From positions 124,001 to 188,000 of the forward strand of contig NZ_QBKQ01000002.1 in NCBI RefSeq assembly GCF_003054225.1: a DNA stretch of 64,000 nucleotides, in the 5' to 3' direction. The translations under genes were made by a program, and so were the position numbers. Shown in pieces: positions 1 to 64,000 of this stretch (position 1 is the stretch's first letter; each line of letters opens with the position of its first letter). Source of the DNA: Christiangramia gaetbulicola (GTDB lineage Bacteria > Bacteroidota > Bacteroidia > Flavobacteriales > Flavobacteriaceae). A model generated the notes under the pieces. The model saw only the letters and a list, made by a program, of their open reading frames with translations. It did no database searches and had not been told where the DNA came from.

Positions 1-1140
1 CTGTATCTTATAAGCTTTGCTCTCCAGGAATTCAAAGAACTGGTTAAGACCTTCAAAATATTCATTTCCATTCCAGATAAGGTCTTTCTGTTCATCGCTC
101 AGTTCAAAATATGGTTTATGGATCGGGAAATCGAATTTATGCGAATTTTTCACCAGCTGATCCCTGTACCAGCTCATACTATCACCTCTCCAAGGGAAAA
201 TGGCATTTTCATAGACCGAAAGTCCTGTATTCGGGATCACCAGGTCTTCATCTATCCCTATTACATCTCCATATCCCTCACATTTAGGGCAGGCTCCGTA
301 AGGATTATTGAAACTGAATAAATGTACGTTGGGCTCAAGAAAGCTCATCCCGTCAAGTTCAAATTTATTGCTGAAATGTCTTGAACTGTTATCTGAAAGC
401 TTTTCTATAAATAATTCTCCTTTACCTTCGAAAAATGCAGCCTCTGTAGCATCGGCAAGCCGATTATAAAAATCTTCCTCATCTTTGGTGATAATCCGGT
501 CTACTACCAGCCAGGTATTATCATCGTTAGCTTTTGAAAGATCGGTCTCATCGATTCTAACAACTTCATCATCGATCTTAATTCTGCTGTATCCCTGTTG
601 TGCCATAACCTTGATCTTTTTCTCTAAAGATCTGCCTTCTTCAACGTGAATAGGGGCAAGCAAAAGAAGCTTTTCTCTTTCGGGAAATGCCTTGACATAA
701 TTTATTACATCTGTGACCGTGTCTTTTTTAACTTCGTTTCCAGAGATAGGAGAGTAAGTTCTGCCGATCCTGGCAAAAAGCAGTTTGAGATAGTCATAGA
801 TCTCGGTAGAAGTACCCACGGTAGAGCGGGGGTTGGTCGAGTTTACCTTCTGTTCTATAGCGATCGCAGGCGCGATTCCCTTTATATAATCAACCTTTGG
901 TTTATTAAGTCTGCCCAGGAATTGACGGGCATAAGAACTAAGGCTTTCCACATAGCGGCGTTGGCCTTCGGCATAGAGAGTATCAAAGGCAAGGCTCGAT
1001 TTTCCTGAACCAGATAATCCAGTGATCACCACCAGTTTGTTCCTGGGGATGACTGCATTTATGTTTTTAAGATTGTGCAGCTTTGCACCTTTAATTATTA
1101 TATTCTTTTTAGGATCTACCTGTGATATATCTGTTGTCAT
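1..1140 (-). CDS. uvrA: UvrABC excinuclease subunit A, 5' part (cut by window edge)
   Basis: N-terminal 380 codons of UvrA, the DNA-damage recognition ATPase of nucleotide excision repair, acting as a dimer on DNA with UvrB. Translating the minus strand from the ATG at 1140 gives [12 protein letters not shown], then the Walker A loop GLSGSGKSS at about residue 40, the UvrA signature region with [14 protein letters not shown], and the first zinc module beginning CPKCEGYG around residue 310. The rest lies beyond position 1. A TAACTTTG element (minus strand, 1162-1169) sits about 22 bases before the ATG and is the likely -7 box. No internal stop is present. The sigma-factor gene is divergent. 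Confidence 0.97.
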
Positions 1141-1161
1141 GCTCAATTTCTGCTAGGAGCG

Positions 1162-1169
1162 CAAAGTTA
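1162..1169 (-). promoter_or_regulatory. -7 promoter element of uvrA
   Basis: TAACTTTG on the minus strand matches the Bacteroidota -7 consensus TAnnTTTG and lies 21 bases upstream of the uvrA ATG. Inferred from consensus only. Confidence 0.55.
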
Positions 1170-1234
1170 CTCATTATGAAGCGGGAAAGAAAGCCTATAA
1201 AAACCTATAGTATTGTTAAAAAATTAAGGTTTTG

Positions 1235-1267
1235 TTTGTATTTCTCGATTTTATCTTGCTATATTTG
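1235..1267 (+). promoter_or_regulatory. Promoter of the ECF sigma factor gene
   Basis: TTTG at 1235-1238 and TATATTTG at 1260-1267 are separated by 21 bases, a good match to the Bacteroidota housekeeping promoter (TTTG, then TAnnTTTG). Transcription should begin near 1273, leaving a leader of about 100 bases that contains the inverted repeat described at 1300-1370. Confidence 0.65.
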
Positions 1268-1299
1268 GTGCATAACCAATACACAGTTGCCTATTAAGC

Positions 1300-1370
1300 A
1301 CAGTTACTTTTTTAAAACTAAATAACCTAACCCACAGAAATTTCTAATTTCTGTACATTAAAGTAACTGT
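1300..1370 (+). promoter_or_regulatory. Nested inverted repeats in the sigma-factor leader
   Basis: ACAGTTACTTT (1300-1310) is the exact reverse complement of AAAGTAACTGT (1360-1370), and between them ACAGAAA (1334-1340) pairs with TTTCTGT (1348-1354). The 3' arm of the outer stem ends one base before the ATG at 1372. If transcription starts near 1273 the whole structure is in the mRNA and would hold the start region in a stem. A DNA-binding dyad is the other reading. Confidence 0.6.
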
Positions 1371-1371
1371 T

Positions 1372-1956
1372 ATGAATAACACTAAGGTAACTGACGCCTC
1401 GCTCGTTCGTGATTATCTTGATGGAAATGAAAACGCACTTGGCGCCCTCATCACTCGTCACCAACATCGTATTTACAGTTTTATTTTTTCAAAGGTCTAT
1501 GACCGAGATATCGCTGAAGATATCTTCCAGGACACTTTCATCAAAGTGATCCGGACCTTGAAAAGAGGAAAATACAATGAAGAAGGTAAATTTCTTCCCT
1601 GGGTAATGCGAATTGCCCATAACCTAGTCATCGATCATTTTAGAAGAAACAAAAGAATGCCCAAATTTGATAATAGCGGGGATTTCAATATTTTTTCTGT
1701 TCTGAGTGACGGAGATCTTAACGCTGAAAAACAATTGATCAAAGACCAGATCGAATGTGACGTACAGGAACTAATTAAAGAACTGCCTGAAGACCAATTA
1801 GAAGTTTTAACCATGCGCATCTATAAAGACATGAGCTTTAAGGAAATATCTGAGCGTACGGGAGTTAGCATAAACACTGCTTTGGGAAGAATGCGCTATG
1901 CCTTAATTAACTTGAGAAAGATCATAGAAAAGAGAAATTTAATTTTAACTAATTAA
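1372..1956 (+). CDS. ECF-type RNA polymerase sigma factor (SigW-like)
   Basis: A 194-residue sigma-70 family protein of the group 4 (ECF) size. Region 2 spans about residues 20-95 and includes YDRDIAEDIFQDTF, typical of the core-binding and -10 recognition helices. Region 4 spans about 130-185 with LPEDQLEVLTMRIYKDMSF followed by a helix-turn-helix (ISERTGVSINTALGRM). No anti-sigma factor is beside it; instead a 50-residue protein follows on the same strand. The start at 1372 is the only Met ahead of region 2 and lies directly after the leader stem. Such solitary sigma factors occur widely in Flavobacteriaceae; the regulon cannot be read from sequence. Confidence 0.92.
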   Translation: MNNTKVTDASLVRDYLDGNENALGALITRHQHRIYSFIFSKVYDRDIAEDIFQDTFIKVIRTLKRGKYNEEGKFLPWVMRIAHNLVIDHFRRNKRMPKFDNSGDFNIFSVLSDGDLNAEKQLIKDQIECDVQELIKELPEDQLEVLTMRIYKDMSFKEISERTGVSINTALGRMRYALINLRKIIEKRNLILTN

Positions 1957-2017
1957 CAGAAGCAATATCCCCCGGTTTGTTACGTTATTCTATTAAACCA
2001 ACATAAAATAGTACCAA

Positions 2018-2170
2018 ATGGGGAAACTTTACTTTAAAAAATCTTCGAAAGAAGAAAAAATTAATCGTCCACAACCAAAAAAAGAGACCATCGAGTTTCT
2101 TTTGAATTATTCAAAAGCACTTAGTGTAATTGAGTATAAGAAGATGAAGTTTGAAACGCTTATGAATTAA
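2018..2170 (+). CDS. Small basic protein downstream of sigma factor (50 aa)
   Basis: ATG at 2018 opens a 50-codon frame ending TAA at 2170 (begins MGKLYFKKSSKEEK, ends MKFETLMN). It is lysine-rich at the N-terminus, with a likely short amphipathic helix from about residue 24. It begins 61 bases after the sigma-factor stop and is followed immediately by a terminator, so it is probably the last gene of the sigma transcript. I do not recognise a family. Its place makes a role with the sigma factor possible but unproven. Confidence 0.6.
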   Translation: MGKLYFKKSSKEEKINRPQPKKETIEFLLNYSKALSVIEYKKMKFETLMN

Positions 2171-2175
2171 TTTAT

Positions 2176-2210
2176 AAAAAGACCTGTGTTATTAGCCTAC
2201 AGGTCTTTTT
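2176..2210. terminator. Bidirectional rho-independent terminator
   Basis: AAAAAGACCTGT (2176-2187) pairs with ACAGGTCTTTTT (2199-2210), a 12-bp stem with an 11-base loop and A/T runs on both sides. It serves the sigma-factor transcript on the plus strand and nth on the minus strand, whose stop codon lies within its right arm. Confidence 0.85.
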
Positions 2211-2865
2211 ATTTCTTTTTCTTTAAGTATTCGTTTATCACAGATTTTCTTCCAATCGTTTTAGTGATGATGTCTTTTTCAAGATCCCATGCTCTTGCAG
2301 GCGAATATTGCCTACCATACCATATTATCTGAAGATGCAATTTATTCCAGAGATCTTTCGGGAATAAACGTTTCGCGTCTTTTTCTGTTTGCGTAACATT
2401 TTTACCATTACTCAAATTCCATCGATACATTAAACGGTGTATATGGGTGTCTACAGGAAAAGCAGGTACATTGAAGGCCTGAGAGATAACCACACTGGCG
2501 GTTTTATGTCCAACTGCAGGTAATTCTTCTAAAGCTTCCATATCTGCAGGAACTTCACCATTATACTTTTCGATCAGGATCTTAGATAAACCATGGATTC
2601 CCTTCGACTTCATCGGCGAAAGGCCTACCGGTTTTATGATCTCCTGAATCTCTTCAACCGATAACTTTACCATTTTGTATGGATTATCGGCGATTTCAAA
2701 TAAAATGGGAGTGATCTCATTTACTTTTACATCTGTGCTTTGAGCGGAAAGTAAAACTGCAATTAGCAAAGTATAAGGATCTTTATGATCTAAGGGGATT
2801 GGAATTTCGGGATAAATATCATTTAACTTATCAATAACGAACTGTACCTTTTCCTGTTTGGTCAT
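2209..2865 (-). CDS. nth: Endonuclease III lacking the iron-sulphur cluster
   Basis: A 218-residue HhH-GPD DNA glycosylase/AP lyase that removes oxidised pyrimidines. The helix-hairpin-helix LPAVGHKTASVV carries the catalytic lysine and FPVDTHIHR the catalytic aspartate. The C-terminal region, where E. coli Nth has the C-x6-C-x2-C-x5-C cluster ligands, reads LHLQIIWYGRQYSPARAWDL and has no cysteine. The enzyme therefore probably folds without a 4Fe-4S cluster. A TACTTTTG element (minus, 2885-2892) lies just upstream of the start. It is divergent from bcp. Confidence 0.93.
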   Translation of the reverse strand: MTKQEKVQFVIDKLNDIYPEIPIPLDHKDPYTLLIAVLLSAQSTDVKVNEITPILFEIADNPYKMVKLSVEEIQEIIKPVGLSPMKSKGIHGLSKILIEKYNGEVPADMEALEELPAVGHKTASVVISQAFNVPAFPVDTHIHRLMYRWNLSNGKNVTQTEKDAKRLFPKDLWNKLHLQIIWYGRQYSPARAWDLEKDIITKTIGRKSVINEYLKKKK

Positions 2866-2884
2866 AAAGCTTTAAATTTAATGG

Positions 2885-2892
2885 CAAAAGTA
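2885..2892 (-). promoter_or_regulatory. -7 promoter element of nth
   Basis: TACTTTTG on the minus strand, 19 bases before the nth ATG. It falls inside the longest possible reading of bcp, which supports the later bcp start at 2899. Confidence 0.5.
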
Positions 2893-2898
2893 ATAATT

Positions 2899-3354
2899 AT
2901 GACAACATTGAAAGAAGGGGATAAGGCTCCCGATTTTAAAGCTGAAGATCAGGATGGAAATGAGATCAAATTATCTGATTATAAAGGAAAGAAACTAGTG
3001 CTGTTTTTCTATCCAAAAGCCAGCACTCCTGGTTGTACAGCTGAAGCCTGTAACCTAAGCGATAATTATGATGCTATGAAGGAGAAAGGATACGAGATCC
3101 TTGGAGTTAGTGCCGATTCTAAAAAGAGACAACAGAACTTCAAAAATAAGTATGACTTCAAATACCCGCTTTTAGCAGATGAGGATAAAGAAGTGATCAA
3201 TGCTTATGGTGTATGGGGACCCAAGAAATTCATGGGGAAAGAATATGATGGTATTCATAGAACCACTTTTATTATTGATGAAGAGGGAAAGATCGCGGAA
3301 GTGATCAAAAAAGTGAAGACCAAAGCTCATGCTGAGCAGATCCTGGAAGAATAG
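2899..3354 (+). CDS. bcp: Thioredoxin-dependent thiol peroxidase (BCP type)
   Basis: A 151-residue peroxiredoxin of the BCP/PrxQ class that reduces organic hydroperoxides and H2O2 with thioredoxin. The active site STPGCTAEAC has the peroxidatic Cys and the resolving Cys five residues later, as in atypical two-Cys PrxQ enzymes. The frame is open from an earlier ATG at 2881, but family members start with MTTLKEGDKAP-like sequence and the nth promoter overlaps the extension, so the ATG at 2899 is preferred. Cytoplasmic; no signal peptide. Confidence 0.95.
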   Translation: MTTLKEGDKAPDFKAEDQDGNEIKLSDYKGKKLVLFFYPKASTPGCTAEACNLSDNYDAMKEKGYEILGVSADSKKRQQNFKNKYDFKYPLLADEDKEVINAYGVWGPKKFMGKEYDGIHRTTFIIDEEGKIAEVIKKVKTKAHAEQILEE

Positions 3355-3371
3355 GAAATAATGATAATTGG

Positions 3372-3403
3372 AAAAGACGGGTAGGAATTACTCGTCTTTT
3401 TTT
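3372..3403. terminator. Terminator between bcp and the ald group
   Basis: AAAAGACGGGT (3372-3382) pairs with ACTCGTCTTTT (3390-3400) with one G-U pair, followed by a T run. It ends the convergent bcp and minus-strand transcripts. Confidence 0.75.
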
Positions 3404-3768
3404 ATGTATGCTTTCTGGATCGTAGCGGTGCTGTCGCAATTCTCGATCTCTAATTCCAGGACTTTATTTTCGGGACCTCCGGAAATAAAATAAATATTAC
3501 ATGGCTCTGCGTCGGTATTGCTCTTATTAAAATCTACATCACCATCTTTCAGGATCTCAGAAACCATGGATGTGTCGATGTTATTAGATCTGAAGAAATT
3601 CATAGAGCTTTCAGAAAATTTCCTTTCCTTGATCTTAATATTCTTTAAAACCCTTGCATTTGGTGAGTAATCACAGGATGTTTTTTTTCCTCCTAAAAAG
3701 AATAACAAAATTACTATCCCAAAAAAAAGTCCTAACCCATAATAGGCAAGGCGATGCACAAATTTCAT
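3388..3768 (-). CDS. Small membrane-anchored protein after ald (DUF4258-like)
   Basis: A 126-residue protein with one N-terminal transmembrane segment (about residues 8-26, YYGLGLFFGIVILLFFLGG) followed by a soluble part. The sequence C-D-Y-S-P-N-A-R-V and two further cysteines (AEPCN and IENCDS) stand out. It begins two bases after the ald stop and is clearly cotranscribed. It resembles the small proteins that follow ald in many Flavobacteriaceae, which I believe are assigned to DUF4258; the assignment is tentative. Function unknown. Confidence 0.75.
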   Translation of the reverse strand: MKFVHRLAYYGLGLFFGIVILLFFLGGKKTSCDYSPNARVLKNIKIKERKFSESSMNFFRSNNIDTSMVSEILKDGDVDFNKSNTDAEPCNIYFISGGPENKVLELEIENCDSTATIQKAYIKKDE

Positions 3769-3770
3769 AC

Positions 3771-4973
3771 TTAAAAGATCAATAGGTTTATATCCCGATA
3801 GGAAAGATTAAACCAGTCTGCAATAGACTTACTGGTTAAAATTCCGTGATAAAAATACAAACCATTGCGTAAACCTCTGTCAAATCTCAGGGTATTTTCA
3901 AGTCCGCCTTCCTCGCCAATATGCAACAGGTAAGGTGTGAAAATGTTACTGATTGATAGAGAAGATGTTCGGGCGTACCTGGAAGGAATATTAGGAACAC
4001 AATAATGAATTACATTATGCTTGGTGAAAATAGGATTGTCATGGGAGGTGATTTCACTGGTTTCTACGCATCCACCCATATCTATACTTACGTCTATTAT
4101 TACTGCGCCTCGTTTCATAGACTGCACCATTTCCTCTGTAATTAGAATAGGAGAGCGATCTTTACCTCTAACTGCACCAATAACCACATCTGCACGTTTC
4201 AGAGCTTTAGACAGGTTTTTTGGCTGAATGGTGCTGGTATAGAATGTATTGCCAAGATTCGCCTGAATGTTCCTTAATTTAGTAAGAGAACTATCAAATA
4301 CTTTTACGCTAGCTCCAAGTCCTAGAGCAGACCTTGTGGCAAATTCACCAACGGTACCAGCGCCAATAATAACGATCTCAACCGGAGGAACTCCACTGAT
4401 ATTACCAAACATCAATCCGTTTCCTTCTACATGATTGCTCATGATCTCTGAAGAAATTAAAACCGAGGCAGTCCCTGCAATTTCACTTAAAGCTCTTACA
4501 ATTGGATAGCTGCCATCATCATCTTTTATAAATTCAAAACCAAGGGCAGTTATTCTTTTTTCGGCCAGTTTCTGAAAATATTCTTTACACTGAGTTTTGA
4601 TCTGAAGGGCAGAAATAAGGATTGTTTGCGGATTTATATATGAAAGTTCTTCAATGGAAGGTGGTTCGATCTTTAATATGGTAGGGCAGGAGAAGACCTT
4701 TTTTGTGTCTTTGGTGATCTCGGCTCCGGCATCAGAGTAATCCTTATCGCTAAACCTGGCCCATTTTCCAGCGCCAGACTCTATCATCACCCTGTGCCCA
4801 TGGGCCGTAATTGCGGCCACGGCATCTGGACTTAGACAGATGCGTTTTTCCTGGTACGCTGTTTCTTTTGGAATTCCTATAAAAAGCTCACCCTTACGCT
4901 TATAGATCTCAAGGGTTTCTTCCTGGGGTAATAGTTGATCCTTAGTAAAAGGTGATACCTGCTGTTTTCCCAT
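3771..4973 (-). CDS. ald: Alanine dehydrogenase
   Basis: A 400-residue member of the alanine dehydrogenase / NAD(P) transhydrogenase alpha family, catalysing reversible oxidative deamination of L-alanine to pyruvate and ammonia with NAD. The N-terminal catalytic domain includes GIPKETAYQEKRICLSPDAV; the Rossmann domain has the dinucleotide loop IIGAGTVGEFATRSALGLGA. Length is slightly above the usual 370 because of an N-terminal extension of about 30 residues, common in Bacteroidota. The small membrane protein follows with a two-base gap. Start at 4973 chosen as the only Met before the conserved N-terminal strand. Confidence 0.93.
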   Translation of the reverse strand: MGKQQVSPFTKDQLLPQEETLEIYKRKGELFIGIPKETAYQEKRICLSPDAVAAITAHGHRVMIESGAGKWARFSDKDYSDAGAEITKDTKKVFSCPTILKIEPPSIEELSYINPQTILISALQIKTQCKEYFQKLAEKRITALGFEFIKDDDGSYPIVRALSEIAGTASVLISSEIMSNHVEGNGLMFGNISGVPPVEIVIIGAGTVGEFATRSALGLGASVKVFDSSLTKLRNIQANLGNTFYTSTIQPKNLSKALKRADVVIGAVRGKDRSPILITEEMVQSMKRGAVIIDVSIDMGGCVETSEITSHDNPIFTKHNVIHYCVPNIPSRYARTSSLSISNIFTPYLLHIGEEGGLENTLRFDRGLRNGLYFYHGILTSKSIADWFNLSYRDINLLIF

Positions 4974-5023
4974 GTAAATATGTTAAAGCAGTTAAATTAC
5001 AACTAAATTTATAAAATGAAGAA

Positions 5024-5629
5024 TTATAGTTTACGGTAGTAGTCCTCTATTAAAATTTTCGATTGGTCGATATCATCTAGATCCTCATCTTCCTGGAAAT
5101 TTTTGATCTCCTTAAGATCTTTGTCTGAGATAGGAGAAAAAACCGAAATTTCGGTCTCGTCCAACTCTGAAAGATCCAGACCATAAACCCTGTCGAATAT
5201 TTTAATCCGAATCAGGTAAACTATAGATAATATTATTATGAAAAACGGTGCTAAATATATCAACTGATTTATATCTATGTAATCTGTTCTTAGATATACG
5301 TCATCGTACACCACAACCACCAATTGATAAGAATACATTGCAATAGGTATTAAAATTACATGATACCACCAATGTTTGCATGTGAAGAACCATAAAAGTA
5401 AAAGAAAAAGAGGTGTTATTTTACCAAGGTAAGTCCAGGCAGCGGTCAGTACATCTTCGAAATATTTACTTTCATATGTAAAAAAAGAAGTTTCCCAAAC
5501 GGGCCCGTTTGGGAAAACTTCGTATAGATAAAATATATAAGGTGAAAATGCAATACAAAGGGCAACTAAACTACCCAGCAGAAGGTACCCTGATCTTTGA
5601 TTTTTGTACGGCTTGTTCTTTGATATCAT
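5024..5629 (-). CDS. Polytopic membrane protein of unknown function
   Basis: A 201-residue protein with about four predicted transmembrane helices (near residues 14-34, 68-85, 87-107 and 126-143) and an acidic cytosolic-looking tail rich in Asp and Glu (DETEISVFSP, EDEDLDDIDQ). No known domain recognised. Its ATG at 5629 lies inside the preceding 48-residue gene, overlapping it by 59 bases in another frame; no later Met could serve before the first helices. It is on the same strand as tsaE and ald, and may be translationally coupled to the small peptide gene. Confidence 0.75.
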   Translation of the reverse strand: MISKNKPYKNQRSGYLLLGSLVALCIAFSPYIFYLYEVFPNGPVWETSFFTYESKYFEDVLTAAWTYLGKITPLFLLLLWFFTCKHWWYHVILIPIAMYSYQLVVVVYDDVYLRTDYIDINQLIYLAPFFIIILSIVYLIRIKIFDRVYGLDLSELDETEISVFSPISDKDLKEIKNFQEDEDLDDIDQSKILIEDYYRKL

Positions 5630-5717
5630 TTTTATTAGTATCGTCGGTTGAAGTTGAAGTTACAAAAAAACTAGCTCCAAATATTGCTGCTGCGAAAAGT
5701 ACTGCTTTAAGTTTCAT
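5571..5717 (-). CDS. Small secreted peptide (48 aa) overlapping the membrane protein gene
   Basis: From the ATG at 5717: MKLKAVLFAAAIFGASFFV is a signal peptide, followed by a short hydrophilic tail with Thr, Asp and Lys that ends KSKIRVPSAG. The frame extends upstream to 5768, but that extension covers the -7 element at 5762-5769, so 5717 is the better start. The last 59 bases are also the start of the 201-residue membrane protein. Similar short secreted peptides with a basic RVP-type end seem to occur in relatives; function unknown. Confidence 0.65.
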   Translation of the reverse strand: MKLKAVLFAAAIFGASFFVTSTSTDDTNKNDIKEQAVQKSKIRVPSAG

Positions 5718-5761
5718 AATTATAGGTTTTAAAAGTTGTTGTTTCGTTCTGTTTTCTGAGA

Positions 5762-5769
5762 CAAACATA
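5762..5769 (-). promoter_or_regulatory. -7 promoter element of the secreted-peptide gene
   Basis: TATGTTTG on the minus strand fits TAnnTTTG and lies 44 bases upstream of the ATG at 5717. Confidence 0.5.
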
Positions 5770-5806
5770 TAACAACTTAAAATCCTGTCAGTTAAAACAT
5801 TAGTTG

Positions 5807-5847
5807 TACTTTTGCAACTTTTTTTCAGGCAAAAAATCGCCTGAAAA
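5807..5847 (+). promoter_or_regulatory. Orphan -7-like element and hairpin
   Basis: TACTTTTG (5807-5814) on the plus strand is followed by a 9-bp hairpin, TTTTCAGGC (5822-5830) with GCCTGAAAA (5839-5847). No plus-strand gene follows before the convergent tsaE end. It may be chance, a small RNA start, or a binding site for the divergent gene. The rest of 5770-5999 is AT-rich with nothing else recognisable. Confidence 0.3.
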
Positions 5848-5999
5848 TCGCAATTTGAACTTTAAATATGTTAGTTTAAAATTATTTATAAATCGTTCAA
5901 TGAATATAAAATCCAATATTGACTTTATAAAACAATTGTAAAAGTAAAAAAATTCTTACAATATCTTTTACGCATCTTTTTTCCTCAATTTTCGTTTTG

Positions 6000-6404
6000 T
6001 TAACAAAACTTTAACTTTCTTATTTCTTCTGATTCCACTTCAAGTGACAATTTTTGGGTGTTTTCCCCCAATAAATTTTCAATTTTTTCTGGCCATTCTA
6101 TCAAATTCCAGCTTTCAGACTCCAGGTAATCTTCAATACCCATGTCTAAAGCTTCCGTTTCATCCTCGATCCTGTAAAAATCGAAATGGAAAACAGATCC
6201 TTCATCTGACTCGTAATGATTCACTAATGAAAACGTGGGACTGGAGGCTACATCATGTACGCCAAGTGCTTTAACCAACTCTTTTATTAGAGTGGTTTTT
6301 CCTGCACCCATTTCGCCGTAAAAAAGCAAAGTTTTGCTTTTGGTGTTCTTTAGAATATAATCTACGGCTACATCCAGTTCTTGAAGTCTATAGGTTAACT
6401 CCAT
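6000..6404 (-). CDS. tsaE: tRNA threonylcarbamoyladenosine biosynthesis ATPase TsaE
   Basis: A 134-residue P-loop ATPase needed with TsaB and TsaD to form t6A37 in tRNAs reading ANN codons. The Walker A loop GEMGAGKTTL is at about residue 30, followed by the conserved SSPTFSLVNHY stretch and the HFDFYRI motif; LIEWPEKI is the usual C-terminal signature. Length is typical. It lies between porX and ald, a neighbourhood frequently seen in Flavobacteriaceae. Confidence 0.95.
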   Translation of the reverse strand: MELTYRLQELDVAVDYILKNTKSKTLLFYGEMGAGKTTLIKELVKALGVHDVASSPTFSLVNHYESDEGSVFHFDFYRIEDETEALDMGIEDYLESESWNLIEWPEKIENLLGENTQKLSLEVESEEIRKLKFC

Positions 6405-6500
6405 ATTATTAGTATGTCAGATTTGGGACTGTAAATATATGTAAAAAATAAATATACCACCACAGATTACTGAAAATCAGAGTGATACATTTATTTTAAG

Positions 6501-6536
6501 TGTTTTTTATCGATTAAATATGTTTTTTATCGATTA
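6501..6536. repeat. Two-copy 16-bp direct repeat at the end of porX
   Basis: TGTTTTTTATCGATTA occurs at 6501-6516 and 6521-6536, period 20. The second copy includes the porX stop codon, suggesting a small local duplication. Confidence 0.7.
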
Positions 6537-8084
6537 TTTAGGGTTTAGGACTACAAACGGTATTACAACTTCCTCTAGAGAAACACCTCCATGCTGGTAA
6601 GTATTCTTGTAATAGCTTACATAATGGTTAAAATTGTTCGGGTAGGCAAAGAACAGATCTTCTTTAGCGAAGATGTATGAGCTGCTCATATTAATAGTGG
6701 GTAAGTAAACCGATTTTGGATCTTCTATGGCCAGCACCTCTTTGTTTTCATATGTAAGGCTTTTTCCGGTTTTATAGCGCAAATTCAAACTGGTGTTCTT
6801 ATCGCCAATTACTTTTGACGGATTCTTTACATTGATAGTTCCGTGGTCTGTAGTAATGATCAATTTAAATCCGGACTGCTGAGCCTTCTGAATTATTTCT
6901 AATAATGGAGAATTCTTGAACCAGCTTTGGGTGAGACTCCTATACGATTTATCATTAGAAGCTAGTTCTTTGATCACTTCCATCTCGGTCTTGGAATGTG
7001 AGAGCATATCCACAAAATTGTAAACAACCACCGTAAGGTCATTCGATTTTTGTGTTTTAAAATTATCCACCAGCTTCTTTCCGGCTTTGAGGTTGCTTAT
7101 TTTATGGTATTCGTATTTCAAATTTTTACCCAAGCGCTTTAATTGCTCTTCAAGAAATTGAGATTCAAATAAGTTCTTTCCGCCTTCTTCGGTATCATTT
7201 TTCCAGTATTTCGGAAATAGTTTTTCCATCTCACTAGGCATTAACCCAGAAAAAATTGCATTTCTAGCGTATTGTGTAGCTGTTGGAAGTATGCTGTAAT
7301 AAGCACTTTCCTTTTCCTTCTTATAATAGGGGTTTATGATAGGTTCCAGTACTTTCCATTGATCATATCTTAAATTATCTACCACTACTAATAGGGTAGG
7401 CTGATCTTCATTTATTTCAGGAAGGATCTTTTTTCTGAATAAAGTATGAGACATTACCGGAGGCTCTGCATCTTTCTCGAACCAGCTTTGGTAATTCTTT
7501 GAAATGAATTTGAAGAACTGGTTATTCGCTTCCTGTTTTTGAGATTCCAGGATCTCAACCATACTGGAGTCTTCAATGTCTTCCAGCTGAATTTCCCAGT
7601 AAACTAATTTTTGATAAAGTTCAGCCCACTCTTCATAAGAATTCACCTGAGACATTTCCATGGCGATCTTCCTGAATTCCTGCTGGTAATTAGAAGTGGT
7701 CTTTTCTGAAATTAACCTGGAGTGATCCAGGTTCTTTTTAATACTAAGCAGGATCTGGTTTGGATTTACCGGTTTTATAAGGTAATCGGCTATTTTAGAA
7801 CCAATAGCTTCCTCCATAATATATTCCTCCTCACTCTTGGTGATCATTACAATAGGAATGGTCTCTCTTTTCTCCTTGATCTCGGCAAGTGTTTCCAGAC
7901 CAGTTAACCCAGGCATATTCTCATCTAAAAAAACAATATCAAAATTTTCATTTTCAATCTGCTCCAATGCTTCCGTGCCACTTTTACTGGTAGTAACTTC
8001 ATAATTCCGACTTTCTAAAAACATGATATGAGGTTTAAGCAAGTCGATTTCGTCATCTACCCATAAAATTTTGATATTATTCAT
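6534..8084 (-). CDS. porX: PorX-type response regulator with PglZ domain
   Basis: A 516-residue response regulator that in Bacteroidota controls type IX secretion and gliding genes with the kinase PorY. The receiver domain occupies about residues 1-120 (ILWVDDEIDL acidic pocket, phospho-Asp in DIVFLDENMPG, conserved Lys in YLIKPVN). A helical linker follows, then a PglZ alkaline-phosphatase-like domain with metal ligands in VVVDNLRYDQ, ITTDHGTI and YQHGGVSLEEV. The start at 8084 (MNNIKILWVDD) is chosen over 8132 because the longer form adds an unrelated low-complexity stretch before the first beta strand. No kinase gene is nearby. Confidence 0.94.
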   Translation of the reverse strand: MNNIKILWVDDEIDLLKPHIMFLESRNYEVTTSKSGTEALEQIENENFDIVFLDENMPGLTGLETLAEIKEKRETIPIVMITKSEEEYIMEEAIGSKIADYLIKPVNPNQILLSIKKNLDHSRLISEKTTSNYQQEFRKIAMEMSQVNSYEEWAELYQKLVYWEIQLEDIEDSSMVEILESQKQEANNQFFKFISKNYQSWFEKDAEPPVMSHTLFRKKILPEINEDQPTLLVVVDNLRYDQWKVLEPIINPYYKKEKESAYYSILPTATQYARNAIFSGLMPSEMEKLFPKYWKNDTEEGGKNLFESQFLEEQLKRLGKNLKYEYHKISNLKAGKKLVDNFKTQKSNDLTVVVYNFVDMLSHSKTEMEVIKELASNDKSYRSLTQSWFKNSPLLEIIQKAQQSGFKLIITTDHGTINVKNPSKVIGDKNTSLNLRYKTGKSLTYENKEVLAIEDPKSVYLPTINMSSSYIFAKEDLFFAYPNNFNHYVSYYKNTYQHGGVSLEEVVIPFVVLNPK

Positions 8085-8179
8085 ATAGTATAATTGTAAT
8101 TGTAGTTTATATAAATATGTAAACGTCACCAAGTATCTTACTTAATAATAAGATTTTACCGTGGCTCATTTCATATATG

Positions 8180-8187
8180 TATCTTTG
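8180..8187 (+). promoter_or_regulatory. -7 promoter element of the HD-domain gene
   Basis: TATCTTTG fits TAnnTTTG and lies 24 bases before the TTG start at 8212, supporting that unusual start codon. Confidence 0.55.
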
Positions 8188-8211
8188 TTTTGAATTTTAG
8201 AAAAATAAAGC

Positions 8212-9441
8212 TTGGCTTCACAAACTAAACTCAAAATATTAAACGATCCAATTTACGGTTTTATTACCATCCCCAACGAGCGGATCTTTAGAATCATTGA
8301 ACATCCTTACTTTCAAAGATTACGCCGAATATCTCAAATGGGCTTATCTTATCTGGTTTATCCAGGAGCGCATCACACCAGGTTTCATCATGCTCTTGGT
8401 TGTGTGCATTTAATGCAAAAAGCGGTGAGGGTACTTAGATATAAAGGAGTTGAGATCTCCAATGCCGAAGAAGAAGCTCTTCTTACCGCTATTTTAATGC
8501 ACGATATTGGTCACGGTCCTTTTAGTCATGCGATGGAGCATAGCCTGGTTGAAGGTGTAGATCATGAGACGATTTCCCTGCTTTTCATGGAAAAGATGAA
8601 TTCAAACTTTAACCAAAGTTTAACTCTGGCGATCAGGATTTTTAAAGGTACTTATGAGCGCAAGTTCATGAATCAGTTAATCTCCAGTCAGATGGATATG
8701 GATCGTTTGGATTACCTTAAACGGGACAGTTTTTATTCAGGTGCGGTAGAAGGTAATATAAATAGTGAACGTTTGATCACTATGCTGAATGTGGTAAACG
8801 ATGAACTTGTAGTTGAGGAAAAAGGCATCTATTCCGTAGAAAAATTCCTTATTGGTCGCAGATTAATGTACTGGCAGGTTTACCTGCATAAAACCAGCCT
8901 GGTGGCAGAACAATTATTAATACGTGTTTTAAAACGAGCGAAAGAGTTAATACAACAAGGGCACGTTCTCCACGCCAGTGGTTCCCTGATGTACTTTTTA
9001 AAAAATAAGGTTACCAGGGAAGATTTCGACGATCATACCTTAGAGATGTTTTCAAGGCTGGATGATAACGATGTGATTTCAGCAATGAAAGAATGGATGT
9101 ATTCAGATGATTTCGTGTTAAGTAATCTGTGCGAAATGATCATCAACAGGAATCTTCTAAAAGTAAAGATCAAAAAGAAAAAGCCTTTAAAAGAAAAGCT
9201 GGAAAAGCGTTCGCTGGCACTTCAGAAAAAATATAATATTTCAGAAAAGGAAGCGTCTTATTTTGTGTTTGAAGGAGAGATCGCAAACTTGGCTTACAAG
9301 CGGGAAAAGGATAATATTAATATTCTTCATAAAAATGGAAAGATCAACGATGTAGTTAAGGTTTCAGATCAATTTAATTTAAAAGCCCTCACAAATACCG
9401 TTACTAAATACTATATGTGTTATCCAAAAGTTAAAGATTAA
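8212..9441 (+). CDS. HD-domain phosphohydrolase (dNTPase/SAMHD1-like)
   Basis: A 409-residue HD-superfamily metal-dependent phosphohydrolase, the type often annotated as dGTP triphosphohydrolase-like. Ligand motifs appear in order: RFHHALG (first His), LMHDIGHGPFSH (HD pair) and SQMDMDRLDYL (last Asp). The long helical C-terminus is usual. The start is a TTG at 8212 giving ASQTKLKILNDPIYGF after the initiator; no ATG lies before the conserved N-terminus, and a promoter element sits just upstream. Nucleotide specificity cannot be read from sequence. lpxD follows after 24 bases with its own promoter element. Confidence 0.88.
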   Translation: MASQTKLKILNDPIYGFITIPNERIFRIIEHPYFQRLRRISQMGLSYLVYPGAHHTRFHHALGCVHLMQKAVRVLRYKGVEISNAEEEALLTAILMHDIGHGPFSHAMEHSLVEGVDHETISLLFMEKMNSNFNQSLTLAIRIFKGTYERKFMNQLISSQMDMDRLDYLKRDSFYSGAVEGNINSERLITMLNVVNDELVVEEKGIYSVEKFLIGRRLMYWQVYLHKTSLVAEQLLIRVLKRAKELIQQGHVLHASGSLMYFLKNKVTREDFDDHTLEMFSRLDDNDVISAMKEWMYSDDFVLSNLCEMIINRNLLKVKIKKKKPLKEKLEKRSLALQKKYNISEKEASYFVFEGEIANLAYKREKDNINILHKNGKINDVVKVSDQFNLKALTNTVTKYYMCYPKVKD

Positions 9442-9452
9442 CTCATTTTTTT

Positions 9453-9460
9453 TACTTTTG
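9453..9460 (+). promoter_or_regulatory. -7 promoter element of the lipid A operon
   Basis: TACTTTTG ends five bases before the lpxD ATG at 9466, so transcription from it would begin at or near the start codon and give a leaderless or nearly leaderless mRNA. Confidence 0.55.
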
Positions 9461-9465
9461 CCAGA

Positions 9466-10491
9466 ATGAAATTTACAGCAGAGCAAATAGCCGAGATATT
9501 AGAAGGTAAGGTTGAAGGCAATCCTGAAGCCGAGGTTTCTGAACTTGCCAAGATCGAAGAAGGGGGCGAAGGATCCCTTACTTTCCTTAGCAATCCTAAG
9601 TATACTTCCTTTCTTTATACCACGAATGCTTCGATCACGATCGTAAATGACGATTTTGAAGTAGAGCAGCCGGTGAATACCACGCTCATAAAAGTAAAAG
9701 ACGCTTACAAGGCATTTTCGACCTTATTAGAATATTATAATCAGATCAAACTGAACAAGTCTGGTATAGAGAAGCCAAGTCATATTTCAGATTCTGCTAA
9801 ATATGGAGATGGGTTATATCTTGGGTCTTTTTCATATATCGGGGATAATGCGAAGCTCGGGGAAAATGTAAAAGTTTATCCGAATGTATATATAGGAGAT
9901 AATGTAAAGATCGGTGATAATGTTACCATTTTTGCCGGAGTAAAGATATATTCTGAAACCCTTATTGGTAATGATGTGACCATCCATAGTGGTGCCATCT
10001 TAGGTGCCGATGGTTTTGGCTTTAGCCCTGGCGAAACGGGTGAATATAGTAAGGTACCACAAATTGGAAACGTGATCATCGAAGATCATGTGGATATTGG
10101 AGCAGCAACAACAATAGATCGAGCTACATTAGGCTCTACAATTATAAGAAAAGGAGTGAAGTTGGATAATCATATTCAAATTGCTCATAATGTTGAAATT
10201 GGTGAAAATACAGCGATCGCTGCGCAGACAGGAATTGCCGGTTCAACTAAGATCGGAAAGAACTGTCTGATCGGAGGCCAGGTTGGAATAGCCGGTCACC
10301 TCACCATAGGGAATCGTGTTAAGATCCAGGCGCAATCAGGAATTGGCCGGGATATTAAGGACGATGAAATGTTACAGGGTTCTCCTGCAATTGGATATAG
10401 CGATTACAATAAATCCTATATACATTTTAAGAACCTGCCTCGAACAATGAATATAATACACCAACTAGAAAAAAAAATGAATAATGGCTGA
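9466..10491 (+). CDS. lpxD: UDP-3-O-acylglucosamine N-acyltransferase
   Basis: A 341-residue LpxD, which adds the N-linked 3-hydroxyacyl chain in lipid A synthesis from acyl-ACP in the cytoplasm. An N-terminal uridine-binding domain (about 1-105) precedes a left-handed beta helix of hexapeptide repeats (about 105-320) with the catalytic His in [10 protein letters not shown] and the loop GADGFGF. Length matches E. coli LpxD (341). It overlaps lpxC/fabZ by eight bases, so the two are translationally coupled. Confidence 0.96.
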
Positions 10492-11881
10492 TAGAAATTC
10501 ACAGCAACGAACAATCAGGGAAGAAGTTTCTCTTGAAGGTGTTGGCCTGCATACAGGTAAAGAAGTGAAGCTTACTTTTAAACCGGCTCCTGAAAATACA
10601 GGATATGTATTTAGAAGGGTAGACCTTGAAGGTAGTCCTGAAGTTGAGGCTGATGTAAGTTACGTGGTAAATACTCAGAGAGGTACTAACCTGGATAAGA
10701 ATGGAGTTTCCATTCAAACTTCAGAGCATGTGCTTGCTGCCTGTGTTGGTTTAGAAATAGACAACCTTTATATTGAATTAAATGCATCTGAGCCTCCAAT
10801 TATGGATGGTTCTTCCAAGTTCTTTGTAGAGGCTTTAGAAAAAGCCGGAACTGTAGAACAGGATGCAGAGCGTGAAGAATACGTAGTAGACCAGATCATT
10901 TGCTATCGTGATGAGAACGGAAGCGAAATAATCGCAATGCCGGCAGATGAATACCAGGTGACTACCATGGTAGATTTTGGTACTAAGGTTCTTGGAACCC
11001 AAAATGCCTCTATCGAGCATCTATCAGAATTTAAAACTGAAATTGCTGATGCCAGAACTTTCAGCTTTTTGCACGAAATAGAAACATTATTGGAGCATGG
11101 CCTTATAAAAGGTGGTGATCTAAATAATGCCATCGTTTACGTAGATAAAGAGATAAGCGAAGAAACGTTGAAGAAGCTAAGAGTAGCTTTCAATAGAGAT
11201 GAGATCTCAGTTAAGCCAAACGGAATACTGGATAACCTTACTTTGCATTATCCAAATGAGGCTGCCAGACATAAACTTTTAGATGTTCTTGGTGATGTAG
11301 CATTAGTAGGTACCAGGATTAGAGGTAAAATCATAGCCACTAAACCGGGTCACCATGTAAACACCGAATTCGCAAAGAAACTAGCCAAGGTTATCAAAGC
11401 AGAGAAAAGGAATAATGTTCCTAAAATAGATCTTTCGCAACCACCACTAATGGATGTGAATGATATTATGGATACCTTGCCTCACAGATCACCATTTTTA
11501 CTGGTAGATAAGATCTATGAATTGACCGATACGCATGTGATCGGGATGAAGAACGTTACAATGAACGAGCCGTTCTTCGTAGGGCATTTCCCAGGAAAAC
11601 CGGTAATGCCGGGAGTGCTTCAGGTAGAAGCCATGGCGCAGACTGGTGGAATATTAGCCTTGAAATCTGTTCCAGATCCTGAGAATTACCTTACCTTCTT
11701 TATGAAGATCGATAATGTAAAATTCAAAAGACAAGTAGTACCGGGAGATACTCTTATATTTAAATTAGAATTATTAGCTCCAATAAGGAGAGGTATTTGT
11801 CAAATGCAGGGATATGCATATGTAAACGGACAACTTGCCACTGAAGCCATCTTAATGGCACAAATCGTTAAATCAAAATAA
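10484..11881 (+). CDS. lpxC/fabZ: Bifunctional LpxC / FabZ fusion
   Basis: A 465-residue fusion typical of Bacteroidota. Residues about 1-305 are LpxC, the zinc-dependent UDP-3-O-acyl-GlcNAc deacetylase ([10 protein letters not shown] at the start, SEHVLAA zinc ligand, late HKLLDVLGD motif). Residues about 320-465 are the FabZ 3-hydroxyacyl-ACP dehydratase ([11 protein letters not shown]; catalytic His in [12 protein letters not shown]). It joins the committed step of lipid A synthesis to the enzyme competing for hydroxyacyl-ACP. Starts at 10484 within the end of lpxD; lpxA follows after five bases. Confidence 0.97.
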
Positions 11882-11886
11882 ATAGC

Positions 11887-12672
11887 ATGAACCAACCCTT
11901 AGCATACGTACATCCGGGAGCGAAAATTGCAAAGAATGTTGTAATTGAACCTTTTGCGACTATACATAATAACGTGGTGATTGGAGAAGGTACCTGGATT
12001 GGTTCCAATGTAAGTATTATGGAAGGCGCCAGGATCGGGAAGAATTGCAGTATTTTTCCAGGTGCAGTAATTTCTGCGGTGCCGCAGGATAAAAAATTCA
12101 ACGATGAGGATACCCTTACCGTGATTGGAGATAACACTACCATTAGAGAGTGTGTTACTATTAACAGAGGGACCACAGATCGTATGAAAACCGTTATTGG
12201 TAACAATTGCTGGATCATGGCCTACTGCCATATCGCTCACGATTGTATCGTAGGGGATAACTGCATATTTTCAAATAATAGTACACTTGCAGGACATATT
12301 AACGTTGGCGAATATGTTATTTTAGCCGGAATGGCTGCAATTCAGCAGTTCTGCAGCATTGGTAAGCATGCTTTTGTAACCGGAGGATCTTTGGTAAGAA
12401 AGGATGTCCCTCCATTTGTAAAAGCTGGACGGGAACCTTTAAGTTATGTTGGGATCAACTCTATTGGTCTAAGACGTAGAGGTTTTACTACTGAAAAGAT
12501 TCGCGAGATCCAGGATATTTATAGAATACTGTACCAGAAAAATTATAATAACTCTCAGGCCGTCGCTATTATTGAAGCAGAAATGCAGGCAACGGCAGAA
12601 AGAGACGAAATATTAGAATTCATTAAAAACTCACAAAGAGGTATCATGAAAGGATACTTCAGCTCAAATTAA
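11887..12672 (+). CDS. lpxA: UDP-GlcNAc O-acyltransferase
   Basis: A 261-residue LpxA that starts lipid A synthesis by adding the 3-O-acyl chain to UDP-GlcNAc. The hexapeptide beta helix covers about residues 1-190; HIAHDCIVG holds the catalytic His and HAFVTGGSLVRKDVPPFVKAG is a family signature. A C-terminal helical domain completes a typical length. Third gene of the lpxD-lpxC/fabZ-lpxA-efp run. Confidence 0.97.
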   Translation: MNQPLAYVHPGAKIAKNVVIEPFATIHNNVVIGEGTWIGSNVSIMEGARIGKNCSIFPGAVISAVPQDKKFNDEDTLTVIGDNTTIRECVTINRGTTDRMKTVIGNNCWIMAYCHIAHDCIVGDNCIFSNNSTLAGHINVGEYVILAGMAAIQQFCSIGKHAFVTGGSLVRKDVPPFVKAGREPLSYVGINSIGLRRRGFTTEKIREIQDIYRILYQKNYNNSQAVAIIEAEMQATAERDEILEFIKNSQRGIMKGYFSSN

Positions 12673-12681
12673 AATATTAAA

Positions 12682-13248
12682 ATGGCTACAACCAGCGATA
12701 TTAGAAACGGACTTTGTATTAGATATAACCATGATATTTATAAGATCACGGAATTTTTGCATGTTAAACCAGGAAAAGGTCCGGCCTTCGTAAGAACAAA
12801 GCTAAAAAGCGTTACTACAGGAAAAGTTCTTGAAAATACATTTTCCGCAGGGCATAAAATTGAAGATATCAGAGTTGAAACTCATAAGTTTCAATTCCTT
12901 TATGAAGATGGTGAATTCTGGCATTTCATGAACGTTGAAGACTATACTCAGATACGACTTACAGAAAATGCTCTTGATATGCCTAAACTTCTGAAGGAAG
13001 GTGAAGTGGTAACTATTCTTATCAATACAGAAGATAACATGCCTCTTTCAGTAGAGATGCCTGCAAGTGTTGTTCTTGAGGTTACGCATACAGAGCCTGG
13101 CGTTAAAGGAAATACCGCGACAAACGCGACGAAACCTGCGACAGTAGAAACTGGTTTTGAAGTAAATGTTCCTTTATTTATTAACGAAGGAGACAAGATT
13201 AAGATCGAGACAGAAAAGGGAACTTACAAGGAAAGAATCAAGGAATAA
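12682..13248 (+). CDS. efp: Translation elongation factor P
   Basis: A 188-residue EF-P, which relieves ribosome stalling at polyproline stretches. The KOW-like N-domain carries the loop VKPGKGPAF whose tip residue is Lys32, the site modified in many bacteria. Middle and C-terminal OB domains follow; the end [11 protein letters not shown]-like signature is present as [13 protein letters not shown]. Ten bases after lpxA, so cotranscribed with the lipid A genes, an arrangement common in Bacteroidota. Confidence 0.97.
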
Positions 13249-13258
13249 TTTATTTTTA

Positions 13259-14188
13259 ATGAAATTCCCTCGTAAACATTCTCTTATAGAAATAGCAGAA
13301 CTAATAGATTGTAACTTTATTGGTGATCCCGAATTTCCGGTATTGGGGATGAATGAGATCCATGTAGTTACTCCTGGTGATATTGTATTTGTAGATCACC
13401 CCAAATATTATGATAAGGCCTTAGAATCTGCGGCTACTATAGTTTTAATAAATAAAGAAGTAGATTGCCCGGAGGGTAAAGCTCTGCTCGTTTCTGATGA
13501 TCCTTTCAGGGATTTCAATAAACTTACGAAGCATTTTAAGCCATTTCAGGGAGCAGATAAAGCTATTCCAGATTCAGTTGAAATTGGAGAGGGAACCTTT
13601 TTACAGCCCAACGTAGTTCTTGGTAATAATGTGAAAATTGGCCGGAATTGTTTGATTCATGCTAATGTAAATATTGGCGATAATTGTATTATTGGCGATA
13701 ATGTCATCATCCATGCAGGAACAGTTCTTGGAGGTGATGCGTTTTACTATAAGAAACGTGCCGATGATTTCGATAAACTGCTTTCTGGCGGAAGGGTCGT
13801 TGTGAAAGACAATGTAGAGATTGGGTCTAATTGTTCGATAGATAGGGGAGTTACAGGTGATACCATTATTGGTGAAGGTTCAAAACTCGATAATCTTATA
13901 CAGATTGGTCACGATACGGTAATAGGGAAACAATGCCTTATTGCTTCTCAAGTTGGAATTGCCGGATGCGTAGTCGTTGAAGATGACGTTACCATTTGGG
14001 GCCAGGTTGGTATAAGAAGTGATGTGACTATAGCGACCGGTACTGTGCTTATGGCGCAATGCGGTGTTTCAAAAGATACCACACCCAATACAACATATTG
14101 GGGCACGCCTTTTGGAGAGGTACGTACAAAATTGAAAGAATACGCGGCGATCAAGAAATTGCCGGAGATTGTAAAAAACTTAAAATAA
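13259..14188 (+). CDS. Second LpxD-like acyltransferase
   Basis: A 309-residue LpxD paralogue with an N-terminal uridine-binding-like domain (about 1-100) and a hexapeptide beta helix (about 100-290). The catalytic His is kept in [10 protein letters not shown], and GGDAFYY replaces the GADGFGF loop of lpxD. It starts ten bases after efp at the ATG 13259; the frame is open to 13166 but that part overlaps efp. It could be an acyltransferase of other chain length or sugar specificity, or a non-LPS enzyme; the sequence does not decide. Confidence 0.85.
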
Positions 14189-14195
14189 GTATACT

Positions 14196-14591
14196 ATGGG
14201 TTTAAGAACAAAAGAAATTGTAAAGAACTTCTACGAATCCAATTTCTATAAGAACGAAGATGTGCTAAAAAGTTATCTGCATCCAGATGTAGAACTTTCC
14301 TGGTATGGTACAACTGGCGTTAAAAAGTTGAACCTGGAAGGAATTGCTCAAATTAGTAAGCAATTAGCAGAATCTTATGAATCTCTAAGAGCAGAAGTAG
14401 AGAAGGTAGTGGCCAAAAGCGGTAACGCTGCTATCCACTTCACTTACCACGTAAGAACCATCGAAAACCCTGAGGAGGAGATGCCTTTAGCTCATTTTAT
14501 CGCTATTTGGGAAATGAAAGATGGTAAGCTTTTCAAGGGAGTACAGATAAGTCAGCTTGGGGAAGAGATCGAAGAGAATCCCTGGAATTAA
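14196..14591 (+). CDS. SnoaL/NTF2-like protein
   Basis: A 131-residue cone-fold protein of the NTF2/SnoaL superfamily (KNFYESNF..., HPDVELSWYG, and HFIAIWEMKDGKLFKGVQI). These serve as small-ligand binding proteins, isomerases or hydrolases, and no specific activity can be assigned. It begins seven bases after the LpxD paralogue and is the last gene of that transcript, ending at the terminator at 14616. No signal peptide, so cytoplasmic. Confidence 0.85.
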   Translation: MGLRTKEIVKNFYESNFYKNEDVLKSYLHPDVELSWYGTTGVKKLNLEGIAQISKQLAESYESLRAEVEKVVAKSGNAAIHFTYHVRTIENPEEEMPLAHFIAIWEMKDGKLFKGVQISQLGEEIEENPWN

Positions 14592-14615
14592 ATAAAATTC
14601 AATTTTAAGTATACG

Positions 14616-14643
14616 GCCTCTGATTATTTTTCAGAGGCTTTTT
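14616..14643 (+). terminator. Terminator of the lipid A operon
   Basis: GCCTCTGA (14616-14623) pairs with TCAGAGGC (14631-14638), loop of seven bases, followed by five T. It separates the lpx transcript from the BlaI/M56 pair. Confidence 0.85.
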
Positions 14644-14656
14644 CATTCAATTTTAC

Positions 14657-14672
14657 TTCTACGTTTGTAGAA
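14657..14672 (+). promoter_or_regulatory. BlaI-type operator 1 with embedded -7 box
   Basis: TTCTACGTTTGTAGAA is an almost perfect dyad of the TACAnnTGTA-like kind bound by BlaI/MecI repressors. Bases 14660-14667 (TACGTTTG) also fit the -7 promoter consensus, so repressor and polymerase would compete for the same site. Confidence 0.65.
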
Positions 14673-14684
14673 TTAAATAATTTA

Positions 14685-14700
14685 TTCTACATTTGTAGAG
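14685..14700 (+). promoter_or_regulatory. BlaI-type operator 2 with embedded -7 box
   Basis: TTCTACATTTGTAGAG repeats operator 1 with a 28-base shift. Bases 14688-14695 (TACATTTG) again fit TAnnTTTG. It lies 14 bases before the blaI-like start at 14714. Confidence 0.65.
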
Positions 14701-14713
14701 TAATTAGAAATTT

Positions 14714-15079
14714 ATGGAACTTTCAAATTCAGAAGAACAATTAATGCAGATCCTTTGGAAAAAGGAGAGAGCTTTTATGAAAGATCTCGTAGAGGCTTAT
14801 CCAGAACCCAAACCGGCATTAACTACTGTCGCAACTTTGTTGAAACGTATGCAGGACAAGAACTTTGTAGGCTATACTCAACAGGGGAGGTCTAGAGAAT
14901 ATTTTCCGAAAGTTAGAAAGAAGGATTACTTCTCTAAACAAATGAGTGGAATGATTAAGAATTTTTTTAATGATTCGGCTTCTCAGTTCGCTTCCTTTTT
15001 CACCAGTGAGACAGATCTGTCTGAAAAGGAACTAAGGGAGATCCGTAAGTTAATAGACGAAAGAATAAAAAATAAATAA
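14714..15079 (+). CDS. BlaI/MecI/CopY-family repressor
   Basis: A 121-residue winged-helix repressor. ELSNSEEQLMQILWKKERAF begins the usual N-terminus; ALTTVATLLKRMQDKNFVGY is the recognition helix and wing region. The C-terminus (about 80-120) forms the dimerisation and cleavage domain. It stops one base before the M56 peptidase gene, the classic BlaI-BlaR1 arrangement, and has two matching operators upstream, so it very probably represses its own operon. The natural inducer is unknown. Confidence 0.93.
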   Translation: MELSNSEEQLMQILWKKERAFMKDLVEAYPEPKPALTTVATLLKRMQDKNFVGYTQQGRSREYFPKVRKKDYFSKQMSGMIKNFFNDSASQFASFFTSETDLSEKELREIRKLIDERIKNK

Positions 15080-15080
15080 G

Positions 15081-16964
15081 ATGTTGATCTATTTGCTCAA
15101 ATCGGGATTATGCTTGCTGATATTATTCAGCTTCTATAAGCTTTTTCTGGAAAACGAGAATTTTCATAAGATCAAACGATTCTATTTATTGCTGGCACTG
15201 TTAATTTCATTCGTTTTACCTCTAATCACCTTCACCTATGAAGTTGAAGTACCCTTAACTCCTTCCGCCGAAGGTTTTCAAACATTAGAAATCAGTCCTC
15301 AGGAACCGGAAACCACATTGATCAACTGGCAATTTGTTTTATATGTTGTAATGGGGATTTACCTGGCCGGTTTTATATTCTTTAGCATTCGATTTTTTAG
15401 AAATTTGCGATCTCTTTTAAAGGAAGCGAGCAGTAATGAACGTCTTACAGAGTTTAATTATATCTATATCTTACTCGGGAAGAAACTGGATCCACATTCA
15501 TTTTTCAATTATATATTCCTGAATAAAACCGAATTTATAAACGATAAAATTTCTAAAGCGGTTATTGAGCATGAAAAAGCTCATGTAGATCAAAAACATT
15601 CGCTAGACCTTGTTTTAATTGAAGTTCTTCAGATCATCTTCTGGTTTAATCCATTGTTCTACTGGATAAAAAGATCCATAAAACTGAATCATGAATTTCT
15701 TGCAGACAGGGAGGTTCTTTCAAAAGATTTTAATGCTTTGGAGTATTCCAATATTCTATTTAATTACAGTTCGGGCTATCATCACAATTCATTATCAAGC
15801 CCTATAAATCATTCATTAATCAAAAAACGAATTATTATGATCACCAAAGATTTTTCTATCAAAAAGCTTCTAACCAGAGCTGGACTTTTTTTACCTGTAC
15901 TAGGTTGCTGTATTTTCTTTTTCAATAATGAAATAGTAGCGAAAACAGTATATACTACTAATAACCCTGAGATTACCGAATTACCATTTGCGCAGGAAAA
16001 AAATCCTGTTGAAGACATTGATAAACTTGTTTTACAGCAACCAGATCTTAAGATCAGAATTGAAGGCGAGAAGGTATGGGTGAATGGAAAGAGCGTAAAA
16101 CCAGAAAGTTTTGCTGCGGAAATCGACGCTTTAACATCCAAACTTAAAGAGGAAGAGCTAGAAGACATTAGTATTCATATGAAGACCAAAAATGTCAATG
16201 ATGGTTTTATGGAAAATCTGAATAAAGAATTTGCAAAGACCAGGCTGGCTAAGATTACCGGCAGAAGTATTTTGCCTCCACCGCCTCCTTTACCTCCATC
16301 TCCCGAGGCAGTTCGAGAAATTCCTTCTCCGCCACCACCTCCTGCACCGCCTCATCCAAAACATGAACAGATTATTGAGGAAGGGCCTGATTCTTCGGAG
16401 AGAATGGAAATGCGTCATAGGGAACATTCAGCAAGAATAGAAGCTGAAAGGGCAAGATTGGAAAGAGAAAAAGAAATTCTTCGTTCTGAAAAGATCAGGA
16501 TCAGGGAAATGGAAAGGAAATTACAGGAGGACCAAAGGCTTTCTGAGGCTGAAAAAGAACGATTATTACGTGACCAGGCCAGGGAAATAGAGCGCATGGA
16601 GAAAATTGGATTAAGAATGGAGAAAAGACAGATAGAGCTTGAAAAGAGGCAGGAAGAGATGGAGCGAAGACAGAAGGAAGCTCAAAAAAGACAACAGAAA
16701 ACGTCTTCAGAATCATCTCCTGCGGTAAAAGGAAACTCTCAGGTTCTTAGTGAAAATGTAAAAAATGAGCATGGCCTGGTTGTTAAGACCGTTGTAAGTA
16801 AAGAGAATTCAATCGAGAAGTATTCAAGGGACGCTGTTTATTATTTAAATGATGAACAAATAAGTTATCAGAAGGCTATGAAAATTATAAAAGAAGGCAG
16901 CGCTAAACAGGTTGACATAAGGAAAATTTCTGAAAATATCGATGCGGTCAAAATTTATATATAA
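15081..16964 (+). CDS. M56 (BlaR1-like) membrane peptidase with proline-rich and coiled-coil domain
   Basis: A 627-residue membrane metallopeptidase that likely inactivates the adjacent repressor on receiving a signal. Transmembrane helices lie near residues 3-22, 34-53, 84-105 and 268-290; the zinc motif HEKAH is at about 164-168 on the cytosolic loop. There is no penicillin-binding sensor domain. Instead the periplasmic part has a proline-rich segment (about 396-430, PPPPPLPPSP) and a long charged coiled coil rich in Glu, Arg and Lys (about 440-540), then a short folded tail. Such M56 proteins are frequent in Bacteroidota and what they sense is not known. Confidence 0.88.
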   Translation: MLIYLLKSGLCLLILFSFYKLFLENENFHKIKRFYLLLALLISFVLPLITFTYEVEVPLTPSAEGFQTLEISPQEPETTLINWQFVLYVVMGIYLAGFIFFSIRFFRNLRSLLKEASSNERLTEFNYIYILLGKKLDPHSFFNYIFLNKTEFINDKISKAVIEHEKAHVDQKHSLDLVLIEVLQIIFWFNPLFYWIKRSIKLNHEFLADREVLSKDFNALEYSNILFNYSSGYHHNSLSSPINHSLIKKRIIMITKDFSIKKLLTRAGLFLPVLGCCIFFFNNEIVAKTVYTTNNPEITELPFAQEKNPVEDIDKLVLQQPDLKIRIEGEKVWVNGKSVKPESFAAEIDALTSKLKEEELEDISIHMKTKNVNDGFMENLNKEFAKTRLAKITGRSILPPPPPLPPSPEAVREIPSPPPPPAPPHPKHEQIIEEGPDSSERMEMRHREHSARIEAERARLEREKEILRSEKIRIREMERKLQEDQRLSEAEKERLLRDQAREIERMEKIGLRMEKRQIELEKRQEEMERRQKEAQKRQQKTSSESSPAVKGNSQVLSENVKNEHGLVVKTVVSKENSIEKYSRDAVYYLNDEQISYQKAMKIIKEGSAKQVDIRKISENIDAVKIYI

Positions 16965-16985
16965 CCAGAATTAAAGAAAGTTTGA

Positions 16986-17012
16986 GAGCCGGGAATTCCC
17001 GGCTTCTTTTTT
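16986..17012 (+). terminator. Terminator after the M56 gene
   Basis: AGCCGGGAATTCCCGGCT is a perfect hairpin followed by TCTTTTTTT, 22 bases past the M56 stop. Confidence 0.85.
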
Positions 17013-17107
17013 TAAAGTATCAGAAATGTTGATATTTAAAGGATTTCGAAGAGGGTTAAAGCTTTAATAAACTTGTAAAAAGCTTTTAACTTTTATATTT
17101 AAAAACA

Positions 17108-17115
17108 TACTTTTG
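17108..17115 (+). promoter_or_regulatory. -7 promoter element of sucD
   Basis: TACTTTTG 24 bases upstream of the sucD ATG at 17140, matching TAnnTTTG. sucD thus appears to be transcribed on its own. Confidence 0.55.
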
Positions 17116-17139
17116 TAATCCAAAATTCAAAAGACACTT

Positions 17140-18015
17140 ATGAGCGTTTTAGTAAATAAAAATTCTAAAGTAATCGTGCAGGGGTTTACTGGAAGTGAAG
17201 GAACTTTCCATGCCGAGCAGATGATAGAATATGGTACGAATGTAGTTGGTGGTGTAACTCCGGGTAAAGGAGGACAGAAACACCTTAACAAACCGGTTTT
17301 TAACACTGTATCTGATGCAGTTGAGCAAACCGGAGCAGATGTATCGATCATTTTTGTACCGCCGGCATTTGCTGCTGACGCGATTATGGAAGCTGCTGAT
17401 GCAGGTATTAAGGTTATAATCACAATTACTGAAGGTATACCAGTTTCTGATATGGTTAAGGCTTCAGATTATATTAAAGATCGCGACTGTAGATTGATAG
17501 GTCCTAACTGTCCTGGTGTTATTACTCCTGGTGAAGCGAAAGTTGGTATTATGCCAGGTTTTGTATTCAAAAAAGGAAAAGTAGGTATCGTTTCTAAGTC
17601 TGGTACTCTTACTTACGAAGCAGCAGATCAGGTTGTAAAACAGGGTCTTGGAATTACTACTGCTATTGGTATTGGTGGAGATCCAATTATTGGAACTACT
17701 ACTAAAGAGGCTGTTGAATTATTGATGAATGATGATGAGACCGAATGTATCGTAATGATCGGAGAGATCGGTGGTCAGCTAGAGGCAGATGCAGCTCAAT
17801 GGGTAAAGGAAAATGGTAACAGAAAGCCAGTTGTTGGATTTATCGCTGGTGAAACTGCTCCTGCAGGACGTACCATGGGACACGCTGGTGCAATCGTAGG
17901 TGGAAGTGAAGATACCGCTCAGGCTAAGAAAAAGATTCTTAGAGATAACGGAATTCACGTTGTGGATTCTCCTGCGGAAATAGGAATGAAAGTAGCTGAA
18001 GTTCTTAAATCTTAA
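17140..18015 (+). CDS. sucD: Succinyl-CoA synthetase alpha subunit
   Basis: A 291-residue SucD of the TCA cycle, converting succinyl-CoA to succinate with nucleotide phosphorylation. The N-terminal CoA-binding domain has [30 protein letters not shown] is the family signature and the phosphorylated His is in [13 protein letters not shown]. Normal length. The beta subunit SucC is not in the window, as is usual in Bacteroidota. Confidence 0.97.
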
Positions 18016-18038
18016 GAATTTTTCAGATCAAATTATAT

Positions 18039-18075
18039 AATCCCTCTTTTACCTGGTAAGAGAGGGATTTTTTTT
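18039..18075 (+). terminator. Terminator after sucD
   Basis: AATCCCTCT (18039-18047) pairs with AGAGGGATT (18061-18069), followed by a T run. Confidence 0.85.
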
Positions 18076-18083
18076 GCAGTTAT

Positions 18084-18944
18084 TTAATCGTGAAGGCCTT
18101 TTTCACGCAGGAAACCCAGTAATTCTTCCGGGTAGTCGGTTTGGATCATATCTACTTTTTTGATGTAAATAAGTTTTTCAAAGCCGTTATCGCCTGCTTT
18201 CTCCATTTTATCGTATTTCCGAAGAGCATTTACCCATATATCAAGTTCCTTTTTTTCTAATTGGTGTATTCTGTAATTGGAGTAAGGCCTGTGATAAACT
18301 TGGATGATATCCAAGAATTCATGGTCTATGATTTTATTGATTTTTAACCAGCTGAAAGCTACCGGCATAATTCTTATCTCGGGATTTAATTTGTAAAGCT
18401 CAGGAATAAGGTCCAGGTCATTTAAAGTAACGATAACCCATTTTTCCATTTCGTATTTGGCAATAAGATCATAAGCTCTTTTGAGGGCTTTCAGGTCGTC
18501 CAGTTTATAATCCAGATTTAGAATAATCCTGTTTTTTGCCACTTGAAGAGCCTGTTCCAAGCTGGGAATGGTATATTCCGTAGTTTCATCCCCAAATAAT
18601 AATGGGTAATTTTTGAGCTCCTCATTATCCAGGTCAGCAATCTTTATATTGTTATTGGTGGTCCTTTGTAAACTAGCATCATGCATAAGCACAGGAACCT
18701 TGTCTTTAGTTTCCCTGATATCGATTTCTACGATATCTATACCTTTTCTTATACATTCTTCTATGGCAGGAATGGAGTTTTCTGGATATAGGGAATGAAT
18801 GCCACGGTGAGCGGCTACTAGGATCTTATCTGTAGGATTATATAGATTTGCTCTTTTGGGATAGTCCAGTTCTCCAGATCCCGATACTGTAAAAAGCATA
18901 AGCATCAGGGAAAAACTTAGCGGTATGAGACTGCTTTTGAACAT
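18084..18944 (-). CDS. Glycerophosphodiester phosphodiesterase, secreted
   Basis: A 286-residue GDPD-fold enzyme that hydrolyses glycerophosphodiesters to glycerol 3-phosphate and an alcohol. An N-terminal hydrophobic segment (about residues 4-22) looks like a signal peptide, so it is probably periplasmic. Motifs: AAHRGIHSLYPENS with the first catalytic His, EIDIRETKD with metal ligands, and LMHDASLQRTT with the second His. Length is typical. Monocistronic, convergent with sucD. It could act on phospholipid head groups or teichoic-like debris taken from outside. Confidence 0.9.
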   Translation of the reverse strand: MFKSSLIPLSFSLMLMLFTVSGSGELDYPKRANLYNPTDKILVAAHRGIHSLYPENSIPAIEECIRKGIDIVEIDIRETKDKVPVLMHDASLQRTTNNNIKIADLDNEELKNYPLLFGDETTEYTIPSLEQALQVAKNRIILNLDYKLDDLKALKRAYDLIAKYEMEKWVIVTLNDLDLIPELYKLNPEIRIMPVAFSWLKINKIIDHEFLDIIQVYHRPYSNYRIHQLEKKELDIWVNALRKYDKMEKAGDNGFEKLIYIKKVDMIQTDYPEELLGFLREKGLHD

Positions 18945-19175
18945 CCTGTGTAAGTATTGGAAACTTCATTAAGAATAAATGTAACTAACTAAAAATAAGA
19001 ATTTTATAAACTATTTACTAATTGAAATAGTGATTAACAATAATAAAGAGGGAAATTGTTAATCGTCTGGTATTGGATATTTCAATTATCCTTTTTCAGT
19101 TTTCGAATGAAAGGCACAAACAGGGTTCAGATTAATCTTCAAATGAAAAACTATTCAATCCAAAATAGCTTTTGT

Positions 19176-19183
19176 TATATTTG
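19176..19183 (+). promoter_or_regulatory. -7 promoter element of fabG
   Basis: TATATTTG 28 bases before the fabG ATG. The rest of the 267-base gap 18945-19211 is AT-rich and shows nothing else. Confidence 0.5.
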
Positions 19184-19211
19184 GACAGAGAATTAACCAA
19201 GATCATTTAAT

Positions 19212-19958
19212 ATGAAATTATTAGAAGGAAAAAATGCTATAATTACAGGCGGTAGCCGTGGAATAGGAAAGGGGATCGCTCAGGTATTTGCTCAACATGG
19301 AGCTAATGTCGCTTTCACTTATAATTCATCATCTCAATCTGCTGAAGAGCTTGCGAAAGAACTGGAGGCTCATGGCGTAAAAGCTAAGGCATATCAGTCT
19401 AATGCTGCAAGTTTCAAGGAATCTCAGGAATTGGTAGACAATGTGGTTGAAGATTTTGGTTCTATAGATATCGTGGTTAATAATGCCGGTATCACCAAGG
19501 ATAATCTGCTTATGAGAATGAGTGAAGAGGATTTCGATAAGGTGATCGAAGTTAACCTAAAGTCTATCTTCAATATGACCAAAGCTGTTCAACGTACCAT
19601 GTTGAAGCAACGTAGCGGAAGTATTATCAATATGAGTTCTGTAGTTGGAGTTACCGGAAATGCCGGTCAGGCTAACTATGCGGCTTCAAAGGCAGGAATT
19701 ATCGGTTTTTCTAAATCTATGGCCCAGGAATTAGGTTCACGTAATATTCGTACCAATGTAATTGCTCCTGGTTTTATTGAAACTGAAATGACCGAAAAGC
19801 TTGATGAAAAAACTGTTCAGGGCTGGAGAGATGCCATTCCTTTGAAGAGAGGTGGAAAACCTGAGGATATTGCCAATGCCTGTGTTTATCTTGGTAGCGA
19901 TCTTAGTTCTTATGTTACCGGGCAGGTGATACACGTAGACGGAGGTATGCATACCTAA
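19212..19958 (+). CDS. fabG: 3-oxoacyl-ACP reductase
   Basis: A 248-residue classical short-chain dehydrogenase. TGGSRGIGKGIA is the NADP-binding loop, NNAGIT the structural motif, and Ser (INMSSVVG) with YAASKAG the catalytic Ser-Tyr-Lys set; the end VTGQVIHVDGGM matches FabG closely. It reduces 3-oxoacyl-ACP in fatty acid elongation. It is alone rather than in a fab operon, as often in Bacteroidota, so a role in another reduction cannot be excluded but the match is strong. Confidence 0.93.
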   Translation: MKLLEGKNAIITGGSRGIGKGIAQVFAQHGANVAFTYNSSSQSAEELAKELEAHGVKAKAYQSNAASFKESQELVDNVVEDFGSIDIVVNNAGITKDNLLMRMSEEDFDKVIEVNLKSIFNMTKAVQRTMLKQRSGSIINMSSVVGVTGNAGQANYAASKAGIIGFSKSMAQELGSRNIRTNVIAPGFIETEMTEKLDEKTVQGWRDAIPLKRGGKPEDIANACVYLGSDLSSYVTGQVIHVDGGMHT

Positions 19959-20028
19959 ATCCCGTCTTTTTGGTTAGAATGTGAAATATTGCATTTAATT
20001 GTTAACTTCACGATTCTAACTATTTTCA

Positions 20029-22062
20029 ATGGATACAAGTACGATCTTATATATAACCCTGGCACTCTTTGCAGCGCTGGGGTTTTCTTTTTTTCAGTAC
20101 TTATACAAAAAGCCTCATAGAAGCAGGAAAGATTATATCTTCTTTTCCTTGAGAGCGCTTGCGGTTTTCCTGGTGCTTTTAATATTGATCAATCCTAAGA
20201 TCACATCGGTAGATTACGAAATAGATAAGACTGAATTGATCCTGCTCACAGATAATTCCCAATCTATTTCCTATCTGAATGAAAGAGACAGGATCCGCGA
20301 TATTTCTGAATCCATAGCAGCCAACGATAGGATCAATAGTAACTTTGAAGTGAACCGACTTTATTTCGGGGATCGGGTGGCCTTAAATGATTCATTGAAC
20401 TTTTCAGCAGCCCAAACAGATATATATGCTGCTTTGACTGAAACCGAAGATACTTTTTCAAACAGGAATTCTGTGGTTATTCTATTGTCTGATGGAAATC
20501 AGAGCCTGGGCAGGGATTTCAGATATTATAAAAAGGGGACGGGAACTGATATTTTCCCGGTAATAATTGGAGATACCACAAGATATAAGGACCTAAGTAT
20601 TGAAAGGATCAATGTTAACAGGTATGCTTTTCTAAATAACCGGTTTCCAGTGGAGGTCTTTCTTAATTATTCCGGAAGCGAAGAAATTGAAGCAAATTTT
20701 AATATCAGGTCTGGTGAAACAGTGGTTTATAAGCAAAGCCTGAAGTTTTCGAAGGATTCACAATCGGCCGTGGTAAGAACTGAGCTACCTGTAAATTCCC
20801 TGGGCATTAAAACTTATACTGTCGAGATTGAAAAACTTTCAGCTGAAAAGAATGTCGTGAACAATGAACAGAAATTTGCCATTGAGGTAATCGATGAGCG
20901 TACCTCTGTTCTTATATTAAGTGACATTTCCCACCCAGACCTGGGAGCCTTACAGAAAGCAATAGCGAGCAATCAGCAGCGATCTGTTGATATTAAGTAT
21001 TTATCAGATAAAAATTTTAAATTATCAGATTATCAACTGGTTATATTATATCAGGTAAACAGGAAATTTAATAATGAAATCGCTGAAATCCTGGAAAAGG
21101 ATTTAAATTATTTAATGATCACAGGCTCTAAAACCGACTGGAATTACCTAAATGCGTTAGACCTTGGATATAGTAAAAATGCGACTTCTCAGCCTCAGGA
21201 AATTTTCCCGGTCTATAATCCTGTTTTTAGTTCATTCCAATTTGAGGATATTGGTTTCAACGACTTCCCTCCACTGGTTGATAAGTTTGGGCAGCTGCAG
21301 ATAGATGAGAATAGATTTAATATCATGTTATTTCAGGAGTTGCAGGGGGTGGAAACCGGAGAGCCTTTAATGGGAGTTACCCAGGATATGCCGAAATCGG
21401 GTTTTGTGTTTGGGGAGAACATCTGGCGCTGGCGTGCTAAATCATTTCTTGATAACAGGTCTTTTGAAGAATTCGATAATTTTATTGGGAAGCTGGTTCA
21501 AAATTTGGCTTCCAAAAGATCCAGACAGCGATTAACAATAGATGCAGACAATTTCTATTATGCCAACCAGAACGTGATCATTTCTGCACAATATTTTGAT
21601 GAAAATTACCAGTTCGATTCTGGAGCTAATTTAAAGGTGACGATCAGTAATAAGGAAACTGAAGAGGATTTCACTTCAGACCTGGTGCTTAAGAATAACT
21701 TTTATCAGTTTGACGGTGGAGATCTTGAACCAGGAGAATACAACTACGATATCAACGTAAAAGGTAAAAGCATTGCCAGGTCTGGTACTTTCGGGGTGAT
21801 CGAATACAATAGCGAGCAGCAGTTCGTTTCCTCTAATCTTTCTGGAATGCAGTCTTTTGCAAATAATAATTCGGCTACACTTTATCATCCAGACATGGTC
21901 GAAGATCTCGTAAATACTTTACTTACTGATGATAAGTACAAACCCGTTCAGAAAAGCCGACAAAAAACCGTACCTTTGATAGACTGGTACTACCTACTGT
22001 TTATTTTGATTCTTGTTCTTGCCGCTGAATGGTTTTACCGAAAATATTTAGGACTAATTTAA
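20029..22062 (+). CDS. Membrane protein with VWA-like domain
   Basis: A 677-residue protein with two N-terminal transmembrane helices (about 5-25 and 38-58) and one at the C-terminus (about 650-670). Between them lies a von Willebrand A-like domain: ELILLTDNSQSIS gives the DxSxS part of the metal site and VVILLSDGNQS the later Asp. A large beta-rich region follows, ending in a Big-like repeat. The layout recalls BatA-related proteins of Bacteroidota but without an ATPase partner here. Alone between fabG and a prohibitin-like gene; function unknown, perhaps envelope assembly. Confidence 0.8.
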   Translation: MDTSTILYITLALFAALGFSFFQYLYKKPHRSRKDYIFFSLRALAVFLVLLILINPKITSVDYEIDKTELILLTDNSQSISYLNERDRIRDISESIAANDRINSNFEVNRLYFGDRVALNDSLNFSAAQTDIYAALTETEDTFSNRNSVVILLSDGNQSLGRDFRYYKKGTGTDIFPVIIGDTTRYKDLSIERINVNRYAFLNNRFPVEVFLNYSGSEEIEANFNIRSGETVVYKQSLKFSKDSQSAVVRTELPVNSLGIKTYTVEIEKLSAEKNVVNNEQKFAIEVIDERTSVLILSDISHPDLGALQKAIASNQQRSVDIKYLSDKNFKLSDYQLVILYQVNRKFNNEIAEILEKDLNYLMITGSKTDWNYLNALDLGYSKNATSQPQEIFPVYNPVFSSFQFEDIGFNDFPPLVDKFGQLQIDENRFNIMLFQELQGVETGEPLMGVTQDMPKSGFVFGENIWRWRAKSFLDNRSFEEFDNFIGKLVQNLASKRSRQRLTIDADNFYYANQNVIISAQYFDENYQFDSGANLKVTISNKETEEDFTSDLVLKNNFYQFDGGDLEPGEYNYDINVKGKSIARSGTFGVIEYNSEQQFVSSNLSGMQSFANNNSATLYHPDMVEDLVNTLLTDDKYKPVQKSRQKTVPLIDWYYLLFILILVLAAEWFYRKYLGLI

Positions 22063-22077
22063 TTTCAATTTTTATTT

Positions 22078-22893
22078 ATGGAAAGATTACCCAAGATTGG
22101 CATACCATTATTCATTGGTATCGTCATTTTAATAATTTTTATTGCAAAAAGTACAGTTACTATCGATTCTGGTGAGGCTGGAGTTCTATACCGAACCTTT
22201 GGTGGAGGTGTAGTTACAGATAAGCCGCCATTATCTGAAGGATTTCATTTTGTAGCTCCCTGGAACAAAGTATTCGTTTATGAGGTTCGTCAACAGTCTC
22301 TGGATGAAGAAATGACTGTTCTTTCCTCAAATGGATTAGAAATATCTTTAGATGCTTCAGTTTGGTTTCAACCAGAATATGAAGTTTTAGGAAAACTACA
22401 TCAGGAGAAAGGAGAGGCTTATATTCAGCGTCTGCTTCAGCCGGCAATTCGTTCAGCAACGAGAGCGGTAGTAGGTCGTTATAATCCGGAGCAGCTTTAC
22501 GCAAGTAAAAGAGAAGCGATTCAAAAGGAGATCTTTGACGAGACAAACCTTTTACTGGAAGAACAATACGTTCAGGTGAATGAAGTTTTGGTTAGAGATG
22601 TCTCTTTGCCTTCTACTATTAAAGAGGCGATCGAAAGAAAACTTAGACAGGAGCAGGAATCCCTGGAATACGAATTTAGATTAACTAAGGCCGAACAGGA
22701 AGCTGAACGTCAGCGTATCGATGCTGAAGGTAAGGCAACTGCCAACCGTATTCTTAGTGAGTCTTTGACCGATAAAGTATTAAAAGAAAAAGGAATCCAG
22801 GCGACCGTAGAACTGGCTAAATCACCAAACGCAAAAGTGGTCGTTATTGGTTCTGGAGATGAAGGAATGCCGATAATTTTAGGTAACAACTAA
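22078..22893 (+). CDS. Prohibitin/SPFH-family membrane protein
   Basis: A 271-residue protein with one N-terminal transmembrane helix (about 7-25), an SPFH/PHB domain (VTIDSGEAGVLYRTFGGG..., LSEGFHFVAPWNKV) and a coiled-coil region rich in Glu, Gln and Arg (about 180-225). It should form large membrane ring assemblies that hold or protect proteases such as FtsH. It begins 15 bases after the VWA protein, so the two are probably cotranscribed. The his operon starts after it. Confidence 0.9.
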   Translation: MERLPKIGIPLFIGIVILIIFIAKSTVTIDSGEAGVLYRTFGGGVVTDKPPLSEGFHFVAPWNKVFVYEVRQQSLDEEMTVLSSNGLEISLDASVWFQPEYEVLGKLHQEKGEAYIQRLLQPAIRSATRAVVGRYNPEQLYASKREAIQKEIFDETNLLLEEQYVQVNEVLVRDVSLPSTIKEAIERKLRQEQESLEYEFRLTKAEQEAERQRIDAEGKATANRILSESLTDKVLKEKGIQATVELAKSPNAKVVVIGSGDEGMPIILGNN

Positions 22894-22944
22894 TAAACAA
22901 ATCTTAAAAATTAATTTTCAGGTTTTATTTCTGATTATTTTATT

Positions 22945-22952
22945 TAGATTTG
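22945..22952 (+). promoter_or_regulatory. -7 promoter element of the his operon
   Basis: TAGATTTG fits TAnnTTTG and ends eight bases before the leader-peptide ATG at 22961, so the leader peptide would be translated from the very 5' end of the mRNA. Confidence 0.6.
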
Positions 22953-22960
22953 AACTCACA

Positions 22961-23017
22961 ATGAGAAACTATACAGTACATCACCATCATTTTTCTTTCC
23001 ACGCTCAGGCGAGGTGA
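22961..23017 (+). CDS. hisL: His operon leader peptide (18 aa, HHHH)
   Basis: ATG at 22961 opens an 18-codon frame ending TGA at 23017: MRNYTVHHHHFSFHAQAR. Five of eighteen residues are His, four in a row, directly upstream of a terminator and hisG. This is the classic layout of transcription attenuation: with little charged tRNA-His the ribosome stalls at the His codons and the antiterminator forms. The name hisL is used by function; the sequence is not the enterobacterial one. Confidence 0.88.
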   Translation: MRNYTVHHHHFSFHAQAR

Positions 23018-23019
23018 AT

Positions 23020-23082
23020 ATGATATGTTGTAACTTTAACTAAAATATCATAACCCGTTTGAGCAATCAAGCGGGTTTTTTT
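23020..23082 (+). terminator. Attenuator of the his operon
   Basis: AACCCGTTTGA (23052-23062) pairs with TCAAGCGGGTT (23067-23077, one mismatch pair region) and is followed by a T run, forming a terminator 26 bases before hisG. Upstream ATGATAT (23020-23026) pairs with ATATCAT (23045-23051). GCTCA inside the leader peptide (23003-23007) can instead pair with TGAGC (23060-23064) in the terminator stem, a candidate antiterminator contact. Confidence 0.8.
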
Positions 23083-23107
23083 ATTTCTAATACTACCAAA
23101 CAAAATC

Positions 23108-23971
23108 ATGAGTAAAGAAAAGTTAAGAATAGCAGTTCAGAAATCGGGTCGATTATTCGAAGACTCCATAGGAATCTTAAAAGATGCCGGGATATCTATA
23201 GATAACGGAAAGGAACAGCTTAAAGCATCTTCAAGGAATTTCCCATTAGAAGTAATGTATCTTAGGAATGGGGACATCCCGCAATATCTTAGAGATGGAG
23301 TGGTAGATGTAGCTATCATTGGCGAAAATGTTCTAATCGAAAAAGGTCAGGATATAATTCGCGGAGAAAAGCTTGGTTTTTCAAAATGTCGCGTTTCCCT
23401 GGCCGTACCAAAATCTTTCAATTACAATAGCATTAAGGATCTGGACGGTCTAAAGATTGCGACGTCATATCCCAATACGGTAAATGAGTTTTTAAAAGAG
23501 AAAGGAATTTCTGCCGATCTGCATATTATTAATGGATCTGTAGAGATTGCTCCAAATATTGGTCTTGCCGATGCTATTTGCGATATAGTTTCCAGCGGAA
23601 GCACATTATTTAAGAATGGCCTGAAAGAAGTAGAAGTTATGCTGAAGAGTGAAGCAGTATTAGCTATTTCACCTGAAATTTCTGAAGAAAGAAAGAAGAT
23701 CCTGGAGAAGCTGCAATTCAGAATGAAGTCTGTATTGAATGCAAGGACTTCTAAATACATTCTTATGAACGTTCCTAATGAGAAGCTGGAGGATGTAATA
23801 AAATTATTACCGGGAATGAGAAGCCCTACGGTTTTACCTTTAGCGGAAGAAGGCTGGAGTTCTGTACACACCGTGATCAATGAAGAGCGTTTCTGGGAAG
23901 TTCTGGATGAACTTAGAAATTTTGGAGCTGAAGGAATCCTGGTAGCGCCAATTGAAAAAATGGTAATTTAA
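23108..23971 (+). CDS. hisG: ATP phosphoribosyltransferase (long form)
   Basis: A 287-residue HisG, which joins ATP and PRPP in the first step of histidine synthesis. KLRIAVQKSGRL opens the catalytic domain; EIAPNIGLADAICDIVSSGSTL is the PRPP-binding signature. The C-terminal regulatory domain (about 215-287) shows it is the long, feedback-inhibited type that does not need HisZ. First gene behind the attenuator. Confidence 0.97.
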   Translation: MSKEKLRIAVQKSGRLFEDSIGILKDAGISIDNGKEQLKASSRNFPLEVMYLRNGDIPQYLRDGVVDVAIIGENVLIEKGQDIIRGEKLGFSKCRVSLAVPKSFNYNSIKDLDGLKIATSYPNTVNEFLKEKGISADLHIINGSVEIAPNIGLADAICDIVSSGSTLFKNGLKEVEVMLKSEAVLAISPEISEERKKILEKLQFRMKSVLNARTSKYILMNVPNEKLEDVIKLLPGMRSPTVLPLAEEGWSSVHTVINEERFWEVLDELRNFGAEGILVAPIEKMVI

Positions 23972-23992
23972 TAACTGCTGAATAATAAGATT

Positions 23993-25276
23993 ATGAATAA
24001 GATATTAAATCCGTCAAAAGCAGACTGGCCTGAGATCCTTAAAAGACCTACTCAAACGGTTGCCGATATTGAGCAAACGGTGAATCAGATCTTTGATGAG
24101 ATTAGGGTTAAAGGAAATGCTGCAGTGGCTAAATACACCGAGCTCTTCGATGGTATTAAATTAGAAGATCTGAAGGTTTCAGAGGCCGAGGTTCAAAATG
24201 CTGATAAGGAAATTTCAGAAGAATTAAAGTCGGCTATAAAATTGGCGAAATCCAATATTGAAAAATTCCATGCTGCTCAAAAGACAGAAAAGATCAGTGT
24301 TGAAACTACCAACGGAGTTAAATGCTGGCAGGAAAAGAAAGCGATCCAGAAGGTTGGGCTTTATATTCCCGGTGGAACCGCTCCTTTGTTCTCTTCGATA
24401 TTAATGCTGGCTATTCCGGCAAGACTTGCTGGCTGTGAAGAGATCGTTTTATGCACACCGCCAGATAAGAACGGAAATGTGAATCCGGCAATTCTTTATG
24501 CCGCTGAACTTTGTGGGGTAACTCAGATATTCAAAATAGGAGGTATACAGGCCATTGGCGCGATGACTTTTGGAACTGAGGATGTTCCGCAGGTATATAA
24601 GATATTTGGTCCTGGAAATCAATTTGTGACCGTGGCCAAGCAGCTAGCTACAAAATACCAGGTAGCCATAGACATGCCGGCAGGACCTTCAGAATTACTG
24701 GTGTTTGCAGATGACTCGGCAAACGCGGCTTATGTTGCTTCAGATCTTTTAAGTCAGGCAGAACATGGTATAGATAGCCAGGTGATCATGGTTTCAACTT
24801 CAGAAAAGCTCATCAATGCAGTTTCAGATGAGATCGAAGCTCAGGTACAGGAACTGCCAAGAAAAGCGATAGCTGATAAAGCTATAGAGAATTCAAGATT
24901 GATCCTGGTTAGCTCAAAAGAAGAAGCTTTGGAACTTATCAATGAATATGGCCCTGAGCATTTTATAATCTGTTCTGAAAATGAGGATTATTTTGTGCAG
25001 GGAATTGTGAATGCCGGTTCTGTTTTTATAGGAAATTATACACCTGAAAGTGCCGGTGATTATGCTTCCGGAACAAATCACACCTTACCCACGAATGGTT
25101 ACGCCAAGCAATATAGCGGTGTAAATCTAGATAGCTTTATGAAGACCATTACTTTTCAGAAGATCACCGAAGAGGGCATTAAAGAAATTGGACCATCCAT
25201 AGAATTACTTGCCGAAGCTGAAGGTTTACAGGCTCATAAGAATGCAGTAAGTCTAAGATTAAAAGACCTTAAATAA
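23993..25276 (+). CDS. hisD: Histidinol dehydrogenase
   Basis: A 427-residue zinc enzyme making histidine from histidinol with two NAD. The glycine-rich IPGGTAPLFSSILMLAIPA segment, LSQAEHGIDSQV, the GPEHFII stretch with catalytic Glu-His and the NHTLPT segment are intact. Length typical. 21 bases after hisG. Confidence 0.97.
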   Translation: MNKILNPSKADWPEILKRPTQTVADIEQTVNQIFDEIRVKGNAAVAKYTELFDGIKLEDLKVSEAEVQNADKEISEELKSAIKLAKSNIEKFHAAQKTEKISVETTNGVKCWQEKKAIQKVGLYIPGGTAPLFSSILMLAIPARLAGCEEIVLCTPPDKNGNVNPAILYAAELCGVTQIFKIGGIQAIGAMTFGTEDVPQVYKIFGPGNQFVTVAKQLATKYQVAIDMPAGPSELLVFADDSANAAYVASDLLSQAEHGIDSQVIMVSTSEKLINAVSDEIEAQVQELPRKAIADKAIENSRLILVSSKEEALELINEYGPEHFIICSENEDYFVQGIVNAGSVFIGNYTPESAGDYASGTNHTLPTNGYAKQYSGVNLDSFMKTITFQKITEEGIKEIGPSIELLAEAEGLQAHKNAVSLRLKDLK

Positions 25277-25277
25277 A

Positions 25278-26330
25278 ATGCGGAATTTCGATTTAAATAC
25301 GCTGGTTCGACCTAACGTTGCAGGTTTGAAGCCATATTCTTCAGCCAGGGATGAGTTTAAAACTCAGGGCGCAGAAATGATCTTTCTGGACGCTAACGAG
25401 AATCCGAATGATAATGGGCTTAATCGATATCCAGATCCGCAACAAGCTAAGGTTAAGGAGAAGCTTTCTGAAATTAAGAATGTCGCTCCGTCCAATATCT
25501 TATTAGGTAATGGGAGTGATGAAGTTCTTGATCTTATTTTCAGGGCTTTCTGTGAGCCTGGAAGAGATAATATTATCTCACTACCGCCAACCTACGGCAT
25601 GTATAAAGTGCTTGCCGATATCAATGATATTGAAAACAGAGAGGTTCTTTTAAATCATGATTTCGAACCCGATGTTACTGCGATCTTTGAACAGGTAAGT
25701 TCAAGGACAAAGATCATTTTTCTATGTTCACCGAATAATCCTTCCGGGAATTCATTTGAAGAGAATATTATCGAAGCAATTCTAAAAAGATTTGATGGGT
25801 TGGTGGTGATCGATGAGGCGTATATAGATTTTTCGGAGAAAGATAGCTGGATAAACAGGCTGGAAGATTTCCCTAATCTTATTGTAACTCAAACTTTTTC
25901 CAAAGCTTTTGGTAAGGCTGGGATCAGACTGGGAGTTCTATATGCTTCTGGAGAAATTATCTCTGTTCTGAATAAGATCAAACCTCCTTATAATGTAAAT
26001 CAACTTACTCAGAATGAGTCTCTTGAAACCTTATTCGATCTGGACAAAATAAAATCCCAAGTAGCTGATATTAAGAGTGAAAGGATGCTATTAGTTAAAC
26101 AATTACTTGAGGTTAATTTTGTTTCTAAAATATACCGGTCAGACGCTAATTTTCTGCTTCTGGAAGTTGATGATGCGAATAAACGTTACGATCAATTTCT
26201 TGCAAAAGGAATCGTGTTAAGGAACAGAAGCAGCCAGCCACTGTGTGAGAATTGCCTGAGGATAACCATTGGGACCAAAGAAGAAAACAAAAAACTAATT
26301 GAAGTATTTAAAGAATTAGATAATGAATAA
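25278..26330 (+). CDS. hisC: Histidinol-phosphate aminotransferase
   Basis: A 350-residue fold-type I PLP enzyme transferring an amino group from glutamate to imidazole acetol phosphate. The DANENP substrate motif, [10 protein letters not shown] phosphate-cup region, CSPNNPSG and DEAYIDF are present, and the PLP lysine is in [14 protein letters not shown]. One base after hisD; overlaps hisB by eight bases, indicating coupled translation. Confidence 0.97.
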
Positions 26331-27462
26331 AGTATTATTTGTAGATCGTGACGGGACATTGATCCATGAACCTGAAGATTATCAAATCGACAGTCTGGAT
26401 AAATTAGAGTTTTATCCCGATGTTTTTACCTACCTGGGTAAGATCGCCAAAGAGCTGGATTATGAGATCGTAATGGTGACCAATCAGGACGGATTGGGAA
26501 CTGATAGTTTTCCGGAAAGCGATTTCTGGCCAATTCAGAATTTCATTATCAAAACTTTTAAGAATGAAGGCATTGAGTTTAGTGATGTTTTGATAGACAG
26601 GACCTTTGCGAAAGAAAATGCTCCTACCAGGAAACCTAATACCGGTTTGCTGGAAAGAAAATTTATGGATAACGCAGATTATGACCTGAAGAACTCTTTT
26701 ATGGTGGGCGACCGGCTCACAGATATTGAATTTGCTATGAACTTTGGTGGTCAGGGAATTTTCATTGATAATCATGAAGGGCTTGGTGCAGATGAAGTGG
26801 AAAATGATAAATCTGAAGTTGAGGATAGAATTGCTTTAAAAACCGATTCCTGGAAAGATATCTATGAGTTTCTGAAACTACAGGATAGAACAGCCTCTAT
26901 CGAGAGAAAAACCAATGAAACTGATATTAAAATTGAATTGAATCTCGACGGAACAGGAAAAAGTGATATAAGCACCGGTATCGACTTTTTTGACCATATG
27001 CTTGATCAATTAGCTCGTCATGGACAGATGGACCTTAAAATTGCTGTAAAAGGCGATCTGGAGGTAGATGAGCATCACACTATCGAGGATACTGCGATCG
27101 CTTTAGGAGAAGTTTTTAGTAAAGCGCTAGGGAATAAGCTGGGCATCGAGCGATATGGATTCTGTTTACCTATGGATGATTGTCTTTCACAAGTCGCCAT
27201 TGATTTTGGCGGAAGGAACTGGCTGGTCTGGGAAGCAGATTTCAATAGGGAAATGATCGGAAAAATGCCTACAGAAATGTTCTATCACTTCTTTAAATCC
27301 TTTACCGATGGCGCTAAAGCAAATTTGAATATTAAAGCTGAAGGTAAGAATGAGCACCATAAGATAGAAGCTATTTTTAAAGCCTTTGCGAAAGCTATAA
27401 AAATGGCAGTTAAAAGAGACACCGAAAAAATGATCTTACCATCTACAAAAGGAATGCTTTAA
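26323..27462 (+). CDS. hisB: Bifunctional histidinol-phosphatase / imidazoleglycerol-phosphate dehydratase
   Basis: A 379-residue fusion. The N-terminal HAD phosphatase (about 1-165) has VDRDGTLI with the nucleophile and [10 protein letters not shown] with the metal ligand. The C-terminal dehydratase (about 190-379) has the manganese-binding motifs [23 protein letters not shown] and KNEHHKIEA. It performs two non-consecutive steps. The same fusion occurs in enterobacteria and Bacteroidota. Overlaps hisC and abuts hisH. Confidence 0.97.
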
Positions 27463-28055
27463 TGAAAATAGTAATTATAGATTACGGAGCCGGGAATATC
27501 CAGAGTATCAAATTCGCAATAAAGCGGCTTGGATACGAGGCGGTTCTTAGCAGTAATGCTGAGGAAATCCGAAATGCCGATAAAGTTATATTCCCGGGTG
27601 TGGGAGAAGCTGGAAGTGCTATGAGAATGCTACGTTCAACTGGCCTTGATAAAGTAATACCAACTTTAAAACAACCTGTTCTGGGTATCTGTCTTGGAAT
27701 GCAGTTAATGTGTAATTATTCCGAGGAAGGGGACACGACTGGGCTGGGTATCTTCGATGCTGATGTAAAACGTTTTGAAAATTCGGTAAAAGTTCCGCAA
27801 ATAGGATGGAACCAGATCACAAATCTTGATTCACATCTTTTTGATCATGTTGAAAATGGTGAATACGTTTACCTTGTGCATAGCTATTACGTTCCAGAAT
27901 GTGCAGATGAAATTGCCAGAACTGAGTATGGAGTGAACTATTCCACGGCTTTACATCGTGATAATTTCTACGGAGTGCAGTTTCACCCTGAAAAAAGCAG
28001 CAAAACAGGCGAGCAGATACTAAAGAATTTCTTGAAATTAGATTTAGGAAGTTAG
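27462..28055 (+). CDS. hisH: Imidazole glycerol phosphate synthase, glutaminase subunit
   Basis: A 197-residue class I amidotransferase giving ammonia to HisF. GICLGMQLMC holds the nucleophilic Cys, and GVQFHPEKSS the His-Glu pair. Its ATG shares one base with the hisB stop. A stretch of about 105 bases separates it from hisA, containing GA-rich degenerate repeats. Confidence 0.97.
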   Translation: MKIVIIDYGAGNIQSIKFAIKRLGYEAVLSSNAEEIRNADKVIFPGVGEAGSAMRMLRSTGLDKVIPTLKQPVLGICLGMQLMCNYSEEGDTTGLGIFDADVKRFENSVKVPQIGWNQITNLDSHLFDHVENGEYVYLVHSYYVPECADEIARTEYGVNYSTALHRDNFYGVQFHPEKSSKTGEQILKNFLKLDLGS

Positions 28056-28160
28056 AAATACGAAGTCTGAAGTACGAAATACGATCGACGAAGTTTGAAA
28101 ATTTAATAACAGGATTGAATATAAAACTCAATTCTCAATACTAAAACCTCAATTCTACAA
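28056..28160. repeat. Degenerate GA-rich repeat between hisH and hisA
   Basis: Units like GAAATACGAAGT / GAAGTACGAAATACGA recur in 28060-28090, followed by ACTCAATTCTCAATACT and CCTCAATTCTAC. Low-complexity intergenic filler; no gene or hairpin recognised. Confidence 0.4.
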
Positions 28161-28886
28161 ATGCGAATAATACCGGCAATAGATATCATCGAAGGTAAAT
28201 GTGTAAGGCTTTCCAAAGGTGATTACAATACCAAGAAAATTTACAATGAGAATCCCCTGGAGGTGGCAAAATCATTCCAGGACCATGGAATTGAGTATTT
28301 ACACCTGGTAGACCTGGATGGCGCAAAGTCTAAACATATAGTGAATCATAAGATCCTGGAACAGATCGCTTCAAAAACCGATCTTAAAGTTGATTTTGGA
28401 GGTGGATTGAAATCTGATAAAGATCTTGAGATCGCTTTCGAAAGTGGTGCTAACCAGATAACCGGCGGAAGTGTTGCTGTAAAAGATCCTGAAATATTTC
28501 AGAACTGGCTTCAAAAATTCGGCAGTGATAAGATCATTCTTGGAGCGGATGCAAAGAATAGAAAGATAGCAGTTTCCGGCTGGCTGGAAGATTCAGATAA
28601 GGAAATCATTCCTTTTATTCAGAATTACGAAGAGAAAGGGGTTAAATATGTTATCTGCACAGATATTTCTAAAGATGGAATGTTGGAAGGTCCGTCATTT
28701 GATCTTTATGAAGAGATCTTGTCTGAGACTAAAAATATCAATCTTATCGCATCCGGAGGAATCTCAGAATTTGATGAATTACCAAAACTGGCAGAATTAG
28801 GTTGTGAAGGTGTGATCATTGGGAAAGCGATCTATGAGAACAGGATTAGTTTGAAACAACTGGAAAATTATATTTTGAATAAATAA
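28161..28886 (+). CDS. hisA: ProFAR isomerase
   Basis: A 241-residue (beta/alpha)8-barrel isomerase of histidine synthesis. The two catalytic Asp residues are in [14 protein letters not shown] near the start and [12 protein letters not shown] in the second half; phosphate-binding loops GGG(L) and IASGGIS are present. Cytoplasmic, typical length. Confidence 0.97.
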
Positions 28887-28888
28887 AT

Positions 28889-28945
28889 CGTCACCCTGAA
28901 CTTGGTTCAGGGGCTCAGAGAAGCTGAAACAAGTTCAGCTTGACG
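28889..28945. repeat. Palindromic intergenic repeat, copy 1
   Basis: Begins CGTCACCCTGAACTTGGTTC and ends AAGTTCAGCTTGACG; the ends are inverted (CGTCA/TGACG) and inner parts (CTGAAC / GTTCAG) pair, so the element can fold into a long imperfect hairpin. It lies between hisA and hisF. A second copy is at 29781. Confidence 0.75.
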
Positions 28946-28987
28946 TATCATAAAGATTAGATAAACTATAATCTAACATCTAAAAAG

Positions 28988-29743
28988 ATGCTAACGAAAC
29001 GAATTATACCCTGTCTTGATATCAAAAATGGAAGGACAGTCAAAGGAGTCAATTTTGTTGACCTGAGAGATGCGGGAGATCCCGTGGAACTTGCTGCTGC
29101 TTATGCCGAGAAAGGAGCGGACGAACTAGTTTTCCTTGATATTTCGGCAACAGAAGAAAAACGAAAGACCCTGGCCAAGCTTGTGCTGGATGTCGCTGAG
29201 CAACTCAATATTCCATTTACCGTTGGGGGTGGAATTTCTTCTGTAGAAGATGTAGATATCCTGCTTAAGAATGGAGCCGATAAGGTTTCTATAAATTCTT
29301 CCGCTGTTAAAAACCCTGATCTTATAAATCAGCTATCTGATAAATTTGGGAGTCAGTGTGTGGTGGTGGCGATAGACGCAAAGAATATCGATGGAAAATG
29401 GAAAGTTCACCTCGTAGGGGGAAAAGTTCCTACCAACCTTGACCTTTTTGAATGGGCTAAAGAAGTTGAGCAGCGTGGAGCAGGAGAGATCCTCTTTACT
29501 TCGATGGATCATGATGGAACCAAAAATGGGTTTGCGAATGAAGCATTGGCCAGATTGTCTGAAGAACTGAATATTCCTATTATTGCTTCCGGAGGAGCAG
29601 GAAACATTCAGCATTTTCAGGATACATTTCAGAAGGGAAAGGCTGATGCAGCCCTGGCGGCAAGTGTTTTCCATTTTAAAGAAATAGAGATCCTTCAGTT
29701 AAAGAAAGAATTGAAGTCCGCAGGGATTCCAATGAGAGTATGA
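28988..29743 (+). CDS. hisF: Imidazole glycerol phosphate synthase, cyclase subunit
   Basis: A 251-residue barrel enzyme forming imidazole glycerol phosphate and AICAR with ammonia from HisH. Catalytic Asp residues are in [11 protein letters not shown] and [18 protein letters not shown] and SGGAG are phosphate loops. Normal length. Flanked on both sides by repeat elements. Confidence 0.97.
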
Positions 29744-29780
29744 AAAAGGATCATTAATAAATAAGAATAATCTTTTAAGT

Positions 29781-29867
29781 CGTCACCCTGAACTTGTTTC
29801 AGGGTCTCAGAATGATATATGAATTCAACAGATGCTGAAACTCCCGAAGCTTCGGGACAGCATGACG
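29781..29867. repeat. Palindromic intergenic repeat, copy 2
   Basis: Begins CGTCACCCTGAACTTGTTTC and ends CAGCATGACG, closely matching copy 1 at both ends. It has an extra inner palindrome, TCCCGAAGCTTCGGGA (29842-29857). Between hisF and hisIE. The form recalls repetitive extragenic palindromes dispersed in flavobacterial genomes. Confidence 0.75.
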
Positions 29868-29904
29868 CAATTAAAAATAGCTTTTCGAATAAGAATTAAA
29901 AATT

Positions 29905-30525
29905 ATGAATATAGATTTCAATAAGAATAGTGATGGTTTAGTCCCGGCAATAATCCAGGATACAAAGACCAGAAAGGTTTTAATGCTGGGATATATGAAC
30001 GAGGAAGCTTTTCTCAAGACCAATGAGACCAAAAAAGTTACTTTTTACAGCAGGACCAAACAGCGTTTATGGACGAAGGGTGAGGAAAGCGGTAATTTTC
30101 TAAACCTGGTAAATATCAAGCTGGATTGTGATAATGATACACTTCTGGTGGAAGTAGATCCAGAAGGTCCTGTTTGTCATAAAGGAACTGATACCTGCTG
30201 GGCTGAAGAAAATACTGTTGAATATGGTTTTCTTTCAAAACTGGAAGGTATTATTACCAATCGCCAGAAATTAAGTGAAACAGAGCCTGAATTGCGTAAG
30301 GAAAATGAGAACAGTTATGTTACCTCACTTTTTGATAAAGGCATCAATAAGATCGCTCAGAAAGTGGGTGAGGAGGCTGTAGAAACTGTGATTGAAGCAA
30401 AGGATGATAATGATGATCTCTTTTTAAATGAGAGTGCTGACCTGCTTTTTCACTATTTGATCCTTCTGAAAGCCAAAGGATTTGGTTTAAAGGATATTGT
30501 TAAGGTTTTAGAGGAAAGGCATTAA
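29905..30525 (+). CDS. hisIE: Bifunctional phosphoribosyl-AMP cyclohydrolase / phosphoribosyl-ATP pyrophosphatase
   Basis: A 206-residue fusion. The HisI part (about 1-110) has LMLGYMNEEA, FYSRTKQRLWTKGE and the zinc-binding region CDNDTLLV with CHKGTDTCW. The HisE part (about 115-206) is helical with QKVGEEAVETVIEA and DLLFHYLILL. Last gene of the operon, which therefore encodes the whole pathway. Confidence 0.97.
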   Translation: MNIDFNKNSDGLVPAIIQDTKTRKVLMLGYMNEEAFLKTNETKKVTFYSRTKQRLWTKGEESGNFLNLVNIKLDCDNDTLLVEVDPEGPVCHKGTDTCWAEENTVEYGFLSKLEGIITNRQKLSETEPELRKENENSYVTSLFDKGINKIAQKVGEEAVETVIEAKDDNDDLFLNESADLLFHYLILLKAKGFGLKDIVKVLEERH

Positions 30526-30629
30526 TCCGGTTTGTAAAGCCGATCATATTTTCGTTTTTATTGAATGACTATCTTTAACAGAGAAAATTATCTGATTCAA
30601 TATGTTTTAAACTCAATAAATCTGGAAAT

Positions 30630-31145
30630 ATGAAATGTAAATTCTTCCTTTTTATCGCTTTAGTTTTCTTGGGTTTAAGTTGTAAAGAGAAATCAGATAA
30701 ACCAGATAAACCAGATTCTTTTCAGAATAATATTCCTGTTAGAACGGCTGAAGAGCAGAGTTTAATTGAATTTGGTAAGGATTATACCCGCGCCTGGAAC
30801 AGTCAGAAACCGGAAAATGTAGCCTTATTTTATGCAGAAAATGGTGCATTGATCGTCAATAGTGGCGATCCTCTTGAGGGCAGACAAGAGATTACAGAAT
30901 TTACAAGAGGATTTATGGAGGCTTTTCCAGACATGGAACTAACTATGGATAGCCTGGTGATGAAACCAAATGAGACCTTCTATTACTGGAATTTTAAAGG
31001 AACAAATTCGGGACCTGAAGGAACTGGAAATAAAGTAAACTTTAGCGGATTGGAACGATGGACCTTTAACGATAATAATCTGATAAAGGTCTCTAATGGA
31101 AGTTTCGATGAGGAAGAGTACAATCGCCAGGTAAAGGGATTATAG
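30630..31145 (+). CDS. NTF2-like lipoprotein
   Basis: A 171-residue protein with a lipoprotein signal (MKCKFFLFIALVFLGLSC, acylated Cys at 18) followed by a short Lys/Asp/Pro linker and a SnoaL/NTF2-like cone domain (about 45-165: NVALFYAENGALIV, WTFNDNNLIKVS). It is presumably anchored in the outer or inner membrane facing the periplasm. No catalytic residues can be named. Monocistronic between hisIE and the convergent pirin gene. Confidence 0.82.
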   Translation: MKCKFFLFIALVFLGLSCKEKSDKPDKPDSFQNNIPVRTAEEQSLIEFGKDYTRAWNSQKPENVALFYAENGALIVNSGDPLEGRQEITEFTRGFMEAFPDMELTMDSLVMKPNETFYYWNFKGTNSGPEGTGNKVNFSGLERWTFNDNNLIKVSNGSFDEEEYNRQVKGL

Positions 31146-31188
31146 ACTTATTAAAAGCTTTTCTGGATATTTAAAATATCATCATCTA

Positions 31189-32040
31189 TTATTCCCAGCT
31201 TCCCATTTTACCAGATCTGTAATCCTCATATGCCTGCTGTATCTCTTCTTCTGAATTCATAACGAATGGTCCGCCAAATACCACTTTCTCTTCAAAAGGC
31301 TCAGCATGCCCTAGTAAAAGAATACTTTTTTCTTTAGTTATGATATTCAGCTTTTCATCATTCTTGGAAAATTCTGCAAGGTGTAATTCCGGAACATTGA
31401 TCTCGTTCACCTCCAGTTCACCCTTAATAACATAAAAGAAAATATTATCAGATTTTGGGATCTCCAGCTGAATTTTGGAATCCTTGTCAAAATGTACCAG
31501 GGACAGGTTAACCGAGGTTGGAGTGTCAAAAGCGCCTCTTATACCTTTAAAGTTTCCCGATACTACCTGAGCTTTAATAGTTTCTTCCTCATTCTTCCAG
31601 ATCGATATCTGGTCTTCCTGAAGTCCGCGGTAATGAGGTTGCATCATTTTCAACCTCTTTGGTAGATTAACCCATAATTGCAGGATCTCTAGAGGACCTC
31701 CTTCTTCTTTAAATTCATCTGATGATATCTCAGAATGTAAAAGTCCACGCCCAGCAGTCATCCATTGCACCCCACCGCTCTCTATTACACTGTAATGTCC
31801 ATCACTATCCTTATGAGCAATATCGCCATCAAGGATAAAAGTGACCGTTTCCATTCCACGGTGCGGATGCGGTCCAAAGGGAAGTCCGTTGTTATTTGGA
31901 GGATACACCTGCGGACCATGATGATTCAGAAATATAAAAGGATCTATCATTTGTAGGGTACGGGTGGGTAGGGGAGACCAGGTCTTAAGATCTCCCATAG
32001 GCCTATATTCAGCTTTATGAAGTTTTTTAATATTCCTCAT
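31189..32040 (-). CDS. Pirin family protein
   Basis: A 283-residue bicupin. The N-terminal cupin has the metal ligands in GPHPHRGMETVT and the later WMTAGRGLLHSE; the C-terminal pirin domain includes LLLGHAEPFEEKVVFGGPFVMN. Bacterial pirins act as quercetinase-like dioxygenases or as regulators of central metabolism; which applies is unknown. It follows the NYN gene by six bases, so the two share a transcript. Confidence 0.93.
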   Translation of the reverse strand: MRNIKKLHKAEYRPMGDLKTWSPLPTRTLQMIDPFIFLNHHGPQVYPPNNNGLPFGPHPHRGMETVTFILDGDIAHKDSDGHYSVIESGGVQWMTAGRGLLHSEISSDEFKEEGGPLEILQLWVNLPKRLKMMQPHYRGLQEDQISIWKNEEETIKAQVVSGNFKGIRGAFDTPTSVNLSLVHFDKDSKIQLEIPKSDNIFFYVIKGELEVNEINVPELHLAEFSKNDEKLNIITKEKSILLLGHAEPFEEKVVFGGPFVMNSEEEIQQAYEDYRSGKMGSWE

Positions 32041-32046
32041 AACAGT

Positions 32047-32781
32047 TTATTTGTTTCTTACGTAGATCAATTTGAATTTTGAATTAGCGTTTTCCCTTGA
32101 TTCGATCTCGAATTTATCTATAGAATTGATCATTGGAGTCAGCTTTTGAAATCCGTAGTTCCTGGAATCAAAATTAGGCTGCTTTTTCTGAAGTAAACTT
32201 CCCACATCTCCCAGGAATGCCCATCCATCTTCGTCGGCGACATCAGAAATCGTTTGTGAAATAAGTCTTACCACACTAGGGGTGATCTTATCGAGATTTT
32301 GTTTTCTATTGTCTTTCTCTTTACTTTTTCCGTTTTCCGATTCCTTGGTATTATGCTTTAAGATCTCGATATAGATGAACTTATCGCAGGCGACAATAAA
32401 AGGGTCTGGAGTTTTTTTCTCACCGATCCCGATCACTTTCTTACCAGCTTCTCTAAGCCTTGTAGCTAAACGGGTAAAATCTGAATCACTTGAAACCAGG
32501 CAAAATCCATCAACTTTGTTAGAGTAAAGAATATCCATAGCGTCTATGATCATGGCAGAATCTGTTGCGTTCTTTCCCTGGGTATAGCCGTATTGCTGAA
32601 TAGGATGTATCGCATTCTCCAAAAGGACGTTCTTCCATTTGTTTAGATGCGGTTTGGTCCAGTCACCATAAATTCTTTTGATCGTAGGGTTGCCATATTT
32701 GGCAATCTCTTCCATCATTTCCTTTACGTGGGCAGATGGTATATTATCGCCGTCTATAAGTACAGCTAAATTAGTTTCCAT
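32047..32781 (-). CDS. NYN-domain nuclease-like protein with LOTUS/OST-HTH C-terminus
   Basis: A 244-residue protein. Residues about 1-150 are a NYN (PIN-like, LabA/DUF88) domain with the acidic residues expected at a metal-dependent RNase site: VLIDGDNIPS, NATDSAMIIDAMDIL and LVSSDSDFTRLA. A charged linker follows, then about 165-240 fits an OST-HTH/LOTUS RNA-binding domain (GWAFLGDVGSLLQKKQPNFD, YGFQKLTPMI). The combination suggests RNA cleavage or RNA quality control. Cotranscribed with pirin downstream. Confidence 0.88.
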   Translation of the reverse strand: METNLAVLIDGDNIPSAHVKEMMEEIAKYGNPTIKRIYGDWTKPHLNKWKNVLLENAIHPIQQYGYTQGKNATDSAMIIDAMDILYSNKVDGFCLVSSDSDFTRLATRLREAGKKVIGIGEKKTPDPFIVACDKFIYIEILKHNTKESENGKSKEKDNRKQNLDKITPSVVRLISQTISDVADEDGWAFLGDVGSLLQKKQPNFDSRNYGFQKLTPMINSIDKFEIESRENANSKFKLIYVRNK

Positions 32782-32861
32782 TAATTACGTTTTATTTGGG
32801 CGACTAAAGTTAAGATTAAAAATATTAGTCCCTTCTCTTCAGGTATAAAATATATTAAAAA

Positions 32862-32886
32862 GGGCCTGTAAGTTAGTTACAGGCCC
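32862..32886 (-). terminator. Terminator of the baeRF-like gene
   Basis: GGGCCTGTAA (32862-32871) pairs with TTACAGGCCC (32877-32886), a perfect 10-bp stem; the minus strand continues into TTTTTT. It lies ten bases beyond the stop of the gene at 32896. Confidence 0.88.
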
Positions 32887-32895
32887 GGTTTCATG

Positions 32896-34050
32896 CTAGA
32901 ATCTTAATAAAGCATTCATTTTTGATTTTTTCTGCGGCATGAATTCATGTTCTACGAGATAGACTTTTCCGCCCATTTCGATGGTTTTTTTAGCAGCGAG
33001 ATTTAATAAGGAAATGCTTCCATTTGTGTTATCGTCTGAAAATTCCACCTTCATTTCGTCCTCATGATAATCACCCCAGATCTCTGCGCGGTTTTCAATG
33101 AATAACGTATCTACCTTACCCTGATAAACGGCAGAAATGATATCGCTAACCGCCGATGTAGTATTCTCTGTCTGACTTTGTTCTTTATATTTCTCAATTT
33201 TCTTATCCCTGTTCTCGTTAAGATAAGGTTCGACTACTTCCAATGCTTTTTGATGAATACCTAAAAGATCAGTATCATTTGGATTCCCAGGAATAACCTG
33301 ATCCATCAAATGATTATAAGTGTTAGCATCTTTATAAATTGAAAACAGGTAATCCTGGCAATATACCACTAGCGGTAATTTCTCTTTGGTCAGATAATCC
33401 TTTAAGCCCTGGTCTACGGCTCTAAAAAATTGCTTGATCTCGGTTTTTTCATCACGTTCGCTACCTCCATGGCCATGAAACTGCGTCTTTTCACCACCTT
33501 CTCCCTGAGTTCTGAACTGTAAGGCCTTTTCTTTAAAATCGAAACCAACTCTTTCTTCCAGACGGGAAGGGGTGAGGTCTTCGATCTCTACAGGCGCTAT
33601 GCTGTATCTAGAGGCTTCAAATAAGCTCACTTTCTCCAACTGTATGGCCAGAATGTTGAATTTTCCATCGCCGGTCATCGCTGGTACCAGTGGTTTTACA
33701 TAAAACTCGTTTGAAATATAATGGTAAGCTTCAAAGTTTACCGGTAAGGTATAGCTTTCAAAAAAGTCTGGAGAAGCGAAAATGGCTAGCCCATCACTCT
33801 GGTGTCTCCAGAAATTACGGTTTTCCAAAAGCGATTCGATAGGTTTTCCTATTTTCTCTATGGTATTTTCTTCAACATTATCTTCTTTCAGTTTTTTGCG
33901 TATTTGCACCCATTCAGAATGTAAATGCTTTTTATTCTTTTCTTCGAGTACCTCTTTCCCGGCTCGCTGTGTTGGAATAAAAATAGAAACACAGGTATCG
34001 TTCTTTACGTTAGCCAGTTTTTTAAATTCTTGCTCATTAATCATCGACAT
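32896..34050 (-). CDS. Bacterial archaeo-eukaryotic release factor-like protein (baeRF)
   Basis: A 384-residue protein with no signal peptide. The three-part layout, the loop FHGHGG after an EGGEKTQ stretch (about residues 190-200), and the C-terminal Rossmann-like part resembling eRF1 domain 3 (VDTLFIENRAEIWG..., MGGKVYLVE) fit the baeRF superfamily, probably family 7. These are predicted ribosome-associated hydrolases or hibernation/rescue factors; no member close to this one has a known function to my knowledge. Monocistronic with its own terminator. Confidence 0.72.
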   Translation of the reverse strand: MSMINEQEFKKLANVKNDTCVSIFIPTQRAGKEVLEEKNKKHLHSEWVQIRKKLKEDNVEENTIEKIGKPIESLLENRNFWRHQSDGLAIFASPDFFESYTLPVNFEAYHYISNEFYVKPLVPAMTGDGKFNILAIQLEKVSLFEASRYSIAPVEIEDLTPSRLEERVGFDFKEKALQFRTQGEGGEKTQFHGHGGSERDEKTEIKQFFRAVDQGLKDYLTKEKLPLVVYCQDYLFSIYKDANTYNHLMDQVIPGNPNDTDLLGIHQKALEVVEPYLNENRDKKIEKYKEQSQTENTTSAVSDIISAVYQGKVDTLFIENRAEIWGDYHEDEMKVEFSDDNTNGSISLLNLAAKKTIEMGGKVYLVEHEFMPQKKSKMNALLRF

Positions 34051-34184
34051 ATCTAATTTATTTTTCGGTTAATTTGAACCTTTAAGATACGCCTTAACAA
34101 AGCCACATCAAAGCCTGCAGTGGCTGTGTTGTGCTAAATATTTCTTAATAAGTATGAAAGTTTTTTTAAACGAGCTAATAAGGT

Positions 34185-35063
34185 TTATAGTTCGTCATCT
34201 GGTTCAACATGAATGAGAACATCAGCAACCTGTGGAAGTTTCTCCAGGATACCGTCTTTAACCCGGTGTGCGATATCATGACCAGACTTAACGCTTATTT
34301 CTGCATCTACCGCGATGTGAAGGTCAACATGATAGGTCATTCCAGTTTTTCTGATAAAACATTTTTCAGTTTCCACAACTCCATCAATCTGTTGGGCGAT
34401 CTCCCTGATCTCTAATTCCACATCCTCATAACGATGTTCATCCATCACTTCACCCAATGCGGGTCTTAAAATGAGATAGGCGTTGAAAAGGATAAAGCCC
34501 GAAGCGAATAAGGCGGCCCAGTCGTCTGCATTTTCATAACCCTTGCCCATGTAAAGGGCTATGGAGATCCCTATAAAAGCCATCAGGGAAGTTATGGCAT
34601 CGCTACGGTGATGCCAGGCGTCTGCTTTAAGAGCAGAGCTATTGGTCTCAGTTCCTTTTTTTGAAACAAATCTGTATGAAACTTCTTTTATTAGAATAAT
34701 CGCCAGCAGAACTATAAGGGTATATGGTTCCGGAACTTCATGCGGCGTCTGTATATTCTCGATACTTTCATATGCAATTACCGTAGCCGAAACTATTAGG
34801 AAACCTACCACCATAAAAGTAATGAGCGGCTCTGCCTTACCGTGGCCATAAGGGTGATTTTCATCTGCCGGTTTATTGGCATATCTTAAACCAAGAAGTA
34901 CCAGAAGGGACGAAAAAACATCAGTGGTAGATTCAATAGCATCCGCAATTAACGCATAGGAATTTCCAAAAATACCGGTAACCGCTTTTGCAATTGCTAA
35001 AAGGGCGTTTCCTGCGATGCTAAAATAGGAGGCTTTAACGGCTTCCCGGTAACCCGGCTGCAT
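34185..35063 (-). CDS. Cation diffusion facilitator transporter
   Basis: A 292-residue CDF family antiporter exporting Zn2+ or similar divalent ions in exchange for protons. Six transmembrane helices are apparent in residues about 10-200; metal-site motifs are DAIESTTDV in helix 2 and HHRSDAITS in helix 5, and HPYGHGKAEPL lies in the cytosolic loop. The cytoplasmic dimerisation domain (about 205-285) has VDLHIAVDAEISVKSGHDIAH. Followed on the minus strand by nothing; preceded by the TSUP permease gene 39 bases away. Confidence 0.93.
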   Translation of the reverse strand: MQPGYREAVKASYFSIAGNALLAIAKAVTGIFGNSYALIADAIESTTDVFSSLLVLLGLRYANKPADENHPYGHGKAEPLITFMVVGFLIVSATVIAYESIENIQTPHEVPEPYTLIVLLAIILIKEVSYRFVSKKGTETNSSALKADAWHHRSDAITSLMAFIGISIALYMGKGYENADDWAALFASGFILFNAYLILRPALGEVMDEHRYEDVELEIREIAQQIDGVVETEKCFIRKTGMTYHVDLHIAVDAEISVKSGHDIAHRVKDGILEKLPQVADVLIHVEPDDEL

Positions 35064-35102
35064 AACGTAGTTTTTTGGAGATTACAAAATTATAATAATA
35101 AG

Positions 35103-35858
35103 TTACTTCAATTGGTTATAAATGAGTAAAATTCCGCTAACGACCATAAAAAGGATAAGCAGTTTACGGAAAGTACTACTCTTCATTCTGGAAAGGAATT
35201 TTTTGCCAATAATATTACCCACTACAGCACCCAAACCAAGAGCTATCCCGTAGATCCATAATTCTTTATATAGCAATCCGAAAAAGGCATAACTGCCAAT
35301 TTGCGATATCCCGAGAAAAAATGAATTCACAGTTTTAGTAGCAACCAATTCTTCTTTATCTAATCCAAGATTGAGGTAGAATGGATTCAAAATTGGACCA
35401 AGAGCACCTATGATCGTTCCTAAAACGGAAACTAGAAAACCAAGAGGAATTAAATACCACAAGTGAACTGGAAATGATCTTTCCTTCTTTCCGAAGCGAT
35501 ACTGAAAAATAGTACTTATAAGAAACAGGCCTACCAGGATCTGTAACCATGACGCATCTACGCTAGTAAAGAACCATCCTGCAACCCATGCTCCAAGCAT
35601 TGCTGCCGGCACATAATACCAAAAGACTTTCCAGTTGATATGTTTCCAGAATAAAATAAGCCTTGCCGGTCTTCCAATAAAAGTTCCCAGGTTTAGGACA
35701 GGAGCAATCTTTGTAGTGCCCAGCATGAAATTTAACAGGGGTACCAGGATAAGGGCCCCACCACCTCCGGATACTGTAGAAATAGTAAAAGCGATCAATC
35801 CCGCGAAAAACAGGATTATTAAATATAAAATATTGATGTCCTGGAATAATTCTATCAC
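35103..35858 (-). CDS. TSUP family permease (TauE/SafE)
   Basis: A 251-residue membrane protein with about eight transmembrane helices and the two glycine-rich repeats of the family (STVSGGGGALILVPLL; GTIIGALGPILNPFYL). TSUP proteins export sulfite, sulfoacetate or other organic acids; the substrate here is unknown. It lies in a minus-strand run with the GNAT gene 13 bases upstream. Confidence 0.88.
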   Translation of the reverse strand: MIELFQDINILYLIILFFAGLIAFTISTVSGGGGALILVPLLNFMLGTTKIAPVLNLGTFIGRPARLILFWKHINWKVFWYYVPAAMLGAWVAGWFFTSVDASWLQILVGLFLISTIFQYRFGKKERSFPVHLWYLIPLGFLVSVLGTIIGALGPILNPFYLNLGLDKEELVATKTVNSFFLGISQIGSYAFFGLLYKELWIYGIALGLGAVVGNIIGKKFLSRMKSSTFRKLLILFMVVSGILLIYNQLK

Positions 35859-35871
35859 AGCGATCTATGCT

Positions 35872-36360
35872 TTAATCTATACCTACGATTTTACTTCTTC
35901 TCTCAAAAATGAGCGTATCCCGCCAGATCCCATCCAGTTGAGCGATCTTTTCTCTTCTTCCCAGAAGCTTAAAACCAAATTTAGTATGAAGCTTAACAGT
36001 AGCTTCGTTCTCTGGGAAGACACTGGAAAATAAGGTCCAGATAAGGTTTTTTTCAGAAGATGCTATCAATCCCCGCATTAATTGGGAACCTATTCCTTTT
36101 CCTGAATGTTCCGGATGAATATAAATGCTTAGCTCGGCAACTCCCCGATAGACTTCTCTCATGGAAAAAGGAGCAAGGGCAGCCCAGCCTTTGATCATAT
36201 CATTTTCAAAAAATACCAGTCTTGAATGAGAATGATGTTTTTTATCCCATTCTTCCCAGGTTGGTACCCTGGTTTCAAAAGTCGCATTGCGCGTTTCCAA
36301 GCCCAGTTCGTAAATATTGAGGATCTCTGGAGCATCTGTAGATATAATGTTTCTAATCAT
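35872..36360 (-). CDS. GNAT N-acetyltransferase (phosphinothricin acetyltransferase-like)
   Basis: A 162-residue GCN5-fold acetyltransferase. The acetyl-CoA loop HSGKGIGSQLM and the Pat/Bar-type features (ATFETRVPTWEEWD near the start, HTKFGFKLLGRREKI) suggest it acetylates a small amine such as methionine sulfoximine or another amino acid analogue. Its ATG directly abuts the stop of the DUF1853 gene with no spacer. Confidence 0.88.
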   Translation of the reverse strand: MIRNIISTDAPEILNIYELGLETRNATFETRVPTWEEWDKKHHSHSRLVFFENDMIKGWAALAPFSMREVYRGVAELSIYIHPEHSGKGIGSQLMRGLIASSEKNLIWTLFSSVFPENEATVKLHTKFGFKLLGRREKIAQLDGIWRDTLIFERRSKIVGID

Positions 36361-37191
36361 TTACCACCAAACTATAAAAAAACTATGAAAGGAATCTTTG
36401 GTTTTCATCCATACCAGAGGAGCTTTCTTTCTTTCAAATAATTGTTCAACATTATTAATTAATTCATCATATCCATACCAGTCTGAATTACGGCCAGGAT
36501 CACAACTCCAGTCTTTCTTTTGCGGACTATAGAACAAATTATTCTCCCATCCCATATTTTTAAAATTCAATAAGGGAAACCACTTTCCGGTTATACAATT
36601 CAGATTTATCATAGGATTTTGATGAAAAACTGAATTATCGGGTAAAAATAACTGGGCCTTAAAACAAAGTTGTTGTTCGATTTTATCTAAATTCAGGTTG
36701 AGTTCCTGTAAATAATTTTGAGCTTCAGGTTTATATAATAGCGGGAATTGCCGCGAGTTCAATTTGTCCAGTTTTTCCGGAAAACTATCTCTTCTGTTTG
36801 GACCAATCCACTTATTGATTTCTGGGGAAAGATTAGGGTCATAGACGTAGAGCTTATAAACCAGTTCTATATGCAGAGGTTTAGAGCATTCTTTATCAAA
36901 CACCAGGAAATCCAGTTCACCAATAGTTCTTTTATCTTCTATGATCTGAAGGTTTGAAGCGATCAACTCATACCTGGAACTATGTTTTATCGCGTTTTCG
37001 AAGAAACTTTCCATACGCTTTCCCAAAACAGAATTCCGGGGATGGTCCAGCTCATTTAGATCTTGCAATAAGGTATCAGTAATCTTTATCTCAGGAAATT
37101 CGAACTGCTTTATGGCTCCAGTTTGCGAGCTGAAAATGTCTTTGGTATTTAGAAAACCTTTGAATTGATCTAGAATTTCCAGGTTATTCAT
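36361..37191 (-). CDS. DUF1853 family protein
   Basis: A 276-residue cytoplasmic protein. LGKRMESFFENAIKHSS followed by GELDFLVFD and HIELVYKLYV matches DUF1853, a family whose core (E..ELDF..HIE.K-like) recalls PD-(D/E)xK nuclease folds; that link is my inference. The start codon abuts the stop of the GyrI-like gene and the stop abuts the GNAT start, so all three are one transcript. Function unknown. Confidence 0.78.
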   Translation of the reverse strand: MNNLEILDQFKGFLNTKDIFSSQTGAIKQFEFPEIKITDTLLQDLNELDHPRNSVLGKRMESFFENAIKHSSRYELIASNLQIIEDKRTIGELDFLVFDKECSKPLHIELVYKLYVYDPNLSPEINKWIGPNRRDSFPEKLDKLNSRQFPLLYKPEAQNYLQELNLNLDKIEQQLCFKAQLFLPDNSVFHQNPMINLNCITGKWFPLLNFKNMGWENNLFYSPQKKDWSCDPGRNSDWYGYDELINNVEQLFERKKAPLVWMKTKDSFHSFFIVWW

Positions 37192-37680
37192 TTAATCTTT
37201 CTTGATTGGGATCCAGATCTTTTCCTTTGAATCGGGATTTTCTGGTCCTTTATATTCTTCACCCAGAACTTCGAAATGCGGCCGGTTATCGAGGCTATAT
37301 TGAGAAGCTGGTATCCATTCATCGAAAATGAATTTTGCAGTTTCAGCAAATTCCTTGGAGGTGCCTTCATGGGTGAACACAGCATAAAGCCCACCAGGTA
37401 ATTTCAATCCCTTAAGGCCTTCCTTTAGCTCAGAATAATCTTCTACTTCCAGGGCAGCCCATTTCTCATAGATCGATTGAGAATTGAATTGACCTTTCAT
37501 GAATCCCTCATCATACACCTGAACTGAAAATAGATCATCGCTTTTGGTATTGCTGATCTCTTTTTTCTGCTTCATGAATCTTTTCCAGAGAAGCGCGGTC
37601 TTGTCATCGGTAAGACTGGTATGCAGGCTAATTCCCATAAGTTTTTTAGCTTCCATTTCAACTATTTCCGGGTCTTTCAT
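37192..37680 (-). CDS. GyrI-like effector-binding domain protein
   Basis: A 162-residue single-domain protein of the GyrI/AraC effector-binding superfamily (MGISLHTSLTDD, LKLPGGLYAVFTHEGTSKEF, RPHFEVLGEEYKG, WIPIKK). Such stand-alone domains bind small aromatic or cationic ligands and sometimes hydrolyse them; no DNA-binding part is present. First gene of the abutting three-gene group, eleven bases after the DPP gene stop. Confidence 0.85.
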   Translation of the reverse strand: MKDPEIVEMEAKKLMGISLHTSLTDDKTALLWKRFMKQKKEISNTKSDDLFSVQVYDEGFMKGQFNSQSIYEKWAALEVEDYSELKEGLKGLKLPGGLYAVFTHEGTSKEFAETAKFIFDEWIPASQYSLDNRPHFEVLGEEYKGPENPDSKEKIWIPIKKD

Positions 37681-37691
37681 ATAGAGCTTGA

Positions 37692-39869
37692 TTATTTTTT
37701 GAGATCGATCTTGAAATTTTCAGGGGGAGTGGCTCCTTTAAGGTTCTCCACGAAATAGTCCCATCTTCTGCGCATCACATAATAAGAATCATCGCCGTAG
37801 CTATGTCTTGCATGCGGGAGAACTATTAGGTCAAAATCTTTATTTGCTTTGATGAGAGCATCCACGACCAGATAAGTATGATATGGAGGTACGTTATCGT
37901 CCATGGCGCCATGTATAAGCATTAATTTTCCTTTTAAATTTTCGGCATACTGAGCATTGGCATCATAAATATAGGCTGAAGTACTATCTGGATCTTCCCC
38001 CATCAAGCCTATATATCTTTCTCCCCAAACATCCTCATAATTCCTGTTATCATGATTCCCAGATTCGGCAATTCCAACCTGATAGAAATCGGGATATTTG
38101 AACATTGCCGCTACGGTGGCCGAACCGCCACCGGAATGTCCCCAAACACCAATTCTGGAAGTGTCCATAAAAGAATATTTTTTAGATAACTGTTTGATCC
38201 CGCTTATCTGATCTGGTAAGGTATTTTCTGAAAGGCTCCCGTAACAGGCATCGTGGAAAGATTTTTCTCTTCCCGGGTTACAGGTACCTTCAAGCACGAA
38301 CACTACAAATCCCAGTTCGGCAAGCGCCTGATGATCCCTTCGAGAAGTTTTAAAAGACCAGCCACGAATACTACCTCCCTGCGGTCCAGGATAGATATAA
38401 TTTATTATCGGGTACTTTTTAGTTTTATCAAGGTTTGTTGGAGTAAACATGAGTCCGTAAAGATCCCATTCTCCATTCGCAGATCTCACAGTAAACTCTT
38501 CGGGTGCCTTCCAGCCATTTTCTTTCAAAGCCTGAATATTTTCCTCTTCGAGTTGGGTTATTAATTTTACATCGCTATTTCTTAGAACAGCTATATTTGG
38601 TTTGGTTGGAGTAGAATAATTATCCACAAAATATTCATGATCTGGAGACCAGTGGATAGAATGTGTTCCTTTTTCCGGAGTAAGGTTTTTTAAATTTTTG
38701 CCGGAAAGGTCTATTTTATACAAATGACTGAAATATGGATTCTCTTCCTTATTTTTTCCGTTAGCCATAAAATAGATCTCTTTTTCTTCCTCATCGATAT
38801 AAGAGACCTGAGTGACCACAAATTTTCCTTTAGTGATCTGGTTCTTTAATTTACCGGTTTCAGCATTATATAAATAAAGATGTCCATAATCGTCTCTTTC
38901 AGAATACCAGATGATCTCATTGGATGCATCCAGGTAACTCCAGTTGATCTTATCCTGGCCAGATTCATACTGCGTAGCTACTTTTTCTTCAAATATTTCT
39001 TTCACTTCTCCGGTGCTGGCATTGGCCATTCTAAGCTTTGCCGATTTATGGTCTCTGGACGTCGAAACGAAATATAGTCTTGTGGAGTCATTACTCCATT
39101 CATTATCATCGAAACTACCAGAGCAACTAATATCATCACAAAGGGTTCCCCTGCGAGGATCTGGCTCAATATTTAATTTTAGAACCTCTTTATTCTCTGT
39201 ATCTATGATTACTCTTTCTATCTGAATCACTTTTTCATCCTGAGGCAAAGGATATTTCCATTTTCGCAATTCTGGAGCGCCAACATTTGTGGTAACCAGG
39301 TACATATCACTCACATGTCTTTGATCTTGGCGGTAGGTAGCGATTTTTTTGGAATCTGGCGACCAGAGCAAGATCGGCTTGTCGCTTTTTCTCCAGCCGG
39401 CATTATCTGTGGCATAGCCGTAATTTTCGATTCCATTGGTGGTTAGCTGAGTTTCTTTCCCGGTTTCAAGGTTTCGCATCCAGAGGTTCCAGTCTTTTAT
39501 AAATGCAACCTTTTTGCCATCCGGCGAGACCATTTCTGAACTTGTGTGCGTAGTATTATTTATTTTGTTGCCGAGCTTAGTTCCGGCAAGTAAACTTTCC
39601 AGCGAATTTGCAATTTGTCTGGAGCCCTCTTTCGCATTTACCAGAACATATTCCTCTCCGTTATTTGTGGATACCTGGTACCAGAAATTTTCATTATCCA
39701 GCCAGGTGGGACTAACGTACTTTCTATAGACCAGGGCATCTGTATTATCACCTAAAAATTGAACCGCCCTTTCATAATCTTTTTTGGTAACGATTTCTTT
39801 TTCTACCTGCGCAATAGCAGTAAGACTAATAAAAGTGACGAGGAAAAATAAATGCAGGGACTTTTTCAT
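37692..39869 (-). CDS. S9 family dipeptidyl peptidase (DPP IV-like), secreted
   Basis: A 725-residue serine peptidase. MKKSLHLFFLVTFISLTAIAQ is a signal peptide, so the start at 39869 is preferred to 39938. An eight-bladed propeller (DPPIV N-terminal region, about 90-470) covers a C-terminal alpha/beta hydrolase domain with the nucleophile in GHSGGG, the Asp in HGAMDDNVPP and the His in LPHARHSYGDD. It should cleave dipeptides from peptide N-termini in the periplasm, feeding protein scavenging. Confidence 0.92.
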   Translation of the reverse strand: MKKSLHLFFLVTFISLTAIAQVEKEIVTKKDYERAVQFLGDNTDALVYRKYVSPTWLDNENFWYQVSTNNGEEYVLVNAKEGSRQIANSLESLLAGTKLGNKINNTTHTSSEMVSPDGKKVAFIKDWNLWMRNLETGKETQLTTNGIENYGYATDNAGWRKSDKPILLWSPDSKKIATYRQDQRHVSDMYLVTTNVGAPELRKWKYPLPQDEKVIQIERVIIDTENKEVLKLNIEPDPRRGTLCDDISCSGSFDDNEWSNDSTRLYFVSTSRDHKSAKLRMANASTGEVKEIFEEKVATQYESGQDKINWSYLDASNEIIWYSERDDYGHLYLYNAETGKLKNQITKGKFVVTQVSYIDEEEKEIYFMANGKNKEENPYFSHLYKIDLSGKNLKNLTPEKGTHSIHWSPDHEYFVDNYSTPTKPNIAVLRNSDVKLITQLEEENIQALKENGWKAPEEFTVRSANGEWDLYGLMFTPTNLDKTKKYPIINYIYPGPQGGSIRGWSFKTSRRDHQALAELGFVVFVLEGTCNPGREKSFHDACYGSLSENTLPDQISGIKQLSKKYSFMDTSRIGVWGHSGGGSATVAAMFKYPDFYQVGIAESGNHDNRNYEDVWGERYIGLMGEDPDSTSAYIYDANAQYAENLKGKLMLIHGAMDDNVPPYHTYLVVDALIKANKDFDLIVLPHARHSYGDDSYYVMRRRWDYFVENLKGATPPENFKIDLKK

Positions 39870-40041
39870 GCGGATCTTTTTGTTTGAATAAGCAAGATAA
39901 AAAATAAAAAGGGCTATCCAGAATAATAAAATCTTCACTTAGTAAACCTTTTTGGAATTTCAGGATAATTATATCCCTGCTATCTATGCTTCGCCTTTTA
40001 TTATGGCCTCTAACGGACTTAGTTTTACAGATTATTATGAA

Positions 40042-40049
40042 TATCTTTG
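40042..40049 (+). promoter_or_regulatory. -7 promoter element of the TruA-like gene
   Basis: TATCTTTG fits TAnnTTTG. It overlaps the TTG at 40047, so that codon cannot be the start if this promoter is used; the TTG at 40065 is then the better start. Confidence 0.5.
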
Positions 40050-40064
40050 GCCAAAATCCAAGAT

Positions 40065-40853
40065 TTGTTCCGAAAGCGATTCTACTACTTTATCAAGATT
40101 CAGTACTTAGGTTACCGTTTGCATGGCTGGCAAAAGCAACCGGATGTAAAAACGGTGGAAGGTTTGATCACCAAAACCTTGAGATGGGTCATGCCTGAGG
40201 CCAAATGTAAAATTCTTGGGACCAGCAGGACAGATGCCATGGTTTCTGCAGAAGAATCTGCTTTTGAATTATTCCTTGATCATGAACCTCTTGAAGACCT
40301 GGACGAATTTCTGAAAGATTTCAACAAAAACCTTCCCCAGGATATTAGGGCATTAAGTATAGAAGAAGTAGATGAAAAGTTCAATATTATCCAGCATTCC
40401 AAAACCAAGGAATATGCCTATTTGTTTAGTGTAGGGGACAAGTTTCATCCTTTTTGCGCTCCCTTTATGGCGAATTTCCAGGAAGATCTGGATATTGAAA
40501 AAATGAAGGAAGCCGCAAGCTTATTCCAGGGAAAACATAATTTTAAGAACTATTGCGTTCGGGTTTCAGATAAGAGCACTTTCGAGAGAGAGATGATCAA
40601 ATCTGAACTAGTAGAGAATACTGAATATACGGCTAATTTCTTCCCGGAGCGTTCTTATATTTTCCATATCCATGCCTCCGGATTTTTGCGCCACCAGGTT
40701 AGGTTGATGATGGGCAGCCTTGTACTGGTTGGCAGGGGAGAATTAAGCCTTGAGGATATCAGGAATAGTTTAAAACCTGATAGTCCCGAATTACAAATGG
40801 ACTATATCGCCCCGGCTTCCGGATTAATTTTGAATAAGATCGAGTTCGATTGA
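40065..40853 (+). CDS. TruA-like tRNA pseudouridine synthase
   Basis: About 262 residues (268 if the TTG at 40047 is used). TruA-type pseudouridine synthase: LGYRLHGWQKQP near the start, catalytic Asp in GTSRTDAMVSAEES, and the C-terminal FLRHQVRLMMGSLVLVG signature. The motif SRTDAMV differs from the usual GRTDAGV, so this is a divergent TruA paralogue rather than the canonical enzyme for positions 38-40. No ATG is available near the conserved N-terminus. Its stop is one base from the convergent recQ stop. Confidence 0.82.
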   Translation: MFRKRFYYFIKIQYLGYRLHGWQKQPDVKTVEGLITKTLRWVMPEAKCKILGTSRTDAMVSAEESAFELFLDHEPLEDLDEFLKDFNKNLPQDIRALSIEEVDEKFNIIQHSKTKEYAYLFSVGDKFHPFCAPFMANFQEDLDIEKMKEAASLFQGKHNFKNYCVRVSDKSTFEREMIKSELVENTEYTANFFPERSYIFHIHASGFLRHQVRLMMGSLVLVGRGELSLEDIRNSLKPDSPELQMDYIAPASGLILNKIEFD

Positions 40854-40854
40854 C

Positions 40855-42957
40855 CTATTCCTTTTCCAGGATCTTTAATGAGATCTTGATGGTTTCATAC
40901 GGAATAGCTTCTTCAAAATGTTCAAAATAAGTCCTTAGTCCGCTGGGATTATCCAGTTTCTTTTTGGCAGTCTTAATGGATTGAAGCTCAGATTTTGGTA
41001 CGAATTGCTTCAGGTTCACTTCCTCACCTTCATCATAGAGTTTTATTAAATGCGAGAATATGGTATTTCTGGCAACGCCGCGTTCTTTGGCGATCTCTTC
41101 CACACTCAAACCATTTTTATAAAGAGACAGGGTTTCTTTTAAAGTATTTCCTTTCTTTGTCTTCTTTTTTGTTTTCTTTTCTCTTTTTTCCTTGCTGAAA
41201 GCAATGATCTCCTTTATAAATCTGAAACCATAATCTTCCATTTTCTTTCTTCCAACTCCATTAATAAGCATGAACTCGGAATCTGACATTGGTCGTTGCT
41301 TTTCCATATCCTTTAAGGCAGCGTCATTAAAGATGAGGTAAGCTGGAATATCCTCTTCGCGGGCAATTTCCAGACGCAATTGCCTTAACCTTTCGAATAA
41401 CGAATTATTTGCAGTAGTTGTTTTTTCAGCATGTGCCTGTGGTTTTTTATCCTTGACGTCGGCGAGGTAAACTTTTTCTTTTTCGAATAGAACTTTTTTA
41501 GCCTGTTCTGTAAGTTGCAGTCGATTGTTGCGGTCGAAAGCGATCTCTACATATCCTAAATTAATGAGCTGAATGATGTATTGCTGCCAGTGATGCCAGG
41601 ATATATCTTTCCCGATCCCGTACGTGGAAAGTTCCTGGTAATTATTTCTTCTTACTACTTCGTTCTGGGAACCTCGAAGCACATCGATCACCGCCGAAAT
41701 TGGTTCAGAAGCTTTCAGCCTGAAGATACAGGAAAGCGCTTTTTGTGCTATGACCGTTCCGTCGAAGAATTCAGGGGGATTCCGGCAAATATCACAGTTA
41801 CCGCAATCTTCCTCCAGGTATTCTCCAAAATAGCTTAGCAGGATCTTTCGGCGACAACTCAGCGCTTCAGAATATTGCTTCATCCTATCCAATTTAGCCA
41901 GCTGAACTTCTTCGTTTTTGGCATTCGATGCGAATTTCTGAAGCTGGATCACATCAGAGTAACTATGGAAGAGGAGCGTGTCTGATGGCAATCCATCCCT
42001 TCCTGCCCGGCCAATTTCCTGGTAATAACCTTCCAGGTTCTTCGGCATATTGTAATGTATCACCCAGCGGATATTCGATTTATCGATGCCCATCCCAAAA
42101 GCGATGGTCGCGCAGATGATCTGTTTTTCGTCATTGATGAAATCATCCTGGATCTGTGATCGCTCCAGGTGATCCAGCCCGGCGTGATAAGCTTCTGCCT
42201 TAAAACCCTTTACTTTTAATTTCGAAGCAAGTTCTTCAGTGGTCTTCCGGCTTAAACAATAGATGATACCACTTTCCTTTTTTCGGTTCTTTAAAAAATC
42301 GGAGATCTGTTCAAAACGTTTAATACCTTGTTTAACCTCCAGACTCAGGTTCTTCCGGTCAAAAGAAGCCACATGTTTTTTAGCATTCGGGATATTTAGC
42401 TGTTTACAGATATCGTTTCGGGTAGCTTTATCTGCAGTAGCGGTTAGTGCCAGAACCGGGGTAGAAGGGAAGCGGTTTTTTAAATAACCCAGCTGAGTAT
42501 AGGCCGGCCTGAAATCATGGCCCCAGCTCGAGATACAATGTGCCTCGTCGATGGCAATTAGGCTTACCTTACCATCGGTAAGGAACCTGTCTACGAACTG
42601 AAGGCTTTCAGGTGCGACATATAATAATTTGATCTCCTTATTATCGATCTTTTGAAAAATAGCCTGTTTATCTGCTTCATCCTGACTGCTATTTAAGTAA
42701 GCCGCGGGAACCCCATTGGCATTTAACCCGTCCACCTGGTCTTTCATTAAGGCAATAAGCGGAGAAATGACCAGGGTGATCTCTGGAAGCAAAATCCCTG
42801 GTAACTGATAGCAAATAGACTTACCACCACCGGTGGGCATAATGACCAGATTGTCCTTTCCGTCAAAAACAGATTCTATGATCTTTTTCTGAAGAGGTCT
42901 AAAACTCTCGTAACCAAAATATTCTTTCAGGGTATCTAACAACACAGCTTCTTTCAT
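40855..42957 (-). CDS. recQ: ATP-dependent DNA helicase RecQ
   Basis: A 700-residue 3'-5' helicase. Motifs: PTGGGKSICYQLP (Walker A), DEAHCISSWGHDFRP (DEAH box and aromatic loop), FGMGIDKSNIRWVIHY and QEIGRAGRDGLPS in the helicase core (about 1-340); zinc-binding cysteines CGNCDICRNP (about 385); RQC winged helix; HRDC domain (about 515-590). A further C-terminal helix-turn-helix (LSVEEIAKERGVARNTIFSHLIKLYDEG) follows, a common Bacteroidota extension. -7 element TACCTTTG (minus, 42963-42970) ends five bases before the ATG, suggesting a nearly leaderless mRNA. Confidence 0.96.
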   Translation of the reverse strand: MKEAVLLDTLKEYFGYESFRPLQKKIIESVFDGKDNLVIMPTGGGKSICYQLPGILLPEITLVISPLIALMKDQVDGLNANGVPAAYLNSSQDEADKQAIFQKIDNKEIKLLYVAPESLQFVDRFLTDGKVSLIAIDEAHCISSWGHDFRPAYTQLGYLKNRFPSTPVLALTATADKATRNDICKQLNIPNAKKHVASFDRKNLSLEVKQGIKRFEQISDFLKNRKKESGIIYCLSRKTTEELASKLKVKGFKAEAYHAGLDHLERSQIQDDFINDEKQIICATIAFGMGIDKSNIRWVIHYNMPKNLEGYYQEIGRAGRDGLPSDTLLFHSYSDVIQLQKFASNAKNEEVQLAKLDRMKQYSEALSCRRKILLSYFGEYLEEDCGNCDICRNPPEFFDGTVIAQKALSCIFRLKASEPISAVIDVLRGSQNEVVRRNNYQELSTYGIGKDISWHHWQQYIIQLINLGYVEIAFDRNNRLQLTEQAKKVLFEKEKVYLADVKDKKPQAHAEKTTTANNSLFERLRQLRLEIAREEDIPAYLIFNDAALKDMEKQRPMSDSEFMLINGVGRKKMEDYGFRFIKEIIAFSKEKREKKTKKKTKKGNTLKETLSLYKNGLSVEEIAKERGVARNTIFSHLIKLYDEGEEVNLKQFVPKSELQSIKTAKKKLDNPSGLRTYFEHFEEAIPYETIKISLKILEKE

Positions 42958-42962
42958 AGCCG

Positions 42963-42970
42963 CAAAGGTA
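42963..42970 (-). promoter_or_regulatory. -7 promoter element of recQ
   Basis: TACCTTTG on the minus strand, five bases from the recQ ATG. The rest of the 222-base gap to corA is AT-rich with no other clear signal. Confidence 0.5.
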
Positions 42971-43179
42971 AAATTAAGAGTAGATTTTATTCAATTTCTA
43001 AACTTCAATTCAGTTTTATTTTTCAAAAAAGAAAAGCTCCAGATGATCTAAAATCCTTGTGTTAGCGGATTATTCTTACATTTATCAAAAATTAATTCGG
43101 TTAAATGCTTTTTATAATTGGAAGATTTCAAGTGCTGGAATTTGACCTTATTGATTAAATTGCTTTTAAATACTCATAT

Positions 43180-44262
43180 ATGGCTCTTAAAAGACCTAAA
43201 TCCTTGCTTCGCCGTCCCAAGAATACTAAAACTGTAAACCAGATCCCGGGTACCATGACCTACGTGGGAACCAAGGATTCTGGCGAAACCAAACTTGATG
43301 TAATAGATTATAATCTTCAGCAATATGAAAGATTTACTTCTACTTCTACCGAGGATGCTTTCAAATTCGTTGACGAGGAAAGAATTACCTGGTTCAATAT
43401 AGATGGTCTGAGTAATGTAAAGGAAATAGAAAAGCTGGGCGAATATTATGAACTTCACCCGCTGGTGATGGAAGATATAGTGAACACCGGGCAAAGACCG
43501 AAAGTGGAGGAATATGAAGACTATCTTTTTATCGTGGCCAAAATGCTGTACTACAAAAATGGGTCTATCGAGAATGAACATATTAGCATGATCGTTGGTA
43601 AAAATTACCTATTGACCTTTCAGGAATCAGACGGGGATGTTTTCGATCCCGTTAGAGAGCGACTTGAGACCGGTAAAGGAAGGATTCGGGGCAGATCTGC
43701 AGATTATCTCATGTTCGCTTTGCTAGATTCTATTATAGATAACTACTTCCTGGTGATAGATGATATAAGTGACCGGATAGAGGAGATGGAAGCAAGTTTG
43801 TTCATTAATAAACCCAATGATAATGTCACCCAGGAGATCCAGGATCTAAAACAAACAATATTACGAATAAGAAGATCTGTTTTTCCTTTAAGAGAAGTGG
43901 TAAGCAGGTTAGAAAAGATGGATACCCGTCTCATAGAAGATAGTACCATAAATTATATAAGGGATCTTCATGACCATATCATTCAGATTTCAGAACATAT
44001 AGATATTTATAGAGAAATGATCTGGGGTCTTATGGATCTTTATATGACGACCATTAGTAATAAAATGAACGAGGTGATGAAGGTACTTACTATCATGGCG
44101 AGTATTTTTATTCCGCTTACCTTCATTGCGGGAATCTACGGGATGAATTTTGAGTATATACCAGAATTGCAATGGAAATATAGCTACTTTGTACTCTGGG
44201 GGGTGATGATCATCATTTTCTTATTGATGCTTTATTATTTCAAAAGAAAAAAATGGTTATAA
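43180..44262 (+). CDS. corA: CorA magnesium/cobalt transporter
   Basis: A 360-residue CorA. The N-terminal cytosolic domain carries LHPLVMEDI..., the long stalk helix follows, and the two C-terminal transmembrane helices are at about 298-318 and 333-352 with the selectivity motif YGMNF between them. It forms pentameric channels for Mg2+ and other divalent ions. Start ATG at 43180 fits the family. The lactonase gene follows after 17 bases. Confidence 0.95.
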   Translation: MALKRPKSLLRRPKNTKTVNQIPGTMTYVGTKDSGETKLDVIDYNLQQYERFTSTSTEDAFKFVDEERITWFNIDGLSNVKEIEKLGEYYELHPLVMEDIVNTGQRPKVEEYEDYLFIVAKMLYYKNGSIENEHISMIVGKNYLLTFQESDGDVFDPVRERLETGKGRIRGRSADYLMFALLDSIIDNYFLVIDDISDRIEEMEASLFINKPNDNVTQEIQDLKQTILRIRRSVFPLREVVSRLEKMDTRLIEDSTINYIRDLHDHIIQISEHIDIYREMIWGLMDLYMTTISNKMNEVMKVLTIMASIFIPLTFIAGIYGMNFEYIPELQWKYSYFVLWGVMIIIFLLMLYYFKRKKWL

Positions 44263-44279
44263 AACACAAATCTAGAGTT

Positions 44280-45422
44280 ATGAAAAATTTGATGCTATTT
44301 ACCCTGTTATCTTTATTCTGTTTTACTCCTATGAAAGCACAGGCAGATATGGTTCAGCGAAAAGATACTATCAATAAAATATATGTTGGGACCTATACCA
44401 GGAAAGAAGGGCATGTGGATGGAAAAGCCAAAGGAATTTATCTTTTGAATCAGGACCCTAATACCGGAAACCTGAACTTTGTTTGTACCGCGGCCGAAAT
44501 GATCAATCCATCTTTTGTGAAAGTTGGTAAGATGGGTAAATACGTTTATGCCGTAAGTGAATTAGGTCCTCAGGATGGAGATAGTGGAGTTGTGCATTCT
44601 TTTGAAATTCAGGAAGACGGATCTTTAAAAAGTATTGGAAAACTCGGTACTGGCGGTTTTGCACCCTGTCACATAGCTCTGGATAGATCAGGTAAATTCG
44701 CGTTCGTAAGCAATTATATGGGTGGTGTAGTCATGGTCTACAAGATAGGGTCTGACGGAAGCCTTGAAAAAAGTCAGGAGCTAAAACTGGAAAATTCAGA
44801 TTCTGCACATGCACATTCTGTAAAAATAAGCGGGGATAACCGTTATGCTTATATAGCCGATCTTGGTAACGATAAAATATGGGTCTACCGCTTTAATATT
44901 ATGACCGGCAAACTAGAACCTCATAAACAGAACGCAGTTACATTAGAAAAGGGGGCTGGTCCAAGGCATTTGAGCTTTGCCAAGAATGGAAGCTTTTTAT
45001 ATTCGGTTAATGAATTGAATAGCACAGTGAGTGCTTTTGCTGTAAAAAGTGACGGTAGCCTGGATCATCTTCAGAATATTTCGGCTTTGCCCGATAGTTT
45101 TATCCAGCCTAATTCTGCTGCCGATATCCATATTCATCCTTCTGGTAAATTTTTATATACATCTAACCGTGGGCATAATAGCATCGCTATCTTTCAGATC
45201 AATTCTGATTCAGGAAAATTAACTCATGTAGATTATGTTCCCGTAGCTGGAAAGACACCTAGAAATTTTGCTATTTCACCATATGGCAAATATCTATATG
45301 CCGCCAGCCAGGATACCGGGAATATCACTACCTACAAGATCAATGAAGATACTGGCAAGTTAAAGCCCCAGGAACCTGTATTCCAGGTTAAAACACCAGT
45401 ATGTCTTGAATTTGTAAAATAA
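44280..45422 (+). CDS. Lactonase family protein (6-phosphogluconolactonase-like), secreted
   Basis: A 380-residue seven-bladed beta propeller of the YbhE/Pgl family (YVGTYTRKEG at the start, HPSGKFLYTSNRGHNSI late, repeated SPYGKYLYAAS). MKNLMLFTLLSLFCFTPMKAQA is a signal peptide, so the start is taken at 44280 rather than 44253. Export makes a cytosolic pentose-phosphate role unlikely; it probably opens sugar lactones in the periplasm. Downstream of corA, perhaps read through. Confidence 0.88.
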   Translation: MKNLMLFTLLSLFCFTPMKAQADMVQRKDTINKIYVGTYTRKEGHVDGKAKGIYLLNQDPNTGNLNFVCTAAEMINPSFVKVGKMGKYVYAVSELGPQDGDSGVVHSFEIQEDGSLKSIGKLGTGGFAPCHIALDRSGKFAFVSNYMGGVVMVYKIGSDGSLEKSQELKLENSDSAHAHSVKISGDNRYAYIADLGNDKIWVYRFNIMTGKLEPHKQNAVTLEKGAGPRHLSFAKNGSFLYSVNELNSTVSAFAVKSDGSLDHLQNISALPDSFIQPNSAADIHIHPSGKFLYTSNRGHNSIAIFQINSDSGKLTHVDYVPVAGKTPRNFAISPYGKYLYAASQDTGNITTYKINEDTGKLKPQEPVFQVKTPVCLEFVK

Positions 45423-45500
45423 TTTCTCAGAGATCTGATTATCAGTAATTTGAATTGAAATTTTGCTTAATTTCAATGATAATTTAATTTCTGAAATCAG

Positions 45501-45821
45501 ATGAAAAGAGCTTTTTCTGGCCTGCTATTTCTGGCCTTTTTGTTCGGTTGTGGAACTACACAAAATTTTAATGAAAAATCGGTAAGACCAGCCACAGACA
45601 CTCCTGTAGCTTTTGAACCAAAATCCGGTGTAAGCTTTGATGACACCTCGTGTAAAAGTCCGTTGGTAGATCCCCGAAGCGGGGTTGAGATCATCATGGT
45701 CGTGGCCCATGATGGTAAAGGAGATTACAGGGTTCCCTCCGGTTTGTATGGTTTAAGCAGTAAAGAATTATTGCGTATAAACTGCAGCAATGGTGAAGTG
45801 ATTGGGATCGTTAACAAATAG
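45501..45821 (+). CDS. Small lipoprotein, unknown function
   Basis: A 106-residue protein with lipobox FLFGC (Cys at 17). The mature part (about 90 residues) has two more cysteines (DTSCKSPL and INCSNG) and the stretch RSGVEIIMVVAHDGKGDYRVP. No family recognised. It is followed by the convergent outer-membrane protein gene. An AT-rich 9-bp inverted repeat (ATTGAAATT / AATTTCAAT, 45454-45477) precedes it. Confidence 0.72.
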   Translation: MKRAFSGLLFLAFLFGCGTTQNFNEKSVRPATDTPVAFEPKSGVSFDDTSCKSPLVDPRSGVEIIMVVAHDGKGDYRVPSGLYGLSSKELLRINCSNGEVIGIVNK

Positions 45822-45849
45822 CTTTAAAACAGAAGTTCTAACTGAATCC

Positions 45850-46719
45850 CTAATCCCGAAGACGAAATGCCATGCCAACCTGTAAGCTAAGGTTATCTAT
45901 AAGGTTTGAATCGAGGCTGGAATTCGGGATCAGATTATTCTGAAGATCATAAGCTTCAAAATCATTCAGCTGGTAGTTACCCAGTTTTCCGAAAACTACT
46001 ATGCTTTTAGAAAATTGTTTTTCGATAAAAACAGAGGTATTAAGTGTTTCTTTTCGGAAATAGTAAATCGAGGGATTCTTATGAACTCGGTACGAATTCA
46101 AGGTCCAGTCGCTTTCGATTCCGGTGTACCAACTGTCTTTTTTCAGGATATATTCAAATCTGATATTTGACGGAATGAGGACATAAAGATTCCATTTGTT
46201 ATTGGGTATCCAGTATAGTCCACCTATGGGAAATATCAGAGTTTTTTCAACTTCCTGGTTGAAATACATACCGGCGAAAAAGTTCAGTTTTTCACTTCTT
46301 TTATTAGTAAACAGAAACCAGCCTCCAGTTTGGGCATATTTGAGGCGTGGATTGAATTCATCTGAATTGAATTTAAATCGAACCTGAGTCAACAGGTTCC
46401 ATTTTTTATCATTCCAGAAATGAAGATAACCGGCTCCAATAAAATTTGCGTAAAGGTCTAAGTCTTTACCAGCTATACTAATATCCTGAAATTTAAAGAT
46501 TTCTCCTGAATAGAATGCAAGCAGGTAATCCTCGTTCTTCAACTCTAAACCAAGGTTTAATTTTGCTGAATACCGGTTAACTCCAAAATTTTCCGAGTTC
46601 TTGGGAGCATAAGCAATATTCTCGTAACCCAGGTTAGCGATATCAAAGAATGATTGTGCCCGTACCTGGAAGGCGAATACGATCATTAGAACGGGAATTA
46701 ATCTTTTCAAACTATGCAT
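45850..46719 (-). CDS. Outer-membrane beta-barrel protein (DUF6268-like)
   Basis: A 289-residue protein with signal peptide (cleaved after VRAQ) and alternating aromatic/polar strands typical of a small outer-membrane barrel (YLLAFYSGEIF, WNLLTQVRFKF, SLQVGMAFRLRD at the end with a terminal barrel strand). It resembles DUF6268; this is a tentative assignment. Last of five genes on the minus strand from 49865. Function unknown. Confidence 0.75.
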   Translation of the reverse strand: MHSLKRLIPVLMIVFAFQVRAQSFFDIANLGYENIAYAPKNSENFGVNRYSAKLNLGLELKNEDYLLAFYSGEIFKFQDISIAGKDLDLYANFIGAGYLHFWNDKKWNLLTQVRFKFNSDEFNPRLKYAQTGGWFLFTNKRSEKLNFFAGMYFNQEVEKTLIFPIGGLYWIPNNKWNLYVLIPSNIRFEYILKKDSWYTGIESDWTLNSYRVHKNPSIYYFRKETLNTSVFIEKQFSKSIVVFGKLGNYQLNDFEAYDLQNNLIPNSSLDSNLIDNLSLQVGMAFRLRD

Positions 46720-46733
46720 ATTTCAAAATGATA

Positions 46734-47543
46734 TTATCCAATGCTAAGATCGGCTGCCCTGAAGCGGTTCATCTGTATGGTAGTGATACGCTCGCTAATA
46801 GATTGCGGGATAAGCTTAGCTAAAGTTAAATAGAATTTATTAATGGTCCCCGGGATGATCACTTCTTTTTTGTTCAGGAAAGCATCCATGGTGATCTTAG
46901 CTACCTCCTCCGGGTCCATGACCGATAGTTTGGCAAACCACCCCATATTGCGATTTTTATAACACATCTTCGGATTGGTATTCATCCCACCCGGGCATAC
47001 TATCGAGACCCAAATCTGATCTTCTTTGAATTCGAGATTTAGACTCCTGGATAAAGACGAAAGGTAAGCCTTGGTAGCACCATAAACCTGTTTCGTAGGT
47101 AGGCAGAAGTAACTGGCCAGGCTACTAACATTAAGTATCCCTGAAGGTGAATTACGCTTCAACTGATCATAAAATAATTTAATAAGCCGTGTTGGAGCCG
47201 AAATATTAACTTCTATTTGCTTTAAGTAATAATTGATATCTACCTCATTAAAAAATCCGGTGCTCAATACCCCTGCATTATTGATGAGAAATTTAAATTC
47301 TATTTTTTGGTGATGAACAAATTCTAATAACTTCTCGCAATATGCTTTTGAGCTTAGATCCATATGAAAAAAATGAACTTTAATTTTGAAACTTTCTTCA
47401 AGGAATACAGCCAGGTCCTTTAAACCCGTTCCGGTAAGATCTATAAGAAATAGGTTCATATTTCTTTTCGCACAGTCTATGGCCAGGGCCTTTCCAAAAC
47501 CCTGGCTAGCTCCTGTTATCAATGTGTAATAAAGTGGTTTCAT
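46734..47543 (-). CDS. Short-chain dehydrogenase/reductase
   Basis: A 269-residue classical SDR with TGASQGFGKALA (cofactor loop), NNAGVL, Ser in LNVSSLASY and YGATKAYLSSLSRSL as the active-site Tyr-Lys. A hydrophobic C-terminal stretch with IPGTINKFYLTLAKLIPQ is like membrane-associated SDRs of the YqjQ/retinol-dehydrogenase kind. It overlaps the epimerase gene by 38 bases and precedes the barrel gene by 14 bases, so these are one transcript. Substrate unknown. Confidence 0.88.
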   Translation of the reverse strand: MKPLYYTLITGASQGFGKALAIDCAKRNMNLFLIDLTGTGLKDLAVFLEESFKIKVHFFHMDLSSKAYCEKLLEFVHHQKIEFKFLINNAGVLSTGFFNEVDINYYLKQIEVNISAPTRLIKLFYDQLKRNSPSGILNVSSLASYFCLPTKQVYGATKAYLSSLSRSLNLEFKEDQIWVSIVCPGGMNTNPKMCYKNRNMGWFAKLSVMDPEEVAKITMDAFLNKKEVIIPGTINKFYLTLAKLIPQSISERITTIQMNRFRAADLSIG

Positions 47544-48528
47544 GACGTATGTTTTTGATGAATTCAGAGGTTTTTTGAAGACCTTCTTCCAGGCCAGTAT
47601 ATCTATATCCTAAAATCTTCTGGGCCTTTTGTGAAGAAGCTGCTCTTTCAGTAAAAAGGAAATCCAGGATCTCTGGGGACAAACTGCTTTGGTAATCTCC
47701 AGATCTGCTAAAGAATGAATGTATTTTACCTAATATTTTCAGGAATTCGTAATCTATTTTAAAGACCTTCTTTTCTGTTCCCGATATTTTGAAGATGAGG
47801 TGGAATAGTCTTTCGTAACTGGCATTTTCACCTCCAATGATGAACTTCTCACCACTGTCCTCGAATTTCAGTCCAAGTTCATGTGCGGCTATGACATCAT
47901 CTATATATACATAGCTTGCTTTAGTGTTTAGTTTATCTGGAGAGATCATACATTTATATTTTTCAATGATCTCGAAAAGTTTGTTGATCCCATTGGAATA
48001 AGTTGAGAATCCCGGACCATAAACTCTACCAACATTTAGAATAGTACAATTCAGACCCTTTTTGCAATATTCCTTCACCAGTTCTTCAGCCATAACCTTG
48101 GTAAGTTCATAGTCGTTATGGTAGGCATTCATACGCGGTTGTTTTTCAGTTATTGGAACTCCGGAGAGCGCATCTCCGAATACCGAAATGCTACTGGTAA
48201 AAATGAACTTCTTTACCTGGGCTTCCATAGCCGCAGAAAGAACATTCGAGGTTCCCTGTACATTGACCTGGTAAAAGCGGTCTATATGGCGATATCTGAT
48301 ATCGGTAAAGGCAGCCATGTGAATCACATATTCACAGCCCTCTATAGCTTTTTTGATACTATCGGGATCACCTATATCTCCTTTAAAAGAAATGATGTTT
48401 TCATGAATGGGAAGGTTCTTTGATTGTAAATCCCTAACCAGGGCATTTATTTGATGATTTTTAGCAGCCAGGTACAGCGCTAGTTTTGAGCCGATGAAGC
48501 CAGTAGCTCCTGTGAGAAAGATTTTCAT
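47506..48528 (-). CDS. NAD-dependent epimerase/dehydratase (3-beta-HSD/HpnA-like)
   Basis: A 340-residue extended SDR: TGATGFIGSKLALYL is the dinucleotide loop, TSSISVFGD gives the active-site Ser, and YELTKVMAEEL the Tyr-Lys pair. The C-terminal part differs from sugar epimerases and is more like the dihydroflavonol reductase/3-beta-hydroxysteroid group, suggesting a hydrophobic substrate. It overlaps the CPBP gene by four bases and the SDR by 38. Confidence 0.87.
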   Translation of the reverse strand: MKIFLTGATGFIGSKLALYLAAKNHQINALVRDLQSKNLPIHENIISFKGDIGDPDSIKKAIEGCEYVIHMAAFTDIRYRHIDRFYQVNVQGTSNVLSAAMEAQVKKFIFTSSISVFGDALSGVPITEKQPRMNAYHNDYELTKVMAEELVKEYCKKGLNCTILNVGRVYGPGFSTYSNGINKLFEIIEKYKCMISPDKLNTKASYVYIDDVIAAHELGLKFEDSGEKFIIGGENASYERLFHLIFKISGTEKKVFKIDYEFLKILGKIHSFFSRSGDYQSSLSPEILDFLFTERAASSQKAQKILGYRYTGLEEGLQKTSEFIKNIRHETTLLHIDNRS

Positions 48529-49181
48529 GATTTCTGAATTTTGGTTAGACTTCGATTGATAAGGATGGTTTCAAACCCAAGCGAAAGAGCCGCATGAATT
48601 AAAAACGCTGGCCAAATACTGCCGGTGTAATAAGTGAAAAAGCACAACAGGATCCCGAATGGAATACTACCAACGATCTCCTTTTTTGAGTCGGTAATAT
48701 GGATAAGGGCGTAGAGGAAAATATTTATCAAAATTGATGGGATCAACCCAATCAATTCAAGACAAAAAATGAATAAGACACCTCTAAAGAAAAGTTCATA
48801 GCAAAAAAGAAAGATCAGTCTTATTACGATGTAGATCAAACCTTTATTTATTGAAAACTTAGGATCTCTAAATCCTAATTTTTTTCTTCTTGCTTCAGCA
48901 GTAGAGATCTTAATTGCTATAATTGCCAAAGCAAGGATCCCTAGCATGCTCCATGATTGCTGAAAAGGATTTTCCTTGAGTAGGAAGGCTACCTTATCGA
49001 AATAAAGAATAACCGGAAGGCTAAATAATACGATACCTAAGAGATGACGAAGGTTTATGATCTTAAAACCCAGGTCGCGGATTATCGCATCGCCTATCTT
49101 TACAACTTTAAGTTGATAGCTTAAATAGGATAGGCCAAAATACCCGCCGTAACTTAACAATATGATATCTACAGTTTCCAT
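48525..49181 (-). CDS. CPBP-family intramembrane protease-like protein
   Basis: A 218-residue membrane protein with about six transmembrane helices. The CPBP (Rce1-like) motifs are YELFFRGVL (motif 1), FLYALIHI (motif 2) and LIHAALSLG (motif 3). The usual EExxxR has only its second Glu, the first being Tyr, so activity may be changed; several bacterial members look like this. CPBP proteins process peptides or serve in immunity and envelope control. It lies three bases after the DUF6134-like gene. Confidence 0.82.
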   Translation of the reverse strand: METVDIILLSYGGYFGLSYLSYQLKVVKIGDAIIRDLGFKIINLRHLLGIVLFSLPVILYFDKVAFLLKENPFQQSWSMLGILALAIIAIKISTAEARRKKLGFRDPKFSINKGLIYIVIRLIFLFCYELFFRGVLFIFCLELIGLIPSILINIFLYALIHITDSKKEIVGSIPFGILLCFFTYYTGSIWPAFLIHAALSLGFETILINRSLTKIQKS

Positions 49182-49184
49182 GAC

Positions 49185-49865
49185 CTATTGTCTTAATAAT
49201 TTCACTTTAAAAAGTTTGTTGAAAACATCAACCTGTACACACTCACCCTGCTCGTAGTAAAAAACATTGGCATTGCCATCTGGAAAGTCGATTCTATAAC
49301 GGTTCTCTCCAAGATTCTTAACCTGGACCATGCTTTGTTGATTATCGCAATAAACCGAGCTTAAATTGAGAGGTTCCTTGAAGTAGAGTATGACAAGATT
49401 GGTATTTATTTCAGGATGATCATAAACCCGTCTTCCATCTGCATCTTCAATAAAGTATTGGTTCTTTTCATAAACTAGTTCCTTGGGATGATTAGACTTA
49501 TTATTAATACTTCTATTCACAGATGAGTACACGAGTTGTTCGTCTTTATACCGGGATTTTTCAGAAGCTTTTACGCGGAATTTCTTAATGAACGAGGTTT
49601 CAACAGAAGAGGATAACTGGTAATCTGTGTATGGCTCGGTTTGCACCTTCTCTATCTTAAGGGTGCCAATACTTTTATCATTCTTTAAAATGTTGAATTG
49701 CAACTGGCTTGCCTGTCCCTTAACACCTGAAGTAAGCAATAGGCTAATTATTACTACCGGAACAATCCGAAAAAAAGCCTTGTATTTCTCGAGATCAAGA
49801 TTATCAAGGATTGGTAACCTGTGTTTGAATCGATCGATTAAGATCATAATAATAATTAGTAACAT
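49185..49865 (-). CDS. Secreted DUF6134-like protein
   Basis: A 226-residue protein with an N-terminal hydrophobic segment (about residues 32-50, FRIVPVVIISLLLTSGVKGQ), probably a signal peptide preceded by a long basic leader. The mature part is beta-rich (FNILKNDKSIGTLKIEK..., NRYRIDFPDGNANVFYYEQG) and resembles DUF6134. The start could also be the Met at 49847. First gene of the five-gene operon, downstream of the two AraC regulators. Confidence 0.75.
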   Translation of the reverse strand: MLLIIIMILIDRFKHRLPILDNLDLEKYKAFFRIVPVVIISLLLTSGVKGQASQLQFNILKNDKSIGTLKIEKVQTEPYTDYQLSSSVETSFIKKFRVKASEKSRYKDEQLVYSSVNRSINNKSNHPKELVYEKNQYFIEDADGRRVYDHPEINTNLVILYFKEPLNLSSVYCDNQQSMVQVKNLGENRYRIDFPDGNANVFYYEQGECVQVDVFNKLFKVKLLRQ

Positions 49866-49974
49866 GATTTCCCTATTTATGATGAAGGTGGGGAGGACAT
49901 CTCACATCGATTAATAACCCAAATTTATAATGAGATGCACAGGATCATATCCCGATTTTTGGGGATTTGTAAGA

Positions 49975-49990
49975 TTCTGGACGTCCAGAA
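49975..49990. promoter_or_regulatory. 16-bp perfect palindrome, candidate operator
   Basis: TTCTGGACGTCCAGAA is a perfect 16-bp palindrome in the 138-base gap between the AraC regulator and the five-gene operon. There is no flanking T run on the minus strand, so a rho-independent terminator is unlikely; a binding site for a dimeric regulator is the favoured reading. Confidence 0.5.
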
Positions 49991-50003
49991 AAAAATCCGG
50001 ACA

Positions 50004-51146
50004 CTAACAGACGTCCCTGTATTTTGAAGGGGTCTGGGAAGTGAATTTTTTGAAAGCAGAGTAAAATGTAGAACGGGAATTGAATCCACACTCGAGACCT
50101 ATGGCGACGATTGTATACTTGCAGAATTCCTTATCCTTAAGCAATTTTTTAGCCTGTTCGATCCTGAGGGAATTGATATAATCTGAAAAATTATATTCGC
50201 TTTGATTATTAATGATCTTGGATAGGTGAGTGCTACTCATTTCCATTTCTTCAGCGAGATCTTCAAGGCCCAGGTTGGGATCCAGGAAACGTTGTTTTTC
50301 GATTAAATATCGATCTATCTTTTCAAAATCTGCCTGGTGTTTTAGAGAAAGTTCATTTTTAGATTCAGTGTCTGTTATAGATCTGCTTTTTTCAATTTGG
50401 ATGGCTTTATTCGCAGAAATAGACTTTCTAATTGAGATACGGTCATTAGCCTTATGATACCTGAAGAAGCCCTGGTAACCAATCCAATAGATAACGCCGG
50501 AAAGGCCGAGCCTGAGAACCTGATAACCGGTGACATTTCCTGTGAGATTGAATAGACTAATGGCAATGATCCAGAGAAGGAACATACATATACCTACTTT
50601 CCACATTCTCCTCAACCAGCTTATATCATCGAATTTCTGGATATAGGTATAAGAATGTTGTTTTGTAAATAAGAGCTGGTAACACTTAATAAAGATGAAC
50701 AAACTAAAACCAGCGATAAAGATCTCCTCCAGGTTTGTGTATTGAAGGAGCATTTCATTAGCATTTCCAGGCCAGAACTGTTTAGATATTGCAATAGTTA
50801 TCATTCTTGAGGCCAGGAGGAAAAGGAAAATAAAAAGGCTTAACCTTACGTAGATCCTGATGCTGGCTTCAATTCTGAGGTAGTAGACAAGAAAGGCGTG
50901 AAAAAATGGTAAAATGAGTAAATCCCATGAAAAAAGGATATTCCTGAGGATGAAATTATCGGGTTGATGATCGCTAAAGAACCAGGCTTGTAAAATATTA
51001 AGAGATAGAGCCAGCACGGTAAGGTTCAGGTAAATGACGGCGGTAGTCACTTTTCTCCGGGAAATATGGATAGTGAAGATATTAAAAGCAATGCCCTGCA
51101 AGGCAGCTATAATTAAAATGTAATTTAAGATCGAGGTAAGATCCAT
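50004..51146 (-). CDS. Membrane-bound AraC-family regulator (paralogue A)
   Basis: A 380-residue protein with about seven transmembrane helices (residues 5-240) and a C-terminal AraC DNA-binding domain with two helix-turn-helix motifs (LEDLAEEMEMSSTHLSKIIN; ECGFNSRSTFYSAFKKFTSQTPSKYR). Such regulators sense a membrane or periplasmic signal and bind DNA directly. Together with its neighbour it lies upstream of, and on the same strand as, the five-gene envelope operon and probably controls it. Confidence 0.9.
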   Translation of the reverse strand: MDLTSILNYILIIAALQGIAFNIFTIHISRRKVTTAVIYLNLTVLALSLNILQAWFFSDHQPDNFILRNILFSWDLLILPFFHAFLVYYLRIEASIRIYVRLSLFIFLFLLASRMITIAISKQFWPGNANEMLLQYTNLEEIFIAGFSLFIFIKCYQLLFTKQHSYTYIQKFDDISWLRRMWKVGICMFLLWIIAISLFNLTGNVTGYQVLRLGLSGVIYWIGYQGFFRYHKANDRISIRKSISANKAIQIEKSRSITDTESKNELSLKHQADFEKIDRYLIEKQRFLDPNLGLEDLAEEMEMSSTHLSKIINNQSEYNFSDYINSLRIEQAKKLLKDKEFCKYTIVAIGLECGFNSRSTFYSAFKKFTSQTPSKYRDVC

Positions 51147-51182
51147 TTTGGCCGGTTGTACTACCTAATTTAGTGAAAATTA

Positions 51183-52331
51183 CTAACAGGTAGATTCCCT
51201 GTAATCAGTAGGAGTTGTGTAGGTGAATTTTTTAAATGCTGAATAAAAGGTGGACCTGGAATTAAACCCACATTCCAAACCTATTGAAACAACGGTATAC
51301 ATGCAAAAATCGTCATCCCTCAAAAGTTTTTTGGCCTGTTCAATTCTAAGAGAATTAATATAATCTGGAAAACCATGACCACTAAAGGAGTTTATAATCC
51401 TGGAAAGATAACCCGAACTCAAATCCATTTCTTCTGCTAATCTTTCCAGGCTTAGCGCAGGATCCAGATAGCTTTGATTGTCGATTAGATATTTGTCAAT
51501 TTTCATAAATTCTTCTTTCATTTTAGAATTCACTTCATTTGATATCACTTCTGAAGCCCTGCTTTTTTCTTCATTTAATTTTAAAGCTGAATTTTCCTCG
51601 AGAGACCTTCGTATGGAGATTCGGTCTTTGACCTTGTGATATCGGTAGAAACCCTGGTAACCTATCCAGTAAATAAGTATGGAAGTTCCCAGTCTAAGCG
51701 GATAATTGAGTATCTGCTTTCCGGTAATATTATAACCTATGATAGCGATGATCCAGAGTAATAATACAAATCCACCCAGCCTTAGGAAGATCCGCAGCCA
51801 GGAAATATCATCGAATTTCAGTATGTATGAGTAGTGTTCCTGGCCTTTAAAAACGATCTGTACACATTTAAAGAAAATGAAAAGGCTGAACAGTGCGTTG
51901 AAGATCTCTTCGAATATGGTATAATTCGCGATCAGGTTGATATTCTGGTCTGGACTCCAGAAGTAAACATAAGCTATACAGAAAGATCTTATAAGGATCT
52001 CAGCGATGAAGATATAGATCGCCAACCGCATAAAGCTTTTTACGCGATCCCTAATTCTTAAGTAGTAGATAAGGAATGCATGGAAGGTTGGGAGAATGAA
52101 CAAATACCATGGAACCAATAAATGCTCGAAATAGAAGTTATTCGAAGAGAATCCAATTTCGATCAACCAGGCCTGTAGATTGTTAAGGGAAAGTACCAGT
52201 ACGGTAAAATTCAGAAAAACTACTGCCCAGCCAGGTTTTTTACGTGTAATATGAATCGTGTAAATATTGAACACGAAGCCCTGAATCACCCCGGCGATTA
52301 GAATAAGGTTTATGATACTTATAACATCCAT
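51183..52331 (-). CDS. Membrane-bound AraC-family regulator (paralogue B)
   Basis: A 382-residue protein, clearly a tandem paralogue of the gene at 50004: both have the same helix layout, the WIGYQGF(F/Y)RYHK segment, ISIR, and the C-terminal AraC domain ending ECGFNSRSTFYSAFKKFT. The linker before the DNA-binding domain and the ligand-facing helices differ. Starts at 52331; 36 bases separate the two genes, so one transcript is likely. Confidence 0.9.
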   Translation of the reverse strand: MDVISIINLILIAGVIQGFVFNIYTIHITRKKPGWAVVFLNFTVLVLSLNNLQAWLIEIGFSSNNFYFEHLLVPWYLFILPTFHAFLIYYLRIRDRVKSFMRLAIYIFIAEILIRSFCIAYVYFWSPDQNINLIANYTIFEEIFNALFSLFIFFKCVQIVFKGQEHYSYILKFDDISWLRIFLRLGGFVLLLWIIAIIGYNITGKQILNYPLRLGTSILIYWIGYQGFYRYHKVKDRISIRRSLEENSALKLNEEKSRASEVISNEVNSKMKEEFMKIDKYLIDNQSYLDPALSLERLAEEMDLSSGYLSRIINSFSGHGFPDYINSLRIEQAKKLLRDDDFCMYTVVSIGLECGFNSRSTFYSAFKKFTYTTPTDYRESTC

Positions 52332-52424
52332 ATCTCATACAGTAATAAAGAATGGGGTGATGAAACGGCAAATAAAACCAGTTGGGAAAAAATCCTGTAA
52401 GAAGGTCAATTAAAATTAATAAAA

Positions 52425-52447
52425 AAGACAGCTTGTTCAGCTGTCTT
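52425..52447 (-). terminator. Rho-independent terminator, minus strand
   Basis: AAGACAGCT (52425-52433) pairs with AGCTGTCTT (52439-52447); loop of five; the minus strand runs on into TTTTTTATT. It lies 28 bases past the stop of the ORF remnant at 52476. Confidence 0.85.
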
Positions 52448-52475
52448 CTATAAAATGATTTTCATAAATGAGGAA

Positions 52476-52547
52476 TTAAACTTCTTTCACTACGAAAAAA
52501 CCATCGTTTCCCTGAGATTGATATAATGAAATATAAATTTGAATTTT
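52476..52547 (-). pseudogene. 3' remnant of a lost gene
   Basis: On the minus strand a 23-codon open tail ends YISLYQSQGNDGFFVVKEV, then TAA and a strong terminator. Upstream it meets an in-frame stop and has no ATG. The composition looks like the end of a real protein whose front part has been lost, but a family was not recognised. Confidence 0.4.
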
Positions 52548-52706
52548 TTATTTACTCAATCTATGAATCTGATAAACTACTTTAATAAAGAATCCTTTCA
52601 ATATGTTAGTTGAAGAAAATATCAAGGATTTTAAAACTGCTTTAACAATCTGTGAACATCTAATCAATTACAAGCTCATACCTATTATAGACCGGTAAAT
52701 TTGGTT

Positions 52707-53642
52707 TTAATCTTCTTTAAACCAGGCTGTCTGTTTCTCCAAACCTTCATAGAACGTGGTTTTAGGTTCGTAACCTAAAAGCTTTCTTGCCTTGTGTATA
52801 TTGGCACTGGTTCGCAGCTGGTCTCCTGGACGCTTGGGTAGATGTTCGAATTCGATCTTTTTGCCGGTGATCTTTTCAATATTATCAATTCCCTCCTGGG
52901 TGGTATGTTCATTTTCTGAACCTATATTGAAGATCTGGCCATCGCAAATGTCTTCTTTTCCTATAACACTTAAAATACCTTCGACAATATCTCCAACAAA
53001 AGTGAAACTTCTTATATGTGAGGTGCTGCCTTCAAAAAGTGGAAACTTTTTATCATTAATCGCGCAATCAATAAGCTTGGTAAATAATTTATCTGGCCTT
53101 TCTCTTGGTCCGTAAACCGAAAACAACCTTAAAGAGCATGCTTTTAGAAGGTTTGAACGGGATTTGGAAAGTACTAGTTGTTCTGCGGCTAATTTGGTCA
53201 CGCCATAATCTGAAACTGGTTTGGTTTCTTCATCTTCAGCCAGGGTGGCGTATTTGCCATAAACCGATGAAGTACTAAGATTTACGAATAACTTCAACTC
53301 CTTTTGTTCTAAAGCAAAATTTAGAAGCTTGTTAGTGGCGATAAAATTATTCTGAAAATAAGATTCAAAAGTTGATTTTACCGAAATGCCCGGCTGCCCG
53401 GCAAAGTGAAATATGTAATGGATCTCATCCTGGATTATATCGCTTAAACCATCATCGCAAAGGTCGAACTTAATAAGCTCTATGCCTTTAGACTCAAGAT
53501 CACGGGCATTTTTCTCTTTTAGTTCCCTGCTGTAATAATTTGAAAAATTATCTATTCCAATAACCCTATGACCCTGAGATGCTAACTTTTCAGCAAAATG
53601 AGATCCAATAAAGCCAGCGGCACCGGTTACTAAAACATTCAT
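52707..53642 (-). CDS. NAD-dependent sugar-nucleotide epimerase/dehydratase
   Basis: A 311-residue extended SDR of the UDP-glucose 4-epimerase / UDP-glucuronate epimerase type: VTGAAGFIGSHFAEKL cofactor loop, STSSVYGKYA with active Ser, YGVTKLAAEQLV with Tyr-Lys, FTFVGDIVEGI and a C-terminal PGDQLRTSANIHKARKLLGYEPKT signature. It probably makes a nucleotide sugar for surface glycans. The start at 53642 (MNVLVTG) is preferred over 53675, whose extension is cysteine-rich and unrelated. Confidence 0.9.
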   Translation of the reverse strand: MNVLVTGAAGFIGSHFAEKLASQGHRVIGIDNFSNYYSRELKEKNARDLESKGIELIKFDLCDDGLSDIIQDEIHYIFHFAGQPGISVKSTFESYFQNNFIATNKLLNFALEQKELKLFVNLSTSSVYGKYATLAEDEETKPVSDYGVTKLAAEQLVLSKSRSNLLKACSLRLFSVYGPRERPDKLFTKLIDCAINDKKFPLFEGSTSHIRSFTFVGDIVEGILSVIGKEDICDGQIFNIGSENEHTTQEGIDNIEKITGKKIEFEHLPKRPGDQLRTSANIHKARKLLGYEPKTTFYEGLEKQTAWFKED

Positions 53643-53822
53643 ACAATTACAATTTTGGGATCTAAAAACAGGCAAAATAAATCAATAGCCTGCAGAAAAC
53701 ATAGTTTTTGATCATATTTAAATTGTCAAAGATTGCAGCTGATATATGTAATGTGTTATGACTTGAGATGTTTTTACTTTTTCCTGGAATATAGACCTCA
53801 AGCCTTTAATCATTTTAAAAGA

Positions 53823-53853
53823 TTGTCATTTAGTATTATTACCTCTATTTTTG
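53823..53853 (+). promoter_or_regulatory. Promoter of the glycosyltransferase gene
   Basis: TTG at 53823-53825 and TATTTTTG at 53846-53853, spacer 20 bases, fits the Bacteroidota promoter. The ATG is at 53875. The rest of the 232-base gap from 53643 shows no further signal. Confidence 0.6.
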
Positions 53854-53874
53854 CGCAAATTTTAAAATCTTAGA

Positions 53875-54588
53875 ATGGATTACAGTCTCACCATCATAGT
53901 TCCTGTTTATAATGAGGAGGAAAATCTTTTACGTGTTGAGGAAAAGTTGAAGGAATATGCCCTTAAAACTAATTTCGATTGCCAGATCTTACTGGTAAAT
54001 GATGGTTCAAAGGACAATTCTGAAAAGCTGATGGTTGAAATATGTGATCGTAATCCTGAATTTAACTACATCAGTTTTGAAAAGAATTGTGGTCTTAGTG
54101 CTGCAATCAAAGCCGGATTCGATTATTCTACTACAAATCTTACCGGATATATAGATTCAGACCTGCAAACAGATCCATTCGATTTCGACCTTTTAATGAA
54201 TGAGATTGATAATTATGACCTGGTTAATGGATTCCGCCATGAACGTAAAGATTCAGGAATAAAGAACCTCTCCTCATTAGTGGCAAATACCGTGAGAAAC
54301 TGGTTTACCCATGATGGGATGGACGATACCGGTTGCCCATTAAAGATTATTAGAACAGATTATGCGAAACGTATCCCAATGTTTCGTGGTCTGCACAGGT
54401 TTCTACCTGCGATGATCCTTTTACAGGGCGGTAGAATAAAACAAGTGCCGATTAAACATTTCCCCAGGATGGCTGGGACTCCCAAATTTGGCCTAAGAAA
54501 CAGATTGATCAAACCTTTGATGGATTGTTTCGCTTACCTGTGGATGAAAAAGAACTACATTAATTATAACGTCTCCAGAAGATCCTGA
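53875..54588 (+). CDS. Family 2 glycosyltransferase (polyprenyl-phosphate sugar synthase-like)
   Basis: A 237-residue GT-A enzyme: TIIVPVYNEEENL at the start, LLVNDGSKDNSEKL, and the DxD-like GYIDSDLQTDPFDF. The end KHFPRMAGTPKFGLRNRLIKPLMD matches dolichol/undecaprenyl-phosphate mannosyltransferase-type proteins; no transmembrane extension is present. It should charge a lipid carrier with a sugar for transfer by an ArnT-like enzyme such as the one at 56132. Confidence 0.9.
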   Translation: MDYSLTIIVPVYNEEENLLRVEEKLKEYALKTNFDCQILLVNDGSKDNSEKLMVEICDRNPEFNYISFEKNCGLSAAIKAGFDYSTTNLTGYIDSDLQTDPFDFDLLMNEIDNYDLVNGFRHERKDSGIKNLSSLVANTVRNWFTHDGMDDTGCPLKIIRTDYAKRIPMFRGLHRFLPAMILLQGGRIKQVPIKHFPRMAGTPKFGLRNRLIKPLMDCFAYLWMKKNYINYNVSRRS

Positions 54589-54727
54589 TATAGGTTAGAT
54601 CTCAAGCCCAAATAATTAAAACATACTAGAATATTTTTTCCCTGATCTAATCTAGGGTAGGGATGCTATTGAATTAACTCTTTTCTTTATTGAAATTAAT
54701 AGGGAAGAAGGGAAAGTATTAAAAACA

Positions 54728-54755
54728 AAAAAGCCACGTTTAGAACGTGGCTTTT
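54728..54755 (-). terminator. Terminator of tRNA-Arg
   Basis: AAAAGCCACGTT and AACGTGGCTTTT form a 12-bp stem with a three-base loop; the minus strand continues into TTTTTTG. It directly follows the tRNA 3' end. Confidence 0.9.
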
Positions 54756-54757
54756 CG

Positions 54758-54831
<74 letters not shown>

Positions 54832-54912
54832 TTTTTGCGGTTGCAAATATAAGCCACTTTATAAATTATACAATGTTTTTTTATCTAAAAATTCAATCAA
54901 TTTTAAAAAAAG

Positions 54913-54936
54913 AAAAACTTCCCGAAGGAAGTTTTT
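54913..54936 (-). terminator. Terminator with UUCG tetraloop
   Basis: On the minus strand AAAAACTTCC-TTCG-GGAAGTTTTT is a perfect stem capped by the stable UUCG loop. It lies 34 bases beyond the stop of the 84-residue gene at 54970. Confidence 0.9.
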
Positions 54937-54969
54937 GATTATCAGTAAATAGTGTTTTTTATTTTTTTT

Positions 54970-55224
54970 TTAATTTACCTGAACTAATTCTGATTCCAGT
55001 CCCTTCGAAGTAATAATTAATTGATTTACGCTACTGGGATTGGGATCGCTATTCTCAATAACCTCTTCATATAGGTTATTGAAACGGCGAATTAATTCCA
55101 GCGTTTTGAGTGAAAGGTTAAAGAATGTTCCAGATTCATGAATCTCTTGAATCCATTCCTTAACAGATTCTATCTGTTTGTATTCTTCCTCAATATTGAG
55201 GATAGATCCTGGTTGTTTTAGCAT
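54970..55224 (-). CDS. Small helical protein of unknown function
   Basis: An 84-residue, mostly helical, acidic protein without signal peptide (IEEEYKQIESVKEWIQEI, LELIRRFNNLYEEVIENS). No family recognised. It has its own UUCG-type terminator downstream, supporting a real transcript. Confidence 0.7.
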   Translation of the reverse strand: MLKQPGSILNIEEEYKQIESVKEWIQEIHESGTFFNLSLKTLELIRRFNNLYEEVIENSDPNPSSVNQLIITSKGLESELVQVN

Positions 55225-55415
55225 AACTAATTGTTTTACAGTTAGCCAAGCAGGATGTTTATGTAGATTTGGCGATTCAAATATATAAGTTAAAATTACT
55301 CAGAACGGCCTGGAGGGCTGAAAATCTTTGAAACGCATTAATTAATCGGTAAAGTACTTTATATGAGGTTCACGAAATAATCTTAATTTAGCCGCAAATT
55401 CCCAGATCCTTTAAT

Positions 55416-55529
55416 ATGCCTAGTTTTCTAAATTTCTATAGACGCATAAGATTTGCCATATCTTTTCGTAAATCAGGAAGTCTAAAGCAATATTCGATTA
55501 ATAATAAAACCGCCGGGATCAATGAATAG
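55416..55529 (+). CDS. Short basic peptide overlapping the LAB_N gene
   Basis: ATG at 55416 opens 37 codons ending TAG at 55529: begins MPSFLNFYRRIRFAISFRK and is strongly basic. Its end overlaps the LAB_N start (ATG at 55522) by eight bases, an arrangement typical of translational coupling. It may be a real peptide or an upstream ORF that tunes expression of the next gene. Confidence 0.4.
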   Translation: MPSFLNFYRRIRFAISFRKSGSLKQYSINNKTAGINE

Positions 55530-56148
55530 CTGGTTAATTTACGCTCTTGGTTTTATTGCGCAGTTATTATTTTCGGGCAGGATGATCCTGCAATGGTTTC
55601 TTTCAGAAAAAAATAAAAGGATCATCACGCCTATTATTTTCTGGCACCTTAGCCTACTGGCATCTTTTTTACTTTTTGTCTATGGTTATTTAAGAAACGA
55701 CTTTGCCATCATGATGGGGCAGACGTTAACTTATTTTATCTACATAAGGAACCTTCAATTACAAGGTCAATGGTTAAAGATCCCTGAGTTATTCAGGATT
55801 TTCTTATGGATATTTCCACTGCTTATTGTGATCTATGGTTTCAATAACAATGAATATGACGCGGCTAAATTGTTTAGAAATGACGCGATTCCATTCTGGC
55901 TAATTGTTCTTGGCTCGGTAGGTCATTTGGTTTTTACTTTAAGGTTTATCTATCAATGGGTCTACTCTGAAAGGAAAAAGATTTCTTCATTACCACTCGG
56001 ATTCTGGTTGTTAAGCCTTTTAGGGTCAGGGCTAATTATAGTTTATGCCATAATCAGAGAAGATCCGGTGCTTCTTGCTGGTCATGGTTTTGGTTTGATT
56101 ATGTATATTCGAAATATTTATATTCAAAAGAATGAAGTTAAAGGATAA
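55522..56148 (+). CDS. Lipid A biosynthesis N-terminal (LAB_N) domain protein, duplicated
   Basis: A 208-residue polytopic membrane protein. It contains two copies of the LAB_N unit: GFIAQLLFSGRMILQWFLSEK with FWHLSLLASFLLFVYGYLR..., and GHLVFTLRFIYQWVYSERKK with FWLLSLLGSGLIIVYAIIR.... Each has three transmembrane helices. LAB_N proteins sit with glycosyltransferases and ArnT-like transferases and are thought to help flip or hand over lipid-linked sugars. Overlaps the GT39 gene by 17 bases. Confidence 0.88.
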   Translation: MNSWLIYALGFIAQLLFSGRMILQWFLSEKNKRIITPIIFWHLSLLASFLLFVYGYLRNDFAIMMGQTLTYFIYIRNLQLQGQWLKIPELFRIFLWIFPLLIVIYGFNNNEYDAAKLFRNDAIPFWLIVLGSVGHLVFTLRFIYQWVYSERKKISSLPLGFWLLSLLGSGLIIVYAIIREDPVLLAGHGFGLIMYIRNIYIQKNEVKG

Positions 56149-57748
56149 TTACCTTCTTTTATTGGTTCTGGTTTGTTTGTCGATCTTTTTCGTGAACCTC
56201 GACGCGATTTTTGTAAATATCATGGAGGCGCGAAATTTCACCACAGCCAGGGAAATGATCAATCTTGATCACTGGATATTTACCACGCTTAACAATGAAC
56301 CCAGGTATGAAAAGCCACCACTACCAACCTGGATGACGGCCATATCGATGTTCCTTTTTGGGATGAAAAGTCTGTTCGCTTTGAGATTACCTGCGGCGAT
56401 CATGGGGACCCTCACCGTTGTTTTTATATATAAGCTTGGATTGAAGTTTACTTTAAATAGAAAGTATGCCTTCATTTCAGGATTAATCGCAGCTACCTCT
56501 TTCTATATACTATATTCCGGAAGAGACGGGCAGTGGGATATACATACCCATTCCTGGATGATCATGGCCATTTATGGTATCTATAAACTCTTCACCGAAG
56601 ACAGCTCAAAATACAGCAATGCCATTATTTCTGGAATTCTGATCGGTTGCTCTTTTTTAAGTAAGGGACCAGTTTCTATGTATGCCTTACTATTACCATT
56701 TTTAATTGCCTTTGGAGTTGTTTATAGATACAGGAACTTTAGAAAGAACTGGCTCCCGGTGGTATTAATGTTGTTGATGGCAACCATCGTTTCGGCGTCG
56801 TGGAGCCTGTATGTTTATTATTTTGATACTCAGGCCGTGGCCAAGATCACAGATAAGGAAACCGGTCGCTGGTTAGATTATAATGTTAGACCGTTCTACT
56901 ACTACTGGAGTTTTGTGATACAGAGCGGGATGTGGACCATTCCTGCATTTGTGGGACTGTTATATCCGTATTTGAAGAACCGGGTTTTTGATAAGCCGGG
57001 TTATAAATTCACCCTTTGGTGGACCCTGGGATCGGTGGTCTTATTGTCTATTATCCCTGAGAAAAAATCGAGATATCTTTTACCGGTGCTAATTCCCTTA
57101 GCTCTAAACACCGCCTTTTATATAGAATACCTTTTCAGGAGATTTGATATGCTACCAAAAAAGGAGAAATGGGTGGTTTATTTCAATTTTGGCTTGATCG
57201 CTTTTATCGGACTGCTATTTCCAATTGCAGGTGTTATTTATCTGAAAGATCTGTTTTCCACTATCTGGCCATGGTTCCTAATGACGTCTATTTGTCTTTT
57301 CGGAATAGGGGCATTGATGCTTTATTATCTGAAAAAAAATAAGATAAAACCAGTCTTTTATTTATCGGTTTGGTTCATTATTAGCATCATCTTCTTTGGC
57401 CTGCCCATAGCAAAAAAGATAGAGGTAAATCCGGAATATAAAAGTATTCAGACCGTGGACGCTTACAGGGAGCATAACCCGATTCCTGTTTATGAATTTA
57501 AAGACTTTACTCCAGAGATCATCTGGGAATATGGTAGCCCTATTAAAGTCCTCTGGAATGGTGAAACCTATGAAAAGCCTTCTGAAAAGGAATTCCTGTT
57601 ATTGAATACTCCAACAAATTATGATTCCATGCTTGAAACATTCCCGGATTATAAGATTGAAAAAATAGACGAAATAGATATGAATCCGGTGGGAAACACC
57701 CATAAAAAAAGATTATACAGGGACTTATATTTAGTAAAGAAGCCTTAA
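56132..57748 (+). CDS. ArnT-like GT39/83 membrane glycosyltransferase
   Basis: A 538-residue membrane enzyme with about twelve transmembrane helices. The first periplasmic loop has AREMINLDHWIFTTLNNEPRYEKPPLPTW, the acidic/KPPL signature of ArnT/PMT transferases, and DGQWDIHTHSW follows; the C-terminus is a soluble domain. It should transfer a sugar from a polyprenyl-phosphate carrier to lipid A or protein on the periplasmic side. The DPM1-like enzyme at 53875 and LAB_N partner fit. Confidence 0.9.
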   Translation: MKLKDNYLLLLVLVCLSIFFVNLDAIFVNIMEARNFTTAREMINLDHWIFTTLNNEPRYEKPPLPTWMTAISMFLFGMKSLFALRLPAAIMGTLTVVFIYKLGLKFTLNRKYAFISGLIAATSFYILYSGRDGQWDIHTHSWMIMAIYGIYKLFTEDSSKYSNAIISGILIGCSFLSKGPVSMYALLLPFLIAFGVVYRYRNFRKNWLPVVLMLLMATIVSASWSLYVYYFDTQAVAKITDKETGRWLDYNVRPFYYYWSFVIQSGMWTIPAFVGLLYPYLKNRVFDKPGYKFTLWWTLGSVVLLSIIPEKKSRYLLPVLIPLALNTAFYIEYLFRRFDMLPKKEKWVVYFNFGLIAFIGLLFPIAGVIYLKDLFSTIWPWFLMTSICLFGIGALMLYYLKKNKIKPVFYLSVWFIISIIFFGLPIAKKIEVNPEYKSIQTVDAYREHNPIPVYEFKDFTPEIIWEYGSPIKVLWNGETYEKPSEKEFLLLNTPTNYDSMLETFPDYKIEKIDEIDMNPVGNTHKKRLYRDLYLVKKP

Positions 57749-57767
57749 ATAAAAAATAATTAGCAAC

Positions 57768-58739
57768 ATGATCAATTACCCAATCAGGTTTGTGCCGATT
57801 CTTCAGGATAAGATATGGGGTGGAAGTAAGCTAAAAACTATACTTAACAAACATACCATACGCGAAAGCGTTGGTGAGAGCTGGGAGATCTCGGGCGTTG
57901 AGGGGAATATTTCCATTGTTGAAAAAGGACCGGAAAAGGGAATGAAACTAACCGAGCTTATTTCCAGGTATAAGGGTGAGCTGGTAGGAGATAAGATATA
58001 TTCTAAATTCGGGAATGAATTCCCTTTGCTTATAAAGTTTATAGACGCAAAAACAGATCTTTCCGTGCAGCTGCATCCTAATGACGAATTAGCCAGGCAA
58101 AGGCATAATTCCTTTGGTAAAACCGAAATGTGGTATGTTATGCAAGCCGATGAAGGCTCAAAACTGAATATTGGTTTCAAGAAAGATCTGGATAAGAGAG
58201 AATATCTGGATTACCTGGAAAAGGAAAAGATTACAGAGGTACTGAATTTTGAGGAAGTTAAAAAAGGAGATTCATTTTTTATAAATACCGGGAAAGTCCA
58301 TGCGATAGGAGGAGGAGTCCTTTTAGCTGAAATTCAGCAAACCTCAGATATCACATACAGGATATACGACTGGGGTCGGGTAGATTCTGAAGGGCAGCAC
58401 AGGGAATTACATACTGCTTTGGCACTGGATGCAATAGATTTCAGAAAAAGGGATGATTACCAGTTAAATTATGAAAAGGAGGTTAACAGGTCTTCAGAGA
58501 TCGCATCCTGTGAATATTTTACCACCAATTTTCTACACGTAAAAGGCGAGATTGTCAAGGATTATTCTTCCCTGGACTCTTTCGTTGTTTATATGTGTGT
58601 AGAAGGCACTGCCCTAATAAGTATTGGGGATAATTCTGAAAAGATAGAGAAAGGACAAAGCCTGTTAATACCAGCTGCAACAAGTGAACTAAAAATAAAA
58701 GCAGAAAATGCAGAACTGCTTGAAATTTATATCGAATAA
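57768..58739 (+). CDS. manA: Mannose-6-phosphate isomerase (type I, small form)
   Basis: A 323-residue zinc-dependent cupin isomerase interconverting mannose 6-phosphate and fructose 6-phosphate. Zinc ligands are in VQLHPND and TEMWYVM and the later GKVHAIGGGVLLAEI; YDWGR is a signature. Twenty bases after the ArnT-like gene, so it probably supplies mannose precursors to the same surface-glycan set. Confidence 0.93.
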   Translation: MINYPIRFVPILQDKIWGGSKLKTILNKHTIRESVGESWEISGVEGNISIVEKGPEKGMKLTELISRYKGELVGDKIYSKFGNEFPLLIKFIDAKTDLSVQLHPNDELARQRHNSFGKTEMWYVMQADEGSKLNIGFKKDLDKREYLDYLEKEKITEVLNFEEVKKGDSFFINTGKVHAIGGGVLLAEIQQTSDITYRIYDWGRVDSEGQHRELHTALALDAIDFRKRDDYQLNYEKEVNRSSEIASCEYFTTNFLHVKGEIVKDYSSLDSFVVYMCVEGTALISIGDNSEKIEKGQSLLIPAATSELKIKAENAELLEIYIE

Positions 58740-58765
58740 ACTTCAGGCAGCTCTAATTTTTAGAA

Positions 58766-59749
58766 TCATGGGATTAGGAGAACTTTACTGGAACTTTGAC
58801 CTGTTTCCAGATATTCATGAGCTTTTCTGCCTTCAGATAGCTTGAATTTTACTGGATCCTTGATTTTTAAATTTCCCTGTTCGATCATATCAAAAAGGAT
58901 ATTTGATCTTTTTATTCTTTCTTCTGAAGATTTTAAATAACCCCACAAGTCTCCGCCTGTTAGTGTTTTACTGCTATCCATTAGCATTCTTGGATCTACC
59001 TTTTTGGGGTCACCGCCACTCATACCATAAAAAACAACCGTCCCTGTTTCTCTCGTGACATCAAAACTATCCATCAGGGTAATTCCAACACTATCATATA
59101 CAACATCCACTCCCTGTGGCCCTGCGATCTCAAAGACCCTATTCTTCCAAGTTTCATCAAGAATGAGCGCATACTCTGCTCCAGAATTTAATATGGTATT
59201 TAATTTATCCTCATTTCTGGTTAGACCAATTACATGGCCTCCTTTAAAATTAATGATCTGGGAAAGAATTTGTCCAACCCCGCCCGAGGCTGCATGAACC
59301 AAAACACATTCATCTGCAGAAATCGCATAAGAATCATTTGCCAGGTAATGTGCCGTGAGTCCCTGCAACATTATAGATGCTGCAGTTTCAAAACTTATAG
59401 AGTCTCTAAGAGGGACTACATGCTCTTCTGGCACCACAATGTATTCGGCATTAGCAAAGGGAACATCAGCAAATGCGATCCTTTGTCCAACCTTAAATCT
59501 TTCAGATTTTGACTCCACGATAACTCCGGCGGCTTCATATCCCGGAATGTAAGGCGGTTTTCCCTTTAGATGATAATTTCCTTTTCTTCGGTATATATCT
59601 GCATAATTGAGTCCGATAGCTTTGGTTTCTATAAGAACTTCATTTTTCGAAGGAACGGGTCTTTCAACCTCAATATATTCCATTACTTCAGGTCCTCCAA
59701 AATTAGAAAATGTTAGAGCCTTCATCTTCTTATTCATCATACTCAACAA
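58766..59749 (-). CDS. Zinc-independent quinone oxidoreductase-like MDR
   Basis: A 327-residue medium-chain dehydrogenase of the quinone oxidoreductase group: GLNYADIYRRKGNY, VHAASGGVGQILSQI (NADPH loop) and no structural or catalytic zinc cysteines. It reduces quinones or enones with NADPH. The true start is probably one of the Mets in MLSMMNKKMKALTF; MKALTF (59725) is the conserved one. The aldo/keto reductase stop lies five bases upstream of 59749. Confidence 0.88.
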   Translation of the reverse strand: MLSMMNKKMKALTFSNFGGPEVMEYIEVERPVPSKNEVLIETKAIGLNYADIYRRKGNYHLKGKPPYIPGYEAAGVIVESKSERFKVGQRIAFADVPFANAEYIVVPEEHVVPLRDSISFETAASIMLQGLTAHYLANDSYAISADECVLVHAASGGVGQILSQIINFKGGHVIGLTRNEDKLNTILNSGAEYALILDETWKNRVFEIAGPQGVDVVYDSVGITLMDSFDVTRETGTVVFYGMSGGDPKKVDPRMLMDSSKTLTGGDLWGYLKSSEERIKRSNILFDMIEQGNLKIKDPVKFKLSEGRKAHEYLETGQSSSKVLLIP

Positions 59750-59754
59750 CTATT

Positions 59755-60753
59755 TTAATAACCTAAAATGCTATCTATTTTTTCTATTTCTTCTTTGCTG
59801 AATTCAATATTCTTGATGGCCTCGATATTGTCTTGCAGCTGTGAAACTTTACTTACTCCAACCAGGACCGAAGTGACCCTGTGATCTTTAAGCAACCAGG
59901 CAACAGCCATTTGAGCAAGGCTTTGACCTCTGGAATCTGCAATTTCATTTAGTTTCTGGATCTTTTCTACCAGGTCATCTGTGATCTGGGATTTATCCAG
60001 GTAACTTCCTTCGGTAGCGGCTCTGGAACCTTCCGGAATCCCGTGAAGATATTTAGAAGTAAGAATTCCCTGTTCCAGCGGAGAGAATACAATACTTCCT
60101 AAACCGACTGATTCTAGCGTATCCAGCAATCCATCTTCAACCCAGCGATCCATCATATTATATCTTGGCTGATGGATCAGGAACGGGGTACCCAGCTCTT
60201 TCAATATTTTAGCAGCCTTAGCCGTGTCTTCGGCATTATATTGTGAAACCCCCACATATAAGGCCTTTCCTTGTCTAACAATTTGATCCAGAGCTCCCAT
60301 GGTTTCTTCCAAAGGAGTGTCAGGATCTGGTCTATGGTGATAGAAAATGTCTACATAATCCATCCCCATTCTTTGTAAAGACTGATCAAGGCTGGCTATA
60401 AGATATTTTCTAGATCCAAAATTGCCATAAGGACCAGGCCACATATCCCAGCCCGCTTTGGTAGAAATGATTAGCTCATCTCTATACTTTTTAAAATCTT
60501 GCTGGAAGATCTTTCCAAAATTCTTTTCAGCTGTACCATAAGGAGGTCCATAGTTATTTGCCAGGTCGAAATGAGTGATACCATTATCAAAGGCAGTTCT
60601 TAAAATATTCCTGGCATTTTCAAAGTCATCATTATCCCCGAAATTGTGCCAAAGACCGAGAGAGAGAAGTGGTAGCTTAATTCCGCTTTTACCACATCGT
60701 CTATACTGCATTTTGTCATATCTATTTTCTGATGCCTTATATTCCATTTTCAA
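59755..60753 (-). CDS. Aldo/keto reductase (YghZ/GPR type)
   Basis: A 332-residue AKR, closest to L-glyceraldehyde 3-phosphate reductase (YghZ). The tetrad is visible as THFDLANNYG (Asp, Tyr), LIISTKAGWD (Lys) and IFYHHRPDP (His). The NADPH site VLVGVSKVSQLQDNI is at the C-terminus. It probably detoxifies methylglyoxal or related aldehydes. First gene of the minus-strand pair with the quinone oxidoreductase. Confidence 0.92.
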   Translation of the reverse strand: MKMEYKASENRYDKMQYRRCGKSGIKLPLLSLGLWHNFGDNDDFENARNILRTAFDNGITHFDLANNYGPPYGTAEKNFGKIFQQDFKKYRDELIISTKAGWDMWPGPYGNFGSRKYLIASLDQSLQRMGMDYVDIFYHHRPDPDTPLEETMGALDQIVRQGKALYVGVSQYNAEDTAKAAKILKELGTPFLIHQPRYNMMDRWVEDGLLDTLESVGLGSIVFSPLEQGILTSKYLHGIPEGSRAATEGSYLDKSQITDDLVEKIQKLNEIADSRGQSLAQMAVAWLLKDHRVTSVLVGVSKVSQLQDNIEAIKNIEFSKEEIEKIDSILGY

Positions 60754-60865
60754 TAATTTTAAAGGATAATTTTATCAAGTTCGAAGATAAAATTTTATAA
60801 TTTTTATATGTATTAATATTTTTATAAGTTTAGCGTCCTTTCAAAATCCTGGAAGGCTTTATTTT

Positions 60866-61597
60866 ATGAAAATAGCCCCCATTTTATTCAGTTTTCTGTT
60901 TTTTCAGTTTTATACGGTATATTCTCAGCAAGCCGAAACGAAAAAGAATCTTTACAATTTACATGATTCTGTTATTGGATATCAAAACCTGCCTTTAATT
61001 AATGGTGTTGAACTAATCGAGAAATACAGGACCATTAATGATAAACACCAATTTTTTAAGGATCGGGATTTTCTTGATGGAACTTTAAATTATGATGGGC
61101 AAACATATTATGATGTACAGCTTAAATATGATATTTTTCGTGACCTGTTATTTATAAAACTTGAAGATAATTCCGGAACCAGGATGATGGAATTGATCAA
61201 GGAGAAAGTGAAAAGTTTTAAGATACAGGAGCATACTTTCGGAAAGCTGGAATTTACAAATGCTGGTTTTAATTCTGGGTTTTATGAAGTAATTCTTGAT
61301 ATAGATAACCTGAAAATATATAAAAAAAGGAGCTTAAAGCCAGCGGAAAAAAGGGATATGAAAATTCTCTATTATGAATTTGAAAAACAGGAAGATGAGT
61401 ATATTTTTTATAAGCCGGGAACAGGTTTTTTTGAACCAAAATCCTCTGTGCTTAATTCAAAATTCCCATCCTGTTCTACAGAGATAAAGCAATATTCCAG
61501 TACTAACAAAAATACAAGACAAAATTCCACAGATCTTTATATGATAGGCCTTGGCAGATTATTAAATAAGATTGATTGTTCTGATTCCAGCTATTAA
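60866..61597 (+). CDS. Secreted protein of unknown function before the TonB receptor
   Basis: A 243-residue protein with signal peptide (APILFSFLFFQFYTVYSQQA). The mature part is mixed alpha/beta with GTLNYDGQTYYDVQLKYDIFRDLL and C-terminal Cys residues (FPSCSTE, NKIDCSD). No domain recognised. Its stop is followed after one base by the ATG of the TonB-dependent receptor, so the two must be translated together and probably work on the same substrate or signal. Confidence 0.72.
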   Translation: MKIAPILFSFLFFQFYTVYSQQAETKKNLYNLHDSVIGYQNLPLINGVELIEKYRTINDKHQFFKDRDFLDGTLNYDGQTYYDVQLKYDIFRDLLFIKLEDNSGTRMMELIKEKVKSFKIQEHTFGKLEFTNAGFNSGFYEVILDIDNLKIYKKRSLKPAEKRDMKILYYEFEKQEDEYIFYKPGTGFFEPKSSVLNSKFPSCSTEIKQYSSTNKNTRQNSTDLYMIGLGRLLNKIDCSDSSY

Positions 61598-61598
61598 T

Positions 61599-64000
61599 AT
61601 GAAGAGATTTTTACTGCTACTTTTTCTCAGTCTGCATACTTTAGTATTCTCACAAAATGATGATAAGGTTACGATCGATGTTCAGGATAAGACCATCGAG
61701 GAAGTATTCGAAATAATTGAAAGTAACACTAATTACAGGTTTTATTTCATTAAAGATTGGATTCCGGAAAAAAGACTTAGCGGCAATTTCGAAAATGCCA
61801 AAATAGAAACTATTCTTAATGCAGTTTTAGATGAAACCGTTTTAAATTACTTTTTGCTGGATGAAAAAGTGATCATCACTGAAAATAGCATCATTTATAA
61901 TGATTTTTCTAACGGCTTCTTTGAAAATAAATCTTTGCCAAATGAGATCGCACTCGAGCAGGACGAGACAGAGGAAAAAGCTCCAATATTCTATGAATCT
62001 ACCAATGAGAAAATTGAAACCGTTAAGATTGGTAGGGAAACAGGGACCTTAAGTAAAAGAAAGTTTGTTATAAAAGGAAGGATCACCGAAAAGGAAACCA
62101 ATGCTCCTTTATCTAATGTGGCCATTATTTTAGGGGATGGGCAAACCGGTACCGTTTCAGATATCGATGGATACTATTCTCTTGAGCTCCCCCAGGGAAT
62201 TCATATGCTTACAACCCGTTCTATGGGGAATACCAGTGTTACGAAAAGGGTGATCATCTACAATAACGGGGAATTGAATTTTAATCTGGGCCAGAATCTC
62301 GAGATGTTGAACGAGGTGGTAATTGAATCTGAATCTGATAAGAACGTCAGACAGGCTTTCGCAGGAGTATCTCAAATTAAAGCCCAGGAGATCAAAACGA
62401 TTCCGCTGGTTCTTGGAGAAAGAGACCTTCTTAAAGTTGCTGCCACTTTACCTGGTATTTCCAAGGCAGGTGAGGGGTCTTCAGGATACAACGTTAGAGG
62501 AGGTAGAGCAGATCAAAATCTTATTCTGTTAGACGATGCGGTAATTTATAATCCAAATCATTTCTTTGGAATATTTTCAGCCTTGAATCCTTTTACCACT
62601 GGAGTGGTTGATATCTATAAAGGTACTATCCCTGCCAAATACGGTGGGCGGCTATCCTCAGTGATCGATATTAAAACGAAGAACGGAAACTCACGAGAGT
62701 TTTCAGGAGAAGGATCAATTGGGCCCGTTACCGGAAATCTAAGCCTGGAAGTTCCTGTTGTTAAAGAAAAGTCCTCGTTGGTTCTTGGTGCCAGGGCAAC
62801 TTATTCAGACTGGATATTGAACAGTCTTGATGAAGAGTCTCTTAAAAACAGTGAAGCTTCATTTTATGATGTTATTGCGAAATATAATCACCAGATCGAT
62901 GCCAAAAATGAACTTAATTTTACGGCATACTTAAGTAGTGATAGATTCAGTATAACTTCAGATTCCCTTTTTGCCTATAAGAACCGTATGTTCTCTGTTT
63001 CTTATGAAAAAGAGTTCAATCGCGATCTAACTGGTTCCCTGATACTTTCAAATAGTAATTATGAGTTCAATATCGATTATGATAGTGATTTCAATAACAA
63101 TTTTAAATCAGGTTTCAGCATTAATGATTTTCAACTGCAGGCAATTTTAGATCATAGAATTTCTTCAGATCATACCCTTAATTATGGGATCTCTTCAAAA
63201 TTCTATTCCTTGATTCCTGGTATTATCGATCCCCTTGGTGATGACTCTCTTATAGAAAGTAGGGAACTGGCCAAAGAAAAAGGATTGGAGTCGGCAATTT
63301 TTATTTCAGACGATTTCGAAATCTCACCGGACTTTACTATTAACGGCGGATTGAGATTTTCGGTCTTTAATGCTCTTGGTCCAGATGAAGTAAACATATA
63401 TGATCCGGGACAACCTAGAACTGAAGCCAGTGTTATTTCTACCGAGAACTATGCTAATAATGAGGTCGTGAAGACTTATTCAGGGTTGGAATACAGGTTG
63501 ACAGGCCGTTATTCAATTCTGGATGATCTGTCTATTAAAGGTGGGTATAGTACAACCTACCAGTATATTCATACCCTATCTAATAATACTACGGTTTCTC
63601 CCACAGATATTTACAAGCTTTCAGATTTTAATGTTGAACCTCAAAAAGCAACTCAGTATTCATTAGGTGTTTTTAAGAACTTCAATGAGAACATGTATGA
63701 GTTAAGCCTGGAAGGTTATTTCAAGCAAACTGAAGGTATTATTGATTTTAAGACCGGGGCGACACTATTTCTGAATGAGAATATAGAAACCGAGATCCTT
63801 GATGGGGAAGGTCAGTCTTATGGGATTGAAGTTCTTCTAAGAAAGAACCTGGGCGATCTTAATGGTTGGTTAGGTTATACCTATTCCAGGTCCTTGATAA
63901 AGTTGGACAGTCCTTTTGAATCCGAGGTGATAAATAATGGTGAATATTTTCCTTCTAATTTTGACAAGCCCCATGATTTTAGTGCGGTGCTTAATTATAA
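61599..64000 (+). CDS. TonB-dependent receptor with STN and carboxypeptidase-regulatory domains (cut by window end)
   Basis: From ATG 61599 an open frame runs to the window end (800 codons, 3' part missing). Signal peptide (FLLLLFLSLHTLVFSQ), a secretin/TonB short N-terminal (STN) domain about residues 22-90 (DVQDKTIEEVFEIIE), a CarboxypepD-reg-like domain about 150-225 (GRITEKETNAPLSNVAI, SDIDGYYSLELP), a plug about 240-340 (RGGRADQNLILLDDAV), then barrel strands. It imports a large substrate through the outer membrane. STN domains usually talk to FecR-type anti-sigma factors, none of which is in the window. Confidence 0.93.
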   Translation, partial: MKRFLLLLFLSLHTLVFSQNDDKVTIDVQDKTIEEVFEIIESNTNYRFYFIKDWIPEKRLSGNFENAKIETILNAVLDETVLNYFLLDEKVIITENSIIYNDFSNGFFENKSLPNEIALEQDETEEKAPIFYESTNEKIETVKIGRETGTLSKRKFVIKGRITEKETNAPLSNVAIILGDGQTGTVSDIDGYYSLELPQGIHMLTTRSMGNTSVTKRVIIYNNGELNFNLGQNLEMLNEVVIESESDKNVRQAFAGVSQIKAQEIKTIPLVLGERDLLKVAATLPGISKAGEGSSGYNVRGGRADQNLILLDDAVIYNPNHFFGIFSALNPFTTGVVDIYKGTIPAKYGGRLSSVIDIKTKNGNSREFSGEGSIGPVTGNLSLEVPVVKEKSSLVLGARATYSDWILNSLDEESLKNSEASFYDVIAKYNHQIDAKNELNFTAYLSSDRFSITSDSLFAYKNRMFSVSYEKEFNRDLTGSLILSNSNYEFNIDYDSDFNNNFKSGFSINDFQLQAILDHRISSDHTLNYGISSKFYSLIPGIIDPLGDDSLIESRELAKEKGLESAIFISDDFEISPDFTINGGLRFSVFNALGPDEVNIYDPGQPRTEASVISTENYANNEVVKTYSGLEYRLTGRYSILDDLSIKGGYSTTYQYIHTLSNNTTVSPTDIYKLSDFNVEPQKATQYSLGVFKNFNENMYELSLEGYFKQTEGIIDFKTGATLFLNENIETEILDGEGQSYGIEVLLRKNLGDLNGWLGYTYSRSLIKLDSPFESEVINNGEYFPSNFDKPHDFSAVLNY

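Follow-up and report, generated by a model that had tools for sequence, protein, structure and literature searches.

At this locus of Christiangramia gaetbulicola the gene of an ECF sigma factor is preceded, right up to its start codon, by inverted repeats, and the question they raise is whether these belong to an RNA that governs the translation of the sigma factor, to a DNA operator, or to chance. Our answer, to which we give a probability of about 0.8, is that the 5′ leader of the sigma mRNA, some 100 nt long, acts in cis, as a conserved RNA, to keep translation low. The window, that is, the whole stretch of DNA analysed, comprises 64,000 nucleotides (contig NZ_QBKQ01000002.1, positions 124,001 to 188,000, forward strand), and the following features, in its own coordinates, are those on which the argument turns:

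1235–1267, + strand: predicted primary-sigma promoter of the Bacteroidetes type, from the sequence, with TTTG at 1235–1238, a spacer of 21 and TATATTTG at 1260–1267
1289–1295, + strand: GCNUAUH element, here GCCTATT, with the AUH codon at 1293–1295, upstream of the 5′ arm; located by iterated-matrix anchoring
1300–1310, + strand: outer stem, 5′ arm; from the exact repeat, the fold and two-sided changes
1334–1354, + strand: inner hairpin, with arms at 1334–1342 and 1346–1354; from the exact repeat
1360–1370, + strand: outer stem, 3′ arm, covering the bases immediately upstream of the sigma start codon; from the repeat, the fold and two-sided changes
1372–1956, + strand: ECF sigma factor gene, 194 aa (Pfam Sigma70_r2, 5.3e-16; Sigma70_r4_2, 1.5e-10)
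2018–2170, + strand: small ORF of 50 aa (MGKLYFKKSSKEEK...KKETIEFLLNYSKALSVIEYKKMKFETLMN), conserved neighbour 3′ of the sigma gene

The outer inverted repeat is formed by ACAGTTACTTT (1300–1310) and AAAGTAACTGT (1360–1370), which are exact reverse complements over 11 bp, just as the earlier note on this DNA had claimed for the stretch before the sigma ATG at 1372; the nested repeat, ACAGAAATT/AATTTCTGT (1334–1342/1346–1354), is also exact, but it is 9 bp long and not 7 bp as stated there. The promoter proposed upstream, TTTG-N21-TATATTTG, was likewise found in its place, and the transcription start of the sigma mRNA would lie near 1273. The RNA between 1290 and 1390 is predicted to fold at −17.1 kcal/mol (z −2.94), with none of 200 shuffles equally low. 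An exact inverted repeat of at least 11 bp appeared in 16 of 2000 first-order Markov resamples of the leader and is present in 6 of the 1253 overlapping tiles of the window; taken alone, the 11-bp repeat is only a moderate surprise, and it is conservation that is decisive.

The nearest named relatives belong to Gramella/Christiangramia (96% protein identity). At the E-value limits set, an ortholog is present in 52 of 59 relatives, 144 of 149 family genomes, 140 of 159 class genomes and 71 of 148 genomes of the phylum draw, the gene being single-copy in nearly all the class genomes where it was found; the ranks used for these comparisons we take to be Flavobacteriaceae, Flavobacteriales and Bacteroidia. 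The apparent internal stops of some class matches were set aside, as they look like the normal end of the protein, and the ORF runs for 192–194 aa to its stop in the 7 loci checked.

The leaders of these relatives share one layout: GCNTATH, often followed by GCATAA, then the 5′ arm (for example, ATTACTTTT or TCTACTTTT), a variable loop, often containing a hairpin, and a 3′ arm reaching up to or onto the ATG, with GCNUAUH standing some 11 nt upstream of a conserved [CT]UAC in the 5′ arm. The iterated matrix anchored the element in 165 of 181 order-level leaders, a figure that includes one downstream copy anchored wrongly (L130), and in 47 of the 88 leaders of the class draw, 85 of which are from other families and 3 from the own family (L178, L179, L181), with several per family, so that the class-draw counts are non-independent events; two further leaders (L172 and L251) were dropped because their start codon was not found. 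Three of the 16 unanchored order-level leaders (L042, L090, L122) have looser versions of the element, as have, by eye and under a permissive rule, about 25 of the 41 class-draw leaders in which the matrix missed it. A TAnnTTT[GA] box lies upstream of GCNTAT in 109 of 121 non-redundant order-level leaders, mostly 19–36 nt away. Compensating changes included, the stem is conserved throughout the order and in a good many of the other families of the class, though not in every one, and inspection of 15 loci from other classes by eye alone showed no leader of this kind. The earlier account is supported as to the stem, from which conditional translation would follow, but it overlooked both the most conserved part of the leader, GCCTAT at 1289–1294, and a reach that goes beyond the family.

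The comparison of relatives for compensating base changes, which had been proposed as the check on the stem, was carried out in several forms, and the stem proved to be conserved with such changes. In 158 distinct order-level leaders the duplex between the two arms of the same leader has a mean energy of −11.54 kcal/mol, against −8.19 kcal/mol (sd 0.16 over permutations) when the 3′ arms are swapped between species and −4.24 kcal/mol with shuffled 3′ ends; in 38 class-draw leaders (35 of other families) the corresponding values are −9.64, −6.29 (sd 0.36) and −5.05 kcal/mol, all these energies being uncorrected for the relatedness of the species and obtained after removal of near-identical arms and short leaders, which kept 158 of 165 and 38 of 47. 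All 38 keep GCNTAT, and seven of them have lost the stem (energies above −5), so the element and the stem can part. In the model-fitted alignment, two-sided changes affect 15 of 18 pairs and amount to 120 cells, against 38.2 in shuffles and 19–45 in slid versions; it was built from 78 loci hand-picked for diversity and for presence of the element (62 sense matches, 16 without a match at E 0.5), and its 68 rows include six faulty ones that were left in, namely five antisense matches and one match elsewhere (L029, 3463–3501). A structure-blind MAFFT alignment of 14 sequences gave 9 two-sided cells against 3.1 in shuffles, while another alignment was left unused, variable bulges before the ATG making it unfit for column counts. 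The pairs AAAACTACCCTGTTTT with AAAACGGGTAGTTT (L228) and CATACTTCTACATTTT with AAAAGTGTAGAATTATG (L254) illustrate this. The inner hairpin shows two-sided changes in all 5 modelled pairs and has 74% of its cells paired, with 26–35 of the 68 rows gapped there. Because of this covariation, it is very likely that the stem forms in the RNA and covers the initiation region of the sigma factor.

A pattern search of the own genome with a spacer limit of 40 missed the site of the window, where the spacer is 49, and a model built from 14 family leaders was used instead; in the own genome it finds only the sigma-leader site (E 6.8e-17), the next match having an E of 2.9. In 60 genomes of the same family the model gave 50 matches in 47 genomes, 46 of them directly before the sigma gene and in sense orientation, the other four being one antisense of a sigma-leader match, one in a genome without a listed sigma position (G089) and two weak matches elsewhere (E 0.001 and 0.027); under the stricter filters, 13 of the 60 have no match at E 0.05. 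An exact search for GCCTATAGCATA on both strands of 100 family genomes listed 52 sites, and of the 30 for which loci were obtained, 15 are sigma leaders. The possibility that the element is a feature shared with other genes was rejected, as tblastx finds no similarity among the 15 non-sigma loci and blastn gives nothing beyond short matches, of which the best covers 28 nt around the motif (L281 against L290). The covariance models of Rfam 15 have no match at 1260–1380 of the window up to E 5, and in nine other loci only three sub-threshold matches up to E 1. On this comparison of sequences the leader element is nearly restricted to one gene; the leader combines a fixed place before that gene with compensating changes, as is proper to a conserved cis-regulatory RNA, and its fold is probably a real control device.

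What the stem would hide is the place where translation begins. In the predicted fold of the window's own leader the bases at −15 to −1 are mostly paired (P unpaired 0.27; equally closed in only 6% of controls). The AUG falls within a small internal loop and is largely free of pairing (P 0.84), and 96% of the 54 control ORFs have a less open start codon. The mean predicted probability of being unpaired at −15 to −1 is 0.22 in the 165 order-level leaders and 0.34 in the 47 class-draw leaders, compared with 0.57 in the 54 control ORFs, which are uncurated ORFs of the window with at least 150 codons, and 0.60 in the 16 unanchored order-level copies, among them 13 that stand downstream in a duplicated pair of sigma genes. 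Comparative and predicted pairing together support the claim, made from the repeat alone, that the outer stem would make the sequence just upstream of the start codon double-stranded. The 3′ arm takes in an A-rich run at about −10 to −13, and many relatives also have the AUG paired, through CAUA/UAUG with CAUA on the 5′ side, the outermost pair of this helix being C-G in 37 of 67 rows and the innermost A-U in 61 of 65. GGAG is found at −18 to −3 in none of the 181 order-level leaders, that of the window included; GGAGG occupies these positions in 24 of the 88 class-draw leaders, and several of their 5′ arms read ACCTC, so that in those leaders the Shine-Dalgarno sequence would be the part that is hidden. 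A strong Shine-Dalgarno sequence before the sigma gene, unusual for the class, was noted in nine loci from other families of the class (L184, L186, L187, L195, L197, L202, L223, L229 and L262), where it faces an upstream arm of partial complementarity, for instance ACCTCTAC or CTACTTTTT. In Flavobacterium johnsoniae structure around the start tunes initiation and goes with lower initiation (PMC6847099), from which it would follow that the default effect of the stem should be low translation.

The course of events proposed is as follows. The 5′ arm pairs, as the comparison of relatives shows, with the initiation region of the sigma factor, that is, with an A-rich stretch, the bases adjoining the start codon and often the AUG, and this paired state would block initiation. 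Since the GCNUAUH element stands directly before the 5′ arm, any molecule bound to it would be a natural competitor of the stem: a factor bound there could cover the adjacent arm and release the sigma start site, and this factor would most likely be a ribosomal subunit, or otherwise a protein or a small RNA. The sigma output would in this way be set by the cell at the level of translation. The GCN of the element is predicted to be only partly unpaired (0.37–0.55). Three other roles were tried for the element. Pairing of the element with the loop or the early coding region, as a pseudoknot, gave no signal (own −5.72 against shuffled −5.63, n = 165; −5.81 against −5.62, n = 47). Pairing of GCCUAUAG with 16S rRNA was rejected, as the 16S locus contains no exact complement of GCCTATAG, CCTATAG or GCCTAT; GCCTATAG has one match there with G-U allowed, and this is a weak test, the anti-Shine-Dalgarno string not having been found in that locus. 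A −10 box of a second promoter is disfavoured, there being an A-rich patch and no second box at a fixed upstream distance.

That the repeat should be a product of chance, without function, is scarcely credible: an exact repeat of 11 bp is not extremely rare, as the resamples and tiles indicate, but conservation and compensating changes extend well beyond the family and refute this for the stem as a conserved feature. The same changes bear upon a DNA operator for autoregulation, the alternative that the earlier note had left standing. An inverted repeat placed after a promoter can serve as a repressor site; here, however, the arms change sequence together and keep their complementarity, the inner hairpin varies too, the spacer or loop extends by eye from about 20 to more than 60 nt, where an operator would call for a palindrome of fixed spacing, and the 3′ arm keeps its place at the start codon, with the promoter at varying distances, all of which makes the operator highly improbable.

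Other rivals accept an RNA and differ in what would open it. In an activation like that of rpoS in Escherichia coli, a small RNA in trans would pair with GCNUAUH and the 5′ arm and displace the 3′ arm, and a short conserved element beside an occluding arm suits such strand displacement; a self-inhibitory stem is known in the rpoS mRNA (PMC6762075). Against this, the 5′ arm differs between species, so that the partner would have to change along with it, and the 15 examined non-sigma GCCTATAGCATA sites of 100 family genomes contain no recurrent complement, although a short or changing partner would escape such a comparison; we regard a small RNA as rather improbable. Much the same may be said of an RNA thermometer, whose usual anatomy, a helix of moderate stability that is rich in A/U and covers the place of initiation, is also seen here; such a helix would melt with rising temperature and free the sigma start, but it would have no need of a sequence-conserved GCNUAUH, and the leader stretch of the window matches no thermometer family in Rfam. 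A riboswitch-like leader, with GCNUAUH as the binding site of a protein or a small molecule, is unlikely: the short invariant element persists in some leaders that lack the stem, as a binding site might, but so short a conserved stretch would make a very small pocket for a metabolite, and no Rfam family matches.

A more particular form of the occluded leader deserves mention, as possible but doubtful, in which the mRNA would have a second ribosome site in tandem with that of the sigma gene, lying upstream of it on a non-AUG codon (AUA, AUU or AUC) that would be weak by design. A non-AUG start site is known from infC. A 30S subunit or ribosome at AUH would cover about 15 nt downstream, which is the place of the 5′ arm, and would unlock the real start of the sigma factor. 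One of these three codons stands at the element in 164 of the 165 order-level and 45 of the 47 class-draw anchored leaders, with a single AUG; an A-rich patch lies 12–14 nt upstream of AUH in both groups (A 0.68–0.79), close to the A peak of 41 window ORFs at −10 to −12, and a preference at −12/−13 with a possible contact of bS1 is discussed for F. johnsoniae (PMC6847099). GGAG followed within 14 nt by AT[ACT][GA] occurs in 16 of the 88 class-draw leaders, against a mean of 1.54 and a maximum of 6 in 300 mononucleotide shuffles, counts in which the AUH need not be the anchored element and which are not phylogenetically independent; in the control, GGAG alone occurs in 16 of 88 (shuffle mean 4.0, maximum 10) and its reverse complement CTCC in 8 of 88, the 181 order-level leaders having 11 GGAG and 4 CTCC. 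The codon, the A-rich patch and the GGAG before AUH point to a ribosome at the element. On the other side, position −3 of AUH, where A would be favourable, is C in 98% at order level, and the phylum in any case avoids AUG near starts, which weakens the argument from AUH. A conserved upstream peptide was rejected, the frame not being kept and the third codon being a stop in 65 of 165 and 19 of 47; the distance from AUH to [CT]TAC varies, mainly between 10 and 14, and the upstream TAA is also explained by its pairing with the start region. On account of the C at −3, the frame, the kinship of the GGAG rows and the avoidance of AUG, the upstream ribosome site has been kept off the main claim. If it were true, the amount of sigma factor would be a readout of the initiation machinery itself (its start-codon stringency, IF3, and 30S subunits that are free or specialised), and this in a class whose ribosomes largely ignore Shine-Dalgarno sequences.

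Returning to the occluded leader as such, the nearest known system in working principle would be, by analogy, the self-inhibitory rpoS leader of E. coli, which is opened by DsrA, RprA and ArcZ. In both, the initiation region of an alternative sigma gene is paired with a strand lying further up in the 5′ leader, for the present leader according to prediction and covariation; the leaders differ in that the one serves sigma S and the other an ECF sigma, that the present one is much shorter and has a single invariant GCNUAUH, and that a small-RNA partner acts there, whereas none was found here among the sites examined. The rpoH thermometer and the rpoE/rseD translational coupling of E. coli also make translation the step that fixes sigma output, by way of a structured leader or of translation at a site further upstream, and the latter differs from the present case, which has no conserved AUG upstream ORF. 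Within Bacteroidota, the autoregulation of rpsU (bS21) by an extended Shine-Dalgarno sequence (PMC9976891) recalls the strong GGAGG of some other families (the 24 of 88 above), but the order-level sigma leaders have no GGAG in that region, and where a Shine-Dalgarno sequence is present it would be hidden in the stem. The structured 5′ transcribed regions of F. psychrophilum resemble this leader in being conserved and in having no Rfam match, and the examples named in the portion of the source consulted (pheA, hisG, ftsY, acsA, alaS and rimP) differ in that no sigma gene is among them (PMC9723704). The consulted parts of the literature on translation in Bacteroidia (PMC9976891, PMC8710568, PMC6847099) and on the transcriptomes of F. 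psychrophilum (PMC9723704) and Bacteroides thetaiotaomicron (PMC7366714) make no mention of the leader, nor did a search of open-licence literature by title and opening lines, a scope outside which the 64 structured leaders of the F. psychrophilum supplement fall, give any earlier description. Single-gene translational regulation in bacteria with an occluded anti-Shine-Dalgarno is poorly known, and this leader of about 100 nt offers a small, testable case of translational control in Bacteroidota and a candidate for a new Rfam family.

Several genomes, among them Maribacter, have a tandem duplication of the sigma gene, and in the 14 pairs examined (L032, L033, L130, L132, L135, L138, L141, L143, L145, L148, L151 and L154–L156) the upstream copy has the element, less clearly in L155, and the downstream copy is without it; the start region of the downstream copy is predicted to be more open than that of the upstream one. 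On the 3′ side, 147 of the 161 sigma copies with enough sequence are followed, no more than 400 nt after the sigma stop, by an ORF like that of 50 aa, and most of the other 14 come from other families of the order. The ORF at 2018–2170 has no match in Pfam or NCBIfam and might encode a small regulator of the sigma factor; it is counted here as a neighbour, since its conservation does not establish that it belongs to the leader device. Finally, a second near-copy of the 3′ arm (AAGGTAACTG) lies at 1384–1393, just within the coding region, where it could pair with the 5′ arm in place of the first, and a near-copy of this type inside the coding region is visible in many leaders of the genus.
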